From contig NZ_CP088022.1 of assembly GCF_013373795.3 (NCBI RefSeq), positions 3,286,001 through 3,350,000 on the forward strand: 64,000 nucleotides of DNA, in the 5' to 3' direction. This document shows positions 1-64,000 of the stretch, piece by piece (positions within the stretch are counted from its first letter, which is position 1; each line of letters begins with the position of its first letter). The stretch is from Bradyrhizobium quebecense (GTDB lineage Bacteria > Pseudomonadota > Alphaproteobacteria > Rhizobiales > Xanthobacteraceae). The notes under the pieces are model-generated. The model saw only the letters and a list, made by a program, of their open reading frames with translations. It searched no databases and was not told the DNA's origin. Made by a program: the position numbers and the translations under genes.

Positions 1-415
1 CCGGCAGGCCGAAATGGAAGCTAACGACCTCGGGCTTCAGCTCCTCGACGACGGCGCAGAATGCCGCGTCGAATGGCGCGCGGTTCGCCGCGTTGATCGG
101 CTCATCCGGATCGAGGCCGTGTTCGCGATAGTAGGGCCCGAGCCGCTGCCGCCATTGCGCCTCGCGCGCCGGATCGGCGTCGACTGCCTTGTGGCAGAAG
201 AAGTTGAGGTTGACCGGCGTAGACACGCGCTGGCGGATGATGTTGACCTGCTCACGCGCCTTCTCGGCCGAGAGCATCGCACATGGCAGCGAGCCAAGCC
301 CGCCGCCCTGCGCCACCGCGATCACTAGCTCCGCATCCATCACGCCGGCCATCGGCGCCAGCACGATCGGGAATTCGGTTTTGAAACGATCGATCAATCG
401 ACGGTCCGGCCACAT
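1..415 (-). CDS. Nitronate monooxygenase, N-terminal part (runs off the left edge)
   Basis: The reverse strand is open from an ATG at 413-415 to the window edge (138 codons). The protein begins MWPDRRLIDRFKTEFPIVLA and continues APMAGVMDAELVIAVAQGGG, then LNFFCHKAVDADP and VVSFHFGLP. This is the N-terminal half of the FMN-dependent TIM barrel of nitronate monooxygenases (2-nitropropane dioxygenases), which oxidise alkyl nitronates to carbonyl compounds and nitrite. It starts 18 bases after the stop of a second nitronate monooxygenase on the same strand, so the two are probably cotranscribed. The C-terminal half, with the FMN phosphate-binding loop, lies outside the window, so its integrity cannot be judged. 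Confidence 0.85.
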   Translation of the reverse strand, partial: MWPDRRLIDRFKTEFPIVLAPMAGVMDAELVIAVAQGGGLGSLPCAMLSAEKAREQVNIIRQRVSTPVNLNFFCHKAVDADPAREAQWRQRLGPYYREHGLDPDEPINAANRAPFDAAFCAVVEELKPEVVSFHFGLP

Positions 416-433
416 GGTCTGTCTCGCGCTTGT

Positions 434-1414
434 TCAGGACAAAGAGGAAAGCGAATTGCGCCGGCCCTGCAAGGTCTGCTCGGCCTCGGCGACGATACGG
501 CCGACGATCTCGGCCGCGGGAACGATATCATGGATCAGCCCGACGGACTCGCCGGCGAACGCCGCGGCAACATCGAAATTGGCCGCGGCCCGCGCGGCGG
601 CGTATTCCACCGCGATCTCGTCCGCGCGCTGCATCAGCTCGATCTCGCGGCCGCTCCAGCGCCGCAGATGATCGTTGGAGAGCGAGCGCGCGGTGAACGG
701 CGCCGGCCACATCAGCTTGCGCGACCAGTCCATCACCACGCCGCGCACCGTCTCGCCGCTCTTGGCGGCGCAGATCAGCTGCTTCGCCCGCTCGGGCGCA
801 TCGGCCTCGACGCTGGCATAGAAGCGCGTTCCCATCAGCACGCCGGATGCACCGAGCATCATCATCGCCGCGAGGCCGCGGCCGTCCGCGATGCCGCCGG
901 CTGCGACGACGGGGACGCGCCCTGCCGCGAAATCGGCGATCGCAGGCACGATGTCGAGCGTGGTGCGCGAGGCGCCGTGACCGCCCGCCTCCGTGCCCTG
1001 CGCAATCAGGATGTCGGCGCCGCAATCGAGGGCTTGCTGCGCCATGTCCTCACTTTGCACCTGGCAGATCAGAAGCGCGCCTGCGGCCTTGATCGCGGGC
1101 GCGAACGGTGCCGGATCGCCGAATGACAGCATCACCGCGCGCGGCCGCGCCTCCAGTGCGATATCGATCAGCTCGGGCTGCCTGGCGAGGCTCCAGGTGA
1201 TGAAACCGATCCCGAACGGGCGGTGATATTTCCTGAGTACCGCCGTCTCCGCTTCGAGCCACGCCCGATCTCCATAGCCGCCACCCAGAATGCCGAGGCC
1301 GCCCGCGTCGCTCACCGCCATCACCAGCCGGCTTGCCGTGATCATCGCCATCGGCGCCAGCAGGATCGGATGCGCGATCCCCAGACGAGCCGTCAATTCG
1401 GTGCCGATCGGCAT
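434..1414 (-). CDS. Nitronate monooxygenase family protein
   Basis: A 326-residue FMN-dependent (beta/alpha)8 barrel of the NMO/2-nitropropane dioxygenase family. It shows the N-terminal ILLAPMAMITASRLVMAVSDAGG FMN-contact region (about residues 17-39), the AQGTEAGGHGA motif (about 138-148) containing the family's conserved histidine, and the phosphate-binding VPVVAAGGIADGRG followed by ALGA-like MMLGASGVLMGTRF. Expected role: oxidative detoxification of nitronates, such as propionate 3-nitronate. It is first in a leftward pair with the NMO at 1-415 and is divergent from the LysR gene at 1531, the likely regulator. The substrate cannot be read from the sequence. Confidence 0.9.
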   Translation of the reverse strand: MPIGTELTARLGIAHPILLAPMAMITASRLVMAVSDAGGLGILGGGYGDRAWLEAETAVLRKYHRPFGIGFITWSLARQPELIDIALEARPRAVMLSFGDPAPFAPAIKAAGALLICQVQSEDMAQQALDCGADILIAQGTEAGGHGASRTTLDIVPAIADFAAGRVPVVAAGGIADGRGLAAMMMLGASGVLMGTRFYASVEADAPERAKQLICAAKSGETVRGVVMDWSRKLMWPAPFTARSLSNDHLRRWSGREIELMQRADEIAVEYAAARAAANFDVAAAFAGESVGLIHDIVPAAEIVGRIVAEAEQTLQGRRNSLSSLS

Positions 1415-1489
1415 GCGTTGCTCCCTGTTCTGGCTTGCTGTTCTGGACTCGCAGCCTAAGCGGGCCTAACATTCTCGGAAAATGAATAC

Positions 1490-1510
1490 TAGAGAACGCT
1501 ACGATCTCTA
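1490..1510. promoter_or_regulatory. Candidate LysR operator between nitronate monooxygenase and LysR genes
   Basis: Perfect inverted repeat TAGAGA-N9-TCTCTA in the 116-base divergent intergenic region, with a second looser pair (TTCTC at 1472-1476, GAGAA at 1492-1496). The geometry is close to a LysR box, and its position just before the LysR start would allow autoregulation and control of the divergent oxygenases. The sequence is observed; the function is inferred. Confidence 0.4.
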
Positions 1511-1530
1511 AAATGAAACGGTGGTCCCAG

Positions 1531-2421
1531 ATGGAATTGACCGACCTGCTCACCTTTTCCACGGTCGCCCGGCTCGGCGGCATCACCCGGGCCGCCGACG
1601 AGCTGAACACCGTGCAGTCCAACGTCACCCAGCGCATCAAGGCGCTGGAGGCCGAGATCGGCACCGCGCTGTTCGAGCGGCACAGCCGCGGCATGTCGTT
1701 GACCGGCGCCGGCCGCCGCCTGTTGCCCTATGCGCAGCGCATGGCGGCGTTGTCGCGCGAAGCGGTGCTCGCCGCGCGCGACGATGGCGAGCCGAAGGGG
1801 CCGCTGTCGATCGGCTCGATGGAGACCACCGCCGCGGTGCGGCTGCCGACGCTGCTTGCCGAATTTCATCGCCGCTATCCGGCGGTGCGCCTGACCTTGC
1901 GCACCGCGCCGACCGCCGACCTCGTGGCCGCCGTGCTCGACGGCTCGCTCGATGGCGCCTTTGTCGCCGGCCCGATCGAGCACGCCGAACTGTCAGCGAC
2001 ATCAGCCTTCACCGAGGAGCTGGTGCTCGTCACCGCGCAGCGTTGGAAATCGCTCGCCGCCTTGCGCGCCGGCACGCCGGAGTCGGGCCCGACTGCGCTC
2101 GTGTTCCGCACCGGCTGCACCTACCGGCAACGCCTCGAACAGGTGTTCACCGAGTTCGGCTGGCCGTCCGCCGCCCGCTTCGAGCTCGGCACGCTCGACG
2201 GCATGGTCGGCTGCGTCGCCGCCGACATGGGCGTGACGCTCCTGCCGCGCGCGGTGGTCGAGCGCGACCACGTCCAGCGCGACGTCAAGATCCACAAGCT
2301 TAGTCCGCAGCACGCGCATGTCGAGACGCTGTTCATCCAGCGCCGCGCCACGCACCAATCCAGCGCGTTGCAGGGACTGACCGCGTGCCTTGGCGGCGAC
2401 GATCGGATCATCGCCGCGTGA
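1531..2421 (+). CDS. LysR-family transcriptional regulator
   Basis: A protein of about 296 residues with the classic LysR layout: an N-terminal winged helix-turn-helix (FSTVARLGGITRAADELNT, then VTQRIKALEAEIGTALFERH) and a periplasmic-binding-like effector domain from about residue 90. An earlier in-frame ATG at 1513 would add six residues (MKRWSQ), but it has no ribosome-binding site and sits against the TAGAGA/TCTCTA palindrome. The ATG at 1531 has GGTGG upstream and matches the usual LysR N-terminus. Divergent from the nitronate monooxygenases, so it probably regulates them. Inducer unknown. Confidence 0.88.
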   Translation: MELTDLLTFSTVARLGGITRAADELNTVQSNVTQRIKALEAEIGTALFERHSRGMSLTGAGRRLLPYAQRMAALSREAVLAARDDGEPKGPLSIGSMETTAAVRLPTLLAEFHRRYPAVRLTLRTAPTADLVAAVLDGSLDGAFVAGPIEHAELSATSAFTEELVLVTAQRWKSLAALRAGTPESGPTALVFRTGCTYRQRLEQVFTEFGWPSAARFELGTLDGMVGCVAADMGVTLLPRAVVERDHVQRDVKIHKLSPQHAHVETLFIQRRATHQSSALQGLTACLGGDDRIIAA

Positions 2422-2437
2422 GGCGACTTCAATCTTA

Positions 2438-2556
2438 CCTCTCCCATCGGGAGAGGTCGGCGCATCGCGCCGGGTGAGGGGTTACGGTCCCTCGATGGAG
2501 CGCAGCCCCTCACCTGAATTGCTTCGCAATTCGACCTCTCCCCAATGGGGAGAGGT
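2438..2556. repeat. Intergenic palindromic repeat (CTCTCCC...GGGAGAGG type)
   Basis: Two self-complementary blocks (CCTCTCCCATCGGGAGAGG at 2438-2456 and a CCTCTCC/GGAGAGG hairpin at 2534-2556) bracket inverted GGTGAGGGG and CCCCTCACC copies. The unit can fold into a long cruciform-like hairpin. This style of REP element is common between genes in Bradyrhizobium-type genomes; here it separates the LysR gene from ruvX and may act as a transcription-end structure for LysR. Confidence 0.7.
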
Positions 2557-2606
2557 GAAGCAAGAGCTTTGCCTCGGCGCGCAGGTGCGTGCTAAGCGCT
2601 AGCGCC

Positions 2607-3089
2607 ATGCCCGCCCCCATCCTTCCCCTGATCGAAGCCGCGCCGCACTGGCCTGACCGCGGCGCGCTGGTTGGCCTCGACCTCGGCACCAAGACCATCG
2701 GCGTTGCCGTCTCCGATCCGGACCGGCGGCTCGCGACCGGCGTCGAGACCATCCATCGCAAGCAGTTCAAGGCCGACGCCGCACGGCTGTTCACGATCGC
2801 AGCCGAGCGCAACGCTGTCGGCTTTGTGCTGGGCCTGCCGATCAACATGGACGGCAGCGAAGGCCCGCGCGCGCAATCGACCCGGGCCTTTGCCCGCAAC
2901 CTCGCAGGCCTCACTGCGCTTGCGATCGGGCTGTGGGACGAACGGCTGTCGACCGCGGCCGTCGAACGCGAGCTGATCGGGATGGACGTCAGCCGCGCCC
3001 GCCGCGCCGAGGTGATCGACGAGCACGCCGCGATCTTCATCCTGCAGGGCGCGCTGGACCGGCTGGCGAAGCTGCGCAGAGACCGCTGA
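2607..3089 (+). CDS. ruvX: Putative pre-16S rRNA nuclease / Holliday junction resolvase RuvX (YqgF)
   Basis: A 160-residue RNase H-fold protein of the YqgF/RuvX family, implicated in maturation of the 16S rRNA 5' end and proposed as a Holliday junction resolvase. Motifs: LVGLDLGTKTIGVAVSD (first catalytic Asp), FVLGLPINMDGSEG, LWDERLSTAAVER and the C-terminal DEHAAIFILQ with the last acidic residue. An upstream in-frame GTG at 2589 would add only six residues; the ATG at 2607 is preferred. The AEC permease starts two bases after its stop, suggesting cotranscription. Confidence 0.92.
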   Translation: MPAPILPLIEAAPHWPDRGALVGLDLGTKTIGVAVSDPDRRLATGVETIHRKQFKADAARLFTIAAERNAVGFVLGLPINMDGSEGPRAQSTRAFARNLAGLTALAIGLWDERLSTAAVERELIGMDVSRARRAEVIDEHAAIFILQGALDRLAKLRRDR

Positions 3090-3091
3090 CG

Positions 3092-4018
3092 ATGGCCGTG
3101 GTGATCGCGGCGCTGTTGCCGGTGTTTTTGCTGATCGTGCTCGGTTTCGTCCTGAGACGCACGCTGATGCGGCTCGACACCCAATGGCATGGGCTGGAGC
3201 AGCTCACTTACTACGTGCTGTTCCCGGTGCTTTTGGTACAGACGCTGGTCAAGGCCGATCTGACCAAGGTGCCGGTCGCCGGCGTCGGCGGCGCGCTGCT
3301 GCTCGCCGCGCTCGTGATGTGCCTGCTGTGTCTTGCGCTGCGGGCCCCGCTCGTCCGCGCCGGGGTCGACGGCCCCGCCTTCTCCTCCATCTTCCAGGGC
3401 GCCACCCGCTGGCAGACCTATGTCGCGCTGTCGGTGTCGGGCAATCTTTATGGCAAGGTCGGACTTGCGCTGGCCTCGGTGGCGATGGTCGCGATCATCC
3501 CGCTGGTCAACGTCTTCAGCGTCGCCGTGCTGGCGAAATATGCCTCATCCGGGAAGCGGTCCGCCGGCGCGATCGTGATGACCGTGGTGAAGAACCCGCT
3601 CATCTGGGCCTGCGTCATCGGGCTCGCCATCAACGTCACGCATGTCCCGCTGCCGAAAATCTGGCACGACGTCGCCGACGCGCTCGGCGGCTCGTCGCTC
3701 GCGATCGGCCTGCTCGTGACCGGCGCCGGACTGCATCTGGAAGGCATCTTCCGCCCCAGCCTCGCCGCCAGTATCGCGCTGGTCCTGAAGCTGGTCGCAA
3801 TGCCCGTCCTGACCGTCGCGCTCGCGGTGTGGTTCGGCGTCACCGGCGCCAACCTCGCCATCGTCGCGGCCTGCGCCGCGGTGCCGACCTCGCCGTCAGC
3901 CTATGTGCTGGCGCGCCAGATGGGCGGCGACGCGCCGCTGCTCGCCCAGATCATCACACTGCAGACGATTTTGGCCGCGATCACGATGCCGATCGTGATC
4001 GCCGCCGTTGGGCCGTAG
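3092..4018 (+). CDS. AEC-family (auxin efflux carrier-like) permease
   Basis: A 308-residue integral membrane protein beginning MAVVIAALLPVFLLIVLGFVL, with about ten hydrophobic segments in two halves as in the Mem_trans/AEC family. Members carry small organic acids such as malate or malonate; the substrate here is unknown. The family's central conserved stretch is visible (FQGATRWQTYVALSVSGNLYG), as is the C-terminal AAVPTSPSAYVLARQMGGD motif. The start two bases after the ruvX stop fits a coupled operon. A decayed copy of its last about 33 codons lies at 5396-5494. Confidence 0.88.
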   Translation: MAVVIAALLPVFLLIVLGFVLRRTLMRLDTQWHGLEQLTYYVLFPVLLVQTLVKADLTKVPVAGVGGALLLAALVMCLLCLALRAPLVRAGVDGPAFSSIFQGATRWQTYVALSVSGNLYGKVGLALASVAMVAIIPLVNVFSVAVLAKYASSGKRSAGAIVMTVVKNPLIWACVIGLAINVTHVPLPKIWHDVADALGGSSLAIGLLVTGAGLHLEGIFRPSLAASIALVLKLVAMPVLTVALAVWFGVTGANLAIVAACAAVPTSPSAYVLARQMGGDAPLLAQIITLQTILAAITMPIVIAAVGP

Positions 4019-4064
4019 CACGCGGCATGCGCTTGCGCTGGCCGGCTCGTTGCGCTGATCGTCG

Positions 4065-5276
4065 CTATTTTCCGGACGAACCGGTGAACGCCGTATCAAG
4101 CACCTCACCGATCGGCTGCCAGCTGCGGCCATCAAACTGCAGCAACCGCAACTGCTCCACCGGTCGGAACTGCGCGGTGTTGATCTTGATGCCGGGGAGC
4201 AAGGCGGATGCCTGATAATCCCTGAGCGCCGCAGCCTGCTTCATGACGTTTTCGCGTGACAGATCGTTGCCGCATTGCCTGAGCACCTGGACCATCGTTT
4301 CGGCGGCGGCATAGCCGTAGACTGCGGCAGCGTCGTCCTTGCCGCCGGCTTTCGTAAACTTGTCAAGGAAGCTGCGCCAGGCGCCCTGATCTTCCCTCCA
4401 GGCCGGATCGCTCGCATCCTTCAGGAAGGCGGCGGTGATGACGCCGGTCGCATTCTCCGTGCCGGCCGGCTTGAGCACCGTCTCGATCGATGACGCCATC
4501 TGGTTCACGACGAACACCGGCCGCCAGCCGTGCTCGGCCGCGGCCCGGATCACCTTCGAGGCATTTTCCGGCACCCCGGCAAACACAAAGACCTCGGCCC
4601 CCGACTGCTTCAGGATCGATATGTGGCCGTCCAGATGCTGATCGTCGACATCATAGGCGATGTCGATCCTGATGTTGTGGGCGACGTCACCCAAGCCTTG
4701 CACCAATCCCTTGAACAATTCCCGGCCGAACTGATCATTCTCCCAAAGCGCCACGATCTTCTTTCCGGGATAGAAAGCCTGGATGTAGTTGGCATAGATG
4801 CGCCCCTCCTCGCGGTATGAGGGCTGCCAGCCCATGGTCCACGGATAGACCGCGGGCTCGCTGAGGTCCTGATCGCCGGAGGCAACAAAAAGCTGGGGGA
4901 CCTGCCGTTCGTTGAGATACTTCCGCACGGCGAGATTCTCCGGCGTGCCGAACGAACCGAACATCAAGAGCACATTGTCGGTCTCGACGAGAATGCGCGT
5001 GAGGTCCATGGCGTTGGAAACATCCGACAGATCGTCATAGGACATGAAACGGATCTTGCGGCCGCCGATGCCGCCGCGTTCGTTGATCATCTCGAAATAG
5101 GCGGCTTCCGCCTTGCCGATCTGGCCAAAAATCTCGAGCGCGCCGCTGTACGGCATCAGATTGCCGATGCGGATTTCGGTGTCCGTGGCGCCCTGGTCGC
5201 GCACCTGCTGCGTGATGGCACCGAGCGACGCCAGCGCGACGACGCTGGCCAACAGAGTTCGGATCAAAATAGCCAT
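4065..5276 (-). CDS. ABC transporter substrate-binding protein, branched-chain amino acid (LivJ) type
   Basis: A roughly 403-residue periplasmic binding protein (Peripla_BP_6). From the ATG at 5274-5276 it has an N-terminal signal segment MAILIRTLLASVVALASLGA followed by a mature start near TDTEIRIGNLMPYSG, the usual opening of this family. Blocks such as MINERGGIGGRKIRFMSYDD and LMFGSFGTPENLAVRKYL are typical. An upstream in-frame ATG at 5339 would place 21 residues before the signal peptide and is unlikely. No permease or ATPase genes are adjacent, so it is an orphan binding protein. It lies between the AEC gene and the AEC relic. Confidence 0.88.
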   Translation of the reverse strand: MAILIRTLLASVVALASLGAITQQVRDQGATDTEIRIGNLMPYSGALEIFGQIGKAEAAYFEMINERGGIGGRKIRFMSYDDLSDVSNAMDLTRILVETDNVLLMFGSFGTPENLAVRKYLNERQVPQLFVASGDQDLSEPAVYPWTMGWQPSYREEGRIYANYIQAFYPGKKIVALWENDQFGRELFKGLVQGLGDVAHNIRIDIAYDVDDQHLDGHISILKQSGAEVFVFAGVPENASKVIRAAAEHGWRPVFVVNQMASSIETVLKPAGTENATGVITAAFLKDASDPAWREDQGAWRSFLDKFTKAGGKDDAAAVYGYAAAETMVQVLRQCGNDLSRENVMKQAAALRDYQASALLPGIKINTAQFRPVEQLRLLQFDGRSWQPIGEVLDTAFTGSSGK

Positions 5277-5395
5277 AAGAAGAGCTCGCACGACGGCAGC
5301 CGCCGCTGCCTGGTTTCGGTCCGGCCCGCGCTCGTTCATTGATGCACATCATAGCACTCGAGGGGGGCACTGGCATCCCCTTCGTCAAGCATCCG

Positions 5396-5494
5396 ATGGG
5401 CGGCGACGCACCAGTGCTTGTTCCGGGATCATCGCGCTGCAGACGATTCCGGCGACCATCACGATGCCGATCGTGATTGACGCGGTTGGGCTTT
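5396..5494 (+). pseudogene. Relic of the 3' end of a second AEC permease gene
   Basis: These about 100 bases are clearly similar to the last third of a kilobase of the AEC gene (3922-4016). The fragment starts ATGGGCGGCGACGC, then shifts frame and encodes IIALQTIPATITMPIVIDAVG, compared with IITLQTILAAITMPIVIAAVG in the intact gene. The rest of the gene is missing, and the reading frame runs on past the old stop. It is most simply a decayed duplication; the binding-protein gene now lies between the two copies. Confidence 0.7.
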
Positions 5495-5692
5495 TGGCGA
5501 GCGTTCACGGGATCATCACGCTGCTCTGCCCACTCGTGGCAGCGTCAGGCCGGGCGTGAGCACACGTCGGCTTCGCGCCAGAATGCGACGTTCGCGGTAA
5601 ATGCGCAAATCTACTTTTTGCCTTTACCGTCGCTTCAAGCCCGGCTTGCTAAGCTCATACGCGCTTTCTCATGCAACCAGCGGGCCGCACGC

Positions 5693-6367
5693 ATGAACAA
5701 CACTTCGAGTTCGTCCGCCTTCGACAACCGTCAGCTTTGCCTCTGGCTCGCGACTCTTTCGCCCGGCGATCTGTCCGTAAATGAAGGCGCGGCGGCACGC
5801 CCCGGTAGCGCGATGATCACATCGGTGGGGAGCCACAATGATGTGTTGTGGTCGCAGATGGAACGCGCAGACTGGACACAACGGATCGCGGTCGACGACT
5901 TGCCCATGGCGCACCTGGCAAGCAGTTACACCTTCACTGAGACGGGTGCGCGCGCCGTGAAGACGGCGCTTGCCGAGCTTGTCAGCCGAAAAGTGCAGCT
6001 TATGAGGAACGTCAAGGGCTTCGACGGTAGTGCGCCCGAACGCGTAAGGCAGCTGTGCGGCATCTTCAGTTGGTTGGGCCTGAGAGTAATTTCCCAACTA
6101 ACGCTTGCGCAGGAAGCGAAGCCCACGACCAGTGAAGCCCGGGCTCGGCGGCGTGACTGCATCCTGGCACTGGAAGAGATCCGCAAGGGTGTTTCAATGG
6201 CTGGATTGTACATAGCCGAGGCCATTTCGCGTGGTCCCGACAGCGATGTTGGGCAGGACTGCCTCGAGCGGACCACCAAAGGCCTGCGCTATGCGGAGCA
6301 GTGTCTGATGGAATGGACGGCCGAGTTGTACGCTGAGCGCCCCGGCAAACCGTCACTGCTATCCTGA
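5693..6367 (+). CDS. Hypothetical protein, 224 residues
   Basis: Starts at ATG 5693 (MNNTSSSSAFDNRQLCLWLA); the frame is open further upstream but only across AEC-relic DNA, so this start is preferred. No signal peptide or membrane segment is seen. The C-terminal half is predicted mostly helical (AVKTALAELVSRKVQLMRNV, and later CILALEEIRKGVSMAGLYI). Composition is less GC-biased than the neighbours. I recognise no family. It converges on the CPBP protease gene, with the stops five bases apart. Confidence 0.6.
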   Translation: MNNTSSSSAFDNRQLCLWLATLSPGDLSVNEGAAARPGSAMITSVGSHNDVLWSQMERADWTQRIAVDDLPMAHLASSYTFTETGARAVKTALAELVSRKVQLMRNVKGFDGSAPERVRQLCGIFSWLGLRVISQLTLAQEAKPTTSEARARRRDCILALEEIRKGVSMAGLYIAEAISRGPDSDVGQDCLERTTKGLRYAEQCLMEWTAELYAERPGKPSLLS

Positions 6368-6371
6368 CCGA

Positions 6372-7142
6372 TCACCCCGCCAGCCACCAGGTCTGGAGCG
6401 TCGCCGCAAAATTGTTCAGCCCGTGCAGCAGGATGGTGAGCCAAGTCGAACCGGTGCGGAAGCGCAAATAACCGAACAAGAACCCGATCGACAGCACCTC
6501 ACAGAGGAAGAACCAGTCGTACTGCAGGTGCATCACGGTCCAGACGATCGACGACAGCAGGATCGCGCCATAGGGGCCGAGCCTGGATTCCGACCACCCG
6601 CGATAGAGCCAACCACGCGCGAACAGCTCCTCCCAGAGCGGCGCAGCCACGGCAAAAGCGATCACCAGAAGCCACAGCGCGCTGTGCTCCTGCGCCGATT
6701 TCAGCACGTCGCCCATGAAGCCCGGCGTCACCTCGCGGCCGGCGGCGCGGGACACCATGTCCCAGGCCCCGACCAGCACGATCAGCGCGACGACGCCGAT
6801 GATCACGTTCTTCCACGACGTCCCGCGCAGCCCGAGGTAATCGGCAAAGGGGATCCCGGTGCGGCGGATCGCGAACCACAGCACCAGCAGCACCATCGGC
6901 AGGCCCGCGAGGACCGAGAGCGAGATCGTCAGACCGTCGGCGACCACATGGGTGATGCCGGCCGCCGACAGTTCGCCGCCCTGCGCAATGATGCGGTAGA
7001 CGATCACGGCAACCTGGCCGAGGAACATCGCGGCGAAGATCAGAAGGCCCCACAGCGAGGTGCCCCAGAACCTCCACACCCGAGGGGGACGTGGCGGCGG
7101 TTCGATGGTGGTCGGCGGAGTATCGGGATTGAGTGCGTCCAT
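6372..7142 (-). CDS. CPBP-family intramembrane metalloprotease
   Basis: A 256-residue polytopic membrane protein with the Abi/CAAX-protease (CPBP) signature: WEELFARGWLY (glutamate pair, then Arg-Gly) at about residues 178-188, VMHLQYD, and LLHGLNN near the C-terminus, which together supply the catalytic glutamate and histidines of intramembrane glutamic/metalloproteases. The N-terminus to about residue 30 is proline-rich (PPTTIEPPPRPP) and cytosolic. The ATG at 7140-7142 is chosen because the frame upstream reads through the dehydrogenase gene out of phase. Ten bases separate it from the upstream acyl-CoA dehydrogenase gene, so they may be cotranscribed. Substrate unknown. Confidence 0.85.
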   Translation of the reverse strand: MDALNPDTPPTTIEPPPRPPRVWRFWGTSLWGLLIFAAMFLGQVAVIVYRIIAQGGELSAAGITHVVADGLTISLSVLAGLPMVLLVLWFAIRRTGIPFADYLGLRGTSWKNVIIGVVALIVLVGAWDMVSRAAGREVTPGFMGDVLKSAQEHSALWLLVIAFAVAAPLWEELFARGWLYRGWSESRLGPYGAILLSSIVWTVMHLQYDWFFLCEVLSIGFLFGYLRFRTGSTWLTILLHGLNNFAATLQTWWLAG

Positions 7143-7152
7143 CAGATAACCT

Positions 7153-8796
7153 TCATGGCAGCGCCCGCGCCAGCAGCGCGCGCTGATCGGCATCGGAGAG
7201 GTCCACAGCGCCGTACATGCCGGCGTGGCGTTCGGCAAGCCGTGTCGCCGCGAACAGTTCGGCATTTTTCGGCGAGACCTGGTTGAGCGCCGCGGTGGCA
7301 GCCAAGAGCGCCAGCTTCTCGACTGCAAGCCGTGCGATGCGCTCGCTGTCCGGGCGGCGGAACGATTGTCCGATCGACGCAATAGCCTCGGCGGTGCCCG
7401 GCAGGCCCCTGGTCTCGTCGGCGAGCGCACGCAGCACAGCGAGCGCGGCATCGGCCTCGCGGCCGAGCGCGCGCAACACGTCGAGGCACATCACGTTGCC
7501 TGAGCCTTCCCAGATCGCGTTGACCGGCGACTCCCGGTAATGGCGCGCCAGAATGCCCTCCTCGACATAGCCATTGCCGCCGAGGCACTCCATCGCCTCA
7601 TAGAGGAAGCCGGGTGCGCTCTTGCAGGTCCAGTATTTGATCGCCGGCGTCAGCAGCCGCATATAGGCGGCCTCGCCTGCATCGATGGGCGCGCGATCGA
7701 AGGCGCGGCAGAGCCGCATCACCAGCGCGATCGACGCCTCGACATGCAATGCCATGTCCGAGAGCACCGCCTGCATCAGCGGCTGGTCGGCGAGATGTTT
7801 CTGGAACACGCTGCGATGCCGCGCGTGATTGAGCGCGTGCGCCAGCCCCGAGCGCATCAGGCCGGTGGAGGCGATCGCACAATCCTGCCGCGTCAACTGC
7901 ACCATCTGGATGATGGTGCGGATGCCCTTGCCCTCCTCGCCGATCAATTCGGCATGGGCGCCGTGGAATTCGACCTCCGACGAGGCATTGGAGCGGTTGC
8001 CGAGCTTGTCCTTCAGCCGCTGGAAGTGGATCGCATTGACGGTGCCGTCGGGCGCAAAGCGCGGCATGAAGAAGCAGCTCAGGCCACCGCTCGTCTGCGC
8101 CAGCACCAGGAAGGCGTCGCACATCGGCGCCGACATGAACCATTTGTGCCCGGTGATGCGCCAGGCACCGCCGTCGCGCGCGGCGCGCGTCATGTTGGCG
8201 CGCACATCGGTGCCGCCCTGCTTTTCCGTCATGCCCATGCCGAGCGTCATGCCGCGCTTGGTCCACCACGGCGCAAAGCCCGGGTCATAGGCGCGCGTTG
8301 AGATGACCGGCATCGTCTTCGCCAGAATGTCCGGCTGCGAGGCCAGCGCCGCGACCGAGGCGCGCGTCATCGTGATCGGGCAGAGATGACCGGTCTCGAC
8401 CTGGGACGCGATATAGAACCTCGCCGCGCGCACCACCTCGGCCGCCCCGCCAGCCGGCTTGCCGTCGGCGGTCCAGGTCGAGTTGTGCATGCCGGCATGG
8501 GCCGAGTGCGCCATCAGCTCGTGATAGGCCGGATGAAACTCGACCTCGTCGCGGCGATTGCCCCTGGCATCGAACGTTCGCAGTTTCGGCGTGTTCTCGT
8601 TGGCGACCCGGCCGCGCTCCGCCATGACGGCCGATCCCCAATGCTTGCCGAAATCCGACAGCTTTGCGCTGGCTGCCGCCCCGCCGTTGGCGACGACGGC
8701 CGCGACGAGTGGCGCGTCCGCCGTGAAGAGGTCGATGTCCTCAAAGGGCGGCGACTGGTTGAGGACGTCGTGGGTGGCGAACGGAGCCTGCGTCAT
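7153..8796 (-). CDS. Acyl-CoA dehydrogenase family protein, AidB-like
   Basis: A 547-residue flavoprotein of the AidB branch: FEDIDLFTADAPL near the N-terminus, the FAD-contact motif MTEKQGGTDVRAN (in place of the usual acyl-CoA dehydrogenase MTEP), HKWFMSAPMCDAFLVLAQT, and the C-terminal LGGNGYVEEGILARHYRES-PVNAIWEGSGN block. The length suits AidB (about 540) rather than the roughly 380 residues of ordinary acyl-CoA dehydrogenases. E. coli AidB binds DNA and is linked to alkylation stress; related proteins may be true acyl-CoA dehydrogenases. ATG 8794-8796 is chosen; an upstream open frame adds 42 low-complexity residues. Confidence 0.88.
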   Translation of the reverse strand: MTQAPFATHDVLNQSPPFEDIDLFTADAPLVAAVVANGGAAASAKLSDFGKHWGSAVMAERGRVANENTPKLRTFDARGNRRDEVEFHPAYHELMAHSAHAGMHNSTWTADGKPAGGAAEVVRAARFYIASQVETGHLCPITMTRASVAALASQPDILAKTMPVISTRAYDPGFAPWWTKRGMTLGMGMTEKQGGTDVRANMTRAARDGGAWRITGHKWFMSAPMCDAFLVLAQTSGGLSCFFMPRFAPDGTVNAIHFQRLKDKLGNRSNASSEVEFHGAHAELIGEEGKGIRTIIQMVQLTRQDCAIASTGLMRSGLAHALNHARHRSVFQKHLADQPLMQAVLSDMALHVEASIALVMRLCRAFDRAPIDAGEAAYMRLLTPAIKYWTCKSAPGFLYEAMECLGGNGYVEEGILARHYRESPVNAIWEGSGNVMCLDVLRALGREADAALAVLRALADETRGLPGTAEAIASIGQSFRRPDSERIARLAVEKLALLAATAALNQVSPKNAELFAATRLAERHAGMYGAVDLSDADQRALLARALP

Positions 8797-8927
8797 GGTC
8801 TCCCCGGCGATTGGTCGCTCTGCGCGCGATGCCCGGACAACGGTCTTTGGCGGCGGCAGCGCCGTAACTGGAATCGGCGGATCATAAGCCTGCGAGCCGG
8901 CGCGGGGCAGCGAAAAGTACACGTCCG

Positions 8928-9380
8928 CTAGATGCTTCCATGCTTCGGCGCATGGCGGCCGAGCCAGCGGTCGACCCAGTCACTGGCGCGGGTCCGGTTC
9001 GCCTCCCTCCTGGACGCCTGGACCGGAAAGATGTCACCGTTGTTCAGTTGCCGGTTATCGGGATATTCAGCCAATTGCAGGTTCGATTCATGCGCAGCAC
9101 CGTCCACCGGAGAGATATAGGCAAACCGGATCTCGATCTTGTGCTTGATGTCGGCGCCCTGCCATTTCGGATGGTGACGTGCCAGAAGCTCGACAAGCTC
9201 GCACGGCAACAGATCCGAGGTCGAGCTCCGATTGTCCTCGGTCTTCTCCATATAGCATTGCTCCTTGACGCTGCTGACGCGCGCGTCGATCGGCCGGAAG
9301 TTCACCCGCTTGTCGAGCTCGCCGTAGATATAGAACCCCGCAACGCCGATCGCGATGATGCCGTAGAGCCCCAGGCGCAT
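8928..9380 (-). CDS. Membrane-anchored hypothetical protein, paralogue of the 9416-9826 product
   Basis: A 150-residue protein with one N-terminal membrane segment (MRLGLYGIIAIGVAGFYIYG) and a soluble, probably periplasmic, domain. Conserved with its neighbour: DARVSSVKEQCYMEK, the HPKWQG motif, an ISPVDGAAHESNLQL block, and a C-terminal GDIFPVQAS. Two cysteines (EQCYMEK and LPCELVE) match those in the paralogue and could form a disulfide. The C-terminus has an extra basic tail (RREANRTRASDWVDRWLGRH). I recognise no named family. Confidence 0.7.
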   Translation of the reverse strand: MRLGLYGIIAIGVAGFYIYGELDKRVNFRPIDARVSSVKEQCYMEKTEDNRSSTSDLLPCELVELLARHHPKWQGADIKHKIEIRFAYISPVDGAAHESNLQLAEYPDNRQLNNGDIFPVQASRREANRTRASDWVDRWLGRHAPKHGSI

Positions 9381-9415
9381 GGTCGAACTCCCATCCTTCC
9401 GGACCGCGGTGACGG

Positions 9416-9826
9416 TCAGATCGAACGTGTCGTCTCCGCCTTGGTCTTGGAGGCCAGCACCGGAAACACGTCCCCGGCGCGCAGCGGCTTGCCGTTGGGG
9501 AAATAGGACATCTGCAGGCTGGACTGGTGCGTGGCTCCATCGACCGGCGAGACATAGACGACGCGCACCTCGATCTTGTGCATCACGTGATAGCCCTGCC
9601 ACTTCGGATGCTCCTTCCGCAGCAGCTCGGCGGTTTCGCAGCGAGTCAGATCGGACGTGAACGTCGTCTTGGTGATGACGCCGCGCTCGACCTTTTCCAG
9701 ATAGCACTGGTCATTGACGCTGCTGATGCGCGCATCGACGCGCTGATAGCTCGCGCCCTTGTCGTACTGGTCGTAGATCGCTATGCCGAACGCACCGACG
9801 GCAACAATGACAACAGCCCAACGCAT
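9416..9826 (-). CDS. Membrane-anchored hypothetical protein, tandem paralogue
   Basis: A 136-residue protein with N-terminal membrane segment MRWAVVIVAVGAFGIAIYDQ and a soluble domain that aligns along its length with the product of 8928-9380: RVDARISSVNDQCYLEKVE, EHPKWQGYHVMHKIEVR, YVSPVDGATHQSSLQMSYF, and GDVFPVLAS. It lies 35 bases upstream of the paralogue on the same strand, so the pair looks like a tandem duplication and a two-gene operon. Function unknown. Confidence 0.7.
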   Translation of the reverse strand: MRWAVVIVAVGAFGIAIYDQYDKGASYQRVDARISSVNDQCYLEKVERGVITKTTFTSDLTRCETAELLRKEHPKWQGYHVMHKIEVRVVYVSPVDGATHQSSLQMSYFPNGKPLRAGDVFPVLASKTKAETTRSI

Positions 9827-9956
9827 GTTTTCTGCTCCCGCAATGCCCGCACTTCAGACGGCCACAATTAAGGAGTGTTGAAAGCGCATTCAGCTACTTC
9901 AGCGATGGCAAGCTTTGTGTTGCCGAGATGCCTTGAATTTGAGGAAAATCCAACCG

Positions 9957-10715
9957 CTAGTGCGCGCGTGTGATCGGGAAATCATAGGCCGCCCCACCTA
10001 CCCCCGGCAGCGAAAAGTGCCACCATTCCTTTGCATAGTTGGCAAATCCCTGCCGGGCCATCGCCGCCACCAGCGTATTGCGCCAACGCCTTTGCGCCGG
10101 CGTGATCGCCCCTGAGGCAGTATGGCCCTTCGCATCAGAGCAGTCGTAGCCGGTACCCATGTCGACGCTGCCCTCCGGGGCGCGCGCTGCGACCGGCGCG
10201 GTGCAGTCGGCATAGTCCTTGGCCGGATCGAACTTGCGCGAATTGTCGGCGCGAAGATCGACCAGCGTGAGATCGACCGCGGCGCCGGTCGAATGCCCGG
10301 AATGGGTGGCGATATAGCCGAGGCGGAACAGATCGGCCTTCGAGAAGGCCGGGTTGTAGCGTCGCTCGGCGGCGGTCTCCTTGCCGTTCCTCGACCACGC
10401 CACCATGTCGGCAACCGCGCGGGCCGGCCGGTAGCAATCGAACATTTTCAGCGACAGGCTTTGCCGCGCCAGTTCCTGCTGCACGGCCTTGAGCCGCAGC
10501 CCCACCTCCCGCTTCACCACGCATTCCGCCGCGCCGTAGCCCGCGATCGGCCGCCCCATGAAATTATTGGAGGTCGCGTAGCGGATGTCCTGGATGATGG
10601 TCGGATCGATGTCGCGGAGGAACACGAAGTCGCCGGGCAGGCTCTGAGCGAAGGCAGACGAGATCGACCCTGAGATCAACTCGATGGCCAGCAGTGCGAT
10701 CACGGCAATTTTCAC
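9957..10715 (-). CDS. Secreted D-alanyl-D-alanine dipeptidase (VanX/DdpX, peptidase M15D)
   Basis: About 252 residues from a GTG start (10713-10715), giving a signal peptide [24 protein letters not shown] followed by the mature enzyme. The zinc site of the VanX family is present: [15 protein letters not shown] (SxHxxGxAxD) and EWWHFSL (ExWH), plus the catalytic-arginine region [11 protein letters not shown]. Family members hydrolyse D-Ala-D-Ala or related dipeptides. In a Gram-negative without van genes the likely role is cell-wall dipeptide recycling. A longer upstream frame gives an improbable basic leader and is rejected. Confidence 0.87.
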
Positions 10716-10957
10716 GAGTCCTCGCTCCGCTGTCCCGGCTGCATGGCCGTCCAAGGCATCACCTCGCCTCCGCTCCGGCGAAGCCCGGTCGTCCACGTCT
10801 TGTTCCGGAAAGACCAGCAAAAGCAAGGCGCGGACAGCTTGCAATAGGCCCGGGCATGATGGCGGAGAAACCCAGCCCCATCTTACTCGGGGAAAACTCC
10901 TCCGGGCCCTCTTCGCGCTTGCCCCACCGGCCATCCGCGCCTATAGCTCTCGCTTTA

Positions 10958-11911
10958 ATGACCCCATCATTAAAATCGACTTTTGTCCTCGGTCACCGGC
11001 ATCTGCTGGGCATCGAGGGCCTTTCCGCTGACGACATCACGGGCCTGCTCGACCTCTCCGAGGAGTATGTCGAGCTCAACCGCCAGGTCGACAAGAAACG
11101 CGCCAGTCTGCGCGGCCGCACCCAGATCAATCTGTTCTTTGAGGCCTCGACCCGGACCCAGTCCTCGTTCGAGATCGCCGGAAAACGCCTGGGCGCCGAC
11201 GTCATGAACATGTCGGTGTCATCGATGTCGACCCGCAAGGGCGAGACCTTGATGGACACCGCGGTGACGCTGAACGCGATGCACCCCGATATCCTGGTGG
11301 TGCGCCACCACGCCTCCGGTGCGGTCGAGTTGCTGGCGCGCAAGGTTGACGGTTCCGTGATCAATGCCGGCGACGGCGCCCACGAGCACCCGACCCAGGC
11401 GCTGCTCGACGCGCTGACGATCCGGCGCAACAAGGGCCGGCTCGAGGGGCTGACGATCGCGATCTGCGGCGACGTGCTGCATTCGCGCGTGGCGCGTTCC
11501 AACATCTTCCTGCTCAACACCATGGGCGCCCGCGTCCGCGTGGTGGGCCCCTCCACATTGCTGCCGCGCGGCATCGAGCGGATGGGCGTCGAGGTCGCGC
11601 GCGACATGCGCGAAGGGCTGAATGGCGCCGACATCGTGATGATGCTGCGGCTGCAGCGCGAGCGCATGAACGGTTCTTTCGTGCCTTCGAGCCAGGAGTA
11701 TTTCCACTATTTCGGCCTCGACCAGAAGAAGCTCGCTTACGCCAAGCCCGATGCGCTGGTCATGCATCCCGGCCCGATGAACCGCGGTGTCGAGATCGAC
11801 ACGTTCGTCGCCGACGGCGCACAGTCGCTGATCCGTGAACAAGTCGAAATGGGTGTGGCGGTGCGCATGGCAGTGCTCGAAGCGCTCGCCCGCAACCTGC
11901 CGAACGCGTGA
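10958..11911 (+). CDS. pyrB: Aspartate carbamoyltransferase catalytic subunit
   Basis: A 317-residue enzyme that condenses carbamoyl phosphate with aspartate, the committed step of pyrimidine synthesis. Carbamoyl phosphate site [13 protein letters not shown] (STRT) at about residues 57-69, the second loop [21 protein letters not shown], and the C-terminal [12 protein letters not shown] are all present. ATG 10958 is chosen; the frame is open upstream only through non-conserved sequence. The degenerate dihydroorotase starts four bases after its stop, forming the pyrB-pyrC' pair in which the second protein often stabilises the holoenzyme. Confidence 0.96.
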
Positions 11912-11915
11912 CGCC

Positions 11916-13217
11916 ATGCTGACTGACCGCCGCCCCATCCTGCTCGCCAACGCCCGCGTTATCGATCCGTCCCGCGACTTCGACGGTCCGGGCGACGTCC
12001 TGATCGCGGACGGCGTGATCCGTGACGCCAAGCGCGGCATCGGCGCCGCCGGCGTCCCCGAAGGCACCGACATCGTCAATTGCGCCGGCAAGATCGTGGC
12101 CCCCGGCCTGATCGACATGCGCGCCTTCGTCGGTGAACCCGGCGCCAGCCACCGCGAGACCTTTGCGTCCGCCAGCCAGGCCGCCGCCGCCGGCGGCATC
12201 ACCACCATCATCTGCCAGCCCGACACCTCGCCGGTGATCGACAATTCGGCGACCGTCGACTTCGTGCTGCGCCGCGCCCGCGACACCGCGATCGTCAACA
12301 TCCACCCGATGGCGGCGCTGACCAAGGGCATGCAGGGCCTGGAGATGACCGAGATCGGCCTGTTGAAGGCCGCCGGCGCCGTCGCCTTCACCGACGGCGA
12401 CCGCAGCGTCACCAATGCCCAGGTGATGCGGCGCGCGTTGACCTACGCTCGCGATTTCGACGCGCTGATCGTGCATCACACCGAGGACCCGGATCTGGTG
12501 GGCGAAGGCGTGATGAACGAGGGCGAGTTCGCCACGCGGCTCGGGCTCGCCGGGATCCCCACCGCCGCCGAGTCGATCATGCTCGAGCGCGACATGCGGC
12601 TCGCGGCGCTGACCGGCGGGCGCTATCACGCGGCCTCGCTGACCTCGATCGAGTCGCTGGAAATCCTCAAGCGTGCCCGCGATAACGGCCTCAACGTCTC
12701 GGCCTCGGTCTCGATCAACCACGTGACGCTGAACGAGAACGACATCGGCCCCTACCGCACCTTCCTCAAGCTGGCGCCGCCGCTGCGCACCGAGGAGGAC
12801 CGCAGGGCGCTGGTCGCAGCGCTCGCCTCCGGCCTGATCGACGTCGTGATGAGCGATCACAATCCGCAGGACGTCGAGGTCAAGCGGCTGCCGTTCGCGG
12901 AAGCGGCAAGCGGCGCAGTCGGCCTGCAGACCATGCTGCCGGCGGCGCTGCGGCTGATCCACAATGGCGAGATGGAGTTCAAGACGCTGATCCGGGCGAT
13001 GTCGACGCGGCCGGCGGAACTGCTCGGCCTGCCCGGCGGCACGCTGCGCGCCGGGGCCCCCGCCGATGTGATCGTGATCGACGCCGACACCCCCTGGGTG
13101 CTCGATCGCGACGATCTCAAATCGCTGTGCAAGAATACGCCGTTCGACGACGCCCGCTTCTCGGGCCGCGTGACGCGGACGATCGTCGGCGGACGGACGG
13201 TGTACGAACACGTCTAA
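11916..13217 (+). CDS. pyrC: Dihydroorotase-like protein, probably non-catalytic (PyrC' / PyrX type)
   Basis: A 433-residue amidohydrolase-fold protein directly downstream of pyrB. Overall it matches class I dihydroorotases (GLIDMRAFVGEPGASHRETF, AGGITTIICQPDTSPVID, SDHNPQDVE near residue 310), but the metal-binding HxH after DxH is absent: residues 68 and 70 are Met and Ala (DMRAF in place of DxHxH). The RYHAASLTS block also lacks the second histidine of the usual HxxHxS motif. The later VHHTEDP and SDHNP motifs remain. Such pseudo-dihydroorotases next to pyrB act as structural partners of aspartate carbamoyltransferase in pseudomonads. Catalysis is presumably supplied by another pyrC elsewhere. 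Confidence 0.85.
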   Translation: MLTDRRPILLANARVIDPSRDFDGPGDVLIADGVIRDAKRGIGAAGVPEGTDIVNCAGKIVAPGLIDMRAFVGEPGASHRETFASASQAAAAGGITTIICQPDTSPVIDNSATVDFVLRRARDTAIVNIHPMAALTKGMQGLEMTEIGLLKAAGAVAFTDGDRSVTNAQVMRRALTYARDFDALIVHHTEDPDLVGEGVMNEGEFATRLGLAGIPTAAESIMLERDMRLAALTGGRYHAASLTSIESLEILKRARDNGLNVSASVSINHVTLNENDIGPYRTFLKLAPPLRTEEDRRALVAALASGLIDVVMSDHNPQDVEVKRLPFAEAASGAVGLQTMLPAALRLIHNGEMEFKTLIRAMSTRPAELLGLPGGTLRAGAPADVIVIDADTPWVLDRDDLKSLCKNTPFDDARFSGRVTRTIVGGRTVYEHV

Positions 13218-13230
13218 ATTGGCGTGGAAC

Positions 13231-13338
13231 TCAGCGTACCGCGAGTTGCGACATCGCTTCCATCGTCGTTCCAACGACGATGGCCGCGACGTAAACCACA
13301 AAGAAAACCTGCTCCAGCCGCCTGCGAACAGAAGCCAT
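13231..13338 (-). CDS. Small single-span membrane protein, 35 residues
   Basis: A short reverse-strand frame: MASVRRRLEQVFFVVYVAAI followed by VVGTTMEAMSQLAVR. It has a basic N-terminus, one hydrophobic span and a GAGG ribosome-binding site about nine bases before the ATG. It fills the gap between pyrC' and plsY and ends 14 bases from the pyrC' stop. No family recognised; the ribosome-binding site and membrane-protein composition are the support. Confidence 0.45.
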   Translation of the reverse strand: MASVRRRLEQVFFVVYVAAIVVGTTMEAMSQLAVR

Positions 13339-13443
13339 GACAAGCTCCCTCATTTCCAAGGCCATGGTGCGGATTGATGGTTAATATTTCATTGACAGGA
13401 TTGCCAAGAATGGACCGGATCGACCGTCCAGGGAACCACCGCG

Positions 13444-14040
13444 ATGTCTGCTGACGCGCTGCTGCTTGCCGCCTTCCTGATCGGCTATCTCCTGGGCTCG
13501 ATCCCGTTCGGCATGATCCTCACCAGGCTCGCCGGCACGCAGGATCTGCGCACCATCGGCTCGGGCAATATCGGTGCAACCAACGTGCTGCGCACCGGCC
13601 ACAAGGGCCTCGCCGCGGCGACGCTGATCGGCGACATGCTCAAGGGCACGGTCGCCGTCATCATCGCGGGCTCGATCGACGGCCCGAACGCGGCAATGCT
13701 GGCGGCGCTCGGCGCATTCCTCGGCCACCTCTTCCCGGTCTGGCTCAGATTCCGCGGCGGCAAGGGCGTCGCGACCTATATCGGCGTGCTGCTCGGCCTG
13801 TTCTGGCCCGCGGCGCTTATCTTTGCCGTGATCTGGATCGGCACCGCCACCACCACGCGCTACTCGTCGCTATCGGCGCTCGTCGCCGCGTTCGTGACGC
13901 CGCTGTTCCTGTGGTGGTTCGGCCACAACGCGCTCGCCTCGCTGTTCGCCGTGCTGACGCTACTGCTGTTCTATACGCACCGCGAGAACATCAAGCGGCT
14001 GCAGGCCGGCACCGAAGGCAAGATCGGCGAGAAGAAGTAG
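13444..14040 (+). CDS. plsY: Glycerol-3-phosphate acyltransferase PlsY
   Basis: A 198-residue integral membrane enzyme that transfers the acyl group from acyl-phosphate to glycerol 3-phosphate, the first step of phospholipid synthesis with PlsX. Family motifs: [11 protein letters not shown], the loop [15 protein letters not shown], and [17 protein letters not shown]. It has about five membrane spans and the usual length. plsY normally precedes dprA in alphaproteobacteria; here an amidase gene on the other strand lies between them. Confidence 0.95.
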
Positions 14041-14047
14041 CGCGTCG

Positions 14048-15286
14048 CTACCGCTTCAGCGCGTCCTCGACAAAGCTCGCCGCCGCCAGCGCCCTGGCAT
14101 CGCTGCCAAAGCCCGCGATCACGGTCACACCGACCGGCAATCCGCCCTCGGCGATCAGCGTCGGCACGTTGACGCAGGGCACGCCCATCAGCGTCCAGAG
14201 CCGGTTGTAACGGGGATCGCCGGTCGAGGCCAAGCCGTTCAGCGCGGCGCCCGGCGCCGACAGCGTCAGCAGCACATCGACCTCGCCAAAAATCGCGGCC
14301 AGCGCCTGCCGCGCGCGCAGCGTGACGTCCATCGCCGCATCATATTCGGCGGGCGTGCCGCCCTTGCTCTCGTCGAGCCGGCCGCGCAGCAGCGGCGGCA
14401 TCGCATCGTAGTTCTGGCCGTATTCCCAGGCGAACGACTGATGCGCCTCGAACTCCTGCACCACCGGATGAATCCGCCACGCCTCGGCGATGACCTCAGG
14501 CATCGCAAGCTCGCGCACGGTTGCGCCCGCCCGCTCCGCCGCCCGCGCCGCCTTCTGCAACGCCTCCGCGCCGGATGGTTCGGGCGCGCCGGCAAATGCC
14601 TGCGTCACGACGCCGATGCGCGGTGCCGCGACCTCGGACGGCACGACAAGCTCAGGACGCCTGGTCATCGCAGCCAGTCCCAGCGCGACATCGCGCACGC
14701 CGGCGCCGAACAGCCCCACCGTATCGAGCGTCCACGAAAAACACTTCACCCCGACGGTCGGCAGCAGCCGGTAGCTCGGCTTGATCGCGGCGACGCCGCA
14801 GAACGAAGCCGGCCGGATCACCGATCCGCCGGTCTGCGTGCCCAATGCCAGCGGAATCATCCCGGCGGCGACCGCGGCCGCCGAGCCCGACGACGAGCCG
14901 CCCGGCGTGTGCGCGTGATTGTGCGGATTGAGCGTTGCGGTCGGATCGTTCGCGGCGAACGCGGTGGTCGTGGTCTTGCCGACAATGGTCGCGCCGGCCT
15001 TCTTCAACGCCATCACCACGGGCGCATCGGCGCGCGGCTGATGGCCGCGGTAGATCGCAGCCCCCATCTCGGTCGGGAATCCGGCGGTATCGATGATGTC
15101 CTTGATGCCGACCGCAATCCCGCGCAGCGGCCCGGCATCCTGCGCACGCGCCTTGGCGTCGTGGCGGACAAAGGCGCCGATCGTCTTCTCCTGCGCACCG
15201 ATCACCTCAAGCGATTGGCCGATGGCCGCTTCAGGCGACAGCGCGCCTTGTTCGATACGCGCTTGGAGATCGGCAAGTGAGATCAT
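14048..15286 (-). CDS. Amidase signature family protein
   Basis: A 412-residue hydrolase with the Ser-cisSer-Lys triad of the amidase signature family: GIKDIIDTAGF (Lys, about residue 62), the glycine/serine-rich PGGSSSGSAAAVAAGMIPLA (cis-Ser), and LGTQTGGSVIRPASFCG (nucleophilic Ser). Length and the lack of partner subunits argue against GatA of the tRNA amidotransferase. It hydrolyses an unknown amide. It lies on the strand opposite plsY and dprA, with its stop eight bases from that of plsY. Confidence 0.9.
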   Translation of the reverse strand: MISLADLQARIEQGALSPEAAIGQSLEVIGAQEKTIGAFVRHDAKARAQDAGPLRGIAVGIKDIIDTAGFPTEMGAAIYRGHQPRADAPVVMALKKAGATIVGKTTTTAFAANDPTATLNPHNHAHTPGGSSSGSAAAVAAGMIPLALGTQTGGSVIRPASFCGVAAIKPSYRLLPTVGVKCFSWTLDTVGLFGAGVRDVALGLAAMTRRPELVVPSEVAAPRIGVVTQAFAGAPEPSGAEALQKAARAAERAGATVRELAMPEVIAEAWRIHPVVQEFEAHQSFAWEYGQNYDAMPPLLRGRLDESKGGTPAEYDAAMDVTLRARQALAAIFGEVDVLLTLSAPGAALNGLASTGDPRYNRLWTLMGVPCVNVPTLIAEGGLPVGVTVIAGFGSDARALAAASFVEDALKR

Positions 15287-15387
15287 GGGCGGCTTCCTCG
15301 AATTGGCGACCGCTTGTAGCGCGTCACGCCTACTTCGCCAATGTCGCGGTTGATCACAATCCCAGGTTGGGCGAAGCTAGAGCCCGC

Positions 15388-15479
15388 ATGCATGACCGGT
15401 CACCCAGCACCACTGAACTCACCGACACCGAACGACTCAACCGCCTGCGGTTGATCCGCTCCGACAATGTCGGCCCGCG
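15388..15479 (+). pseudogene. dprA: dprA, 5' fragment (interrupted by transposon)
   Basis: From the ATG at 15388 the frame encodes MHDRSPSTTELTDTERLNRL then RLIRSDNVGPR, the N-terminal start of DprA's SAM-like domain. The frame is then broken by the transposon at 15480; reading on into the element stops after about 16 foreign residues. Joining base 15479 to base 19626 (removing the element and one 8-bp target copy) restores [17 protein letters not shown], the standard DprA N-terminal motif. Confidence 0.9.
15472..15479. repeat. Left target-site duplication of the transposon
   Basis: GGCCCGCG immediately before the left inverted repeat, repeated exactly at 19618-19625 after the right inverted repeat. 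Eight bases is the duplication length typical of the IS1595 superfamily. Confidence 0.9.
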
Positions 15480-15505
15480 CGGTATTATGGCGCAAACGCC
15501 ACAAG
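15480..15505. repeat. Left terminal inverted repeat of the transposon
   Basis: Twenty-six bases beginning CGGTATTATGGCGCAAACGC and ending CACAAG. It is an exact reverse complement of 19592-19617. Confidence 0.95.
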
Positions 15506-15556
15506 CCGAATTCGAGGCCGGTTCCTAAGTCACGGAGGTACCCGTGACTAGGAGAA

Positions 15557-15573
15557 GCGCCGTGCTACGGCGC
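15557..15573 (-). terminator. Hairpin after the leftward passenger gene
   Basis: GCGCCGT-gct-ACGGCGC, a perfect seven-base-pair stem 15 bases beyond the stop of the 15589-16485 gene, followed in that direction by TTCTCC. A further hairpin, GTCACGG/CCGTGAC, lies at 15529-15548. These probably end leftward transcription before the element's left end. Confidence 0.45.
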
Positions 15574-15588
15574 GCGGCTTGGGCCGCA

Positions 15589-16485
15589 TTACTGATCGCT
15601 GGTGCCATTTCCGTCGATGGTCTGAGCCATCGCGCCGAGGACGACGCCATCCCGGGTGAAGAACCGCGTGCCAACGTCACCGCCGAAAATGAACCGGTAA
15701 TCTACGGATCGGCGCTCTCGAAAAATGTCTTCAAACTCAATTCGTCCGAAAGCCCATATGGCAGTCTTCCCTGTTTGCAGGGCATCTTTTATCTCGGGCG
15801 TTACGGCGAACGGGAGATTTATCACGCCGGAAGCAATATCTGCCCCCGGTGGAATGGTCAGCATAGCCAGACGTTGATCGCCAGCGGGGTTTCTAGAGAA
15901 CTCGTTCTGGGGGAAGGTGGCATAGGTTACGGCCCCCGCGTTTGTCAGTTTGTAGGCCGGTGTTTGCCCGTAGTTTTTGAGACAGACGTGGATGACGGGC
16001 ACTTCTGGACCATTGAGATTGCGGATAAAGGCGTCACTGACAAACACATACGCGCGCAACTGCCGAGCGGCAGTTTTGTCAGCGTTCGCGACGAGTCTCG
16101 CCGTAGCGAGCCAGAGCATCCAAGTCACGATGCCCAGCAACCATTCACCGGGCTTGATCCCCAATACCGTCACCTCGGAAGCGTGCTCGCCTCCATGCTG
16201 GTCCTTCTGCTCGCCAGTGGCGTCTACTGGCGCGGCTGGACCATGTTGGGTGGCATCATGGCCGCCTACGGAATCTTTGGTCTGCTGTTGCGTCTGGATG
16301 CTTGGAGCTTGGCTATACGGGTACTTTAAGGGCCACAGCGACACGACTGCGATAGCAAGGGCAACGATGATTGCCCAAAGTAATTCCCTTGGCAGTGGCC
16401 ACATTCCCCAATCCCCCAAATAGCCCATACTACCTATTGGGGTTCCAAGGGCGCAATACACCCAAGAACTAATGCCGCATGACAC
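15589..16485 (-). CDS. Transposon passenger gene: membrane protein of unknown function
   Basis: About 298 residues from a GTG start at 16483-16485. It has two hydrophobic segments (LLWAIIVALAIAVVSLWPL near residue 35, and WLLGIVTWMLWLATARL near 120) separated by a Gln/His/Gly-rich linker, then RQLRAYVFVSDAFIRNL and a beta-rich C-terminal domain (VCLKNYGQTPAYKLTN, IWAFGRIEFEDIF, YRFIF). The RQLRAYV-beta-domain layout is common in uncharacterised proteins from alphaproteobacterial mobile elements (family memory, not searched). It is divergent from the transposase; the shared promoter region carries 16-bp repeats. Confidence 0.7.
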   Translation of the reverse strand: MSCGISSWVYCALGTPIGSMGYLGDWGMWPLPRELLWAIIVALAIAVVSLWPLKYPYSQAPSIQTQQQTKDSVGGHDATQHGPAAPVDATGEQKDQHGGEHASEVTVLGIKPGEWLLGIVTWMLWLATARLVANADKTAARQLRAYVFVSDAFIRNLNGPEVPVIHVCLKNYGQTPAYKLTNAGAVTYATFPQNEFSRNPAGDQRLAMLTIPPGADIASGVINLPFAVTPEIKDALQTGKTAIWAFGRIEFEDIFRERRSVDYRFIFGGDVGTRFFTRDGVVLGAMAQTIDGNGTSDQ

Positions 16486-16572
16486 CTAACGAATTCGTGA
16501 CCTAACAAAAACGATAGATTTCTTGACCTAGAGCCAAACCTATCATATTCGTTACCTATCGTATTCGTTAGG
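16484..16572. promoter_or_regulatory. Divergent promoter region with repeated 16-bp motif (transposase side)
   Basis: Two tandem 16-bp repeats abut each other just before the transposase start: TATCATATTCGTTACC at 16541-16556 and TATCGTATTCGTTAGG at 16557-16572. A third, inverted copy of the 3' half (CCTAACGAATTCG, 16485-16497) lies against the GTG of the leftward membrane-protein gene. The same motif recurs at 18913-18928 and 18971-18986. This arrangement looks like a repressor or transposase binding array that coordinates the element's genes. Confidence 0.6.
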
Positions 16573-16579
16573 TAGCGCT

Positions 16580-17563
16580 GTGTCCCAACACTTCCTCCTC
16601 AGCAAAGCGGCAAAGACCCTGAGCCTAGCTCAGGTCTTCCGCATGACTGATGCGGAAGCCGAGACGGCCTTCAAGGCCATCCGTTGGGCTGATACCGCTG
16701 GCGCTCCCGTGTGCCCTTCCTGCGGCTCCGTAGAGGCTTACGAAGCCCGCCGTCCGAACGGCTCCCTGCGCTTCCGCTGCAAGGGCTGCAAGAAGGATTT
16801 CACCATCACCAGCGGTACCCTGTTTGCCAGCCATAAGCTGCCCCTGCGCGGCTATCTGGCGGCCATTGCCGTGTTCTGCAACGAGGTGAAGGGCAAGTCC
16901 GCACTGGCGCTCAGCCGGGACCTGGGCCTGTCCTACAAGTCCGCGTTCGTCCTCCTACACAAGCTGCGGGAGGCAATGGCGGAGGAATTGAAGGGCCGTG
17001 TCATCGGCGGCGAAGGCAAAACGGCTGAGGTGGACGGCGGTTATTTTGGCGGTTACGTAAAGCCAGCAAACCAGAAAGAAAATCGCCGCGACCGCCGATA
17101 TGCCAGCAATCAGAATGGGAAACGGAAGGTCGTCGTCGTCGTCCGTGAGCGCGGCGGCAATTCTGTGCCAGCAGTGTTTGGCTCTGAAAGCCAAGCCGCC
17201 GCTTTCATCCGTGCCCGCATTGCGAAGGGGACTGTCGTTCATGCCGACGAAGCCGCTTCTTGGGATGGACTACACGAACGTTTTGAAATGAAACGAATCA
17301 ACCACCAAGAAGCTTACTCCTTCGATGGTGCCTGCACTAATCAGGCAGAGGAGTATTTCAGCCGCTTGCGTCGTGCTGAGATCGGTATCCACCACCATAT
17401 TGCTGGCGCGTACCTGCTCCGCTACGCGCAGGAGTCCTCATGGCGTGAGGACAACCGCCGGGTCTCGAATGGCGATCAGGTGAACCGCATCGCGGCGCTG
17501 GCATTGAAGCGCGGGAAGTCGGCCGATTTCACCGGCTACTGGCAGCGGCATATCGCCAACTGA
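16580..17563 (+). CDS. IS1595-superfamily (ISXO2-like) transposase
   Basis: A 327-residue transposase from a GTG start. An N-terminal zinc ribbon has CPSC at residues 45-48 and CKGC at 67-70, with the motif SGTLFASHKLPLRGYLAAI. The ISXO2-like DDE-type domain follows: VDGGYFGGYV (Asp152), VVHADEAASWDGL (Asp223), and ACTNQAEEYFSRLRRAEIGI (Asn254, Glu257/258), then HHHIAGAYLLRYAQESSWRE. All expected catalytic residues are visible and there is no frameshift. The superfamily's 8-bp target duplications match those seen here. A terminator hairpin follows directly. Confidence 0.95.
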   Translation: MSQHFLLSKAAKTLSLAQVFRMTDAEAETAFKAIRWADTAGAPVCPSCGSVEAYEARRPNGSLRFRCKGCKKDFTITSGTLFASHKLPLRGYLAAIAVFCNEVKGKSALALSRDLGLSYKSAFVLLHKLREAMAEELKGRVIGGEGKTAEVDGGYFGGYVKPANQKENRRDRRYASNQNGKRKVVVVVRERGGNSVPAVFGSESQAAAFIRARIAKGTVVHADEAASWDGLHERFEMKRINHQEAYSFDGACTNQAEEYFSRLRRAEIGIHHHIAGAYLLRYAQESSWREDNRRVSNGDQVNRIAALALKRGKSADFTGYWQRHIAN

Positions 17564-17564
17564 A

Positions 17565-17587
17565 AAGGCCCGCATTGCGCGGGCCTT
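17565..17587 (+). terminator. Transposase terminator hairpin
   Basis: AAGGCCCGC-attgc-GCGGGCCTT type stem starting two bases after the transposase stop. There is no long T run, but the stem is strong and symmetrical, and it could also stop the convergent leftward genes. Confidence 0.6.
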
Positions 17588-17611
17588 GATTGGCAATCAG
17601 TGGGCGGCGGC

Positions 17612-17800
17612 TTACTTGTCTTTAGTGGTCGCCGCTCTTTTCGCCTTGATCTTTTCTAATGACGCCTGCGCCTGCTTAATGTTGCGAGCAGCCTCAGCCC
17701 CTCGCTTTACTGTTGTGCCGAGCGACTGCTGCCGCTGATGAGCGAAAGCTGGGTTATTTCTTTGTTGGGCGCTGTCAAAGTGCGTGCGAAGGCTCATCAT
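17612..17800 (-). CDS. Transposon passenger gene: small basic protein, 62 residues
   Basis: MMSLRTHFDSAQQRNNPAFA, then a helical, Lys/Ala-rich C-terminus (EAARNIKQAQASLEKIKAKR). Its start overlaps the end of the upstream passenger gene (17775) by 26 bases, implying translational coupling. It has no membrane segment and looks like a small coiled-coil or nucleic-acid-binding protein, but I recognise no family. Confidence 0.5.
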   Translation of the reverse strand: MMSLRTHFDSAQQRNNPAFAHQRQQSLGTTVKRGAEAARNIKQAQASLEKIKAKRAATTKDK

Positions 17801-18395
17801 TCTGCTCCCATCTGCTGCTTATTAGCCCGGATGGATCTAGGTGAGAGTGATCAGAGTCGCTCTTACCTAACAACCAATACTTACAACCGTGTTGATCGGT
17901 TCCTTCCTGTAGCACGATATAATCAGCCGCCGCCAAGATTTCATTGGCTCTAAGGTGCTTTTTGAGGGCATTTTCGCTGGGGCTGGAAAGCCAAGTTGTC
18001 CGAAATATGTAATCAGGACAACACGTTGGAAGAAGTTTTATGAAGCAGTGGCAGGCGATTTCAACCACCAACTGCCGCATTTCATCCGGAATGGCCGGTC
18101 TTGCCTCTCTCGGGTCGAAGGTTGAGTACGAAACTTCATCTATTTGATCAAAAAGGGTAATTTCGTATCCAAAAGAGAAAAAATCTATTGGAGCAACCTG
18201 CGCGCAAGGAGCCAGTTCCCGATATTCCTGATAACCCACATCGATGGTGACTAGCCAGCGGCCGTCATCGCTTTCGGCGAGAGGAACGCGGAAATAGAAA
18301 TTTTCGTCGGCGTAATAGAGCGGCAGATCGTCCGGGACATCACTCAGAGAGGACACCACAGGAATCATGGCGCTAGTCAGCGTCGAGAAAGTCAT
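17775..18395 (-). CDS. Transposon passenger gene: hypothetical protein
   Basis: About 206 residues from ATG 18393-18395 (MTFSTLTSAMIPVVSSLSDV). A TTG at 18447-18449 would add 18 residues and overlap the upstream gene's stop, so the start is uncertain. A run of aromatic and acidic residues is visible (LPLYYADENFYFRVPLAESD, and VGYQEYRELAPCAQV), and a cysteine-rich stretch EIACHCFIKLLPTCCPDYIF in the middle. Soluble by composition. Base composition is closer to AT than the host genes, consistent with imported DNA. Function unknown. Confidence 0.6.
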   Translation of the reverse strand: MTFSTLTSAMIPVVSSLSDVPDDLPLYYADENFYFRVPLAESDDGRWLVTIDVGYQEYRELAPCAQVAPIDFFSFGYEITLFDQIDEVSYSTFDPREARPAIPDEMRQLVVEIACHCFIKLLPTCCPDYIFRTTWLSSPSENALKKHLRANEILAAADYIVLQEGTDQHGCKYWLLGKSDSDHSHLDPSGLISSRWEQNDEPSHAL

Positions 18396-18445
18396 GCCCT
18401 TGGTTGTCCCCCCGCCGTGAGACTTAGCCAAAGTTGAACCGACGT

Positions 18446-18904
18446 TCAATGAGCCGTCTTAAGTCTCCACCGAGCCGGGGCCGTTTGGCCAACCCTCTCC
18501 ACGCCATTCCCCTCATGGTTCTTAAGGCTGTGCTGGATACCCAGCGCGATGCCCTGCACGTCGTCGCCAGTAGCGTCCTCTACGCCATGCGCAGCGAGAA
18601 CTGCCTTCGCCTGCTCCGTTGTGGTCATTGGCTCCGTGGCCGTCCTGAGCACGTCCAGCGCCCGCCTGTAGAGGGTGCCGCGCTTGAACCACGGGTTTGG
18701 CTTCCGCCGCTTCACCGCGATCCGTCCCAGGTTGTATGTGGGGTCCAGCATCTTGATGACGGCCTCGACGTGCCGCATCTGCTCGCTCAGCGCGTCGTGC
18801 TGTTGCCGGTTGGCGAGTATTTGGCCGCCCAGCTCCATATGGAGCCGTTCAAGGGTGTTGATGGCCGGTCGGGTGTGAGGGTCTTTCGTCGGTCTGCCGC
18901 GCAT
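18446..18904 (-). CDS. Transposon passenger gene: putative DNA-binding protein, 152 residues
   Basis: Starts MRGRPTKDPHTRPAINTLER, whose RGRPTK resembles an AT-hook-like basic tip. A helical, probably coiled-coil stretch (LGGQILANRQQHDALSEQMR) is followed by a C-terminal segment resembling a winged helix (RRALDVLRTATEPMTTTEQA, then KAVLAAHGVED). It is first in the leftward three-gene run and divergent from the DUF6471 gene across a promoter holding two copies of the element's 16-bp motif. That makes it a candidate regulator of the element, by inference only. Confidence 0.6.
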   Translation of the reverse strand: MRGRPTKDPHTRPAINTLERLHMELGGQILANRQQHDALSEQMRHVEAVIKMLDPTYNLGRIAVKRRKPNPWFKRGTLYRRALDVLRTATEPMTTTEQAKAVLAAHGVEDATGDDVQGIALGIQHSLKNHEGNGVERVGQTAPARWRLKTAH

Positions 18905-18912
18905 TGCCGCAT

Positions 18913-18986
18913 CCTATCGAATATGATAGCTAACGGATATGAACCGTTTGACCGGAAGTCAAGGCCGGTCTATCATATTTGTTAGC
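18913..18986. promoter_or_regulatory. Divergent promoter region with repeated 16-bp motif (cargo side)
   Basis: Two copies of the element's motif in opposite orientations: reverse-strand TATCATATTCGATAGG (18913-18928) and forward TATCATATTTGTTAGC (18971-18986). They lie between the leftward gene starting at 18904 and the DUF6471 gene at 19010. They match the tandem copies before the transposase. Confidence 0.6.
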
Positions 18987-19009
18987 TCACGGAATCGATA
19001 GGAGATGCC

Positions 19010-19252
19010 ATGGTCCTACCCAAAGCGGAAGAGGAATGGGGCCGACGCGCCAGCGACTTCCTCAAGGCGGAAATGAAGAAAGCCAACGTGACCTATGCCG
19101 ACTTGGCAAAGCGGCTGAAAAAGCACGGCCTGAAAGACGAGACCGAAGCCGGGATAACCATGAAGCTAAAGCGGGGATCGTTTACGGCGATCTTCTTTCT
19201 TGCGTGCGTTGCGGCGTTGGAGCTTGAGCAGGTGGTTTTGGAGGAGATTTAG
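19010..19252 (+). CDS. Transposon passenger gene: DUF6471 domain protein
   Basis: An 80-residue protein, nearly all of it the DUF6471 domain: EWGRRASDFLKAEMKKANVT, then YADLAKRLKKHGLKD, and MKLKRGSFTAIFFLACVAAL. The fold pattern resembles a small helix-turn-helix repressor. Good ribosome-binding site (AGGAGA four bases before ATG). In my knowledge such genes often sit beside ISXO2-like transposases in Rhizobiales, which suggests a role in the element's own biology, perhaps repression; this is inference. Confidence 0.8.
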   Translation: MVLPKAEEEWGRRASDFLKAEMKKANVTYADLAKRLKKHGLKDETEAGITMKLKRGSFTAIFFLACVAALELEQVVLEEI

Positions 19253-19368
19253 TCGCGTTGCGCGCGGAACCCGCCGCTTCCATCCCTGAAATGAAGGGTT
19301 ATATTTGTTTCTTCGGCAATGCTGTTTCGATGGCATTGCAACTTTCATCCGCAAAAGGGATGTTTTTC

Positions 19369-19533
19369 ATGTCTGAAGTGAACCAACGTATCTACGTTCA
19401 ATACCTTCGTAAGGAACTTGAGGCCCTCGACAGCTGGACCAACACGCTCCGTCTCGCGAAGGACTGGCGTGCGGGAGAAATGGAACGGCGCGCCAATAAT
19501 GTGCGGCGTGCGATTTCGCTGGTGCTCGGATAA
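19369..19533 (+). CDS. Transposon passenger gene: small hypothetical protein, 54 residues
   Basis: MSEVNQRIYVQYLRKELEAL, then DSWTNTLRLAKDWRAGEMER and a basic tail ending ISLVLG. Predicted as two helices. The frame is open upstream to 19258 but a ribosome-binding-like AAAGGGA favours the ATG at 19369 (or 19360). It follows the DUF6471 gene on the same strand, and a terminator hairpin lies just beyond. Confidence 0.5.
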   Translation: MSEVNQRIYVQYLRKELEALDSWTNTLRLAKDWRAGEMERRANNVRRAISLVLG

Positions 19534-19544
19534 CTCGCCACCTC

Positions 19545-19573
19545 GCTCATCTCCCTTAATTGCGGAGATGAGC
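19545..19573 (+). terminator. Hairpin before the right end of the transposon
   Basis: GCTCATCTCC and GGAGATGAGC form a perfect ten-base-pair stem with a nine-base loop, 12 bases after the stop of the 54-residue gene and just inside the right inverted repeat. It would insulate the flanking dprA remnant from the element's promoters. Confidence 0.65.
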
Positions 19574-19591
19574 GCCGCCTTTCACAACACC

Positions 19592-19617
19592 CTTGTGGCG
19601 TTTGCGCCATAATACCG
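19592..19617. repeat. Right terminal inverted repeat of the transposon
   Basis: Twenty-six bases, the exact reverse complement of 15480-15505, followed by the second copy of the 8-bp target sequence GGCCCGCG (19618-19625). Confidence 0.95.
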
Positions 19618-20649
19618 GGCCCGCGCACCTTTGCATCGCTGCTCCGCCATTTTGGCGATGCGGCGCACGCGCTGGAGCGCCTGCCCGATCTCGCGCGCCG
19701 CGGCGGCGCATCGGGACCCGGGCGCATCGCGAGCGAGGCCGATGCAGCCGCGGAACTCGCGGCCTGCCGCAAATTCGGCATCGATCTCGTCGCGCCGGAG
19801 GAAGCCCACTATCCGGCGCGGCTTGCCACCATCGACGACGCGCCGCCGCTGCTCGGCGTACGCGGTGCACGCGACACGCTGATGCGCCCGATGATCGCGA
19901 TCGTCGGCTCCCGCAATGCATCCGGCGCCGGGCTAAAATTTGCAGGCCAGCTGGCGCGCGATCTCGGCGACGCCGGCTTTGTCGTGATCTCCGGCCTTGC
20001 CCGCGGCATCGACCAGGCGGCGCATCGCGCCACCGTTGCAAGCGGCACGGTCGCCGTGCTGGCCGGCGGCCATGACCGCATCTACCCGCCGGAGCATGAG
20101 GATCTGCTGGCCGCCCTGCTTGAGCGCGGCGCGGCGATCTCGGAGATGCCGCTCGGCCACGTGCCGCGGGCGCGCGACTTCCCGCGCCGCAACCGGCTGA
20201 TCTCGGGCGCATCGCTCGGCGTCGTGGTGGTGGAGGCCGCGCACCGCTCGGGCTCGCTGATCACGGCACGGATGGCCGCCGAACAGGGCCGCGAGGTGTT
20301 CGCGGTGCCGGGCTCGCCAATCGATCCGCGCGCCGCCGGCGCCAATGATTTGATCAAGCAGGGCGCCACGCTGGTCACCGAAGCCGCCGACGTCATCAGC
20401 GCGGTCACGCCGATCATGGAGCGGCCCGTCATGCTGTCCGCGCGCGAAGACGACGAGCCGATGGATTTTGCCACCGATGCGTCCGATCGTGCCCGCATCA
20501 TCAATCTGCTCGGACCGAGCCCGATCAGTCTCGACGATCTGATCCGGATGGCCGATGTCTCGCCCGCCGTCGTCCGCGCGGTACTGCTGGAGCTCGAGCT
20601 TGCCGGCAGGCTCGAGCGTCACGGCGGCGGGCTGGTGTCGATGATTTAG
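19618..20649 (+). pseudogene. dprA: dprA, 3' fragment (DNA-processing protein A)
   Basis: Codons 29-372 of the split dprA, in frame with the 5' part once the element is removed. DprA loads RecA onto incoming single-stranded DNA during natural transformation. This part holds the rest of the SAM domain, the Rossmann-like DNA-binding fold ([80 protein letters not shown]) and the C-terminal winged helix ending [12 protein letters not shown]. An ATG at 19882 could give a 255-residue truncated product, but no strong ribosome-binding site is seen. It is otherwise undecayed, so the disruption is recent. Confidence 0.92.
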
Positions 20650-20684
20650 CGTGGGCGAACAAGCGGCTCACGCCAGTCTATCAC

Positions 20685-20793
20685 CGTCATCCTGAGGAGC
20701 GGCCTCTTGGCCGCGTCTCGAAGGATGCACGGCCCCGCTGGTGGCCGTCGACCCTTCGAGACGCGCGCAGGAGCGCGCTCCTCAGGGTGACGG
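20685..20793. repeat. Intergenic palindromic repeat (CGTCATCCTGAGGAGC type)
   Basis: CGTCATCCTGAGGAGC at the left pairs with GCTCCTCAGGGTGACG at the right, and the inner CGTCTCGAAGGATG with CCTTCGAGACG. The unit folds as one long imperfect hairpin between dprA and the convergent HxlR gene, typical of Bradyrhizobium intergenic repeats. Confidence 0.7.
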
Positions 20794-20802
20794 GTCTAGA
20801 TT

Positions 20803-21204
20803 TCAGTCGCTGTTGCGCGAGTCAAAATTGCTTCGCGCGCCCTCGATCTCCGGCAGATGCGCGAACGCCCATTCGCCGAGCGCCTTCACGGGCGCGGCCA
20901 GACCATGGCCAAGATCCGTGAGCTCGTAATCGACCCGCGGCGGAATGGTTGGAAACACCGTGCGTGTGACCAGGCCATCGCGCTCCAGCCCGCGCAGCGT
21001 CAACGTCAGCATCCGTTGCGAGATGCCGTTGATCATCCGCTTCAGCTCGTTGAAGCGCTTTGGCCCGTCGGTCAGCATCATGATCACGAACACGCTCCAC
21101 TTGTCGCCGACCCGCGCCAATACGGAGGCAACCGCGCGGCAATCGCTGTGATCCTGGTCAGGCAGGGGCGGAAGGGCAGGCACACGGATGTGCTCGGGTT
21201 TCAT
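20803..21204 (-). CDS. HxlR-family transcriptional regulator
   Basis: A 133-residue winged-helix protein with the HxlR signature: an N-terminal CRAVASVLARVGDKWSVFVI (the conserved Cys and GDKW), then GPKRFNELKRMINGISQRML and LERDGLVTRTVFPTIPPRVD, YELTDLGHGL. Such regulators often sense electrophiles or quinones and control a divergent reductase. Here the divergent gene is an FMN azoreductase/quinone reductase, an expected pairing. A 15-base direct repeat (21189-21203 and 21208-21222, period 19) spans its start codon. Confidence 0.9.
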   Translation of the reverse strand: MKPEHIRVPALPPLPDQDHSDCRAVASVLARVGDKWSVFVIMMLTDGPKRFNELKRMINGISQRMLTLTLRGLERDGLVTRTVFPTIPPRVDYELTDLGHGLAAPVKALGEWAFAHLPEIEGARSNFDSRNSD

Positions 21205-21223
21205 TGCTGTGCTCGGGTTTCAA

Positions 21224-21247
21224 AAATGTGCGTTCTTGCGGACATTT
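21224..21247. promoter_or_regulatory. Candidate HxlR operator in the azoreductase promoter
   Basis: Inverted repeat AAATGT-N12-ACATTT in the 99-base region between the HxlR gene and the azoreductase gene. Its position would allow control of both genes. The arms are short, so this is tentative. Confidence 0.35.
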
Positions 21248-21303
21248 AGGACGGTCACTCATATAGCGCCAGTTACAAACTTATACCAAAGGTGACCCCT
21301 GCC

Positions 21304-21912
21304 ATGAACCTTCTGCACATCGACTCCTCGGTCCTCGGCCCCCACTCCGTCAGCCGCCAGGTCTCCGCCGCCGCCGTCGAGCGGCTGCGCCAGGCCCATC
21401 CCGGCCTGGTCGTGAGCTACCGCGATCTGACCCAGACCCCGCTCGCCCACCTCTCCGGCCTGCACCTCGCCGCCAGCCAGGGCGCGGCGCCGGACCCCTC
21501 GGTGCGCGACGACATCGCGACCGGTCAGGCGGTTCTCGACGAGTTCCTTGCCGCCGACATCGTCGTGATCGGCGCGCCGATGTACAATTTCACCATTCCC
21601 TCCCAGCTGAAGGCCTGGATCGACCGCGTCGTGGTCGCGGGCAAGACCTTCAAATACGGCGCCGCCGGCGTCGAGGGGCTGGCCGGCAACAAGCGCGTCA
21701 TCATCGCGATCTCGCGCGGCGGCTATTACGGCGCCGACACACCGATGGCCGCACTCGAGCATCTCGAGACCTATCTGCGCGGCGTGTTCGGCTTCATCGG
21801 CGTCAAGAATCTCGAGCTGATCCCCGCCGACGGCATCCAGGTCGGTCCCGAGCATCGCGAGAAGGCGGTCGCTGGCGCGCTGCAGGCCGCCGGCAGCCTC
21901 AACGCCGCCTGA
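21304..21912 (+). CDS. azoR: FMN-dependent NADH:azoreductase / quinone reductase
   Basis: A 202-residue flavodoxin-fold enzyme that uses NADH to reduce quinones and azo compounds in two-electron steps. Motifs: [17 protein letters not shown] (FMN phosphate loop), [20 protein letters not shown], and ISRGGYYG, ending [15 protein letters not shown] at 21292 would add four residues; ATG 21304 has AAAGGTGA upstream. Divergent from an HxlR regulator that probably represses it until an electrophile or quinone is present. Confidence 0.92.
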
Positions 21913-21969
21913 CGCGATCATATTTCTGCCGTCACCTCGGTGGCGGCAGGTCGTTTCAGGCGGATGAAG

Positions 21970-22134
21970 TCAGAACCAGACGCCTTGAATGCCGAAGATG
22001 ACGGCGACGAGCGAGATCAACAAACCGACGCCGGAAAACAGCGCGACCGTCACAAATTGTGACGTGTCTGAGTTTTCATTTTCGGAGGTAGACGAAACCG
22101 GGATCGGCGTCGAAATGCGGGCTGCTTTCGGCAT
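21970..22134 (-). CDS. Small single-span membrane protein, 54 residues
   Basis: Start ATG 22132-22134 (MPKAARISTPIPVSSTSENE) has GGAG five to eight bases upstream; an earlier ATG at 22179 lacks one. The N-terminal half is Ser/Thr/Glu-rich and the C-terminus is one membrane span (TVALFSGVGLLISLVAVIFG). No family recognised. Confidence 0.5.
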   Translation of the reverse strand: MPKAARISTPIPVSSTSENENSDTSQFVTVALFSGVGLLISLVAVIFGIQGVWF

Positions 22135-22290
22135 GAAGGAACTCCAAAATGATTCCGTGGTGAAAAAATCCCCGCCCATTCAGGAGTCCGGCGAGTACGT
22201 CAAAGGTTCAATACGCCTAATAGTAGTCGCGTACGAAATCGGCCGGTGTGAACTGCTTCACACCGGCCGTTCTCTACAATGCGAAACAAA

Positions 22291-23064
22291 TTAGCCGCGA
22301 TAGATCGGCGCGCCGGCGGGAGATGCCGTTGCACCGCCATCGATGAACAGTTCCTGCCCCTGCACATGCGCCGCGTCGTCGGACGCCAGGAACAACACCG
22401 TCTTCGAGATGTGATCGGGTTCACCGATGCGTCCGAGCGGCGTGGACTTTCCGATCCGCTGCTCGAAGGCTTTCTCGGCCTCGGGCGTTGCGATCGCAGC
22501 GCCCCAGATCGGCGTACGCACGGCGCCCGGCGCCACCACGTTGACGCGGATGTTGCGCGGTGACAGTTCTGACGCCATCACCCGTGCCATCGCGCGCACG
22601 CCGGCCTTGCTCGCGGCGTAGGCCGAGTAGCCGGGATTGCCGAGCACCGAAATTACCGAGCCGTTGAGGATGATCGAAGCGCCGTCGTTCAGATAAGGCG
22701 CGACCGCCTGCACGGTGAAGAACACGCCGGTAAGATTGGTGCGGATCACATTTTCGAATGCGGCGAGCGTGGTGCCGCCGACCGGCGTCTGGCCGGGAAT
22801 GCCGGCATTGGCGAACAGCACGTCGTACTTGCCGAACTTCTCCGCGCCCTGCTTCACCGCGGCCTCCAGCGCCGCGACATCGGTGGCATCGGCCACCACC
22901 GCGAGCGCGTTCGGTCCGAGTTCCCGCGCCGCCGCCGCGAGCGTCTCCTTGTTGCGCCCGGTGATGACGACCTTGGCGCCCTCGGCGACGAACAGCTTTG
23001 CTGTCGCAAGCCCGATGCCGCTGTTGCCGCCGGTGATCAACGCCGTCTTGTTTGCCAGTCTCAT
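22291..23064 (-). CDS. Short-chain dehydrogenase/reductase (SDR family)
   Basis: A 257-residue classical SDR: NAD(P) loop TGGNSGIGLA (residues 11-20), NAG motif FANAGIPG, catalytic Ser in LNGSVIS and YSAYAASK (YxxxK), and the C-terminal GQELFIDGGAT. Arg in TGRNKE after the second strand suggests NADPH use. Substrate unknown; FabG-like oxidoreductases of this kind often appear beside HxlR regulators. It is divergent from the HxlR gene at 23174 across a 16-bp-arm palindrome. Confidence 0.9.
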   Translation of the reverse strand: MRLANKTALITGGNSGIGLATAKLFVAEGAKVVITGRNKETLAAAARELGPNALAVVADATDVAALEAAVKQGAEKFGKYDVLFANAGIPGQTPVGGTTLAAFENVIRTNLTGVFFTVQAVAPYLNDGASIILNGSVISVLGNPGYSAYAASKAGVRAMARVMASELSPRNIRVNVVAPGAVRTPIWGAAIATPEAEKAFEQRIGKSTPLGRIGEPDHISKTVLFLASDDAAHVQGQELFIDGGATASPAGAPIYRG

Positions 23065-23078
23065 GTCCGCCTCCAGTT

Positions 23079-23134
23079 GGTTGCATTATTAAACTTCGTT
23101 GCCCACCTAGGGCATCAGGTTTAATATTGCAACC
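23079..23134. promoter_or_regulatory. Strong palindromic operator between SDR and HxlR genes
   Basis: Left arm GGTTGCATTATTAAAC (23079-23094) and right arm GTTTAATATTGCAACC (23119-23134) are inverted copies with one mismatch, separated by 24 bases. The site lies centrally in the divergent promoter. HxlR dimers bind such inverted repeats, so it probably represses the SDR gene and its own. Confidence 0.65.
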
Positions 23135-23173
23135 ACACAAGACCGTGATGGCCCAACTTTCGGAGCGTGCGTC

Positions 23174-23650
23174 GTGAAACGAACCAGCCTTGCAGGCGAC
23201 AGCTGTCCGGTGGCACGCGCACTCGACGTGTTCGGCGACTGGTGGTCGCTCCTGATCATCCGCGACGCCAGCCTCGGCCGGCGCCGTTTCGGCGAATTCC
23301 AGGCCAGCCTCGGGCTTGCGAAGAACATCCTCACCACCCGGCTCCGCACGCTGGTCGAGCGCGGCATCCTGAAGATGGTCCCCGCCTCCGACGGCAGCGC
23401 CTATCAGGAATACGTCCTGACGCCGAAGGGCCACGGCATCTTTCCGATCCTGGTTGCACTCCGGCAATGGACCGAGGAATTCGACGACCATCCGGACGAG
23501 ATCGCGACCATCATGGTCGACCGCGACAAGGGCAAGCCGGTGAAGAAGCTCGCACTGCTTTCGCAGGACGGACGCGTGCTGGGGGCGGCCGACACGGCGT
23601 TGAAGCCGCGGCCTGCAGAAAAGCGCGCGCGACGTCACGCGACTGCGTAG
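23174..23650 (+). CDS. HxlR-family transcriptional regulator
   Basis: A 158-residue winged-helix regulator from a GTG start: DSCPVARALDVFGDWWSLLI (the conserved Cys and GDWW), RRRFGEFQASLGLAKNILTT, LVERGILKMVPASDGSAYQE, YVLTPKGHGIFPIL. The C-terminal tail (VDRDKGKPVKKLALLSQDGR) is longer than in the smallest members. It probably regulates the divergent SDR gene through the palindrome at 23079-23134. Confidence 0.9.
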   Translation: MKRTSLAGDSCPVARALDVFGDWWSLLIIRDASLGRRRFGEFQASLGLAKNILTTRLRTLVERGILKMVPASDGSAYQEYVLTPKGHGIFPILVALRQWTEEFDDHPDEIATIMVDRDKGKPVKKLALLSQDGRVLGAADTALKPRPAEKRARRHATA

Positions 23651-23730
23651 GATGGGTGGAGCGAAGCGATACCCATCAATTCTGGCCGCGCGGCAAGATG
23701 ATGGGTTTCGCTTCGCTTTACCCATCCTAC
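23647..23730. repeat. Intergenic palindromic repeat (GTAGGATGGGT type)
   Basis: GTAGGATGGGTGGAGCGAAGC at left pairs with the GCTTTACCCATCCTAC end, and CCCATCAA with ATGATGGG inside. A known style of Bradyrhizobium-group hairpin repeat. With the next element it fills the 350 bases between the HxlR gene and the 23999-24259 gene. Confidence 0.65.
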
Positions 23731-23815
23731 GGCGCAGATGGTGGCGAGCCGGGCGATGACACCGAGATGAAGTACGCAATGACGGTGCGTCGCATCGTGC
23801 GAGCACCATCCTCAT

Positions 23816-23975
23816 CGTCGTCCCGGCGCAGGCCGGGACCCATAACCAGCGAAGGTGATTGTTGAGCGACGCTGGGGCCACAGCCCTCTTCAGGACGCGC
23901 CACACATTCGGTGTCGTCCTGGCGAAAGCCAGGACCCATTACCCCAAATCTCAATCGTTGCGCGACGCTGGGGCC
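23816..23975. repeat. Tandem pair of intergenic repeats (GTCCTGGCG...CCAGGACCCAT type)
   Basis: Two related copies, 23816-23880 and 23913-23975. Each starts with a small hairpin (TCCCGGCG..GCCGGGA in the first, TCCTGGCG..GCCAGGA in the second), then ACCCAT, and ends GCGACGCTGGGGCC. Probably non-coding. Confidence 0.6.
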
Positions 23976-23998
23976 GCGATCACGCCCATCACCGGATC

Positions 23999-24259
23999 TC
24001 ACGACAGCTTCCTTCGGCTGCGCGCGCGCAATTGCTCGTCGGCCTCCAGCCGGGTCATCGCGAGCAGATGGTCGAGGACTTCGAATTTGTGGCGCTGGGC
24101 GAGTTTGGCGAACTCGGTCGCGGCCGCTGCGATCAGGACCAGGGCGTCATCCGGGCCGCCCTCCCCACCGGGCTCGTCGCCTTCCGGTCGCCGTCGGCCG
24201 GACGGCTTGGGCTTCCGCCCACCCCCTGTGCTGCTCAAAAGGCCTAACCCGATTCCCAC
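23999..24259 (-). CDS. Small conserved hypothetical protein, 86 residues
   Basis: From a GTG start: a basic, proline-rich N-terminus (GGGRKPKPSGRRRPEGDEPG), then a helical C-terminus (LVLIAAAATEFAKLAQRHKF, EVLDHLLAMTRLEADEQLRA, RSRRKLS). It is divergent from topA. I recall similar small proteins beside topA in Bradyrhizobium-like genomes, but no function is known. The precise start is uncertain. Confidence 0.6.
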   Translation of the reverse strand: MGIGLGLLSSTGGGRKPKPSGRRRPEGDEPGGEGGPDDALVLIAAAATEFAKLAQRHKFEVLDHLLAMTRLEADEQLRARSRRKLS

Positions 24260-24465
24260 CCTATATATAGAGATACGCCGTTTCCGGCCGCAACTCTAGG
24301 ACGCATTTTTCAACCCTAGGGATAGGAACTCCACAGCTTGAGCCCTCCCTTCAATATCTGGCGATTTGACACCGACCGCCCCAGCACCCATGTTCGCCCC
24401 GACACGGCGGGCCGCGAGTCTAGCGGAACCCGCCTTCAAGTTTTCCCATAAGCCATTGGAATGAC

Positions 24466-27246
24466 ATGAATATCGTCATTGTGGAGTCGCCTGCCAAGGC
24501 CAAGACGATCAATAAATATCTGGGGTCCTCCTACGAGGTCCTGGCGTCGTTTGGCCATGTTCGCGACCTCCCGGCCAAGAACGGTTCGGTCGATCCGGAC
24601 GCCAATTTCCAGATGATCTGGGAGGTCGATGCCAAGGCCGCCGGCCGGCTGAACGACATCGCCAAGGCGCTCAAGGGGGCCGACCGCCTGATTCTGGCGA
24701 CCGACCCTGATCGCGAGGGCGAAGCGATCTCCTGGCACGTGCTGGAGGTGATGAAGGAGAAGCGCGCGCTGAAGGACCAGAAGGTCGAGCGCGTCGTGTT
24801 CAACGCCATCACCAAGCAGGCGGTCACCGACGCCATGAAGGCGCCGCGCCAGATCGACGGCGCGCTGGTCGACGCCTATATGGCGCGCCGCGCGCTGGAC
24901 TATCTGGTCGGTTTCACCCTCTCCCCCGTGCTCTGGCGCAAGCTGCCCGGCGCCCGCTCTGCCGGCCGCGTGCAATCGGTCGCGCTGCGGCTGGTCTGCG
25001 ACCGCGAGCTCGAGATCGAGAAGTTCGTGCCGAGGGAGTACTGGTCGCTGGTCGCGACGCTGCTGACGCCGCGCGGCGAAGCCTTCGAGGCCCGGCTCGT
25101 CGGCGCCGACGGCAAGAAGATCGCACGGCTCGACATCGGCTCCGGCGCGGAAGCCGAGGACTTCAAGAAGGCGATCGAGGCCGCGCTGTTCAAGGTCGCG
25201 ACCGTCGAGGCCAAGCCGGCCCGGCGCAATCCGCAGGCGCCCTTCACCACCTCGACCCTGCAGCAGGAAGCGAGCCGAAAGCTCGGCTTCGCGCCGGCGC
25301 ACACCATGCGCATCGCGCAGCGGCTGTATGAAGGCATCGACATCGGCGGCGAGACCACCGGTCTAATCACCTATATGCGAACCGACGGCGTGCAGATCGA
25401 TCCGTCCGCGATCACCCAGGCTCGCAAGGTGATCGGCGAGGATTACGGCAACGCCTATGTGCCGGATGCCCCGCGCCAATATCAGGCCAAGGCCAAGAAC
25501 GCGCAGGAAGCGCACGAAGCGATCCGCCCGACCGATCTGTCGCGCCGTCCGGCCACCATCGGCCGAAGGCTCGATACCGATCAGGCGCGGCTCTACGAAT
25601 TGATCTGGAAGCGCACCATTGCGAGCCAGATGGAATCGGCCGAGCTCGAGCGCACCACCGTCGACATCGAGGCCAAGGCCGGCGCCCGCGTGCTGGAGCT
25701 GCGCGCCTCCGGTCAGGTCATCAAGTTCGACGGTTTCCTCGCGCTCTACCAGGAAAGCCGCGACGACGAAGAAGACGAGGATTCACGCCGCCTGCCCGCG
25801 ATGAGCCAGGGCGAGGCCGTGAAGCGCCAGAGCCTTGCCGTCACCCAGCACTTCACCGAGCCGCCGCCGCGCTTCTCGGAAGCATCATTGGTGAAGCGGA
25901 TGGAGGAGCTCGGCATCGGCCGCCCCTCGACCTACGCCTCGATCCTGCAGGTGTTGAAGGACCGCGGCTACGTCAAGCTCGAGAAGAAGCGGCTGCACGG
26001 CGAGGACAAGGGCCGCGTCGTGGTCGCGTTCCTGGAGAATTTCTTCTCGCGCTACGTGGAGTACGACTTCACGGCCGATCTCGAGGAACAGCTCGATCGT
26101 ATCTCGAACAACGAGATCGCCTGGCAGCAGGTGCTGCAGGATTTCTGGCGCGGCTTCATCGGTGCGGTCAACGACATCAAGGACCTCCGCGTCGCCGAGG
26201 TGCTCGATGCGCTCGACGAGATGCTCGGTCCGCACATCTATCCGCCGCGCACGGATGGCGGCGACGTCAGGCAGTGCCCGACCTGCGGCACCGGCCGGCT
26301 TAACCTCAAGGCCGGCAAGTTCGGCGCCTTCGTCGGCTGCTCGAACTATCCGGAATGCCGTTACACAAGGCCGCTCGCGGCGGACAGCGCCGAGAGCGCC
26401 GATCGCGTGCTCGGCACCGATCCCGACACCGGGTTCGACGTCACGGTGAAGGCCGGCCGGTTCGGCCCCTACATCCAGCTCGGCGAGCAGAAGGATTACG
26501 CCGAAGGCGAGAAGCCGAAGCGCGCCGGCATTCCGAAGGGCACCTCGCCTGCCGATGTCGATCTCCAACTGGCGCTGAAGCTGTTGTCGCTGCCGCGCGA
26601 GATCGGCAAGCATCCGGAGACCGGGCAGCCGATCACCGCCGGCCTCGGCCGGTTCGGGCCGTTCGTGAAGCACGAGAAGACCTATGCCAGCCTCGAGGCC
26701 GGTGACGAAGTCTTCGACATCGGGTTGAACCGCGCCGTCACGCTGATCGCGGAGAAGATCGCGAAGGGCCCGAGCGGCCGCCGCTTCGGCGCCGATCCGG
26801 GCAAGCCGCTCGGCGACCACCCGACGCTCGGCGCCGTCGCGCTGAAGAACGGCCGCTACGGCGCCTATGTCGCGGCCGGCGGCGTCAACGCGACGATCCC
26901 GAGCGACCGCACCCCGGACGAGATCACGCTCGCGGAAGCGATCGCGCTGATCGACGAGCGCGCGGCCAAGGGCGGCGGCAAGAAGGCCAAGAAGGCAAAG
27001 GCGGAAAAGCCCGCCAAGGCCAAGAAAGCCAAGTCTGAAAAGGCAACGTCTGAGGAGACCGACGGCGACGCCGAGGCCAAGCCTGCCAAGAAGGCTGCGT
27101 CGAAGAAGGCCGCGACGAAGCCGAAAACGGATGCGACCAGCAAGGCGCGCGCGCCGGTCGCCTCCGGTGCCAAGACCTCGCCCGCAAAGTCATCGGCACC
27201 CGCGAAAGCGCCCGCGAAGAAGAGCGCCGGCAAGGCAAGAGGATAA
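24466..27246 (+). CDS. topA: DNA topoisomerase I
   Basis: A 926-residue type IA topoisomerase that relaxes negative supercoils. TOPRIM domain at the N-terminus (MNIVIVESPAKAKTINKYLG; DPDREGEAISWHV), active-site Tyr about residue 303 in GLITYMRTDGV, and EAHEAIRPTD. One clear C-terminal zinc finger (CPTCGTGRLNLKAGKFGAFV, with GCSNYPECRYTR) and topo C-repeats (GRFGPYIQLGEQK, GRFGPFVKHEKTYASL, NGRYGAYVAAGGVN). The end is a long Lys/Ala-rich tail typical of high-GC bacteria. rnr begins at the next base after its stop. Confidence 0.97.
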   Translation: MNIVIVESPAKAKTINKYLGSSYEVLASFGHVRDLPAKNGSVDPDANFQMIWEVDAKAAGRLNDIAKALKGADRLILATDPDREGEAISWHVLEVMKEKRALKDQKVERVVFNAITKQAVTDAMKAPRQIDGALVDAYMARRALDYLVGFTLSPVLWRKLPGARSAGRVQSVALRLVCDRELEIEKFVPREYWSLVATLLTPRGEAFEARLVGADGKKIARLDIGSGAEAEDFKKAIEAALFKVATVEAKPARRNPQAPFTTSTLQQEASRKLGFAPAHTMRIAQRLYEGIDIGGETTGLITYMRTDGVQIDPSAITQARKVIGEDYGNAYVPDAPRQYQAKAKNAQEAHEAIRPTDLSRRPATIGRRLDTDQARLYELIWKRTIASQMESAELERTTVDIEAKAGARVLELRASGQVIKFDGFLALYQESRDDEEDEDSRRLPAMSQGEAVKRQSLAVTQHFTEPPPRFSEASLVKRMEELGIGRPSTYASILQVLKDRGYVKLEKKRLHGEDKGRVVVAFLENFFSRYVEYDFTADLEEQLDRISNNEIAWQQVLQDFWRGFIGAVNDIKDLRVAEVLDALDEMLGPHIYPPRTDGGDVRQCPTCGTGRLNLKAGKFGAFVGCSNYPECRYTRPLAADSAESADRVLGTDPDTGFDVTVKAGRFGPYIQLGEQKDYAEGEKPKRAGIPKGTSPADVDLQLALKLLSLPREIGKHPETGQPITAGLGRFGPFVKHEKTYASLEAGDEVFDIGLNRAVTLIAEKIAKGPSGRRFGADPGKPLGDHPTLGAVALKNGRYGAYVAAGGVNATIPSDRTPDEITLAEAIALIDERAAKGGGKKAKKAKAEKPAKAKKAKSEKATSEETDGDAEAKPAKKAASKKAATKPKTDATSKARAPVASGAKTSPAKSSAPAKAPAKKSAGKARG

Positions 27247-29607
27247 GTGAAACGAAAACCCGACCATGGCTTTCCGGGCCGGGACGCCATCGTCGCCTTC
27301 ATCCGCGCCAATCCAGGCAAGGTCGGCACCCGCGAGATCGCGCGCGAGTTCGGCCTGAAGAACGCCGACCGCATCGAGTTGAAGCGGATCCTCCGCGAAC
27401 TCGCCGACGACGGCACGGTCGCCAAGCGCCGCCGCAAGATCCACGAGCCGGCGGCGCTGCCGCCCACCGTGCTCGCCGACATCACCGGCCGCGACAGCGA
27501 CGGCGAGTTGATTGCGACGCCCGCCGAGTGGGATTCGGAAGACGGCTCCGCCCCGAAAATCCGCATCGAGACGCCGCGGCGGCCGAAGCCCGGCACCACC
27601 GCCGGCGTCGGCGACCGCGCGCTGCTCCACGTCGAGGTGACCGACGAGCACGACGGCACGCCCTATCGCGGCCGCGTCATCAAGGTGATCGATCACGGCC
27701 GCGCTCGCATCCTCGGCATCTTCCGCAAGAACCCTGATGGCGGCGGGCGCCTGATCCCCGTCGACAAGAAGCAGGCCGGCCGCGAGCTCAACATCGCCAA
27801 GGCCGACAGCGGCGACGCCGAGGACGGCGACCTCATCAGCGTCGACCTGATCCGCACCCGCGGCTACGGGCTCGCCTCCGCCCGCGTCAAGGAACGGCTC
27901 GGCTCGATCGCGAGCGAGAAGGCGATCAGCCTGATCGCGATCAACACCCACGACATCCCGCAGGTGTTTTCGTCCTCTGCGCTGCGCGAAGCCGAAGACG
28001 CCAGGCCCGCGACCTTGCAGGGCCGCGAGGACTGGCGCGAGGTGCCGCTTGTCACCATCGACCCGCCGGATGCCAAGGATCACGACGACGCCGTTCATGC
28101 CGAGGTCGATTCCGATCCGAACAACAAGGGCGGCTTCATCATCCATGTCGCGATCGCCGACGTCGCCTTTTACGTGCGGCCCGGATCCGCGCTCGACCGC
28201 GACGCGCTCCAGCGCGGCAACTCGGTGTACTTCCCCGATCGCGTGGTGCCGATGCTGCCCGAGCGCATCTCCAACAATCGCTGCTCGCTGGTGCCGGGCG
28301 AACCGCGCGGCGCGCTCGCGGTGCGGATGGTGATCGGCGCCGACGGCCGCAAGCGCTCGCACACCTTCCATCGCGTGCTGATGCGCTCGGCGGCAAAGCT
28401 CAATTACGCGCAGGCGCAGGCCGCGATCGACGGCAGGCCTGACGACACGACGGGTCCCCTGCTCGATCCGATCCTGAAGCCGCTGTGGTCGGCCTACGAG
28501 CTGGTCAAGCTCGCACGCAACGAGCGCGACCCGCTCGATCTCGATCTGCCCGAGCGCAAGATCCTCCTGAAACCGGACGGCACCGTCGATCGGGTGATCG
28601 TGCCGCAGCGGCTTGATGCGCACCGGCTGATCGAGGAGTTCATGATCCTCGCCAACGTCGCCGCGGCCGAGATGCTGGAGAAGAAGGCGCTGCCGCTGAT
28701 CTATCGCGTGCATGACGAGCCGAGCCAGGAGAAGGTGCACAACCTCCAGGAATTCCTGAAGACGCTCGACCTGCCCTTCACCAAGCAGGGCGCGCTGCGT
28801 CCAACGCAATTCAATCGCGTGCTGGCGCAGGTTGCCGGCGAGAATTACGAACCGCTGGTCAATGAGGTGGTGCTGCGTTCGCAGGCGCAGGCCGAATACT
28901 CCGCCGAGAACTACGGCCATTTCGGCTTGAACCTGCGCCGCTACGCGCACTTCACCTCGCCGATCCGCCGCTACGCCGATCTAATCGTGCATCGCGCGCT
29001 GATCCGCGCGCTCGGCCTTGGCGAGGGTGCCTTGCCGACCGATGAGAGCGTGGAGACGCTGGCCGAGATCGCCGCGCAGATTTCCGTCACCGAGCGCCGC
29101 GCGATGAAGGCGGAGCGCGAGACCACCGACCGTCTGATCGCGCATTTCCTCGCCGATCGCATCGGCGCTTCGTTCCAGGGCCGCATCTCCGGCGTGACGC
29201 GAGCCGGCCTGTTCGTGAAGCTCGACGACACCGGCGCCGACGGCCTGATCCCGATCCGCACCATCGGCAGCGAGTATTTCAACTACGACGAAGCCCGCCA
29301 CGCGCTGATCGGCACGCGCAGCGGCACCATGTATCGGCTCGGCGATGTCGTCGACGTGCGCCTGGTCGAGGCCGCGCCGGTGGCGGGCGCGCTGCGTTTT
29401 GAGCTATTATCCGACGGTCAGACAATTCCGCGCGGCAGAAAACGCGACGGCGTCGGAACCGAGCGCCGCAGCGCTGGATTTGGCAAGGGGCCCAATAAGG
29501 GATCCGGCAAGAAAGCGCACAAGGAGCGGAAGGCACGCAAGAAGAAGGACCGCAAGCCGGCGAAGCCGACATCCGGTAAATCGAAGCGAGGCAAGTCATG
29601 GAAGTGA
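27247..29607 (+). CDS. rnr: Ribonuclease R
   Basis: A 786-residue 3'-5' exoribonuclease. N-terminal winged-helix/cold-shock region, the RNB catalytic domain with Asp cluster VTIDPPDAKDHDDAVHAE and HFTSPIRRYADLIVHRAL, the S1 domain (GRISGVTRAGLFVKLDDTGA), and a Lys-rich tail (KKAHKERKARKKKDRKPAK) that aids structured-RNA unwinding. GTG start directly abuts the topA stop, so the two are tightly coupled. The last 10 bases overlap the DUF983 gene. Confidence 0.96.
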   Translation: MKRKPDHGFPGRDAIVAFIRANPGKVGTREIAREFGLKNADRIELKRILRELADDGTVAKRRRKIHEPAALPPTVLADITGRDSDGELIATPAEWDSEDGSAPKIRIETPRRPKPGTTAGVGDRALLHVEVTDEHDGTPYRGRVIKVIDHGRARILGIFRKNPDGGGRLIPVDKKQAGRELNIAKADSGDAEDGDLISVDLIRTRGYGLASARVKERLGSIASEKAISLIAINTHDIPQVFSSSALREAEDARPATLQGREDWREVPLVTIDPPDAKDHDDAVHAEVDSDPNNKGGFIIHVAIADVAFYVRPGSALDRDALQRGNSVYFPDRVVPMLPERISNNRCSLVPGEPRGALAVRMVIGADGRKRSHTFHRVLMRSAAKLNYAQAQAAIDGRPDDTTGPLLDPILKPLWSAYELVKLARNERDPLDLDLPERKILLKPDGTVDRVIVPQRLDAHRLIEEFMILANVAAAEMLEKKALPLIYRVHDEPSQEKVHNLQEFLKTLDLPFTKQGALRPTQFNRVLAQVAGENYEPLVNEVVLRSQAQAEYSAENYGHFGLNLRRYAHFTSPIRRYADLIVHRALIRALGLGEGALPTDESVETLAEIAAQISVTERRAMKAERETTDRLIAHFLADRIGASFQGRISGVTRAGLFVKLDDTGADGLIPIRTIGSEYFNYDEARHALIGTRSGTMYRLGDVVDVRLVEAAPVAGALRFELLSDGQTIPRGRKRDGVGTERRSAGFGKGPNKGSGKKAHKERKARKKKDRKPAKPTSGKSKRGKSWK

Positions 29608-30035
29608 CACCGCCCACGGTGGTCTGGACCCGCGACGCAGCTGAGCCAGAGAAGCGCGACGTGTGGACCGCGATGAAGCGCGGGTTCCTTGGCCGCTGCC
29701 CACGCTGCGGAAAAGGCAGGCTGTTCCGCAAGTTTCTCAAATGCGACGGCCATTGCCCGGTCTGCGATCTCGATTTCACACCGCATCGCGCCGACGATCT
29801 GCCCGCCTATCTCGTCATCGTGATTGTCGGCCATATCGTGGTACCGACCGCGCTGTGGATCGAGACCAACTATTCGCCGCCGGTGTGGCTGCAACTTGCG
29901 ATCTATCTGTCATTCACGCTGTTCGCGTCGCTGGCGCTGTTGCAGCCGGTGAAGGGAGCCGTGATTGGATTGCAATGGGCCCTGCGCATGCATGGCTTTG
30001 ACGAGAATCCCCCTAGCGACATCCCGCCGGTCTAG
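29598..30035 (+). CDS. DUF983 family membrane protein
   Basis: A 145-residue protein starting inside the end of rnr. Two zinc-binding-like pairs CPRCGKGRLF and CPVCDLDFTPHRADDLPAYL (the family hallmark, with DLPAY) are followed by two membrane spans (LVIVIVGHIVVPTALWI and LQLAIYLSFTLFASLALLQP). DUF983 proteins are widespread in alphaproteobacteria near rnr; function unknown. Confidence 0.9.
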   Translation: MEVTPPTVVWTRDAAEPEKRDVWTAMKRGFLGRCPRCGKGRLFRKFLKCDGHCPVCDLDFTPHRADDLPAYLVIVIVGHIVVPTALWIETNYSPPVWLQLAIYLSFTLFASLALLQPVKGAVIGLQWALRMHGFDENPPSDIPPV

Positions 30036-30071
30036 CTAAACCGGGCACCAAGAAGAAATGAAAGGGATGAA

Positions 30072-30821
30072 ATGACTGAAGCTGCCGCCCCTGCCGCCGC
30101 CGTCCACCAGGGCGAAAAGGAAGCCGATCATCACGCATACTTCCGGCCGAAGGATGCGGCGACGCTGATCCTGATCGATCGCTCCGGTGCCAAGCCGAAG
30201 GTCTTGGTCGGCAAGCGCCACGACAAGGTCGTGTTCATGCCGGGCAAATTCGTTTTCCCCGGCGGCCGCGTCGACAAAGCCGACAACCGCGTGCCGGTCG
30301 CAGCCCCGATCACACCGGAGCTCGAAGCCAATCTATTGAAGGGCAGCCCGAAGATCACGCCCGGCCGCGCGCGCGCGCTCGCCAATGCCGCGATCCGCGA
30401 AGCCTGCGAAGAGACCGGGCTCTGCCTCGGCCGCAAGGTCGAGAAGTCGCAGAAGCTCGATGGCCCCTGGGCGCCGTTCGCCGACGCTGGTCTCTTGCCT
30501 GATCCGTCCGGCCTGTTCCTGATTGCGCGCGCGATCACGCCGCCCGGCCGCGTCCGCCGCTTCGACACGCGCTTCTTCACCGCGGATGCCTCGGCGATCG
30601 CGCATCGTGTCGAAGGCGTGGTGCATGCAGATGCCGAGCTGGTCGAGCTCGTGTGGGTCGAGATCGGCTCCGAGCCGCTCGCGGACGCGCACGCCATGAC
30701 CAAGAATGTGCTCGCCGAACTCGATCGCCGCCTCGCCACCGGCCCGCTCCGTCACGACGCGCCAGTGCCGTTCTTCCATTTCTACGGCGGCAAGATGCAG
30801 AAGGACGTGCTGGGGGCGTAG
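30072..30821 (+). CDS. NUDIX hydrolase
   Basis: A 249-residue protein with a Nudix fold: VFPGGRVDKADN followed by the REACEETGL core of the Nudix box (helix with catalytic glutamates) around residue 115. An insertion between the FPGG strand and the box, and a C-terminal WVEIGSEPLADAHAMTKNVL, match the larger uncharacterised Nudix proteins of Rhizobiales. Substrate (nucleoside diphosphate derivative) unknown. It follows the DUF983 gene by 36 bases and probably ends the topA-rnr run. Confidence 0.85.
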   Translation: MTEAAAPAAAVHQGEKEADHHAYFRPKDAATLILIDRSGAKPKVLVGKRHDKVVFMPGKFVFPGGRVDKADNRVPVAAPITPELEANLLKGSPKITPGRARALANAAIREACEETGLCLGRKVEKSQKLDGPWAPFADAGLLPDPSGLFLIARAITPPGRVRRFDTRFFTADASAIAHRVEGVVHADAELVELVWVEIGSEPLADAHAMTKNVLAELDRRLATGPLRHDAPVPFFHFYGGKMQKDVLGA

Positions 30822-30837
30822 GAGACGCTCGATTCCC

Positions 30838-30923
30838 GTCATTGCGAGCGAAGCGAAGCAATCCATCTCACTGCTTGCTGAATTGTGGATTGCTTCGTCG
30901 CTAGCGCTCCTCGCAATGACGAC
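30838..30923. repeat. Intergenic repeat, GTCATTGCGAGCGAAGCGAAGC family, copy 1
   Basis: Begins GTCATTGCGAGCGAAGCG, then AAGCAATCCAT, a variable loop, GGATTGCTTCG, and ends CTCGCAATGACG. It can fold end to end. Further copies are at 42450-42533, 47368-47453 and 50199-50283. Confidence 0.8.
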
Positions 30924-31054
30924 CGTGAGACGAACGCGGACTTATCCTCCAGCCACCCCTCAAATTGCAAAATTCTTCTGCCGCCGTTGGGATGGCATGC
31001 CGCGAAACGCCTCCCTATCTGTTCCGCTAACGACAACAACGACGGAACGGGGCA

Positions 31055-32380
31055 ATGGCGAAGCGTCAACTCAAGCTCGGCGCATTCATGCGGCCGATCA
31101 GCATCCACACCGGCGCCTGGCGCTATCCCGGGGCCTGGCCCGACGCCAATTTCAACTTCGACCATATCAAGCAGCTGATCCGAAAGCTCGAGGCCGGCAA
31201 GTTCGACGCCTTCTTCATGGCCGACCATCTGGCCGTGCTGAACATGCCGATCAACGCGCTGAAGCGCAGCCACACCGTGACGTCGTTCGAGCCGTTCACC
31301 CTGCTCTCGGCGCTCGCGGCCGTCACCGAGAATATCGGCCTGATCGCGACCGGCTCGACCACCTTCGACGAGCCCTATCATGTCGCCCGGCGCTTCGCCT
31401 CGCTCGATCACATTTCCGGCGGTCGCGCCGGCTGGAATATCGTCACCACGTCCAATCCGGACGCCGCACTGAATTTCGGCCTCGACGATCACATGGAGCA
31501 CGCCGAGCGCTACAGGCGCGCCCGCGAGTTCTACGACGTCGTCACCGGCCTGTGGGATTCCTTCGCCGATGATGCGTTCGTGCGCGATGTCGAGTCCGGG
31601 CTGTTCGTCGATCCCGACAAGATGCACGTGCTCAACCACAAGGGCAAATATCTCTCGGTGCGCGGCCCGCTGAACATCGCCCGCCCCGTGCAGGGCTGGC
31701 CGGTCATCGTGCAGGCCGGCGCCTCCGACGACGGCAGGCAGCTTGCGGCCGAGACCGCGGAAGCCGTGTTCACCGGCGGCGGCAGCCTTGCGGACGGACA
31801 GAAGCTTTATGCCGACATCAAGGGCCGCATGGAAAAGATCGGCCGCGATCCCGAGCATCTGAAGATCCTGCCCGGCGCCTTTGTCGTGGTCGGCGACAGC
31901 GTCGAGGAAGCCAAGGAGAAGCGCGCGCTGCTCGACAGCCGCGTGCATTACGACAGCGCGATCGCCTCGCTCTCGGTGATCCTCGGCACCGATGCGTCGG
32001 GCTTCGATCCCGACGGGCAATTGCCGCCGATCCCGGAAACCAATGCCAGCAAGAGCGGCCGCCAGCGCCTCATCGATGTCGCGGCGCGCGACAAGCTCAC
32101 CGTGCGCCAGCTCGCCCAGCGCGTCGGCGGCTATGGCGGGCTTGCCTTCGTCGGCACGCCGCAGACCATCGCCGACCAGATGGAAGAATGGCTGACCGGC
32201 CGCGGCAGCGACGGCTTCAACATCATGTTCCCCTATCTGCCGCAGGGCCTGTTCGAGTTCGTCGACAAGGTGGTCCCGGAACTGCAGAAGCGCGGGATTT
32301 TCCGCACCGAGTACGAAGGGCGGACCCTGCGCGAGAATTTGGGCCTGCCGCGGCCCAAAAATCAGTTCTTCGGGGGGTAA
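31055..32380 (+). CDS. LLM-class flavin-dependent monooxygenase (NtaA/SnaA/DszA type)
   Basis: A 441-residue bacterial-luciferase-like TIM barrel. MAKRQLKLGAFMRPISIHTG at the N-terminus, FFMADHLAVL, FEPFTLLSALAAVTENIGLI, DHISGGRAGWNIVTT and HNGKYL-like HKGKYLSVRGPLNIARPVQG are diagnostic of the nitrilotriacetate monooxygenase/DszA subfamily, which uses FMNH2 from a separate reductase. Substrate unknown; members oxidise chelators, sulfonates or dibenzothiophene sulfone. No flavin reductase gene is next to it. Confidence 0.9.
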   Translation: MAKRQLKLGAFMRPISIHTGAWRYPGAWPDANFNFDHIKQLIRKLEAGKFDAFFMADHLAVLNMPINALKRSHTVTSFEPFTLLSALAAVTENIGLIATGSTTFDEPYHVARRFASLDHISGGRAGWNIVTTSNPDAALNFGLDDHMEHAERYRRAREFYDVVTGLWDSFADDAFVRDVESGLFVDPDKMHVLNHKGKYLSVRGPLNIARPVQGWPVIVQAGASDDGRQLAAETAEAVFTGGGSLADGQKLYADIKGRMEKIGRDPEHLKILPGAFVVVGDSVEEAKEKRALLDSRVHYDSAIASLSVILGTDASGFDPDGQLPPIPETNASKSGRQRLIDVAARDKLTVRQLAQRVGGYGGLAFVGTPQTIADQMEEWLTGRGSDGFNIMFPYLPQGLFEFVDKVVPELQKRGIFRTEYEGRTLRENLGLPRPKNQFFGG

Positions 32381-32508
32381 TCGGCCCGGAATCGGGGTGG
32401 TTTTGGCTCGGAAATCCTTGACTTTGGGCGGTTTCTGGCTAGTTTCCCGGCCAAACGCGGGCCGATTTGGCCGGCTCCCGATATCCCTGCAGTTTCGAGG
32501 TTTTGCAC

Positions 32509-32676
32509 ATGGCCAAAGCGGTCACCATCAAGGTCAAGCTCGTGTCGACGGCCGATACCGGCTTCTATTACGTCGCCAAGAAGAATTCGCGCACCATGAC
32601 CGACAAGCTGGTCAAGAAGAAGTACGACCCGGTCGCGCGCAAGCACGTCGAGTTCAAGGAAGCCAAGATCAAGTAA
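32509..32676 (+). CDS. rpmG: 50S ribosomal protein L33
   Basis: A 55-residue protein: [20 protein letters not shown], then [20 protein letters not shown] and VEFKEAKIK at the end. The zinc-binding cysteine pairs of the C+ form are absent, so it is the C-minus type usual in alphaproteobacteria. An upstream open frame (32467) is not part of the gene. A strong terminator follows. Confidence 0.97.
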
Positions 32677-32699
32677 GATCGCCTGCTTCCGACGTTTCG

Positions 32700-32726
32700 A
32701 ACGGGGCCCTCGCGGCCCCGTTTTTG
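32700..32726 (+). terminator. rpmG rho-independent terminator
   Basis: ACGGGGCC-ctcgc-GGCCCCGT stem followed by TTTTT, about 25 bases after the rpmG stop. A textbook intrinsic terminator. Confidence 0.9.
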
Positions 32727-32784
32727 CTTTGTAGGCCTGCGTCATCCCGCATGATTCCCGGACAAGTCCGGGCGCAAGGCTCAG

Positions 32785-33315
32785 ATGATCGCAAGCTTGG
32801 ACGAGGGAAACGCAGGCGGCTACTCGGTCGCCTACGGCCGCGAGGACATCTACTTTCCGGTCTATGTCACGGCCGCTTTGGCCGCGATCTTCCTGACCGC
32901 GAGCTGGATCACGGGCGAGATCTATTGGCTGGCGCCGGCGGCCGCGGCGGGCGGCTTCACCTACTACAACATCCCTCTGCTGGAGGCCGGTCGTCCGACC
33001 ATCGGCGCCAACCAGTACGGCATTTTCATCCAGGCCTTCGGGCTGATTCGCTGGCGCGCCATCACGCGCATCGATCTCGTCGAGATCGCCGAGCGCGCGA
33101 TGACCGTTCACGAGTTGCAGATCGCGCTCAACGGGCCGCTCGGCAGCGCACTGGTGGCCGATTGGCGCAAGCGGCCGGCCTATCGGCTGCTCATGCGCTT
33201 GCCGTGGCGCATGGACCATCGTGGCGTGGTCCGCGTCAGTCTCGAGCCATTCGACCGGACGCCCGACGAGATCCACCGGACGTTCCTCAGGATGTGGCGC
33301 TACTACCGGAGCTAG
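32785..33315 (+). CDS. Membrane protein of unknown function, 176 residues
   Basis: MIASLDEGNAGGYSVAYGRE, then two adjacent membrane spans (VYVTAALAAIFLTASWITG and IYWLAPAAAAGGFTYYNIPL) and a soluble C-terminal domain with GIFIQAFGLIRWRAITRIDL, a pattern reminiscent of membrane PH-like (bPH) domains. Ends PDEIHRTFLRMWRYYRS. It follows rpmG after its terminator and converges on the small gene at 33312, sharing the TAG/CTA stop bases. Family not recognised. Confidence 0.7.
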   Translation: MIASLDEGNAGGYSVAYGREDIYFPVYVTAALAAIFLTASWITGEIYWLAPAAAAGGFTYYNIPLLEAGRPTIGANQYGIFIQAFGLIRWRAITRIDLVEIAERAMTVHELQIALNGPLGSALVADWRKRPAYRLLMRLPWRMDHRGVVRVSLEPFDRTPDEIHRTFLRMWRYYRS

Positions 33316-33440
33316 CCCTTGAACGCCTCATCACGCAGATGCGCGTCCGCGATACGCGCATCCGGATTGTGTGTGATAGTCATGAACCAAACGAGGCTGA
33401 AGAACAGCGACCACGCTGTGTTCCAATAGAACCAGTTCAT
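33312..33440 (-). CDS. Small membrane protein, 42 residues
   Basis: MNWFYWNTAWSLFFSLVWFM then TITHNPDARIADAHLRDEAF-KG, with one aromatic-rich membrane span and AGGTGA four bases before the ATG at 33438-33440. Its stop overlaps that of the plus-strand neighbour. No family recognised; supported by the ribosome-binding site and span. Confidence 0.5.
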   Translation of the reverse strand: MNWFYWNTAWSLFFSLVWFMTITHNPDARIADAHLRDEAFKG

Positions 33441-33512
33441 CGGATCACCTCGAACAGCTTTGATCCGCGCCAGCCGGCTGACATCGCCGGCTGTGCGGAG
33501 TGCCGCCAAAGT

Positions 33513-34907
33513 CTACTGCACGACCTCGCCGTGCAGTGCCAGATCCAACCCTTCGCGCTCGATGTCTCGCGTCACGCGAAGCCCGACGAAGAGATTGATC
33601 ACGAACAGGATGATCAGGCTCACCACGGCATCATACACGAAAACCGTCGCGACGCCGATGCATTGATTGAGGAACTGCCCGGGATTTCCCTCCAGAACGC
33701 CTGCCGTTCCACCATACTGCTCGACCGCGAACACCCCGGTCAGCAGCGCCCCGACGATGCCGCCGAGGGCATGGACGCCGAAGCAGTCCAGCGCGTCATC
33801 GTAGCTGAACAAGCGCTTCAGGCCGGTGCATCCCCAGTAGCAGCAGACGCCGGCGGCAATGCCGATGGCGAAAGCGCCGACCGGACCGACGAAACCGGAG
33901 GCCGGCGTGATCGCGACGAGGCCCGCAACGGCACCCGAGCAGATGCCGACGACGGTCGGCTTGCCCTTCAACGCCCATTCCACCAGCATCCAGGTGAAGG
34001 CCGCCACTGCCGTCGCGATCTGGGTCACCAGCATGGCCATGCCCGCCTGCATTCCCGCCGTGACGGCGGAGCCGGCGTTGAAGCCGAACCAGCCGACCCA
34101 CAGCAGCGAGGCGCCGATGAAGGTCAGCACCATGTTGTGCGCCGGCCCCGTCTCGACGCGCTTTCCAAGCATGATGGCGCACATCAGCCCGGCCACGCCG
34201 GCATTGATGTGCACCACGGTGCCGCCGGCGAAATCGAGAACCTTGACATAGGCGGCATCATTGCCCGCCGAGAAGATCCCGTCAGGGCCCCAGACCCAAT
34301 GCGCGATCGGCGCATAGACGAAGATCGCCCACAGCCCGATGAACCAGAGCATCGCCGAGAACTTCATCCGCTCGGCAAACGCTCCGGCAATCAGCGCCGG
34401 CGTGATGATGGCGAACGTCATCTGGAAGCAGATGTAAACCGACTCGGGGATGGTCGCGGCAAGCGGATTGGGATTGCCGATGCCACCCTTGCCGATGTCG
34501 CTCAGGATGTCCTTGAGGAACATGCGATCCAGACCGCCGATGAACGGCGTGCCGGCACGAAACGCCAGGCTGTAGGTCAGGACGGCAAACAGGATCGTGA
34601 CCAGGCAGGTGACGGCGAAGCTGGTCATCACGGTGTCGCCGACGTTCTTCTTGCGCACCATGCCGCCATAGAACAGGCCGAGCCCCGGGATCGTCATCAT
34701 CAGGACGAGCGCGACTGACGTGAGCATCCAGGCGGTGTCGCCCGAGTTCGGCGTGCACTTCTCGAGAATCTTGCCGCCGCAGGCCGGTGGCGCCGCATCC
34801 TCAGCCAGCGCGAGGTCGCTAAATAGCAGGCAAAGAACCGCCACCCCCAGCAAGGCAACCACGATTCTCACGAGCTTCTGGCGCGTGTGTGTCCCAGACT
34901 CCATCAT
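33513..34907 (-). CDS. amtB: Ammonium transporter AmtB
   Basis: A 464-residue Amt/MEP protein with a cleaved signal (MMESGTHTRQKLVRIVVALL, then LALAEDAAPP) and 11 membrane spans. Signatures include TAWMLTSVALVLMMTIPGLG-LFYGGMVRKKN, the twin-histidine pore residues in the blocks around GGTVVHINAGVAGL and FGVHALGGIVGALLTGVFA, and GWFGFNAGSA. ATG 34905-34907 has GGAGG upstream and gives a normal signal peptide. No glnK gene is adjacent, unlike most amtB loci. A sigma-54-like sequence lies about 320 bases upstream. Confidence 0.94.
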   Translation of the reverse strand: MMESGTHTRQKLVRIVVALLGVAVLCLLFSDLALAEDAAPPACGGKILEKCTPNSGDTAWMLTSVALVLMMTIPGLGLFYGGMVRKKNVGDTVMTSFAVTCLVTILFAVLTYSLAFRAGTPFIGGLDRMFLKDILSDIGKGGIGNPNPLAATIPESVYICFQMTFAIITPALIAGAFAERMKFSAMLWFIGLWAIFVYAPIAHWVWGPDGIFSAGNDAAYVKVLDFAGGTVVHINAGVAGLMCAIMLGKRVETGPAHNMVLTFIGASLLWVGWFGFNAGSAVTAGMQAGMAMLVTQIATAVAAFTWMLVEWALKGKPTVVGICSGAVAGLVAITPASGFVGPVGAFAIGIAAGVCCYWGCTGLKRLFSYDDALDCFGVHALGGIVGALLTGVFAVEQYGGTAGVLEGNPGQFLNQCIGVATVFVYDAVVSLIILFVINLFVGLRVTRDIEREGLDLALHGEVVQ

Positions 34908-35403
34908 CGTCCTCCCTTCACAAGAAATGCTGCTGTTCGGAATGGGCGCGGCGCGTTCTGCGCGAGCGAAGGGCGACCTGCGCGCTCGGTTAGGGTGATG
35001 TCTCGAAGCGCCGCGGTACGGGTGGCGGGATGCAGCGAAGTCGCTGCGGTATGAGGCCCGACGTAAGGCACAAAGGCCACCTGCTCGGCGGCGCGGCGGA
35101 GGCCGTGGTGCGCGGATGGCTGGAGAATGACGGCGACTAGCCTCATCGCGGCCAGCCCTTCCCATGGGTCCCCAGGCCGGAACCGCAGCAACGGCTTCCG
35201 GCACGATTTCTAGCCAAATTCAATCAAGATTCGTGCCACCGACGCGTGCGGCGTAACACATTGAAGACACTGTGACTTTAATCCGCGCACGGAACGGCTT
35301 CGCGCTCCATTGCACGTTCTCGCAGCAAGCGACCGATGGAAAAATAGGCAGCAGCCGCGACTGCCCTCGCATGGGGCAGTCGCCATCTGGCCGGGATCGG
35401 AAG
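34908..35403. other. Long intergenic region upstream of amtB
   Basis: About 500 bases between the amtB start and the MFS stop. Apart from the sigma-54-like site at 35224-35238 I see no convincing gene: open frames here lack ribosome-binding sites and recognisable protein features. It probably contains the amtB leader and promoter. Confidence 0.5.
35224..35238 (-). promoter_or_regulatory. Sigma-54-like promoter element for amtB
   Basis: Reverse-strand TGGCACGAATCTTGA: the -24 element TGGCACG is exact, the spacing of four bases before the -12 element is right, but TTGA replaces TTGC. Nitrogen control of amtB through RpoN/NtrC is common. The site is 317 bases from the start codon, implying a long leader. 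Confidence 0.3.
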
Positions 35404-36636
35404 CTAGGCGGCCTTGAGCAGCGGCGGTTGCGCCGGCCGGATCAGCGCGAAGGCGACCTGGATGATGCCGCCGGCAAGACCGAGTGCGATGCCGATCCGC
35501 CAGGCCATGGTGTAGGAGCCGAGCGAGTCGTAGATCACCCCTCCTCCGTAGGCGCCGAGGAAGCTGCCGACCTGGTGGCTCATGAAGGCAAGGCCCTGGA
35601 TCATCGCCTGCCAGCGCAGACCGAACATCTCGGCCACCGCGCCCGCGACCAGCGGACCGACGCCCATCCAGAGGAAGCCCATGATGGCGCCGAACAGCAA
35701 TGTCGAGCCCGGCGTTGCCGGCAGCATGAAGTACCAGGCGAGCGCCAGCGAGCGCAGGATGTAGATGCCGCCGAGCAGCGCGAGCTTGTTCCAGCGCTGG
35801 CCGGCCCAGCCGAAGAACAGCGAGCCCAGCACGTTGAAGCCGCCGATCATGCCGAGCGTCTGCGCGCTCAGCATCGGATCCAGTCCACAGATCGCCAGAT
35901 ACGACGGCAGATGGGTGGTGAGGAAGACAAGCTGCATGCCGCAGACCATGTAGGCGCAGGTCATCACCACGAAGGATGCGTTGCCGAACGCGGTCTTGGC
36001 CGCGGTCGCCGCCGTGGCGTTGCCGATATCATCGGCCGAGGGCTTCGGCAGCGGGATCCTGTCGACGCGACCGGCGTACAGCGCGGCTGGAATCATCCCG
36101 ATCGACAGGATGACGAATCCGGCAAGCCCGACGCGCCAACCAAACCCTTCATTGAGCATCTGGCCGATCGGTGCCGAGAGCAACGCGCCGAGCGAGCCCG
36201 CGGCGGAGACGATGCCGAGCACGGTCGAACGCACAGTCTCCGACACCGCGCGCGCTGCGACCGACATGGCGATCGCATTCGCGGTGCAGGCGAGCGAAAG
36301 GCCGATCAGCACACCGGCGCCGATCATGATGGCGACGAGCCCATGTGCCGTCGTCATCAGCACGAGGCCCGCGATGTAGGCCAGCGCACCGACCACCATG
36401 ATCGGGCGGAAGCCGTAGCGCACCGTCATCGCGCCCGCGAGCGGCTGCAGGAAGCCCCAGGCGAGGTTCTGCACCGCCAGCGCCAGCGTGAAATGCGACA
36501 CCGAGATGCCGATGTCGTGCGTCAGCGGCTGCATGAAGATGCCAAGGCTCTGCCGCAGCCCCATGCTCAGCGTGAGCATGATGGAGGCACCGATCAAAAT
36601 GGGAAGCGTGGGACGCAGGACCTGCAACAGGGGCAT
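35404..36636 (-). CDS. MFS transporter
   Basis: A 410-residue protein with 12 membrane spans. Starts MPLLQVLRPTLPILIGASIM; the typical MFS loop is NLAWGFLQPLAGAMTVRYGF-RP after span 2, and motif-like GMIGGFNVLGSLFFGWAGQR after span 8. It is of the 12-span type seen in oxalate/formate-like or general antiporter groups; substrate unknown. The TetR regulator at 36770 is divergent, and an exact palindrome sits between them. Confidence 0.87.
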   Translation of the reverse strand: MPLLQVLRPTLPILIGASIMLTLSMGLRQSLGIFMQPLTHDIGISVSHFTLALAVQNLAWGFLQPLAGAMTVRYGFRPIMVVGALAYIAGLVLMTTAHGLVAIMIGAGVLIGLSLACTANAIAMSVAARAVSETVRSTVLGIVSAAGSLGALLSAPIGQMLNEGFGWRVGLAGFVILSIGMIPAALYAGRVDRIPLPKPSADDIGNATAATAAKTAFGNASFVVMTCAYMVCGMQLVFLTTHLPSYLAICGLDPMLSAQTLGMIGGFNVLGSLFFGWAGQRWNKLALLGGIYILRSLALAWYFMLPATPGSTLLFGAIMGFLWMGVGPLVAGAVAEMFGLRWQAMIQGLAFMSHQVGSFLGAYGGGVIYDSLGSYTMAWRIGIALGLAGGIIQVAFALIRPAQPPLLKAA

Positions 36637-36701
36637 TGTTCTTGTTCTCCCGGATCGGCGCGGCACGATAGCCACAGCCTGCGATTCACGCATGTTTTGG
36701 T

Positions 36702-36743
36702 TACACAGACCTGTGTACTTAGGCTATACAGGGGGAGACCTGT
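36702..36743. promoter_or_regulatory. TetR operator between MFS and TetR genes
   Basis: Perfect palindrome TACACAG-ac-CTGTGTA at 36702-36717, followed by a looser ACAGG-N6-CCTGT at 36728-36743. Both lie in the 133-base divergent promoter, an arrangement typical of a TetR repressor controlling itself and a transporter. Confidence 0.7.
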
Positions 36744-36769
36744 CAAGCGAAGAGGATCACGGCCGGCGC

Positions 36770-37372
36770 ATGGCTTCCCCGCCTCCCAAACAGACCATGA
36801 AAGAGCGGATCCTCGAGACCGCCGACAAACTGTTCTACCTGCAGGGCATTCGTGCCATCGGCGTCGACACCATCGCGGCCGAGATCGGCATCAGCAAACG
36901 CACGCTCTACAATCACTTCCCGTCCAAGGACGCGCTGATCGAGGCCTATTTGCAGCGCCGCTTCGTGCAGCCCCGCTCCTCCGACAAGCCGCCGGCCGAG
37001 CAGATCCTCGCAACCTTCGATTCGCTGGAGCGACGATTCTCGGCGAAGGATTTTCGCGGCTGCCCGTTCGTGAACGCGGTCGCCGAGCTCGGGCCGGACG
37101 ACGAGGACCGCACCGTCCGCAATATCGCCGTCGCCTTCAAGGAAAGCCGCCGGGTCTGGTTTCGCGATCTGCTGCGGCAGCTTGGCGTTGCCGATGCCGA
37201 GGGACTTGCGACCCAGCTGACGCTCTTGGTCGACGGCTCGATCGCGCAGGACCTGGTGCGCGACGATCCAGCCATGGCGCGCGCGGCGAAGGAAGCCGCC
37301 CGCGTGCTGCTGGCGAATGCGGGCGTCACGGTCGGCGGCTCCGCGCCCGCGGACAAGAAGCGCACTGGATAA
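36770..37372 (+). CDS. TetR/AcrR-family transcriptional regulator
   Basis: A 200-residue repressor: N-terminal helix-turn-helix TMKERILETADKLFYLQGIR, AIGVDTIAAEIGISKRTLYN-HFPSKDALIEAYLQRRF, then an all-helical effector domain containing FRGCPFVNAVAELGPDDED. ATG 36770 is the first suitable start after the operator. Divergent from the MFS gene and presumably regulates it. Confidence 0.93.
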   Translation: MASPPPKQTMKERILETADKLFYLQGIRAIGVDTIAAEIGISKRTLYNHFPSKDALIEAYLQRRFVQPRSSDKPPAEQILATFDSLERRFSAKDFRGCPFVNAVAELGPDDEDRTVRNIAVAFKESRRVWFRDLLRQLGVADAEGLATQLTLLVDGSIAQDLVRDDPAMARAAKEAARVLLANAGVTVGGSAPADKKRTG

Positions 37373-37504
37373 ATCCGGTTGCGTACACAAGTCCGGTTTG
37401 GTTGGTAGCGTTGACGGCACGCGACGGAATTCCCGACTGGATATTCCGTCCGGCGAGATTGACGGCGACCGCGCGACAACCTGCGGCACAACTGGGGAAC
37501 GACC

Positions 37505-38710
37505 ATGGACAATCTGAAGGTGACGGCCACCGGCTACGACTTCGCGCCGGCGCGCGCCGCCATGCAGCGCTATATCGACAACAATCTGCTGTCCGGCATC
37601 TCCTGGTCGGTTCTGGTCGGGCGCGACATCGCCGACACGGGCTGCGTCGGATGGGCCGACAAGGAAGCGCAGATCCCGCTGCGCACCGACCACATCTTCC
37701 GGGTGTTCTCCAACACCAAGCTGATCACCTCCTGCGCGGCGCTGCTGTTGTTCGAGGAAGGCCGGTTCCGGCTTGACGATCCGATCGAGACCTTCATCCC
37801 GCAGCTCGGCAACCGCAAGGTGCTGCGGCCGGGCGCGACGTCGATCGATGACACCGAACCGGCGCAGAGTTCGGTCACCATCCGCCAACTGCTGAGCCAC
37901 AGTGCCGGCTTGAGCTACGGTTTCTTCGATCCCGGCACCGTCATTTTCAAAGCGCTCAACGAGCGCGGCGTGCACAATCCTAATACGACCTTGGCTGAGA
38001 TGGTCGACGTGCTCGCCGGTCTGCCGCTGATCTATCAGCCGGGTACATCGTGGGAATACTCGCTCGCGATCGATGTGATCGCGCGTCTGGTGGAAGTCGT
38101 CAGCGGCCAGACCTTCGACAAATTCATCAAGGCGCGCATCCTCGATCCGCTCGGCATGGTCGATACCGGCTTCGTCGTTCCGGAAAGGGATCAAGGGCGG
38201 CTCGTGGCCTACTACGCCGGCGCAGATCTGATGGAGCCGATGAAGCCGGGCCTCACCCGCACCGACGATGCGCCCTTCCCCGGCGCCTATCTGCGCCCGG
38301 TCGCAAGGCTCAATGGCGGCGGCGGCCTGGTGTCGACACTGCCCGACATGGTCGCGCTGATCCGCAGCCTGCTGCCCGGCGGACCGACGCTGCTGAAGCC
38401 GGACACGATCGCAATGATGATGTCCAACCAGTTGCCCGAAGGACAATGGATCCGCTTCGCGATGATGGGCGAGCAACCCGGCAAGGCGCACGGGCTTGCC
38501 GGTGGCCTGATCCTCACCCCCTCGCCGATCGATCATCCCGACGCGGCCGGCGAGTTCTACTGGGGCGGCGTCGCGGGCACGCAGTGGTGGATTTCGCCGA
38601 AGACTGGCATCGCCGGCGTCATGATGGCGCAGCGCCAGATGGCGTTCGTCCATCCGTTCTCGTTCGAGTTCAAGCGCATGGCCTATGACGCGGTGAAGCG
38701 CGGAAGATAG
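37505..38710 (+). CDS. Serine hydrolase, class C beta-lactamase family
   Basis: A 401-residue cytosolic-looking protein (no signal peptide) of the beta-lactamase/esterase EstB-type family. Catalytic SxxK is in FRVFSNTKLITS (Ser-Asn-Thr-Lys), a Tyr motif in WEYSLAIDVIARLVE, with LLSHSAGLSYGF in between and a C-terminal YWGGVAGTQWWISP in the position of the KTG-like strand. Absence of a signal sequence favours an esterase or peptidase role over antibiotic resistance. Substrate unknown. Confidence 0.85.
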   Translation: MDNLKVTATGYDFAPARAAMQRYIDNNLLSGISWSVLVGRDIADTGCVGWADKEAQIPLRTDHIFRVFSNTKLITSCAALLLFEEGRFRLDDPIETFIPQLGNRKVLRPGATSIDDTEPAQSSVTIRQLLSHSAGLSYGFFDPGTVIFKALNERGVHNPNTTLAEMVDVLAGLPLIYQPGTSWEYSLAIDVIARLVEVVSGQTFDKFIKARILDPLGMVDTGFVVPERDQGRLVAYYAGADLMEPMKPGLTRTDDAPFPGAYLRPVARLNGGGGLVSTLPDMVALIRSLLPGGPTLLKPDTIAMMMSNQLPEGQWIRFAMMGEQPGKAHGLAGGLILTPSPIDHPDAAGEFYWGGVAGTQWWISPKTGIAGVMMAQRQMAFVHPFSFEFKRMAYDAVKRGR

Positions 38711-38748
38711 GTCACCCACCCTGTCGCCACCCGCGCATGCGGGTGACC

Positions 38749-38824
38749 TAGTATTCCAGAGGCGGTGTTGTCTGAACGAGAGGCCGCGGCGTACTGGATA
38801 CCCCGCTTTCGCGGGGTATGACGA
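38749..38824. repeat. Intergenic repeat, TATTCCAGAG...GCCGCGGCGTACTGG type, copy 1
   Basis: Shares TATTCCAGAG and GCCGCGGCGTACTGG with 52470-52571, and ends in a CCCCGC..GCGGGG hairpin (38801-38817). It separates the serine hydrolase from pleD, which converge. Confidence 0.6.
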
Positions 38825-38849
38825 CCGATGGTGCGGAGAGCGTGGCGCG

Positions 38850-40223
38850 CTACGCAGCGGCCGAAACCACGCGGTTGCGGCCGTCGTGCTTGGCGCGATA
38901 GAGCGCGGTGTCGGCGCGCTTGAGCACGTCGCTGACCTGCTCGCCCTTTCGCTCCAGCGTGGTGAGCCCGATCGAGATCGTGACTGTGATCCGCTTGCCG
39001 CCCTTGTTGACGGCAAACGGCTCGCCCGCGATCGAGCGGCGCAGCCGCTCGGCGACCATGCCGGCGACATGCAGATCGGTCTCCGGCATCACGATCACGA
39101 ACTCCTCGCCGCCATAGCGGCAGGCGAGATCGATGCCGCGGATCGACTTGCGGATGCGAACGGCGAATTCGCGCAGCACGTCGTCGCCGGCGTCATGGCC
39201 GTAGGTGTCGTTGATCGCCTTGAAGTAGTCGATGTCGAGGATCATCAGCGCCAGCGGCTTGCCGCGGATCGAAGCCTGCTCCGCCAAGGTCGCGAGGTGG
39301 CTCTCCATGTAGCGCCGGTTGTTGAGGCCGGTCAGCGCATCGGTGATCGCCATCTCGATCGAGTTCTGGACATTGTCGCGCAGATGATCGGTGTAGCGGC
39401 GGCGGCGGATCTGGGTGCGCGCCCGCGCCAGCAATTCGTTCTTGTCGACAGGACGCAGCAGATAGTCGTTGACGCCGATCTCGAGCCCGCGCATCAGCCG
39501 CGTGTTGTTGTCGGCATCCGAGACCGCGAGGATCGGCACCTGGCGCGTACGCTCGAGCGAGCGGGCCTGGCTGCACAGCCGCAGGCCATCGAAATTGTCG
39601 AGGCTGAGCGAGACGATCAGGAGATCGTAGTTGCCCTCGGCGGCGTGAAACAGCGCTTCCGACGGATTGGTCTCGACGTCGACGGTGTGCTCGGCGGAGA
39701 GGATCGGCGCCAGCTTCTCGTAGGACGACGGCCGGTCGTCGACCAGCAGGATGCGGCCGCCGGTACCCCGGTCGGCGATCGCGCTGCGCTCGGGCGCCTG
39801 CATGCCGATCTCGAGCGAGGTGATGGCGCGCATGCGCAGCTCATCGGTCATCATCTTCAGCCGTGTCAGCGAGCGCACGCGTGCGATCAGCACGACGTCG
39901 GACACCGGCTTGGTGAGGAAGTCATCGGCGCCGGCTTCAAGGCCGCGCACGCGATCGGCAGGACTGTCGAGCGCAGTGACGATGACGACGGGAATGAAAT
40001 GGGTCGCCGGATTCGACTTCAGCCGGCGGCAGACCTCGAATCCATCCATGTCCGGCATCATGACGTCGAGCAGGATGATGTCGCATTCCGCGCGCGTGCA
40101 GATCTCCAGCGCCTCGGTTCCGTTGGACGCGGTCAGCACATCGAAGTATTCGGCTGACAAGCGGGCTTCCAACAGCCTGACGTTCGCCGGAACGTCATCG
40201 ACGACGAGGATACGCGCGGACAT
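38850..40223 (-). CDS. pleD: PleD family diguanylate cyclase response regulator
   Basis: A 457-residue protein with two receiver domains and a GGDEF domain. First REC: ILVVDDVPANVRLLEARLSA, with ILLDVMMPDMDGFEV (phospho-acceptor Asp about 53). Second, divergent REC: RILLVDDRPSSYEKLAPILS. GGDEF domain: ITDALTGLNNRRYMES, DIDYFKAINDTYGHDAGD, RYGGEEFVIVMPE (catalytic GGEEF), with an inhibitory c-di-GMP site RGID five residues before it. In Caulobacter PleD makes c-di-GMP at the cell pole during the swarmer-to-stalked transition. It lies 15 bases downstream of divK. Confidence 0.96.
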   Translation of the reverse strand: MSARILVVDDVPANVRLLEARLSAEYFDVLTASNGTEALEICTRAECDIILLDVMMPDMDGFEVCRRLKSNPATHFIPVVIVTALDSPADRVRGLEAGADDFLTKPVSDVVLIARVRSLTRLKMMTDELRMRAITSLEIGMQAPERSAIADRGTGGRILLVDDRPSSYEKLAPILSAEHTVDVETNPSEALFHAAEGNYDLLIVSLSLDNFDGLRLCSQARSLERTRQVPILAVSDADNNTRLMRGLEIGVNDYLLRPVDKNELLARARTQIRRRRYTDHLRDNVQNSIEMAITDALTGLNNRRYMESHLATLAEQASIRGKPLALMILDIDYFKAINDTYGHDAGDDVLREFAVRIRKSIRGIDLACRYGGEEFVIVMPETDLHVAGMVAERLRRSIAGEPFAVNKGGKRITVTISIGLTTLERKGEQVSDVLKRADTALYRAKHDGRNRVVSAAA

Positions 40224-40238
40224 GGCACCACAACTCCC

Positions 40239-40604
40239 CTATCCGATAAAGCGTCGGACAGTCTCAATAAATTTGCCGACCGAGATCGGCTTGGACAAAT
40301 AGGCTTCGCAGCCGCCCTCGCGGATGCGTTCTTCGTCGCCCTTCATGGCGAAGGCGGTGACCGCGACCACCGGAATCGTGCGCAGATCGGGATCGTCCTT
40401 GATCCAGCGCGTAACCTCGAGGCCGGAAACCTGGGGCAGTTGAATATCCATCAGGATGAGGTCGGGGCGCAGCTTGCGGACGAGATCGAGCGCTTCGAAG
40501 CCATTGCTGGTGCCCGAAGTCTGATAGCCATGCGCTTCCAACAGATCGCGAAAGAGCTTCATGTTGAGCTCGTTGTCCTCCACGATCAGGACGGTTTTGG
40601 CCAT
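40239..40604 (-). CDS. divK: Single-domain response regulator DivK
   Basis: A 121-residue receiver domain: [20 protein letters not shown], phospho-acceptor Asp in [51 protein letters not shown]. Start at ATG 40602-40604; the longer open frame is not conserved. In alphaproteobacteria DivK is the polar switch that signals through DivL/CckA to CtrA. The divK-pleD pair is the usual order. Confidence 0.95.
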
Positions 40605-40832
40605 CCCGTCCCTCCCAGACTTAGGAAACAGGCCCGGCTGCGGCACCTCACGCACCGCGCGCGGAGCGCGTCGAAAATGTGAATTCAAACTAGCGCCAGA
40701 ATCGCTCTAACCCGTTAACCCGGAGTCCAACTTCCGCAGCGTGGTTTCCGTTGCTTGAACACATGCGGAAGACTCGGGCATGATGGGCCTCTCATTAGAG
40801 ACCATAAGTTAACGGAAAGGCAAACCGGCGCG

Positions 40833-41132
40833 TTGAAAAAGCCTGTTCACAACCCCCGGGAAGTCGCTGAAATCGTTGCGATTCAGGCGCTCGGCTTCAT
40901 TGCCGGCGATCCCGAGCGGCTGGGCTTGTTCCTGGCCGAAACCGGAATCGGTCCGGAGACGCTGCGGAACGCTGCGTCCAATCCTCAATTTCTTGCGAGC
41001 GTACTCGATTTCGTGATGCGCGACGATGCCACCGTGAAGGCCTTCGCCGCGGCCTCCGAACTGCACCCGACCAACATCGCTGCCGCCCACCAGGTGCTAG
41101 GTGACCCGAAATGGGAGCGCGACGTGCCGTGA
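40833..41132 (+). CDS. DUF3572 domain-containing protein
   Basis: A protein of about 99 residues. The conserved core is EIVAIQALGFIAGDPERLGL, then FLAETGIGPETLRNAASNPQ and FVMRDDATVKAFAAASELHP. The likely start is a TTG at 40833 (LKKPVHNPREVA); an alternative TTG at 40755 gives a longer, less conserved N-terminus. The dinB gene overlaps its stop (GTGA, 41129), a coupling typical of this pair in Rhizobiales. Function unknown. Confidence 0.85.
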   Translation: MKKPVHNPREVAEIVAIQALGFIAGDPERLGLFLAETGIGPETLRNAASNPQFLASVLDFVMRDDATVKAFAAASELHPTNIAAAHQVLGDPKWERDVP

Positions 41133-42427
41133 CGACGGCAGCGCCATCTTCCGACGGCCCCCTCAGTTTCTGCCGAGACTGCCTCGGCGATCTCGATATC
41201 AAGGTGAAGCGATGCAGCCATTGTGGCTCGCCGCGGCTGGTGCGTCATCGCACCCTGCCCGCGCTGGCGCTGGCGCATATCGACTGCGACGCGTTCTATG
41301 CCACCGTCGAGAAGCGCGACAATCCTGAGATCGCCGACCGCCCCGTCATCATCGGCGGCGGCAAGCGCGGCGTGGTGTCGGCTGCCTGCTACATCGCCCG
41401 CACCTACGGCGTCCGTTCGGCGATGCCGATGTTCAAGGCGCTGGAACTCTGCCCCGACGCCACCGTGATCCCGCCCGACATGGCGAAATATGTCCGGGTC
41501 GGGCGCGAGGTGCGCCAGGCCATGCAGGCGCTGACGCCGCTGGTCGAGCCGCTGTCGATCGACGAGGCCTTCCTCGATCTCTCCGGCACGCAGCGCGTCC
41601 ACGGCATGATCCCGGCCAAGGTGCTTGCCAAATTCGCCCGCGACGTCGAGCGCGATATCGGCATCACGGTGTCAGTCGGGCTGTCCTGCAACAAGTTCCT
41701 CGCCAAGATCGCCTCCGACCTCGACAAGCCGAGGGGCTTCGCCACGCTCGACCAGGACGAGGCGCGCGAGATGCTGGCCAGCAAACCGGTCGGCTTCATC
41801 TACGGCGTCGGCCCTGCGACCCAGGAGAAGCTCGTGCAGCGCGGCTTCCGCGTCATCGCCGACCTGCAGCGCGCCGACGAGAACGAGTTGATGAAGCAGT
41901 TCGCCAGCGAAGGCCGCAGGCTGTGGCGGCTGGCGCGCGGCATCGACGACCGCACGGTGGTGCCCGATCGCGGCGCCAAGACGATCTCGAGCGAGACCAC
42001 ATTCGAGACCGACATCCGCGATTTTGCAATCCTGGAAAAACTGCTCTGGAAGCTGTCGGAGAAGACCTCGGCGCGGCTGAAAAGCAGCGACCTCTCGGGC
42101 TGCACGATCACGCTGAAGCTGAAGACCGCCGACTTCCGCCAGCGCACCCGCTCGCAATCGATCCAGACCCCGACCCAATTGGCCGCAAAGATCTTTGCGG
42201 TGACGCGCGAGATGCTGGTGAAGGAGATCGACGGCACTGCCTTCCGCCTGATGGGCGCCGGCGTCAGCGCGCTGCGCCCGGGGGCGCAGGCCAACGACTC
42301 CGACATGCTCGACCGCCGCTCGGCGCACGCCGAACGCGCGATCGACAATCTGCGCAAGAAGTTCGGCAACGCCGCCGTGATCCGGGGTATCGCCTATGAG
42401 GGGCCGCAGAAGAACGCGGAGGACTAG
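41129..42427 (+). CDS. dinB: DNA polymerase IV (DinB) with N-terminal zinc ribbon
   Basis: A Y-family translesion polymerase of about 432 residues (GTG 41129; ATG 41111 would add six). N-terminal CRDC..CSHCG zinc ribbon (about residues 15-34) precedes the polymerase, a feature of the rhizobial Pol IV form. Catalytic motifs LAHIDCDAFYATVEKRDNPE and EPLSIDEAFLDLS; little finger domain with DIRDFAILEKLLWKLSEKTS. The C-terminus lacks a clear canonical beta-clamp motif, as far as can be judged. Coupled to the DUF3572 gene. Confidence 0.93.
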   Translation: MTTAAPSSDGPLSFCRDCLGDLDIKVKRCSHCGSPRLVRHRTLPALALAHIDCDAFYATVEKRDNPEIADRPVIIGGGKRGVVSAACYIARTYGVRSAMPMFKALELCPDATVIPPDMAKYVRVGREVRQAMQALTPLVEPLSIDEAFLDLSGTQRVHGMIPAKVLAKFARDVERDIGITVSVGLSCNKFLAKIASDLDKPRGFATLDQDEAREMLASKPVGFIYGVGPATQEKLVQRGFRVIADLQRADENELMKQFASEGRRLWRLARGIDDRTVVPDRGAKTISSETTFETDIRDFAILEKLLWKLSEKTSARLKSSDLSGCTITLKLKTADFRQRTRSQSIQTPTQLAAKIFAVTREMLVKEIDGTAFRLMGAGVSALRPGAQANDSDMLDRRSAHAERAIDNLRKKFGNAAVIRGIAYEGPQKNAED

Positions 42428-42449
42428 AAGCTACTCGGTTTCAACGGCC

Positions 42450-42533
42450 GTCATTGCGAGGAGCGAAGCGACGAAGCAATCCATCGCTCCGCATATACTG
42501 AAGCATGGATTGCTTCGCTTCGCTCGCAATGAC
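42450..42533. repeat. Intergenic repeat, GTCATTGCGAG family, copy 2
   Basis: GTCATTGCGAGGAGCGAAGC ... AAGCAATCCATCG ... ATGGATTGCTTCGCTTCGCT ... CGCAATGACGA. Between dinB and the convergent RidA gene. Confidence 0.8.
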
Positions 42534-42548
42534 GATGAGACACTGTCC

Positions 42549-42950
42549 TCAATCCGCGACGGCCACCGCCTCGATCTCGATCAGCCATTCCGGGGCCGCG
42601 AGAGCGGTGACGCCGACGAGGGTAGAGGCCGGCGGCTCCATGCCCTCGAAGAACGCCGAGCGCGCCTTGCCGATGATCGGGCGAAGCTCCGGTCTGTAGC
42701 CGACGACGAAGGTCGTGATCTTGACGATGTTGGAATAGCTCGCCCCGGCGGCTTTCAACGCCATGCCGAGGTTCTGCATCACCTGCGTGGTCTGCGCGGC
42801 GAGATCGCCGGCGCCGACCACCCGGCCCTCCTCGTCGGTGGAAACCTGTCCAGAAATGTAGATCGTGCGCGCACCCGAGGCGACCACGACGTGGGAGTAA
42901 GCCGGATTGTGATGCAGGCCGCTGGGGCGCAGATGGTCGAGCTTGCTCAT
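42549..42950 (-). CDS. RidA family protein
   Basis: A 133-residue YjgF/YER057c/UK114 member: HVVVASGARTIYISGQVSTD, QTTQVMQNLGMALKAAGAS, FFEGMEPPASTLVGVTALA, EWLIEIEAVAVAD. RidA proteins deaminate reactive enamine/imine intermediates from PLP enzymes. The conserved Arg of the family, in which Arg105 binds the carboxylate, appears replaced in the PPASTLVGV segment, so this may belong to a Rid subfamily with another activity. The start at ATG 42948-42950 is preferred to a long GC-rich extension. Confidence 0.88.
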   Translation of the reverse strand: MSKLDHLRPSGLHHNPAYSHVVVASGARTIYISGQVSTDEEGRVVGAGDLAAQTTQVMQNLGMALKAAGASYSNIVKITTFVVGYRPELRPIIGKARSAFFEGMEPPASTLVGVTALAAPEWLIEIEAVAVAD

Positions 42951-43097
42951 GATGTGCCTCCCTGACACGCGTGTTTTGGGAAGCGTACTCGTGTCGGCCG
43001 GTTCCGGCCAGTGCGGTCTTGCAGAGGGCTCAGGCTTGCTCCGCTGTCGCCCCGGCTTTCGCCGGGACGACGCCGAGTGGGCGGCGATAGCCAACCC

Positions 43098-43961
43098 TCA
43101 CTTGCAGGGCTTGGAATCCCTGACGTCGAACTTGTCCAGCGCGCCCGAGATCACGAAGTCGTTGTAATCCAGTACCAGCGCGCGGGAGACGCCGTTCTCG
43201 TAGAGCTCGAACGACATCGCATAGACCGGCGTCTGCTCGCCATCCTTGGCCCGCGCGTCGCTGTCGTAATAGCTAACCGTCACCGGCCAGCGCGTCATAG
43301 TTTTCATCGCGTCGCTCGCGGTCGACGGATCGGGCGATGACGGCGCACGGTCGCCCGCGATCGGCCGGCCGATCACGGTCAGCGTGTTGTAGACCTTCTC
43401 GCCATTGTCGGAGCCGTCATAGACGGTCTGTTCGAGCACCGATTTGCCGTCGCGGGCGGCGGCGATGATGTGCTGGATCTGCTCGGTCGGGAACACGATC
43501 TTGCCGTCGAGATTGAACGTCTTCTTCACCGGCTGGGTCAGCTTCACGGTGATATGATCGCCCACGCGCTCGGCGATACCGTCGACCGGCGACGATTCAC
43601 TGTCGTTCATCCGCGTATCGATCTTGAAGCGGTAGCTCTTGCCCGACGCATCCTCCCAGGACGAGGAGCGCAGATCGGACAGCGTCACCTTACCCTCGCC
43701 GCTGTCGAGTTCGGACACCTGGCGGAATTCGGAGGTGTAGCCTTCGCAGGAGCTGCCGGAGAAATTGTACAGGATGCGCCCGCGCGCATCGCTGACCGAA
43801 TTGGAGCCGCGCGATTTCACGAGGCTCAGATCGTACAGCGCCTGATGCGCCAGAAAAGGCCCGCCGGCCGCAGCGGCCGCCCCATGCACCAGACCGGTTC
43901 CTGCGGCAACGGCGATCGTGAGCACCAGGGCACGCGACGGATTCCGAAACGGCAAGGTCAT
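43098..43961 (-). CDS. eipB: Cell envelope integrity protein EipB (DUF1849)
   Basis: A 287-residue secreted protein with signal peptide (MTLPFRNPSRALVLTIAVAA, cleaved near HGAAAAA). DUF1849/EipB is a periplasmic spiral beta-barrel needed for envelope integrity in Brucella. Diagnostic blocks: LAHQALYDLSLVKSRGSNSV, LYNFSGSSCEGYTSEFRQVS, and SYYDSDARAKDGEQTPVYAM, with the two conserved cysteines in SSCEG and the last residues SKPCK that form a disulfide in EipB. Start ATG 43959-43961; the upstream extension is discarded. Confidence 0.88.
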   Translation of the reverse strand: MTLPFRNPSRALVLTIAVAAGTGLVHGAAAAAGGPFLAHQALYDLSLVKSRGSNSVSDARGRILYNFSGSSCEGYTSEFRQVSELDSGEGKVTLSDLRSSSWEDASGKSYRFKIDTRMNDSESSPVDGIAERVGDHITVKLTQPVKKTFNLDGKIVFPTEQIQHIIAAARDGKSVLEQTVYDGSDNGEKVYNTLTVIGRPIAGDRAPSSPDPSTASDAMKTMTRWPVTVSYYDSDARAKDGEQTPVYAMSFELYENGVSRALVLDYNDFVISGALDKFDVRDSKPCK

Positions 43962-44223
43962 GGTTCTTCCTCGATGAGGCAGGGATTCGCCACAATAGTG
44001 ACGGTGGTATTGCGCCGCAACTGGGGCAAGTCTGACAAAATAGCAATGTAAGGCGCGAGTTTGCCGTCCTTTTTGGCAGTTTTCCGTGCGATTCCGCACG
44101 TCACGGCCGCGCTGCCCTCACCTTACCGTCGCTTGCAACCCGCGGCACGATGCGCGAAACAATCGAAACAAACTTGGCCCTGACCGCGTTTCAGGCTTCG
44201 TGCAAATCCAATTGGGGAAAAAA

Positions 44224-44691
44224 ATGGCGGGTACCGTCGAACAGAAACTGGCGTCACAGGGCATCACACTTCCGGAGCCGACCTCCCCGGTCGCGAACTA
44301 TGTCCCCTTCGTCCGCAGCGGGAACCTGTTGTTCGTCTCGGGCCAGGTCTGTTTCAACGCCGAAGGCAAGCTGATCGCCAAGGGCAAGCTCGGCGCCGGC
44401 GTCACGATCGAGCAAGGCACCGAGGCGGCGCGCGGCTGCGCGATCAACCTCTTGGCCCAGGTCAAGGCGGCGCTCGGCGATCTCGACAAGGTCGTGCGGG
44501 TGGTGCGGCTCGGCGGCTTCATCAACTCGGCGCCGGACTTCTTCGACGGACCGAAGGTGCTGAACGGCGCCTCCGACCTGATGGTCGCAGCCTTCGGCGA
44601 CAAGGGCCGCCATGCCCGCACCACCGTCGGCGTCGCCTCGCTGCCCGCGGACGCCGCGGTCGAGGTCGAAGGCGTGTTCGAAGTCGCCTGA
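44224..44691 (+). CDS. RidA family protein
   Basis: A 155-residue RidA-like protein of the longer branch (YjgH/TdcF-like): MAGTVEQKLASQGITLPEPT, NYVPFVRSGNLLFVSGQVCF, EAARGCAINLLAQVKAALGD, RHARTTVGVASLPADAAVEV-EGVFEVA. The RTTVGV block keeps the conserved Arg expected to bind the substrate carboxylate, unlike the RidA at 42549. GDPD starts three bases after its stop, so the two are cotranscribed. Confidence 0.9.
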   Translation: MAGTVEQKLASQGITLPEPTSPVANYVPFVRSGNLLFVSGQVCFNAEGKLIAKGKLGAGVTIEQGTEAARGCAINLLAQVKAALGDLDKVVRVVRLGGFINSAPDFFDGPKVLNGASDLMVAAFGDKGRHARTTVGVASLPADAAVEVEGVFEVA

Positions 44692-44694
44692 TCG

Positions 44695-45447
44695 ATGCGC
44701 GCTCCTGATTGGCTGACCAAACGGCCGGTCGCCCATCGCGGCCTGCACGATGCCGCACGCGGCGTCATCGAGAACATGCCGGCCGCGGCCAGTGCCGCGG
44801 TCGCCGGCAATTTCGCGATCGAGTGCGATATCCAGCTCACCGCCGACGGCGAGGCGATGGTGCATCACGACGATGCGCTCGGCCGCCTCACCGAGGGTTC
44901 GGGCTTGCTGTCGACCAAGACCGCGGCCGAGCTGAAGGCGGTGAAATTCAAGAACACCTCCGAGCAGATGATGACGCTCGGCGACCTCTCCACGCTGGTC
45001 GCCGGCCGCGTCCCGCTGGTGGTCGAGGTGAAGAGCCATTTCGACGGTGACCGCAAGCTCGTTCGGCGGATGGCCGAGGTGCTGTCGTGCTATTCCGGCC
45101 CTGTTGTCGGCATGTCGTTCGATCCCGACCAGGTGCTGGCATTGCGCGAGACCATGCCGAACCTGCCGCGCGGCATCACCGCCCAGCGCACCTATGACGA
45201 TAGTTCCTGGACCAAGCTGACGCCGGCCCAGCGCGACGGCATGCTGTACCTGCGCCACGGCTTCAAGACCGAGCCGCATTTCGTTGCCTTCTGGGTCAAC
45301 CAGCTGCCGGCGCCGGCGCCCTGGATCGCCCGCAATGTGTTCGGCTGCCCGCTGCTGGCCTGGACCGTGCGGACGGCGGAACAGCGCGAGCGCGCGGCCC
45401 GCTACGCCGACCAGATGATCTTCGAGGGGTTTGTGCCGGGAACCTGA
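44695..45447 (+). CDS. Glycerophosphodiester phosphodiesterase
   Basis: A 250-residue GDPD-family TIM barrel: VAHRGLHDAARGVIENM (catalytic His-Arg-Glu-Asn), AIECDIQLTADGEAMVHHDD (metal-binding Glu/Asp and His), and MSFDPDQVLALRE, WTVRTAEQRERA. It hydrolyses glycerophosphodiesters to glycerol 3-phosphate and an alcohol. No signal peptide, so it is cytosolic like UgpQ. It lies in the RidA-GDPD-FemAB rightward run. Confidence 0.9.
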   Translation: MRAPDWLTKRPVAHRGLHDAARGVIENMPAAASAAVAGNFAIECDIQLTADGEAMVHHDDALGRLTEGSGLLSTKTAAELKAVKFKNTSEQMMTLGDLSTLVAGRVPLVVEVKSHFDGDRKLVRRMAEVLSCYSGPVVGMSFDPDQVLALRETMPNLPRGITAQRTYDDSSWTKLTPAQRDGMLYLRHGFKTEPHFVAFWVNQLPAPAPWIARNVFGCPLLAWTVRTAEQRERAARYADQMIFEGFVPGT

Positions 45448-45625
45448 CATGTCCCGGACAGGCCCTTTGCAGTCTTGAACTCGTCGCTGCGACGCACGAT
45501 CTTGGCAAGGGTTGGTCAAAGCGTTGGTCGTCATCGGCGATGGCGGAATGCGGAGCATGATCCGGAAGTGGAGCCAGCTGTTCCGGAAAGATCATGCTCA
45601 AAAGAGGCACCGGTCTTCACTCTCG

Positions 45626-46876
<1,251 letters not shown>

Positions 46877-46929
46877 CGTTTGGACCGCGACTAAGACATT
46901 AGCGTTCTCAAATCCGAGGAGCCGCCGCC

Positions 46930-47355
46930 ATGCCCGCCGCCTATGACAACAATAACCCCTTCGCGAAGATCCTGCGCGGCGAGTTTCCCTCCTACAAGGT
47001 CTACGAGAACGAGCACGTGCTCGCCTTCCTCGACATCATGCCGCGCTCGCCCGGGCATACGCTTGTCATCCCGAAGGCCCCTGCCCGCAACATCCTCGAC
47101 ATCACACCGGACGATTACGCCCACGTCGCGCGTGCCGCCCACAAGCTCGCCGCCGCCGCGATGAAGGCGTTCGAGGCCGACGGCATCACCGTGCAGCAAT
47201 TCAACGAGCCCGCCGGCGGTCAGGTCGTGTTCCATCTCCACATGCACGTGATGCCGCGCAAGGACGGCGTGGCGCTGTTGCCGCCCGCCAGCCACAAGGA
47301 AGACGGCAAGGTGCTGGAGGCGAATGCGGCGAAGCTGATCGCCGCGTTGAAGTAG
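46930..47355 (+). CDS. HIT family hydrolase
   Basis: A 141-residue histidine-triad protein: NPFAKILRGEFPSYKVYENE, AFLDIMPRSPGHTLVIPK, QFNEPAGGQVVFHLHMHVMP (HxHxH catalytic triad). HIT/HINT proteins hydrolyse AMP-linked nucleoside phosphoramidates. Start has GGAGCCGCC just upstream. Downstream lies REP copy 3. Confidence 0.94.
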   Translation: MPAAYDNNNPFAKILRGEFPSYKVYENEHVLAFLDIMPRSPGHTLVIPKAPARNILDITPDDYAHVARAAHKLAAAAMKAFEADGITVQQFNEPAGGQVVFHLHMHVMPRKDGVALLPPASHKEDGKVLEANAAKLIAALK

Positions 47356-47367
47356 CGGCTCTTCTTC

Positions 47368-47453
47368 GTCATTGCGAGCGAAGCGAAGCAATCCATCGTT
47401 CGGCATATGCGGAGCGATGGATTGCTTCGTCGCTCCGCTCCCCGCAATGACGG
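47368..47453. repeat. Intergenic repeat, GTCATTGCGAG family, copy 3
   Basis: GTCATTGCGAGCGAAGCGAA ... CAATCCATCGTTCGGCATAT ... GATGGATTGCTTCGTCGCTC ... CCGCAATGACGG, between convergent HIT and trmO genes. Confidence 0.8.
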
Positions 47454-47463
47454 CGGTGAGACT

Positions 47464-47955
47464 TCACTCCGTTTCGAAATCCCCGGCCTGCGGCGGGGCC
47501 AGCGGGGTGAACTCGCAGCGGTCGGGCTTGACGTCGATCAGCGGCGTCTCGTCCAGGCAGTCGAGGCCGCGCACCCAGATGACATTGTCCTCGACGCCGA
47601 CCAGCTTCACGATCGATGTTCCGATCGGGTTCGGGCGCACCGGCGAGCGCAGCGAGAAGGTGCCACGGGTGTTGCCGTTGTTCTTCGGACTTTGCAGCAC
47701 GATGTCGCGGCGCGACTGGTGCAGCCAGTACAGCACTTCGAGGTTCGAGTAGAAATCGACGCCCTTGATCGCGGCGACCCAGGGCTCGAAGATCTCGAGC
47801 CGGCACACCGGGCCGTCATGCCGCCCCTGCCGCGGCGTCGCCAGCCGCGAGGTCCAGGGGGTGCGGATGCGACCGATGAAGACGAGCCCGGCGTCGCGCG
47901 CCGTCGGCATGTCGACGGCGACCTCGCCCTGGCGCAATTCCATTTCACGTACCAT
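47464..47955 (-). CDS. trmO: tRNA (N6-threonylcarbamoyladenosine37-N6)-methyltransferase TrmO
   Basis: A 163-residue TsaA/YaeB family member, SAM-dependent methylase of t6A37 in tRNA. Motifs: FIGRIRTPWTSRLATPRQGR, DGPVCRLEIFEPWVAAIKGV, FSLRSPVRPNPIGTSIVKLV (RPNPIG signature), GLDCLDETPLIDVKPDRC. Length is close to the minimal domain form. It lies three bases downstream of the binding-protein gene, probably by chance of operon packing. Confidence 0.9.
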   Translation of the reverse strand: MVREMELRQGEVAVDMPTARDAGLVFIGRIRTPWTSRLATPRQGRHDGPVCRLEIFEPWVAAIKGVDFYSNLEVLYWLHQSRRDIVLQSPKNNGNTRGTFSLRSPVRPNPIGTSIVKLVGVEDNVIWVRGLDCLDETPLIDVKPDRCEFTPLAPPQAGDFETE

Positions 47956-47958
47956 GTG

Positions 47959-48939
47959 TCAGTCCAACGATATGTTCAGCGCCTTGACCACGCCCGCCCA
48001 CCGCGCGCGATCGGTGTCCACGAATTTGTCGATCTCGGCCTGGCTCTTTACGCGCAGCGGCGGAAAGCCGATCCTGACCAGCGAAGCGCGAAACGCTTCG
48101 TCGTTCAAGGCCCGGTCGAGGCTCGCCTTGATCTTGTCGGCGATCTCGTCAGGCACTTTCGACGGCGCCGCAATACCATACCAGACGCTGACCGCATAAT
48201 CGGGGTAGCCGCTCTCGGCAATCGTCGGCAGATCGGGCAAGTCGGGGATGCGCTCGGTCGAGGTGACGGCGAGCGCGCGTAGCATGCCTGACTTGACCGG
48301 CGGCAGCGCGGTGCCGAGCGTGTCGAACATCAGCTGGATGTTGCCTGACAAGAGGTCGGTCAGCGCGGGTCCGGCGCCCTTGTAGGGCACGTGGGTCATC
48401 TCGACGCCGGCGATCTGCTTGAACATCTCGCCGGCGAGATGAACGGTGCCGCCGGTGCCGGCCGATCCGAAATTGAGTTTGCCGGGATTCCTCTTGGCGT
48501 AGGCGACGAACTCCGCGATCGTCTTGGCCGGGACGGACGGATGCACCTCCATAATCATCGGCGCATCCGTGATCACGGACAGCAGGCGGAAATCCCTGGC
48601 CGGATCGTAGGGTAGCTTCTTGTAGAGCAGCGGATTGAGCACGAAGATCGAGGCGGCCGTCACGAACAGCGTGTAGCCGTCGGGATCGGAACGCGCCACC
48701 GCTTCGGCGCCGATCGCGCCCTGCGCGCCGGCCTTGTTCTCGACCACGACCACCTGCTTGAGATCGCGCCCGAGATATTCGCCGACGATGCGGCCGAGCA
48801 CGTCGGTCGGGCCGCCCGCGGCGTAGGGCACCACGAGCTTGATCGGACGTGACGGATAGTCCGCGGCACGCGCAGGCAGCGCTGCTGCCAGCAAGGCAGC
48901 CAGAGCCACGATGAAGACCGATGATGCGCGCCGCCGCAT
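47959..48939 (-). CDS. Tripartite tricarboxylate transporter (Bug-type) substrate-binding protein
   Basis: A 326-residue periplasmic protein with signal peptide (VFIVALAALLAAALPARA-ADYP). Bug family blocks: YPSRPIKLVVPYAAGGPTDV, VVVENKAGAQGAIGAEAVAR, FGSAGTGGTVHLAGEMFKQI, MTHVPYKGAGPALTDLLSGN. No TctA/TctB permease genes adjoin it, so it is an orphan receptor, as is usual for Bug proteins. Ligand unknown. Confidence 0.93.
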   Translation of the reverse strand: MRRRASSVFIVALAALLAAALPARAADYPSRPIKLVVPYAAGGPTDVLGRIVGEYLGRDLKQVVVVENKAGAQGAIGAEAVARSDPDGYTLFVTAASIFVLNPLLYKKLPYDPARDFRLLSVITDAPMIMEVHPSVPAKTIAEFVAYAKRNPGKLNFGSAGTGGTVHLAGEMFKQIAGVEMTHVPYKGAGPALTDLLSGNIQLMFDTLGTALPPVKSGMLRALAVTSTERIPDLPDLPTIAESGYPDYAVSVWYGIAAPSKVPDEIADKIKASLDRALNDEAFRASLVRIGFPPLRVKSQAEIDKFVDTDRARWAGVVKALNISLD

Positions 48940-49000
48940 GGCGTTCCCCCGTTATTGTTTTCTTGGAGAGCGAGAGTAACGGATAATGCGGTCGCCGCAA

Positions 49001-49345
49001 TCAGCCGAGCCAGTATTTGCCTGACAGCATGACGATTTCGCCCACGATCACGCCGGCGAAGATCGATTTCCTCGCCAGCATGAACGCCACGAAGCCTGCG
49101 GCAACGGCGCCGTAACGCAGCCAGTCCGGCACGCTGGCGAGCGCGCCCGGCGGCTGCACGACGATCTGCGCGATGATACCGGCGAGGATCGCGGTGGCGA
49201 CCGCCCTCACCCAGACCAGAAGCTCGGAGTTCTCGTCGATGCCGCCGCCGAACCACAGGCCGAGCATGCGCCAGATCTGGTTGGGGATGACGCCTGCCAC
49301 GAACAGGATCGCGAGCGCGTGCCAGTCGCCGATGAAGCTGCTCAT
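49001..49345 (-). CDS. azlD: AzlD-family branched-chain amino acid export subunit
   Basis: A 114-residue protein with four hydrophobic segments (WHALAILFVAGVIPNQIWRM, VWVRAVATAILAGIIAQIVV, LRYGAVAAGFVAFMLARKSI, VIVGEIVMLSGKYWLG). AzlD is the small partner of the AzlC exporter. Its ATG overlaps the azlC stop by four bases, so expression is coupled. Confidence 0.88.
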   Translation of the reverse strand: MSSFIGDWHALAILFVAGVIPNQIWRMLGLWFGGGIDENSELLVWVRAVATAILAGIIAQIVVQPPGALASVPDWLRYGAVAAGFVAFMLARKSIFAGVIVGEIVMLSGKYWLG

Positions 49346-50094
49346 GCGCCCGCCCTCACGATGCCCGCCCTCGCGCGGTGCACGCCATAGGCGATGGTTC
49401 CCGCAACGACGCCGCTGACCAGGATGTCGACGCCGCTGTTCAGCATCGCCGCCAGCGGAAACAGCAATAGCCCAAGCACCAGCGCGATGACGTCGGCGAG
49501 CTCGCGGCAATTGCGCGCGGTGGAGAACAGAAACGCCAGCGGCGTCAGCATCAGCATGCTGGCGGCCAATAGCGGCGTGAGGTTAGCCGCGAGGGTGTAG
49601 CCGATGGTATTGGCGATCAGGCAGACCGACACCAGCCCGCACCCGAGCCCGTGGATGAAGGCGATCCGCCGGTTGCGCGGCACCTGCGGCAGGAAGCGGA
49701 AGCACTCGACCCACAGCGTCACGGCTGTCAGATGCGCCACCATGATCAGATGCCGGCGCTTGGTGTCGTCGGTGCGCATCATCGGCAACACCGACACCAC
49801 CATCGGAAACAGCCTGATCGCGCTGACGGTGACCGCGATGGCCGATTGCAGCACGGTGGCGCCGGAGCCGAGCGTCGTGATCACGATAATCTGTGCAGGC
49901 CCCGCCCAGACGAACGCCGTGCTCGCCAACGTCCAGCCCAGCGAGAAGCCGGAATCATGCGCCAGCGCACCGATGCCGAGATAGGTCGCAAACAGCACGA
50001 GCGTGAGCACCGTCGCGCCGATCGACCGCGCGCCCCACAGGAAGGCGCGGAACGAGGTCTGCCATTGCGGAGAATCGAGCGGAGGAAGCGCCAC
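49342..50094 (-). CDS. azlC: AzlC-family branched-chain amino acid exporter subunit
   Basis: A 250-residue inner-membrane protein: IGIGALAHDSGFSLGWTLAS, TAFVWAGPAQIIVITTLGSG, IRLFPMVVSVLPMM, and a C-terminal transmembrane region ending VAGTIAYGVHRARAGIVRAG. AzlC with AzlD exports branched-chain amino acids or analogues. It is first in a two-gene operon, and REP copy 4 follows the promoter side. Confidence 0.88.
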   Translation of the reverse strand: MALPPLDSPQWQTSFRAFLWGARSIGATVLTLVLFATYLGIGALAHDSGFSLGWTLASTAFVWAGPAQIIVITTLGSGATVLQSAIAVTVSAIRLFPMVVSVLPMMRTDDTKRRHLIMVAHLTAVTLWVECFRFLPQVPRNRRIAFIHGLGCGLVSVCLIANTIGYTLAANLTPLLAASMLMLTPLAFLFSTARNCRELADVIALVLGLLLFPLAAMLNSGVDILVSGVVAGTIAYGVHRARAGIVRAGA

Positions 50095-50198
50095 GGGAAG
50101 CCGGATGGTTTTGCAATGGCGGCGGCTTAGGGCGTGGTGCTCAATGGGTCAAGCAAGCGGCTGCACAGCACTGCCATGCGACGGTGGCAGTCCCAGTC

Positions 50199-50283
50199 GT
50201 CATTGCGAGCGAAGCGAAGCAATCCATTCCTCTGCATATGCGGACGGATGGATTGCTTCGTCGCTGCGCTCCTCGCAATGACG
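50199..50283. repeat. Intergenic repeat, GTCATTGCGAG family, copy 4
   Basis: GTCATTGCGAGCGAAGCGAA ... CAATCCATTCCTCTGCATAT ... GATGGATTGCTTCGTCGCTG ... CTCGCAATGACG, between azlC and the transglycosylase gene. Confidence 0.8.
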
Positions 50284-50300
50284 CGGAGAGGTCCGTGCCC

Positions 50301-51410
50301 TCACGCCCGGTTCTTCAGCACGAAGCACGCCCCGCCCGCCTTGCGGATGCGGTTGCACAGGCCGTCGGCCTCGGGGCGCGTGTCGGCGCCGATACGCACC
50401 TGGTAGAACATCGCGCTGCCGCGGCTGCGCAGCCGCGAACCGAGCAAGCTCGGATCCTGATCGCCGATCACGCTCGACAGCCGCTTGATGGCACGGGCAT
50501 ACATCGCAAGCGCCTTGTCGCGGCTGAAGCCGGCGGCGAGCTGCACGCCCCAGACCTTGGCCGCCGACAGCGTGATGTGCTGCTCGAGCCCGGCCACGAA
50601 CGGATTGGGCGCGCGCTTCAACAGCGCCATGAGCTCGCGGCAACTCGCAGTCGGCCTGCGCTCCGGCATCTTGCCGTTGCGGCCGGCGGCGGCCCAGTCG
50701 TCGACGCTGGAGCCGGTGATCGCGGAGACGTAGTTGCGCGTCTCCTGCGGCATGTAGCCGGAGCCGGCGAGCCAGTCCTGGATCCGGCGTGGGCCGGCAT
50801 TGTAGGCGGCGGCCGCGAGGCCGAGATTACCGAACTGGTTGCGCAGCTCGCTCAGGAATTCGGCCGACTTCGGCAGCGCCTGCACCGGATCGAGCGGATC
50901 GAGCAGCCCGCGCTCGTTGGCGGTGCCCGGCATGAACTGCGCGATGCCCTGCGCGCGCTGGCCGCTCCGCGTCACGGGACCAACCGCGTCGGCCTGGAAA
51001 CGGCTCTCCTGCCAGATCACGCGCGCGAAGAATTCGAGCGGCAAATCGTTCGCCCGCGCCGCCGACTCGATCATCAGGCACATCGCCTCGCGGGTGTCGC
51101 TCTCGCGCGCGTCGTCCGCGGGCTTGTCGGTTGCGGCCGCGGGCTTCTCGGCAGGTGGCGCGGGCGTGTCTGGCTGAGGTGCGGGAGGTTTCCCGGCCGA
51201 TGGAGCGGCCTGCTCTCCCGGCGGCGGCGCAGGCTGCTCCGCCGGCGCGGCCGCGGGTTTCTCGGCGGCCTTGTCCGCAGGCTGCGTTCCGGGCTGCTCG
51301 AGGCTTGGCGGCGTCGGCGGAGGTGCGGCAGGCGCGTCGTCCGCGCCGGCGCCGGCCGGCGACCCCAGCAACACAACTGTGACCCATGCGGCGCAAAGAC
51401 CTGTTCGCAT
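50301..51410 (-). CDS. Lytic murein transglycosylase with Pro/Ala-rich linker and SPOR-like tail
   Basis: A 369-residue secreted enzyme with signal peptide (MRTGLCAAWVTVVLLGSPAG). A long Pro/Ala/Glu-rich stretch (about residues 25-105) leads to an SLT domain: FFARVIWQESRFQADAVGPV (catalytic Glu in WQESRF), RAQGIAQFMPGTANERGL, LAAAAYNAGPRRIQDWLAGS. The C-terminal MFYQVRIGADTRPEADGLCN resembles a SPOR repeat that binds denuded peptidoglycan. It cleaves glycan strands to 1,6-anhydromuropeptides. Confidence 0.9.
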   Translation of the reverse strand: MRTGLCAAWVTVVLLGSPAGAGADDAPAAPPPTPPSLEQPGTQPADKAAEKPAAAPAEQPAPPPGEQAAPSAGKPPAPQPDTPAPPAEKPAAATDKPADDARESDTREAMCLMIESAARANDLPLEFFARVIWQESRFQADAVGPVTRSGQRAQGIAQFMPGTANERGLLDPLDPVQALPKSAEFLSELRNQFGNLGLAAAAYNAGPRRIQDWLAGSGYMPQETRNYVSAITGSSVDDWAAAGRNGKMPERRPTASCRELMALLKRAPNPFVAGLEQHITLSAAKVWGVQLAAGFSRDKALAMYARAIKRLSSVIGDQDPSLLGSRLRSRGSAMFYQVRIGADTRPEADGLCNRIRKAGGACFVLKNRA

Positions 51411-51563
51411 CGCAAATCTGTTCCCGCGCGGCGCGGCTTGACACCGCAGGCTCGTGGTCTAGCTATGGACTGAAATGATGGCGCGCAAAAGGGAGCGCAA
51501 AATGGCCGCAGCCTCCGATGATCAAACAGGCTTTGCCCCGACGACGACGCCCCGATTGGCTAC

Positions 51564-52430
51564 ATGAAGCGGACCCGCGATTATTACGCGGCGATCGGCT
51601 ACACCACCCCCTACCGCTGGGCGCACTACACATCCGCCCCGTTCCAGCCACTGAAGAAGCCGCTGAACCAGTCCCGCGTCGCCATCATCACGACGGCGGC
51701 GCCGTTCGATCCCGCCAGGGGCGACCAGGGTCCCGGTGCGAAATACAATGGCGGGGCAAAATTCTATTCGGTCTATGACGGCGACACGTCAGCGCAGCAC
51801 GATCTGCGGATTTCGCACATCGCCTATGACCGCACCCACACCACGGCGACCGACAGCGGCACCTGGTTCCCGCTGGCGCAACTCAAGCGGCTCGCCGCGG
51901 CCGGCAAGATCGGCGAGGTCGCGCCGCGCTTCTTCGGCGCCCCGACCAACCGCAGCCATCGCGTCACCATTGAGACCGATGCGCCCGAAATCCTCTCGCG
52001 CTGCCGTGACGACAAGGTCGACGCCGCGGTGCTGGTGCCGAACTGCCCGGTCTGCCACCAGACCGTCAGCCTCGTCGCACGGCATCTCGAAGCCAATGGC
52101 ATCCCGACCGTCGTGATGGGCTGCGCCAAGGATATCGTCGAGCACGCCGCGGTGCCGCGCTTCCTGTTTTCGGATTTCCCGCTCGGCAACTCCGCCGGCA
52201 AGCCGCATGGCGAGGCCTCGCAGGCGTTCACGCTGGAACTGGCGCTGCGTGTGCTTGAGCAAGCTCCCGGTCCGCAGACCACCGTGCAATCGCCGCTGCG
52301 CTGGAGCGAGGACGCGTCCTGGAAGCGCGATTACAGCAATGCCGAAGCGCTGAGCGCGGAGGAGTTGGCGCGCCTGCGCCGCGAGTTCGACGCGCAGAAG
52401 GAAATCGCGAAGGGCCTGCGCGTGGCGTGA
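51564..52430 (+). CDS. GrdB-like (glycine/sarcosine/betaine reductase family) protein
   Basis: About 288 residues. N-terminal MKRTRDYYAAIGYTTPYRWA and SRVAIITTAAPFDPARGDQG resemble the GrdB/GrdF family, and AVLVPNCPVCHQTVSLVARH gives a CPVC at residues 161-164, where true reductase B subunits have a selenocysteine-x-x-cysteine centre. Here both are cysteines and no in-frame TGA occurs. Anaerobic glycine reductase partners (GrdA, GrdC) are not nearby, so the biological role in this aerobe is unclear. Upstream codons reach 51522 without a start, so ATG 51564 is used. Confidence 0.65.
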   Translation: MKRTRDYYAAIGYTTPYRWAHYTSAPFQPLKKPLNQSRVAIITTAAPFDPARGDQGPGAKYNGGAKFYSVYDGDTSAQHDLRISHIAYDRTHTTATDSGTWFPLAQLKRLAAAGKIGEVAPRFFGAPTNRSHRVTIETDAPEILSRCRDDKVDAAVLVPNCPVCHQTVSLVARHLEANGIPTVVMGCAKDIVEHAAVPRFLFSDFPLGNSAGKPHGEASQAFTLELALRVLEQAPGPQTTVQSPLRWSEDASWKRDYSNAEALSAEELARLRREFDAQKEIAKGLRVA

Positions 52431-52469
52431 GGCTTTGCGTGAAGACCCTTCGCTCACCTCACTAACAGC

Positions 52470-52571
52470 GTCATCGCCCGGCTCGACCGGGCGATCCAGT
52501 ATTCCAGAGACACCAGTCGTTCACGGAGAAGCCGCGGCGTACTGGGTCCCCCGGTCAAGTCGGGGGACGAC
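52470..52571. repeat. Intergenic repeat, TATTCCAGAG...GCCGCGGCGTACTGG type, copy 2
   Basis: Starts with a CGCCCGG..CCGGGCG hairpin (52475-52492), continues GATCCAGTATTCCAGAG and GCCGCGGCGTACTGGGT, and ends with CCCCCGG..TCGGGGG (52548-52566). It is related to 38749-38824. Confidence 0.65.
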
Positions 52572-52587
52572 AGCGAGGGCGAAATGC

Positions 52588-53592
52588 CTACGCGTGCACC
52601 GGGGCGGCATCATGTGACGTCCCTTCCTCGCCGCCCGCATACCGGCGCGCCAGTGCGGCGCAGGTCATCAGCTGGATCTGGTGAAACAGCATCAGCGGCA
52701 GCACGATCAGGCCGACTGACTGCCCGGCGAGCAGCACGCTCGCCATCGGCAGCCCGCTCGCCAGGCTCTTCTTCGAGCCGCAGAACATGATGGCGATGCG
52801 GTCGGCGCGCGAGAAGCCGAGCAGCTTGCTGCCGAAACTGGTGACCAGCAGCACGACCACAAGCAGCAGCGCATCGAGGCCGAGCACGATGGCCATCTGC
52901 GTCGCGTTGACCTGATGCCAGATGCCGTGGCTGACGCCGTCGCTGAACGCGGTGTAGACGATCAGGAGGATCGAACCGCGGTCGACCAGGCCGAGCATCG
53001 TATGATGCCTGGCAACCCAGCGGCCGATCAGCGGCCGCGACAACTGCCCCGCCACGAACGGCAGCAGCAGCTGCACGACGATGTCGAGCGCGGCATTGCC
53101 GGAGAACCCGCCATGGCTCGACAGAAGGAAGCCCGCCAAGAGCGGCGTCGCGACGATGCCGAGCAGGTTGGAGGCGGTCGCCGAGCACAGCGCCGCCGAC
53201 ACATTGCCGTGCGCGATCGAGGTGAAGGCCACCGACGACTGCACGGTCGATGGCAGGATGCAGATCAGGATCACACCCGCCCATAGCGCAGGCGTCAGCA
53301 GATGCGGCGCCAGCGCATGGGCCGCGAGCCCGAGCAGCGGGAACAGCGCAAACGTCGACAGGAAGATCACGAGATGCAGCCGCCAGTGCCGGGCGCCGAC
53401 CAGCGCCTCCGTCGTCGATAGCCGGGCGCCGTGCAGGAAGAACAGCAGCGCGATCGCCGCATCGGTGGCATAGCCACCGATCACGGTGCCCTGCCCGTGC
53501 AGCGGCAGCAAGGTGGCGAGGCCGACCATGCCGACGATGGCGGCGATGTAGGGGTCGACAGGCACGAATGAACGCAGGCGGCTGATGGTCAT
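52588..53592 (-). CDS. Bile acid:sodium symporter (BASS) family transporter
   Basis: A 334-residue protein with about ten membrane spans. Like the SBF-like/YfeH branch it starts VPVDPYIAAIVGMVGLATLL, with FLHGARLSTTEALVGARHWR, ILPSTVQSSVAFTSIAHGN (the conserved crossover region), and MFCGSKKSLASGLPMASVLL. Transports an unknown organic solute, possibly with sodium. A LysR gene is divergent. Confidence 0.88.
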   Translation of the reverse strand: MTISRLRSFVPVDPYIAAIVGMVGLATLLPLHGQGTVIGGYATDAAIALLFFLHGARLSTTEALVGARHWRLHLVIFLSTFALFPLLGLAAHALAPHLLTPALWAGVILICILPSTVQSSVAFTSIAHGNVSAALCSATASNLLGIVATPLLAGFLLSSHGGFSGNAALDIVVQLLLPFVAGQLSRPLIGRWVARHHTMLGLVDRGSILLIVYTAFSDGVSHGIWHQVNATQMAIVLGLDALLLVVVLLVTSFGSKLLGFSRADRIAIMFCGSKKSLASGLPMASVLLAGQSVGLIVLPLMLFHQIQLMTCAALARRYAGGEEGTSHDAAPVHA

Positions 53593-53664
53593 GGTGGCTT
53601 CCTTTCCTTGACCGGAAAATGGCGCTCCCCATGTCGATTGTGAACTGCGCTTACCGGTGTTATT

Positions 53665-53685
53665 GTCATGACGTTACGTAATGAC
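53665..53685. promoter_or_regulatory. LysR-box palindrome in the symporter/LysR promoter
   Basis: GTCAT-N11-ATGAC, a perfect inverted repeat with T-N11-A, centred in the 104-base divergent region, 11 bases before the LysR start. Expected to bind the LysR product, repressing its own gene and controlling the symporter. Confidence 0.6.
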
Positions 53686-53696
53686 TGATCGCCGCC

Positions 53697-54548
53697 ATGC
53701 TCGACCCGGCCCAGCTCGAAACCTTCCTCACGGTGGTGCAGACGCAGAACTTCACCGAGGCCGGCCGCCGCCTCGGCCTGAAGCAGTCGACCGTGAGCCA
53801 GCACATCCGCAAGCTCGAGGCCGCAGCCGGGCGCCGGCTGTTCGTGCGCGACACCCATTCGGTGGTGCTCACCGCCGACGGTGAGGCGATGACGGGCTTT
53901 GCGCGCCCGATCCTGGAGGCCAATGCCCGTGCCCGCGATTACTTCGCGGGGTCGCAGGTGCGCGGAAAAGTCCGGTTCGGCGCCGCGGAGGATTTTGCCA
54001 GCTCGCGCCTGCCCGATCTGCTGCGCGACTTCGTCCGCCGCCATCCGCAGGTCGATCTCGAGCTGACGATCGGCCTCAGCGCCGTGCTGTACCAGCAGCT
54101 CGACGCCGGCGAGCTCGACCTCGTGCTGGGCAAGCGGCGGCCCGGCGACGCGCTGGGGCAACCGGTGTGGCAGGACCGCCTGGTGTGGACCGCCGCGCCG
54201 GGCATGCGGCTCGATCCCGACGAGCCGCTGCCCCTGATCCTCTACGCGCCGCCGAGCGTCAGCCGCAGCGTGGTGCTGGAGGCGATGGAACGGTTCGGAC
54301 GGCCCTGGCGCATCGTCTGCTCCAGCGGCAGCTTGAGCGGCCTGCGCGCCGCGGCGCTCGCAGGTCTCGGCATCACCCCGCAGGCGCAGGGCCTGATCCC
54401 GGATGGACTCGAAGCGATGCCGGCGTCGGGCCTGCCGCCGCTCGGCAGCGTCGAGTTCGTGGTCCGCACCGCCCGCCGGACCAAGCGCGGCCCGGCGGTC
54501 GAACTGGCGCAGGCGATCACGGAACGCGGCGGCCGGCTGCGGCCTTAG
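53697..54548 (+). CDS. LysR-family transcriptional regulator
   Basis: A 283-residue regulator: helix-turn-helix LDPAQLETFLTVVQTQNFTE, AGRRLGLKQSTVSQHIRKLE, then substrate-binding domain (VRGKVRFGAAEDFASSRLPD, IGLSAVLYQQLDAGELDLVL, SSGSLSGLRAAALAGLGITP). The 283-residue length is on the short side. Divergent from the BASS-family gene, which it probably regulates. Confidence 0.92.
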   Translation: MLDPAQLETFLTVVQTQNFTEAGRRLGLKQSTVSQHIRKLEAAAGRRLFVRDTHSVVLTADGEAMTGFARPILEANARARDYFAGSQVRGKVRFGAAEDFASSRLPDLLRDFVRRHPQVDLELTIGLSAVLYQQLDAGELDLVLGKRRPGDALGQPVWQDRLVWTAAPGMRLDPDEPLPLILYAPPSVSRSVVLEAMERFGRPWRIVCSSGSLSGLRAAALAGLGITPQAQGLIPDGLEAMPASGLPPLGSVEFVVRTARRTKRGPAVELAQAITERGGRLRP

Positions 54549-54596
54549 AAGTACAGCGATGTTTGGCTGGAATGGTCTGACGCCGCGCTCGTTGCA

Positions 54597-54835
54597 CCTC
54601 TCCCGCTTGCGGACAGGGCAATCGCATCACGATTTCTGAATAATAGAAGAATGCCACTGATTTGCCCGACGAGTCAAGTTGCCGTGTCGGCCGGCAGCCG
54701 CCGGCTCCTTTGCATGGGGTTGTTTTCGATATTTTGGCAGTGCGCCCCCTGCGATGGCGGGCTATCGCATCCGGCTATGAAGATGTCGACACGTCAGTGC
54801 CATATGCGATAGCCCTGCCCGCAAGCGGGAGAAGG
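54597..54835. repeat. Inverted-repeat-flanked intergenic element (possible MITE)
   Basis: A 31-base arm at 54597-54627 (starting CCTCTCCCGCTTGCGG) and its near-exact reverse complement at 54804-54835 (ATGCGATAGCCCTGCC...) enclose about 180 bases, with two or three mismatches. The interior has no gene. It fills most of the 328-base gap between LysR and the aldoxime dehydratase gene. It could be a small mobile element or a large hairpin repeat. Confidence 0.55.
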
Positions 54836-54876
54836 AATGCTTCGATGCGGCCCCCGCTCGGACCAGGCGCCCCGCG

Positions 54877-55929
54877 TCAGGCGGACCGCGCCGCCGCGAG
54901 TTGCACCGCGTTCAGCATGCCGGTCCGTTCGTGGCAGCCGAGATATTCGAAGAACTGCTCGTCGGCCGCGGCAACCGTGACCTCGTGATACAGCCTGAGT
55001 TTCGCAGCGGGTCCCAAGGTCGACAGATACTTCATCGCCGCGCCGAAGATCCGGACATGGGTCGGATGCGACTCCGCCCAGCGCTCCAGCGCCGCGAGAG
55101 ACTTCCACCAGCTCTGGCCGTAGGACTTTTCCGTCAGCCTTCCATCCGCATTGACGACGCGCATGTAGCGGTTGGCGTAGCAGCCGATCGGCACGCCGTC
55201 GTCGCGCAGAAAGTCCATGCCCTCGCGCAGCACCGGTTCGACATCGTCGAGATACATCTTGCGCTCCGACGCCTCGGTGTCGCTCCAGTCCTGGCCGGAG
55301 CGGATCAGGCAGAGATTGTCATGGGCGACCACGCGGATGCGCGCCCCGTCGCGGATCACGCGCGGCTCGCCGCCGGGCGTCATCGCGTCGGTCTGCGACA
55401 GCGGGATGCGGTCGCGCATGCCGCCCCAGTAGGCGTGCTCCTGCACTTCCCCGCTCATGCCGTCGGCGAGAACAGCGACGCCCTCCGGACGGCCGAGCGA
55501 CGAGAACAGCGTCTCGTAGCGCGCAACGTGCGGCCGCAGCACTTCGATGAAGCGGCCAATACCATCGGTGGCGCCATTGCCGGTCCAGGCCTCGCGCGCG
55601 CCGGCGAACCAGGCATCGAAGCGCCCGGCATCGTCCCAATAGGCGACCGAGACGACGTTGGTGTAGCCGGCCTGGTCGACATATTGCGCACGATCCCAAT
55701 GCGTCGGGCCGTTCTCTCCGGCAAAGCGTGTTGCGATCGATGCGAGCGCCTCGGCCACTGCTGCGGTCGGCTCGCCGCGAACCTGCACGCCGAAATAGGC
55801 CATGATGACGCTTGCGACCGCGGGCTTGTGGCGCGCGACGAACGAGGGATAAGGCGACGCGTAATCGTCGGGCACGCGACGATGACGGGAGCGCACTGTT
55901 TGCAGATGAGAGGGAATCGCGGATTCCAT
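54877..55929 (-). CDS. oxd: Heme-containing aldoxime dehydratase (Oxd)
   Basis: A 350-residue aldoxime dehydratase, which turns aldoximes into nitriles at a ferrous heme. Diagnostic regions: VIMAYFGVQVRG, GPTHWDRAQYVDQAGYTNVV, GMRDRIPLSQTDAM (Arg region), LIRSGQDWSDTE (Ser211, the likely counterpart of the catalytic Ser), and SHPTHVRIFGAAMKYL plus LRLYHEVTVAA, containing the His residues that fill the heme-axial and distal positions. The downstream enzyme in the pathway, nitrilase, is next to it 35 bases upstream in the operon. The start at ATG 55927-55929 is preferred. Confidence 0.9.
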   Translation of the reverse strand: MESAIPSHLQTVRSRHRRVPDDYASPYPSFVARHKPAVASVIMAYFGVQVRGEPTAAVAEALASIATRFAGENGPTHWDRAQYVDQAGYTNVVSVAYWDDAGRFDAWFAGAREAWTGNGATDGIGRFIEVLRPHVARYETLFSSLGRPEGVAVLADGMSGEVQEHAYWGGMRDRIPLSQTDAMTPGGEPRVIRDGARIRVVAHDNLCLIRSGQDWSDTEASERKMYLDDVEPVLREGMDFLRDDGVPIGCYANRYMRVVNADGRLTEKSYGQSWWKSLAALERWAESHPTHVRIFGAAMKYLSTLGPAAKLRLYHEVTVAAADEQFFEYLGCHERTGMLNAVQLAAARSA

Positions 55930-55964
55930 GGCAGTCGCCTCCGGTTAAATGTTGCCTGATGCGT

Positions 55965-56975
55965 TCAGCTCGCGGCCGCGTCGACCTCCTCAAGACTGTC
56001 GAGCGGCAGCGCGAAATGCTCGACGCGCTTCGATGGCTTCTTGTTCAGCAGCAGACGCGTGACGTCGGGCCGCGAGTAATGCCCGGCCGGGTCGGCGGCG
56101 TTCTTGGCGATCCCGATCGCGCCGAGATCGATATCGGCGAGCAGCAGCCCTTCCTGGTCGGGCGGCAGTTTCTCGGCGATCGAGCTGCCGTCCGGCCCAT
56201 AGATCGCGGCGTGTCCGCCGCCGACATGCAGCAGCGCGTGCTTGTCGTCGCGGTCGCACATCTCATCGATCATCGCCTGCGAGACCGTGGCGCAGGGCGC
56301 CAGCACGAAGCACGAGCCTTCAACGGCGTAGACCCGCGAGGCCGCGTTGTTGACCTCCCAGCCGAGCGCCGGCGCGAACGGATCGTACAGCGAGAAGCTC
56401 GGCCAGGCCGCGACATGCACCTGCTCGTTCTGGGCGTACATCGCGTATTTCGAGAGCGGCTGCAGATGCTCCCAGCAGCACAGCGCGCCGAGCCGGCCGA
56501 TGCCGGGGCGGTCATGCACCGCAAGGTCGCTGCCATCGCCCTCGCCGTAGACGGTGCGCTCGGCGTGGGTCGGCCGCAGCTTGCGCCGCTTGGCGATGGT
56601 CTCGCCGTCGGGCCCGATCAGCCATTGCGCCAGATAGAGGCTGCCGCCGTCGCGCTCGGACAGGCCGAGCACCGCGGTCATGCCGGCCTTCTTCACGGCC
56701 AGCCGCAGCTTCTCGGCCTGCGGACTGTCATAGCTCAGCGAGTTGTCGAAATAGCGCTGCACAAAACCGCGCCCGATCGCCCAGGCCGGCGAGTCCAGCC
56801 AGATATACCAGGGATAGCCGGGGATGAAGGCCTCGGGGAACGCGATCAGTTTTGCACCCTTGGCGGCGGCCTCCTCGATCAAGGCAATGCTCTTGGCGAT
56901 GGAGCCGTCGAGGTCGAGCCAGGCAGGGGCCGCCTGCACCACCGCAACGCGATATTTCGGATGTTCGATGCCCAT
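55965..56975 (-). CDS. Nitrilase
   Basis: A 336-residue carbon-nitrogen hydrolase with the Glu-Lys-Cys triad: Glu48 in IAFPEAFIPGYPWYIWLDSP, Lys132 in AKRRKLRPTHAER, and Cys167 in LGALCCWEHLQPL. The family blocks AVVQAAPAWLDLDGS and AWPSFSLYDPF are also present. It converts nitriles directly to acids and ammonia. Together with the aldoxime dehydratase gene (35 bases downstream) and the divergent AraC gene it forms an aldoxime-nitrile catabolic unit. Substrate preference (aryl or aliphatic) cannot be told. Confidence 0.94.
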   Translation of the reverse strand: MGIEHPKYRVAVVQAAPAWLDLDGSIAKSIALIEEAAAKGAKLIAFPEAFIPGYPWYIWLDSPAWAIGRGFVQRYFDNSLSYDSPQAEKLRLAVKKAGMTAVLGLSERDGGSLYLAQWLIGPDGETIAKRRKLRPTHAERTVYGEGDGSDLAVHDRPGIGRLGALCCWEHLQPLSKYAMYAQNEQVHVAAWPSFSLYDPFAPALGWEVNNAASRVYAVEGSCFVLAPCATVSQAMIDEMCDRDDKHALLHVGGGHAAIYGPDGSSIAEKLPPDQEGLLLADIDLGAIGIAKNAADPAGHYSRPDVTRLLLNKKPSKRVEHFALPLDSLEEVDAAAS

Positions 56976-57183
56976 GATGTCCTCCTCGTGGCCAGCCGCT
57001 CTGGCCGGTTCGTACTTGATCGGGCCCAGCGGCCTCTGACATCATGCTGCCCCGGGACCGGGAGCGTCGTTCGACCAGGACGGAAGGAAAATTCGACTGC
57101 GGAGGAGATTCCCCAAGCCGTCCCCGGTACGAAGCTTGCTTTGTTTGCGTGGCCAGCGTTTGCACTCGTGAAGGGAGGAAATC

Positions 57184-58140
57184 ATGCCGGCCCTGTTCAC
57201 CACGGAAGGCGCGCCCACGCATCGGCGCCTCGCGCTCTGGCGGGACATCGTCTGCGATGTGTTCGTGCAACTCGACTGCAAGTCCGATCTCGGCACCGCC
57301 TTCCACGGCGCCATCACCAGCGCGCAACTCGGCGCGGTGAAATGCTCCGTCGTCTCATCGGGCCGGCAGCGCGTGCTGCGCACACCGTCGCGGATTGCGC
57401 GCACCAGCGAGGACTTCGTCCTGATCGCGCTCGGCCAGCGCGGCTGCGGCGCCGTGCTGCAGGACGGCCGCGAGACCGTGATCCAGCCGGGCGAGTTTGC
57501 GTTCTACGACACCACCCGGCCCTATGAATTGCGCTTCAACGACGACTTCACGCAGACCATCTTCCAGGTACCGCGTGCGATGCTGCACCGGCGCTTTGCC
57601 GGCACCCAGGGCCTGACGGCGACCACGTTCACATCGGATCGCCCGGTGCAGCGGCTCGCCTGGCAGTTCATCAGCGGGCTCTCCGAGATCGCAGACAAGC
57701 TCGATCCTGATAATGCGATCCGCCTCGCCGATCAGGCCGCCGACCTGCTCGCGATGGCGATCAGCGAGCGGCTCGGCGGCGCGGCGCTACAGGCCTCGAC
57801 GCATCGCTCCGCCCTGCTCTACCGGCTGAAGGCGCATGTGCTCGCGCATCTGCCGAATCCGGACCTCAGCCTCAGCGAAACCGCCGCGGCGCTCGGCATC
57901 TCGCCGCGTTACGTCAACAGCCTGCTGGCCGACGAGGACACCTCGTTCCAGCGCTTCGTGCTGGCGCAGCGGCTGGAGCGCTGCAAGCGCGACCTCGCCT
58001 CGCCTGCCCACGCGCATCGCCATATCGGCGAGATTGCGTTCGCCTGGGGCTTTAACGATCTCTCGCATTTCGGCCGCGTGTTCCGCGACCATTACGGCCT
58101 GTCGCCGCGCGATTGGCGGCACAGCCGGGTGCCGAACTAG
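57184..58140 (+). CDS. AraC-family transcriptional regulator
   Basis: A 318-residue regulator with an N-terminal AraC-binding-like domain (QRVLRTPSRIARTSEDFVLI, RETVIQPGEFAFYDTTRPYE) and C-terminal double helix-turn-helix (LSETAAALGISPRYVNSLLA, GEIAFAWGFNDLSHFGRVFR-DHYGLSPRDWR). Ribosome-binding site AGGGAGGA precedes ATG 57184. Divergent from the nitrilase-aldoxime dehydratase operon with 208 bases between; the same arrangement controls aldoxime/nitrile clusters in other bacteria, so it is the likely activator. Confidence 0.92.
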   Translation: MPALFTTEGAPTHRRLALWRDIVCDVFVQLDCKSDLGTAFHGAITSAQLGAVKCSVVSSGRQRVLRTPSRIARTSEDFVLIALGQRGCGAVLQDGRETVIQPGEFAFYDTTRPYELRFNDDFTQTIFQVPRAMLHRRFAGTQGLTATTFTSDRPVQRLAWQFISGLSEIADKLDPDNAIRLADQAADLLAMAISERLGGAALQASTHRSALLYRLKAHVLAHLPNPDLSLSETAAALGISPRYVNSLLADEDTSFQRFVLAQRLERCKRDLASPAHAHRHIGEIAFAWGFNDLSHFGRVFRDHYGLSPRDWRHSRVPN

Positions 58141-58291
58141 TTTCTCGGGTGGTTTGCGGCGCAAAATAGCCGGGAATCCTGACCTTCACAGATGCAAACA
58201 ATTTACACTAACTCCAACGGGTTCCGTTCGTAGCCTTCTTTTCGCGGGTCCGGACCGGTACAGTCCTGCCGTTGATTTAGGAGGATTTCCC

Positions 58292-58645
58292 ATGCAGGAC
58301 CGGCGCCAGAGCCCACGTGACAAGGTGTTTTACGGTGCGGTTGCGGAGATCAATGAGCACGGCTCGACGATGGATTGCGTGGTCCGCAACATCAGCGAAG
58401 GCGGCGCCTGCGTCGAATTTGGTGATGCCACGCGACTGCCCGAAGAGATGAATCTGAACGTCGCGCGCAAGGGCCGCTCGTTCCTTGCGCGCATGATCTG
58501 GCGCCAGGCCAACAAGGTCGGCCTCGCGTTCCGGATCATGACGTCGGATACCCCTGTGAGCGATCTTGACGAGCGGGTCCGCCGCAGCGAGATCAAGAAA
58601 CGGCAGTTGCAGCGGCGGATCAAGGAACTGCTCGGCCAAGGCTGA
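58292..58645 (+). CDS. PilZ domain protein
   Basis: A 117-residue protein with TAGGAGGA seven bases before the ATG. PilZ features: N-terminal QDRRQSPRDKVFYGAVAEIN (RxxxR-like c-di-GMP loop), CVVRNISEGGACVEFGDATR (D/NxSxxG), and SFLARMIWRQANKVGLAFRI. The C-terminal helix (RVRRSEIKKRQLQRRIKELL) is basic and coiled-coil-like. It may respond to c-di-GMP made by proteins such as PleD. Confidence 0.88.
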   Translation: MQDRRQSPRDKVFYGAVAEINEHGSTMDCVVRNISEGGACVEFGDATRLPEEMNLNVARKGRSFLARMIWRQANKVGLAFRIMTSDTPVSDLDERVRRSEIKKRQLQRRIKELLGQG

Positions 58646-58775
58646 GCATCCTTCCGCAGCTCCCCGGCCGCGTTTGGATCGCGGCCGGTATCTGTCGTTT
58701 CGGGGGTTGCAAAGGCCAGGTTAATCCAGCATCCGGTAAGCTCGCCAATGCTGGAACCAAAGGCCATTTCACGAC

Positions 58776-60197
58776 ATGTCGTCCGCGATCATTGAGCATC
58801 CCGACGGGCTGCCGCAACCGCAGCGCAATTGGGCCATTCTCACGATCGCGCTCGGCCTCGTGATGGCCGTCGTCGACGGCTCGATCGCCAACGTGGCGCT
58901 GCCGACCATCGCGAGGGATCTTGACGCCAGCCCCGCGTTCTCGATCTGGATCGTCAACGGCTATCAGCTGGCAATCACGATCTCGCTGCTGCCGCTGGCC
59001 TCGCTCGGCGAGATCATCGGCTATCGCCGCGTCTATCTGGCGGGGCTGCTGCTGTTCACGCTGGCGTCGCTGTTCTGCGCGCTGGCGCATACGCTGCCGC
59101 TGCTGACTATCGCCCGCATCCTGCAGGGGTTCGGCGCCGCCGGAATCCTCAGCGTCAATACTGCGCTGGTCCGCTTCATCTATCCGCATTCGCAGCTCGG
59201 CCGCGGCATCGGCGTCAACGCGCTGGTCGTTGCGATCTCGGCTGCGGTCGGCCCGACCATCGCCTCGTTCATCCTGGCGGTCGGGACCTGGCCGTATCTG
59301 TTCGCCATCAACGTCCCGCTCGGCGTCGTCACGCTGGCGCTCGGCTGGCGCTTCCTGCCGCACACCAGGCCCGCGGTGCACGCCTTCGACTGGCAGAGCG
59401 CCGCGATGAGCGCCATCGCGTTCGGATTCGGCATCAGCGCGATCGACAGCGCCGGCCATGGCGAGGCGCTGTATCTCTGCGCGCTGGAATTCGCGATTGC
59501 CGCGGTCGCTTCCCATCTGCTGTACCGGCGGCAACAGCATCTGCCCTCGCCGCTGCTACCGGTCGACCTCTTGCGGATTCCGATCTTCGCGCTGTCGATC
59601 GGCACGTCGATCGCCTCGTTCTGCGGCCAGATGCTGGCCTTCGTCGCGATGCCGTTCTATCTCGAGAACCACTTCGGATATTCGGCGGTGCAGATCGGCC
59701 TGCTGATCACGCCGTGGCCGATCGCGGTCGCATTCGCCGCGCCGATCGCGGGCTGGCTGGTCGAGCGTTACCCGGCCGGCCTGCTCGGCGGCATCGGCCT
59801 GCTGCTGTTCGCGTTGGGATTGGGCACGTTGGCGTTCATGCCAGCCCATGCGACGCCGATCGACGTGATCTGGCGGATGGCGCTCGCCGGCGCAGGCTTC
59901 GGCCTGTTCCAGACCCCGAACAACCGCACCATGATCGCCGCCGCCCCGCGCGAGCGCTCCGGCGGCGCCAGCGGCATGCTCGGCACCGCGCGCCTGCTCG
60001 GACAGACCATCGGTGCCGCCTTGGTGGCGATGCTGCTGGCGCGCTATCCGGCCGACGGCACCAGGATCTCGCTGATGGTCGGCGTCGGCTTTGCCGTCGT
60101 CGGCGCCGTGCTGAGCACGCTGCGGCTGTCCTCGGCCGGCAGCCGCGGCGCCGACCAGGTGCGGGTCCATGAGGGCCAGCGCCTGAAGGGCGAGTGA
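58776..60197 (+). CDS. MFS transporter, DHA2 (14-span) drug exporter family
   Basis: A 473-residue protein with about 14 membrane spans. Motifs: VMAVVDGSIANVALPTIARD (motif D1 of DHA2), GYQLAITISLLPLASLGEII-GYRRVYL (motif A), and LARILQGFGAAGILSVNTAL-like ARILQGFGAAGILSVNTAL, plus NVPLGVVTLALGWRFLP. Expected proton-coupled multidrug exporter. No neighbouring membrane-fusion or outer-membrane gene is present. Confidence 0.9.
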   Translation: MSSAIIEHPDGLPQPQRNWAILTIALGLVMAVVDGSIANVALPTIARDLDASPAFSIWIVNGYQLAITISLLPLASLGEIIGYRRVYLAGLLLFTLASLFCALAHTLPLLTIARILQGFGAAGILSVNTALVRFIYPHSQLGRGIGVNALVVAISAAVGPTIASFILAVGTWPYLFAINVPLGVVTLALGWRFLPHTRPAVHAFDWQSAAMSAIAFGFGISAIDSAGHGEALYLCALEFAIAAVASHLLYRRQQHLPSPLLPVDLLRIPIFALSIGTSIASFCGQMLAFVAMPFYLENHFGYSAVQIGLLITPWPIAVAFAAPIAGWLVERYPAGLLGGIGLLLFALGLGTLAFMPAHATPIDVIWRMALAGAGFGLFQTPNNRTMIAAAPRERSGGASGMLGTARLLGQTIGAALVAMLLARYPADGTRISLMVGVGFAVVGAVLSTLRLSSAGSRGADQVRVHEGQRLKGE

Positions 60198-60232
60198 CGC
60201 TGCGCGGCAGAGCCCCTCAGTCGTCCAACAAA

Positions 60233-60260
60233 AAGGCCGGCTGTTTTCAGCCGGCCTTTC
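60233..60260. terminator. Bidirectional terminator between the exporter and clpA
   Basis: AAAGGCCGGCTG-tttt-CAGCCGGCCTTT, a perfect 12-base-pair stem flanked by A and T runs, lying between convergent stops. It fits an intrinsic terminator for both genes. Confidence 0.9.
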
Positions 60261-60281
60261 ATTTGGTTGTTCGCTCGCGCC

Positions 60282-62687
60282 TCAGGCCTTGACCATCGGC
60301 CCCTTTGAGGCCGGCCCCTTGGTGCCGCCACCGCCGCCACCCGGACCGCCCTTCGGCGGCTTGCGCTTGCGCGGCGGCAGGTTCTCGGGCTTCGGGGTGA
60401 CCGGGCCCTCGACATATTCGAACCCGATCTTGTCCTTGGCGGTCGCCTCGTCCTTGACCAGGACGACGCGGACGTGTCCGCCGCCCTTGAGCTGGCCGAA
60501 CAGCACCTCATCCGCGAGCGGCTTCTTGATGTGCTCCTGGATGATCCGCGCCATCGGACGCGCGCCCATCTGCTCGTCATAGCCGTGCTCGATCAGCCAG
60601 GCCTTGGCGGGCTCGGACAGCTCGATCGTGACGTCGCGGTCGGCGAGTTGCGCCTCGAGCTGCAGCACGAACTTCTCGACCACCATGCCGATCACGTCGG
60701 CATTGAGGTGCGCGAAGGAGACGATCGCATCCAGCCGGTTGCGGAACTCGGGCGCGAACTGGCGGTTGATCGCCTCGTGGTCGTCACCTTCCCGCTTCGA
60801 GCGGGTGAAGCCGAAGGCCTGCCGCGCGAGGTCGGCCGCGCCCGCGTTCGTGGTCATGATCAAGATCACGTTGCGGAAGTTGACCTGCTTGCCATTGTGG
60901 TCGGTGAGCCGGCCATGATCCATGATCTGCAACAGCACATTGTACAGATCCGGATGCGCCTTCTCGATTTCGTCGAGCAGCACCACGCAATGCGGATGCT
61001 GGTCCACGCCATCGGTGAGCAGGCCACCCTGGTCGAAGCCAACATAGCCGGGAGGCGCGCCGATCAGGCGCGACACGGTGTGCCGCTCCATGTATTCGGA
61101 CATGTCAAAGCGGATCAGCTCGACGCCGAGCGAGGCCGCCAGCTGCTTTGCGACCTCGGTCTTGCCGACGCCGGTGGGTCCCGAGAACAGATACGAGCCG
61201 ATCGGCTTTTCCGGCTCGCGCAAGCCGGCCCGCGACAGCTTGATCGACGCAGCCAGCGCCTCGATCGCCTTGTCCTGGCCGAACACCGTGCGCTTCAGGG
61301 TCTGCTCGAGATGCTTCAGCACCTCGGCATCGTCCTTCGACACGCTCTTGGGCGGAATCCGCGCCATGGTCGCGATCGTGGTCTCGATCTCCTTGATGCC
61401 GATCGTCTTCTTGCGCTTGCTCTCGGCGACCAGCATCTGCGCCGCGCCGGACTCGTCGATCACGTCGATCGCCTTGTCGGGCAGCTTGCGGTCGTGGATG
61501 TAGCGCGACGACAGCTGCACAGCCGCCTCGATCGCCTCATTGGTGTATTTCAGCCGATGGTAATCCTCGAAATAGGGCTTCAGGCCCTTGAGGATCGCGA
61601 TCGCGTCTTCCACCGTCGGCTCGTTGACGTCGATCTTCTGGAAGCGCCGCACCAGCGCGCGGTCCTTCTCGAAGTGCTGACGATATTCCTTGTAGGTGGT
61701 CGAGCCCATGCAGCGGATCGTGCCCGAAGCCAGCGCAGGCTTCAGCAGATTGGACGCATCCATCGCGCCGCCGGAAGTGGCGCCGGCGCCGATCACGGTG
61801 TGGATCTCGTCGATGAACAGGATTGCGTTCGGATGCGCCTCCAGCTCCTTCAGGACCTGCTTGAGCCGCTCCTCGAAATCGCCGCGGTAACGGGTGCCCG
61901 CGAGCAGCGTGCCCATGTCGAGCGAGAACACGGTCGCGGCCGCCAGCACCTCCGGCACATCGCTATCGACGATGCGCTTGGCGAGGCCTTCGGCGATTGC
62001 GGTCTTGCCGACGCCGGCTTCGCCGACGAACAGCGGGTTGTTCTTCTGGCGGCGGCACAAGACCTGGATCGCACGGTTGATCTCGGCATTGCGGCCGATC
62101 ACCGGATCGATCTTGCCGTCGCGCGCCTTCTTGTTGAGGTTGACGCAATAGGTATCGAGCGCCTCGCCCTTCTTCTTGGCGTCCTCGTTGCCCTTGGTCT
62201 CGGTTTCCTCGTCGACGCCGCGCACCGGCCGCGCCTCGGACACGCCGGGCCGCTTGGCGATGCCGTGGCTGATGTAGTTGACGGCGTCGTAGCGCGTCAT
62301 GTCCTGCTCCTGCAGGAAATACGCGGCATGGCTCTCGCGCTCGGCGAAGATCGCGATCAGGACGTTGGCGCCGGTCACTTCCTCGCGACCGGACGACTGA
62401 ACGTGAATCACCGCGCGCTGGATCACGCGCTGGAACCCGGCGGTCGGCTTCGCGTCGTCGGCGCCGTCAGTCACCAGGTTTTCGAATTCGGTCTCGAGAT
62501 AATTGACGAGGCTGGTCCTCAGCTTGTCGAGATCGACGCTGCAGGCCCGCATCACCGCCGCCGCATCCGAGTCATCGATCAGCGACAGCAGAAGGTGTTC
62601 GAGCGTCGCGTATTGATGGTGACGCTCGTTCGCGATCGCCAATGCACGATGCAAGGATTGTTCTAGGCTTTGGGAAAAAGTAGGCAT
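60282..62687 (-). CDS. clpA: ATP-dependent Clp protease ATP-binding subunit ClpA
   Basis: An 801-residue AAA+ unfoldase. N-domain [20 protein letters not shown], then AAA1 Walker [20 protein letters not shown] and AAA2 Walker [20 protein letters not shown] with [20 protein letters not shown]. No M-domain between them, unlike ClpB. The ClpP-contact loop reads [13 protein letters not shown], where IGL is in the E. coli protein, so a related IGF-like motif. The C-terminus is Gly/Pro/Lys-rich. ClpS, its adaptor, lies upstream on the same strand. Confidence 0.96.
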
Positions 62688-62946
62688 TCGCGTCCTCTAT
62701 GGCCCCCGGCCATCATGATCGCCATTACCGGGTCAGGCAATAACAACCTTCGTGATCGCCATTGATATAGTTACGACGGATCGTGGCGAAAGACCGGTCC
62801 CGCGATGATGGTTTTCTTCTAAATTCGGGGCACCGGAACGTTGTCCGGCGGCGCCCCGTGATCATACGGGAACGCCGTTCGCTGCCTTCAAAAACGCGAT
62901 GCAAGACCCGTTCCGCTTCCCGCGGCAGGTCAATCGCTCCCGCGAA
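62688..62946. other. clpS-clpA intergenic region
   Basis: About 260 bases between the clpS stop and clpA start. A plus-strand frame crosses it (62783-62983) but has no recognisable protein features. No clear terminator; the clpA promoter is presumably here. Confidence 0.4.
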
Positions 62947-63279
62947 CTATTTCTTTTCCATCACACATTGCAGTGGATGCTGATGCTTGCGCGCGAAGTC
63001 CATGACTTGCGTCACCTTGGTCTCGGCGATCTCATAGGTAAACACGCCGCACTCACCGATCCCGTGATGGTGAACGTGCAGCATGATCTTGGTCGCCGCC
63101 TCGGCGTCCTTGTTGAAAAATCGTTCCAGCACGTGAACCACGAACTCCATCGGCGTGTAGTCGTCGTTCAGGATCAGGACGCGATACAGGTTCGGGCGCT
63201 TGGTCTTCGGCTTGACCTTGGTGATGACCGAGGTCGACGGGCCGCTGCCCGCTCCATTGCGGTTGTCGTCATTGCTCAT
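62947..63279 (-). CDS. clpS: ATP-dependent Clp protease adaptor protein ClpS
   Basis: A 110-residue N-recognin that delivers N-degron substrates to ClpAP. Core: [60 protein letters not shown]. The NDDYTPM substrate pocket residues and the HHHG loop are intact. Disordered N-terminus [20 protein letters not shown]. The ATG at 63277-63279 is chosen; a longer frame adds 27 residues not typical of the family. Confidence 0.95.
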
Positions 63280-63619
63280 TTTCGGCACCGGCGCGGCGGA
63301 CACCGCGGGCATGGCCGAAACCGGCTCGGAGATCGGGACTGTCAACGTGTATCGCAGCATGGCTCAGGCGTTCGAATTCCCCAGGGGAAACCGGTTGGCG
63401 ATTGGAAGGTGGTCGCGATTGCCGCAAGACTGATCGCGGAACCCCCAGCAATGCTTTCCAGATTGCCGCTCCCGGTCCGATCCGGCGGCCGGATCGACCT
63501 CCCGAATATGGGCCTCACGACGCCCTGCCGCAAGCGCAGACCCGCCGCAGCCCACCGGTCCGATTCCCGGCACGGCAACCGTCGGAAGGTTAATCATTTC
63601 TGGCTGATTTGACAAAGGA
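63280..63619. other. Intergenic region upstream of clpS
   Basis: About 340 bases between the clpS start and the left end of the IS5-like element. It has open frames on both strands but none with a ribosome-binding site or family features. It presumably contains the clpS promoter. Confidence 0.4.
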
Positions 63620-63669
63620 CTAGGTGGTGTGGACTCTAAGGATTCCCTTTTAGGCGCAAATCAGATTCA

Positions 63670-63693
63670 AGACTGCTTTTGGGGAGGCAGTCT
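63670..63693 (+). promoter_or_regulatory. Hairpin in the transposase leader, covering the ribosome-binding site
   Basis: AGACTGC at 63670-63676 pairs with GCAGTCT at 63687-63693. The loop contains GGGGAGG, the best ribosome-binding site for the start at 63702. Such structures can limit transposase translation. Confidence 0.4.
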
Positions 63694-63701
63694 TGGGTGT
63701 G

Positions 63702-64000
63702 ATGGACCGTTTGGTATTGAGCGACGCGGCTTGGGAGCGGATGGCGCCGCTGATCATAGGTCGCCCCGACCAGAAGGGCTCCACTGGGCGCGACAATCGG
63801 ATGTTCGTGGAAGGTGTACTTTGGATTGTTCGCACGGGCTCTCCCTGGCGTGATCTCCCGGAGGCGTTCGGGGATTGGAACAGCGTGTTCCGGCGCTTCA
63901 GTCGGTGGAGCATCAAGGGCGTCTGGTGGCGGATCTTCGAGGCGATGTCCGATGATCCGGACTTCGAATATTTGATCGTCGATTCCACCATCGTCCGGGC
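63702..64000 (+). CDS. IS5-family transposase, N-terminal part
   Basis: Open from ATG 63702 (or GTG 63699): MDRLVLSDAAWERMAPLIIG, RPDQKGSTGRDNRMFVEGVL, WIVRTGSPWRDLPEAFGDWN, SVFRRFSRWSIKGVWWRIFE, and DPDFEYLIVDSTIVR at the edge, where the first catalytic Asp of the DDE triad is in IVDSTIVR. The DUF4096-like N-terminal domain (WRDLPEAFGDW) is diagnostic of IS5-group transposases. The gene is cut by the window edge. Confidence 0.9.
   Translation, partial: MDRLVLSDAAWERMAPLIIGRPDQKGSTGRDNRMFVEGVLWIVRTGSPWRDLPEAFGDWNSVFRRFSRWSIKGVWWRIFEAMSDDPDFEYLIVDSTIVR

Follow-up and report, generated by a model that had tools for sequence, protein, structure and literature searches.

In Tn7, TnsD is the target-selecting subunit, and Tn7-like transposons combine a TnsB-type transposase with a TnsC ATPase, a TnsD/TniQ selector, and a 5-bp target duplication. 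According to the excerpted text of PMC11472951, the Tn7-like element AbaR sits in comM, a competence gene. Excerpts of Croucher 2016 (PMC4774983) describe prophages and islands that recurrently insert at conserved sites in competence genes (comYC, comFA, comK, and comM) across species; these elements use prophage or island integrases, and dprA is not among the genes disrupted in those excerpts. Members of the IS1595 family usually have a single transposase gene (PMC8101967, in excerpt), and cargo-bearing elements of this family, tISCpe8 and MTnSag1, are already known (excerpts of PMC5704250).

We analyzed a 64,000-nt stretch of the Bradyrhizobium quebecense genome (contig NZ_CP088022.1, positions 3,286,001 to 3,350,000), referred to here as the window. 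It contains an element that has the transposase family, the zinc ribbon, the 8-bp duplications, the inverted repeats, and the capacity for extra genes in common with tISCpe8 and MTnSag1. Unlike these relatives, it has a conserved DUF6471 gene, a right-end protein with a helix and a winged helix, and base-exact host targets. Like Tn7 and Tn7-like elements, it belongs to a group that inserts at set places in the chromosome, can carry defence or resistance genes, and has, as we propose, a separate DNA-binding subunit that selects the target; unlike them, the group has an IS1595 transposase, an 8-bp duplication, and insertions in both orientations. In a Pfam search of its eight ORFs, no TnsA, TnsB, TnsC, or TniQ family was matched at E 1 or better. 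No report of a dprA insertion of this kind was found in the literature searched.

An IS1595-type element splits dprA

The original prediction, made from the letters of the window, was of an intact, cargo-bearing IS1595-type element of 4138 bp that splits dprA (positions 15480-19617; Table 1), and our analysis supports it. The claimed 26-bp inverted repeats are complementary at 26/26 positions, and the 8-bp duplication GGCCCGCG does flank the element. The claim of an intact transposase with a zinc ribbon is backed by domain matches and invariant residues. The catalytic domain matched DDE_Tnp_IS1595 in Pfam (PF12762, 2.5e-35, 122 bits), and the transposase scored 134.9 bits against the NCBIfam IS1595 model (NF033547, cut-off 75). 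The N-terminal zinc ribbon matched PF12760 (2.3e-11), with C45, C48, C67, and C70 invariant in 31 aligned rows. D152, D171, D223, N254, and E257 were likewise invariant in these rows, which include the window's own. The catalytic residues, given as DDE/N in the prediction, are all present; because D152, D171, D223, and E257 are invariant in the 31 rows, the enzyme reads as DDE. The element was found to have the catalytic triad, zinc ribbon, 8-bp duplication, and terminal inverted repeats of the IS1595 family.

The 9.17-Mb genome holds one full copy of the element; its other matches were partial transposase sequences and the element's own ends. A search of the element against Rfam gave no matches at gathering scores. 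Among plasmid relatives, there were three p152 matches, none covering 80% of the query, and the best full-length transposases were 60% identical.

Removal of the element restores dprA, as had been foreseen: the joined flanks form a single open frame holding a 371-residue DprA. The predicted join was present in all four relatives read (L206-L209; DprA 97-98% identical), where 114-116 positions match the 120-nt joined flanks. The split gene is the genome's only match to PF02481 (DprA). Upstream of the 3' fragment, inside the element, are 28 open codons without ATG, GTG, or TTG. Rescue of DprA by a start supplied by the element was considered and rejected, as 14 of the 15 elements checked have no in-frame start; L158 has some.

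Table 1. Positions in the window of the element, its genes, and the flanking dprA fragments.
Feature	Position	Strand	Remarks
dprA 5' fragment, codons 1-31	15388..15479	+	ends in left duplication copy; tblastn residues 1-31, 100%
Target duplication GGCCCGCG, left copy	15472..15479	.	
Left 26-bp terminal inverted repeat	15480..15505	.	complementary to right repeat
p298, membrane-like (sequence reading)	15589..16485	-	relatives at left end of sister elements
Operator-like palindromes, CTATCATATTCGTTAG type	16484..16573	.	upstream of transposase
IS1595-type transposase, 327 aa	16580..17563	+	zinc ribbon and DDE domain; Pfam, NCBIfam, alignment
p62, small ORF, weakly supported cargo	17612..17800	-	no family above cut-off (Pfam, NCBIfam)
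p224, cargo gene	17775..18449	-	start overlaps p152 stop
p152, right-end protein, proposed target selector	18446..18904	-	long helix 9-53, winged helix 78-148
Operator-like palindromes, second set	18912..19003	.	between divergent p152 and DUF6471 genes
DUF6471 protein, 80 aa, proposed transposase repressor	19010..19252	+	PF20075; helix-turn-helix-like model
p91, open frame only	19258..19533	+	TTG start
Right 26-bp terminal inverted repeat	19592..19617	.	complementary to left repeat
Target duplication GGCCCGCG, right copy	19618..19625	.	
dprA 3' fragment, codons 29-371	19618..20649	+	duplicated bases included

Genes of the element

The prediction had treated six extra genes as one set of unknown purpose. 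The genes stand, but this description merges machinery (the DUF6471 gene and p152) with cargo (p224 and perhaps p62). Two of the six are assigned to the machinery because the DUF6471 protein is probably a transposase repressor and because p152, as we infer, selects the target and can be swapped between elements. The architecture of the elements is conserved: p152 and DUF6471 occur across the family, and several sister elements have a p298 relative at their left end (phmmer matches to the left-end proteins of L016, L009, L018, and L024).

The DUF6471 protein is a member of PF20075 (75 bits, cut-off 26.8), and its predicted model and weak fold matches are helix-turn-helix-like. In 20 of 37 related loci the gene is divergent from the transposase gene and immediately upstream of it. 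DUF6471 is tied to transposase promoters by its position and by palindromes, the latter in 17 of 27 elements; in 4 of the 27 elements with DUF6471 the palindrome is absent even at five mismatches. Two dprA elements, L013 and L134, lack the DUF6471 match. No paper naming DUF6471 was found in the literature searched.

The predicted model of p152 (pLDDT 87.8) contains a winged helix; a Foldseek search returned no match at E 0.001 or better, the best being 4.4e-3. The family has 943 database homologs, and among the 120 listed, those named by their source are nearly all hypothetical, with one histidine kinase. A class-wide search found right-end homologs in 17 of 385 genomes; of the loci read from it, 19 short ones and 20 with wider surroundings, the window's own was the only one to match dprA, and none matched comEC. 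When the comEC-type right-end protein was searched against 288 genomes of the order, seven had a match, the closest being p152 of the window.

Eight homologs of p224 were found, none with a named function, and p224 had no match in Pfam or PADLOC. For p298, no Pfam or NCBIfam family scored above cut-off, and PADLOC gave no match. For p62 and p91, the ORF list, Pfam, and NCBIfam offered an open frame and nothing further. In some sister elements the cargo includes anti-phage or toxin-antitoxin genes.

Recurrent insertion sites

The prediction had taken dprA for an accidental landing place; it is instead a recurrent, base-exact target and the address of the family. The same base of dprA is occupied, in both orientations, by three relics and at least 17 elements, or 18 if two that were read only in half are distinct. 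Fifteen of these elements were read at both ends; the other two or three were read at a single end or across two contigs. The count is 17 or 18 because L011 and L162, which share the duplication GGGCCGCG, may be the opposite sides of a single element; the two were not found to overlap. The transposase runs in the direction of dprA in 7 or 8 elements and against it in 10, and the duplications match each host's own dprA codons. The transposases of the window's element and L007 are 98% identical, yet the two elements have opposite orientations in dprA and therefore represent separate insertions.

Three further fixed sites are occupied by sister elements; one lies in comEC, the other two (GT2-a and GT2-b) in a glycosyltransferase gene. 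The comEC site, a second competence-gene site hit recurrently, is occupied by two elements (L146 and L157; PF03772, 5.4e-39), GT2-a by three (L152, the same as L016; L111; and L114, with L113 its probable other side), and GT2-b by two (L010 and L192). L113 and L114 share one genome, as do L147 and L148, and each pair was counted as one element; L196/L177, near GT2-b, had no end found and were not counted.

The motif GGSCCGCG occurs 31 times in the 64 kb, both duplication copies included; a preference for this 8-mer therefore cannot single out one codon. L009 has a p152-type protein and lies outside dprA, at a dprA-like site equalled by only 19 of 1,926,874 background positions. L017 and L110 have intact type A right-end proteins and full-length transposases at sites unlike dprA, and L165 and L129, also type A and outside dprA, have lost the transposase. 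L200 has a GT2-a-like protein; the single end found is not at the GT2-a site. As an informal impression, broken or missing right-end genes appear frequent at unrelated sites; old insertions decay.

Proposed mechanism

We consider it likely that the element belongs to a site-specific IS1595-type group in which p152 targets, DUF6471 represses, and the loss of dprA protects the element. This group, best seen in Hyphomicrobiales, would have shared ends recognized by the DDE transposase, while the small DNA-binding protein at the right end (p152 here) would recognize a host stretch and bring the transposase to one fixed base. The p152-type proteins would select dprA codons 29-31 (GPR), and other right-end variants comEC or either of the two GT2 glycosyltransferase sites. 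The DUF6471 protein would bind the palindromes at the transposase promoter and so restrain transposition. Insertion destroys the host's only dprA and would probably block natural transformation; the likely benefit is that the element would be shielded from replacement by an empty allele. The variable middle holds other genes, with anti-phage systems in some sister elements.

With somewhat less confidence, we lean towards plug-in targeting unrelated to TnsD/TniQ, in which a subunit with a helix and a winged helix is exchanged by recombination and each version leads to one host codon. With dprA and comEC as two of four addresses, transformation would be attacked by design, and some members would have imported anti-phage genes.

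A targeted transposon for which dprA is simply a safe place to land, and which gains nothing from the loss of DprA, is a serious competitor, to which we give slightly less than an even chance. The glycosyltransferase gene, for which we know of no competence link, accounts for two of the four sites. On the other hand, two are in core competence genes, and in the loci L119 and L120 an entire dprA lies next to the relic, as if the loss had been costly. Unrelated elements break competence genes too (excerpts of PMC4774983, PMC11472951, and PMC10383233).

With one enzyme family, four sites, and four protein variants, the group would serve as a swap experiment made by nature, in which to study how a DDE transposase chooses its target and, directly, how transposition is guided by small DNA-binding subunits. 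The dprA insertions, at a single base in many species, add a gene to the evidence for mobile elements disabling transformation. They also make it testable, in harmless soil bacteria, whether an element in dprA resists removal by incoming empty alleles. Roles are also suggested for DUF6471 and the p152 family.

Target sites compared with protein phylogenies

Phylogenies were calculated for 33 elements, and target changes were counted among the 22 with recurrent targets. L127 was left out of the trees for its frameshift, L026 and L030 because neither yielded an intact right-end gene, and L148 (partial transposase) was excluded from the 22-row count. The target follows the right-end protein: its tree has three changes of target label, the minimum, and the transposase tree six. 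For the 20 rows with DUF6471, the changes were seven on the DUF6471 tree, three on the right-end tree, and six on the transposase tree.

These counts argue against site specificity lying in the transposase alone, with the right-end protein a co-inherited passenger or regulator, which we regard as unlikely. AU tests rejected a single transposase clade for both GT2-a (p 0.016) and GT2-b (p 0.004). L010 (transposase 89% identical) and L111 (84%) are at GT2 sites, whereas L019 (75%) and L032 (74%) are at dprA. In its favor, the transposase tree also groups the targets more tightly than shuffles do (10 changes, against 8 on the right-end tree and a shuffled mean of 15.0), and some type A elements are outside dprA. 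A branch with all dprA elements on one side was rejected on the right-end tree as well (p 2e-91), because comEC, L009, L017, and L110 nest among the dprA elements.

Near-random insertion, with survivors only in genes that are dispensable or beneficially lost, such as dprA, is very improbable. Both dprA and comEC are competence genes whose loss is maybe tolerated or favors the element, other elements, many of them broken, lie at scattered sites, and the GC content of the duplications is 0.49 for 18 others versus 0.94 for 15 in dprA. However, selected loss of dprA predicts insertions anywhere along the 1.1 kb of the gene, whereas those observed share one base and occur in two orientations, and comEC and the two GT2 sites are equally base-fixed. 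A single ancient insertion with vertical inheritance can be dismissed: many elements are from Bradyrhizobium and its family, where searching was heaviest, but there are two orientations, the duplications differ and match each host, the closest relatives (98% DprA identity) have empty sites, and the trees are discordant.

The interrupted dprA gene

The window element is a genuine transposon, intact and site-specific, and belongs to a known family, the IS1595-type elements (family features are described in the available text of PMC8101967). It interrupts dprA after codon 31. The catalytic and zinc residues of its transposase are invariant across 31 aligned rows, the window row among them. The original prediction held that removing the element restores dprA, and the joined flanks do encode a 371-residue DprA; the expected empty site was also recovered, with 114-116 of the 120 joined nucleotides matched in all four relatives read at the site. 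In the close relatives G239, G250, and G174, dprA is unbroken (371/371 residues, 98% identity). The full element is present in one copy in the 9.17-Mb genome, and the sole DprA match of this genome is the split gene.

Coordinates of the element and of its recurring genes in the window
Feature	Position	Description
Element	15480-19617	4138 bp; ends 26/26 complementary; flanked on each side by GGCCCGCG
Transposase	16580-17563	profile matches: DDE_Tnp_IS1595; IS1595 zinc ribbon
p152 gene	18446-18904	recurs in related elements, not private cargo
DUF6471 gene	19010-19252	recurs in related elements, not private cargo

Recurrent insertion into dprA

A p152 search of 265 genomes of the window's genus (taken as Bradyrhizobium, since G006 and G253 share the coordinates of L007 and L008) gave matches in 32, and a census of the element end (22 bases, at most one mismatch) in 391 family genomes gave matches in 39. 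The flanks of related elements (L-numbers) are the same dprA codons as in the window. Fifteen aligned elements with both ends read share the same dprA base: the window, L007, L008, L012, L013, L014, L015 (one base difference between its two duplication copies), L018, L019, L021, L024, L032, L134, L158, and L159. L027 is also at this base, with L147 its probable other side; L011 and L162 have one end each there and are perhaps two sides of one element. The total is 17 or 18 elements, plus three relics (L119, L120, and L140).

The transposase is oriented with dprA in 7 or 8 elements and against it in 10; the transposase of L007 is 98% identical to that of the window, yet its orientation is opposite. 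The hosts given in record titles are Bradyrhizobium, Pseudolabrys, Methylocystis, other Xanthobacteraceae and Hyphomicrobiales bins, and a Rhizobium bin, and the duplications vary in agreement with the host codons (GGCCCGCG, GGGCCGCG, GGCCCACG, and others). The use of the same base in many species and in both orientations rules out chance or inheritance as the source of these insertions. dprA is the address of the element.

L119 and L120 carry a 5' fragment of dprA, then an element remnant, then a complete dprA; this second dprA, beside the relic in both genomes (L119:3732-6096, L120:1930-4637), has its own upstream sequence. In L140 only the fused element ends remain inside dprA (L140:2001-2043, 43 bp + 8 bp), and the frame is open across the scar, with a frameshift farther on. 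All three resemble genes that were regained or have partly healed. Among the DprA matches listed, those of two more genomes of the genus are without the N-terminus, starting at residue 29 (G039:C4:6796285-6797316) and residue 54 (G219:C1:3708312-3709265), perhaps through further insertion or decay.

Other insertion sites

One site in comEC is common to L146 and L157 (Competence domain PF03772, 5.4e-39). The RLDYP codons of a GT2 glycosyltransferase gene (site GT2-a) are common to L152 (=L016), L111, and L114, with L113 the probable other side of L114 in the same genome; another site in the same gene family (GT2-b) is common to L010 and L192. The glycosyltransferase family attacked by L111, L152, L010, and L192 has an N-terminal extension, and the two fixed sites in it are different. 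The remaining insertions are scattered. The mean GC of the 8-nt duplications is 0.49 for scattered insertions (18 with both copies read) versus 0.94 for dprA (15). L017 and L127 have GAAAATTG at the element end in differing surroundings, which may be coincidental or may reflect a second preference when insertion is untargeted. Two short derivatives (L165:2916-4538 and L129:2001-4356) retain an intact right-end gene and intact ends, without a complete transposase, at sites outside dprA.

Gene layout and regulation

The six extra genes of the element had been regarded as cargo; this does not apply to p152, the right-end protein, or to DUF6471, a helix-turn-helix-like putative transposase repressor, both of which recur in related elements. 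DUF6471 is divergent and directly upstream of the transposase in 20 of the 37 loci with a related transposase and downstream in three (L007, L008, and L024, close kin of the window element); some of the other loci are contig ends. Among 21 elements delimited at both ends, 19 have a minus-strand gene of 142-164 codons at or near the right end, and L026 and L030 have no clear one. L007, L008, and L024 share the window layout, with DUF6471 and small ORFs beyond the right-end gene. The membrane-like left-end protein p298 has relatives in several elements.

Of the 27 elements with DUF6471, 17 have palindromes of the CTATCATATTCGTTAG type (at most 3 mismatches of 16) no more than 140 nt upstream of the transposase; in four of the 27 (L021, L029, L192, and L200) they are absent even at 5 mismatches. 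Judged by eye, they flank a TTGAC box and overlap the probable -10 region. The window has them ahead of both transposase and DUF6471. L013 and L134 have neither a DUF6471 match nor the palindromes, and L134 has in place of DUF6471 a gene whose sequence reads as XRE-like. A single-sequence model of DUF6471 (pLDDT 80) has a weak likeness to HipB and to controller proteins, with a best E of 0.28.

The target goes with the right-end gene

Maximum likelihood trees were calculated for the right-end protein and the transposase of 33 elements, of which 22 have recurrent targets (15 dprA, 2 comEC, 3 GT2-a, and 2 GT2-b). Target labels on these 22 rows change three times on the right-end tree, the minimum possible, and six times on the transposase tree. 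For dprA versus all others (33 rows), the changes number 4 and 8, respectively; for all five labels, with scattered insertions pooled, 8 and 10. The DUF6471 tree requires 7 changes on its 20 recurrent rows, where the right-end and transposase trees require 3 and 6. AU tests rejected single transposase clades for GT2-a (p 0.016), GT2-b (p 0.004), and dprA (p 2e-80). The right-end tree has GT2-b as a clade, and a GT2-a clade was not rejected there (p 0.36); a single dprA clade was rejected (p 2e-91) because comEC and the scattered L009, L017, and L110 nest within type A, the p152-type proteins. The label changes and AU tests therefore show that the target follows the right-end gene.

Modelled from a 30-row alignment (mean pLDDT 87.8), p152 consists of a 45-residue helix and a winged helix. 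Among solved structures, the folds closest to this model belong to forkhead, Fur, and PadR DNA-binding domains (best E 4.4e-3), with no match at E 0.001 or better. A targeting role of p152 is strongly suggested.

The type A protein of L009 is closest to that of L012, a dprA element, but L009 is inserted elsewhere. Its site and dprA have a common ATCCGTTC.GA stretch at the same spacing, and its score against a matrix of the 15 dprA sites is equalled by only 19 of 1,926,874 background positions. From the sequence of its site, L009 would be an exception that fits dprA-type targeting. The same matrix, applied to L165 alone of the two short derivatives, found no dprA resemblance at the L017, L165, L160, L110, and L128 sites. 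The window contains GGSCCGCG 31 times, counting the two copies that flank the element; therefore, the recognised stretch must exceed this 8-mer.

Prior reports and cargo

In the text available from each source, comYC, comFA, comK, and comM are occupied by prophages and islands (PMC4774983), comM is broken by Tn7-like and defence-bearing elements (PMC11472951), transposons lie in comEC and prophages in comYC (PMC12637031), and many mobile elements disrupt competence genes (PMC10383233). The genes listed as missing or disrupted in some Francisella include dprA, comM, and rec2, and the portion available states no cause (PMC2682660). Searches of mainly openly accessible papers turned up no account of dprA as the target of an element, and the accessible text of papers naming both IS1595 and dprA reports no such insertion; within this literature, the targeting plan of this known-family transposon was not found in print. 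Insertion into dprA might bring an anti-transformation benefit.

No known domain was recognised in the window cargo gene p224, for which 8 homologs were found. The cargo scan, which covered part of the sister elements, identified type IIG restriction (L010), PemK (L014), an M78 peptidase (L013), and ShosA/ShosT (L134). L009 has genes that read as HicAB-like from their sequence only. The dprA element L159 carries a BstA-type abortive infection gene (L159:2450-3550, PADLOC 6.7e-124). The pair in L134 (L134:4371-5569) places a DprA-like ShosA, with ShosT, on an element that itself broke the host dprA.
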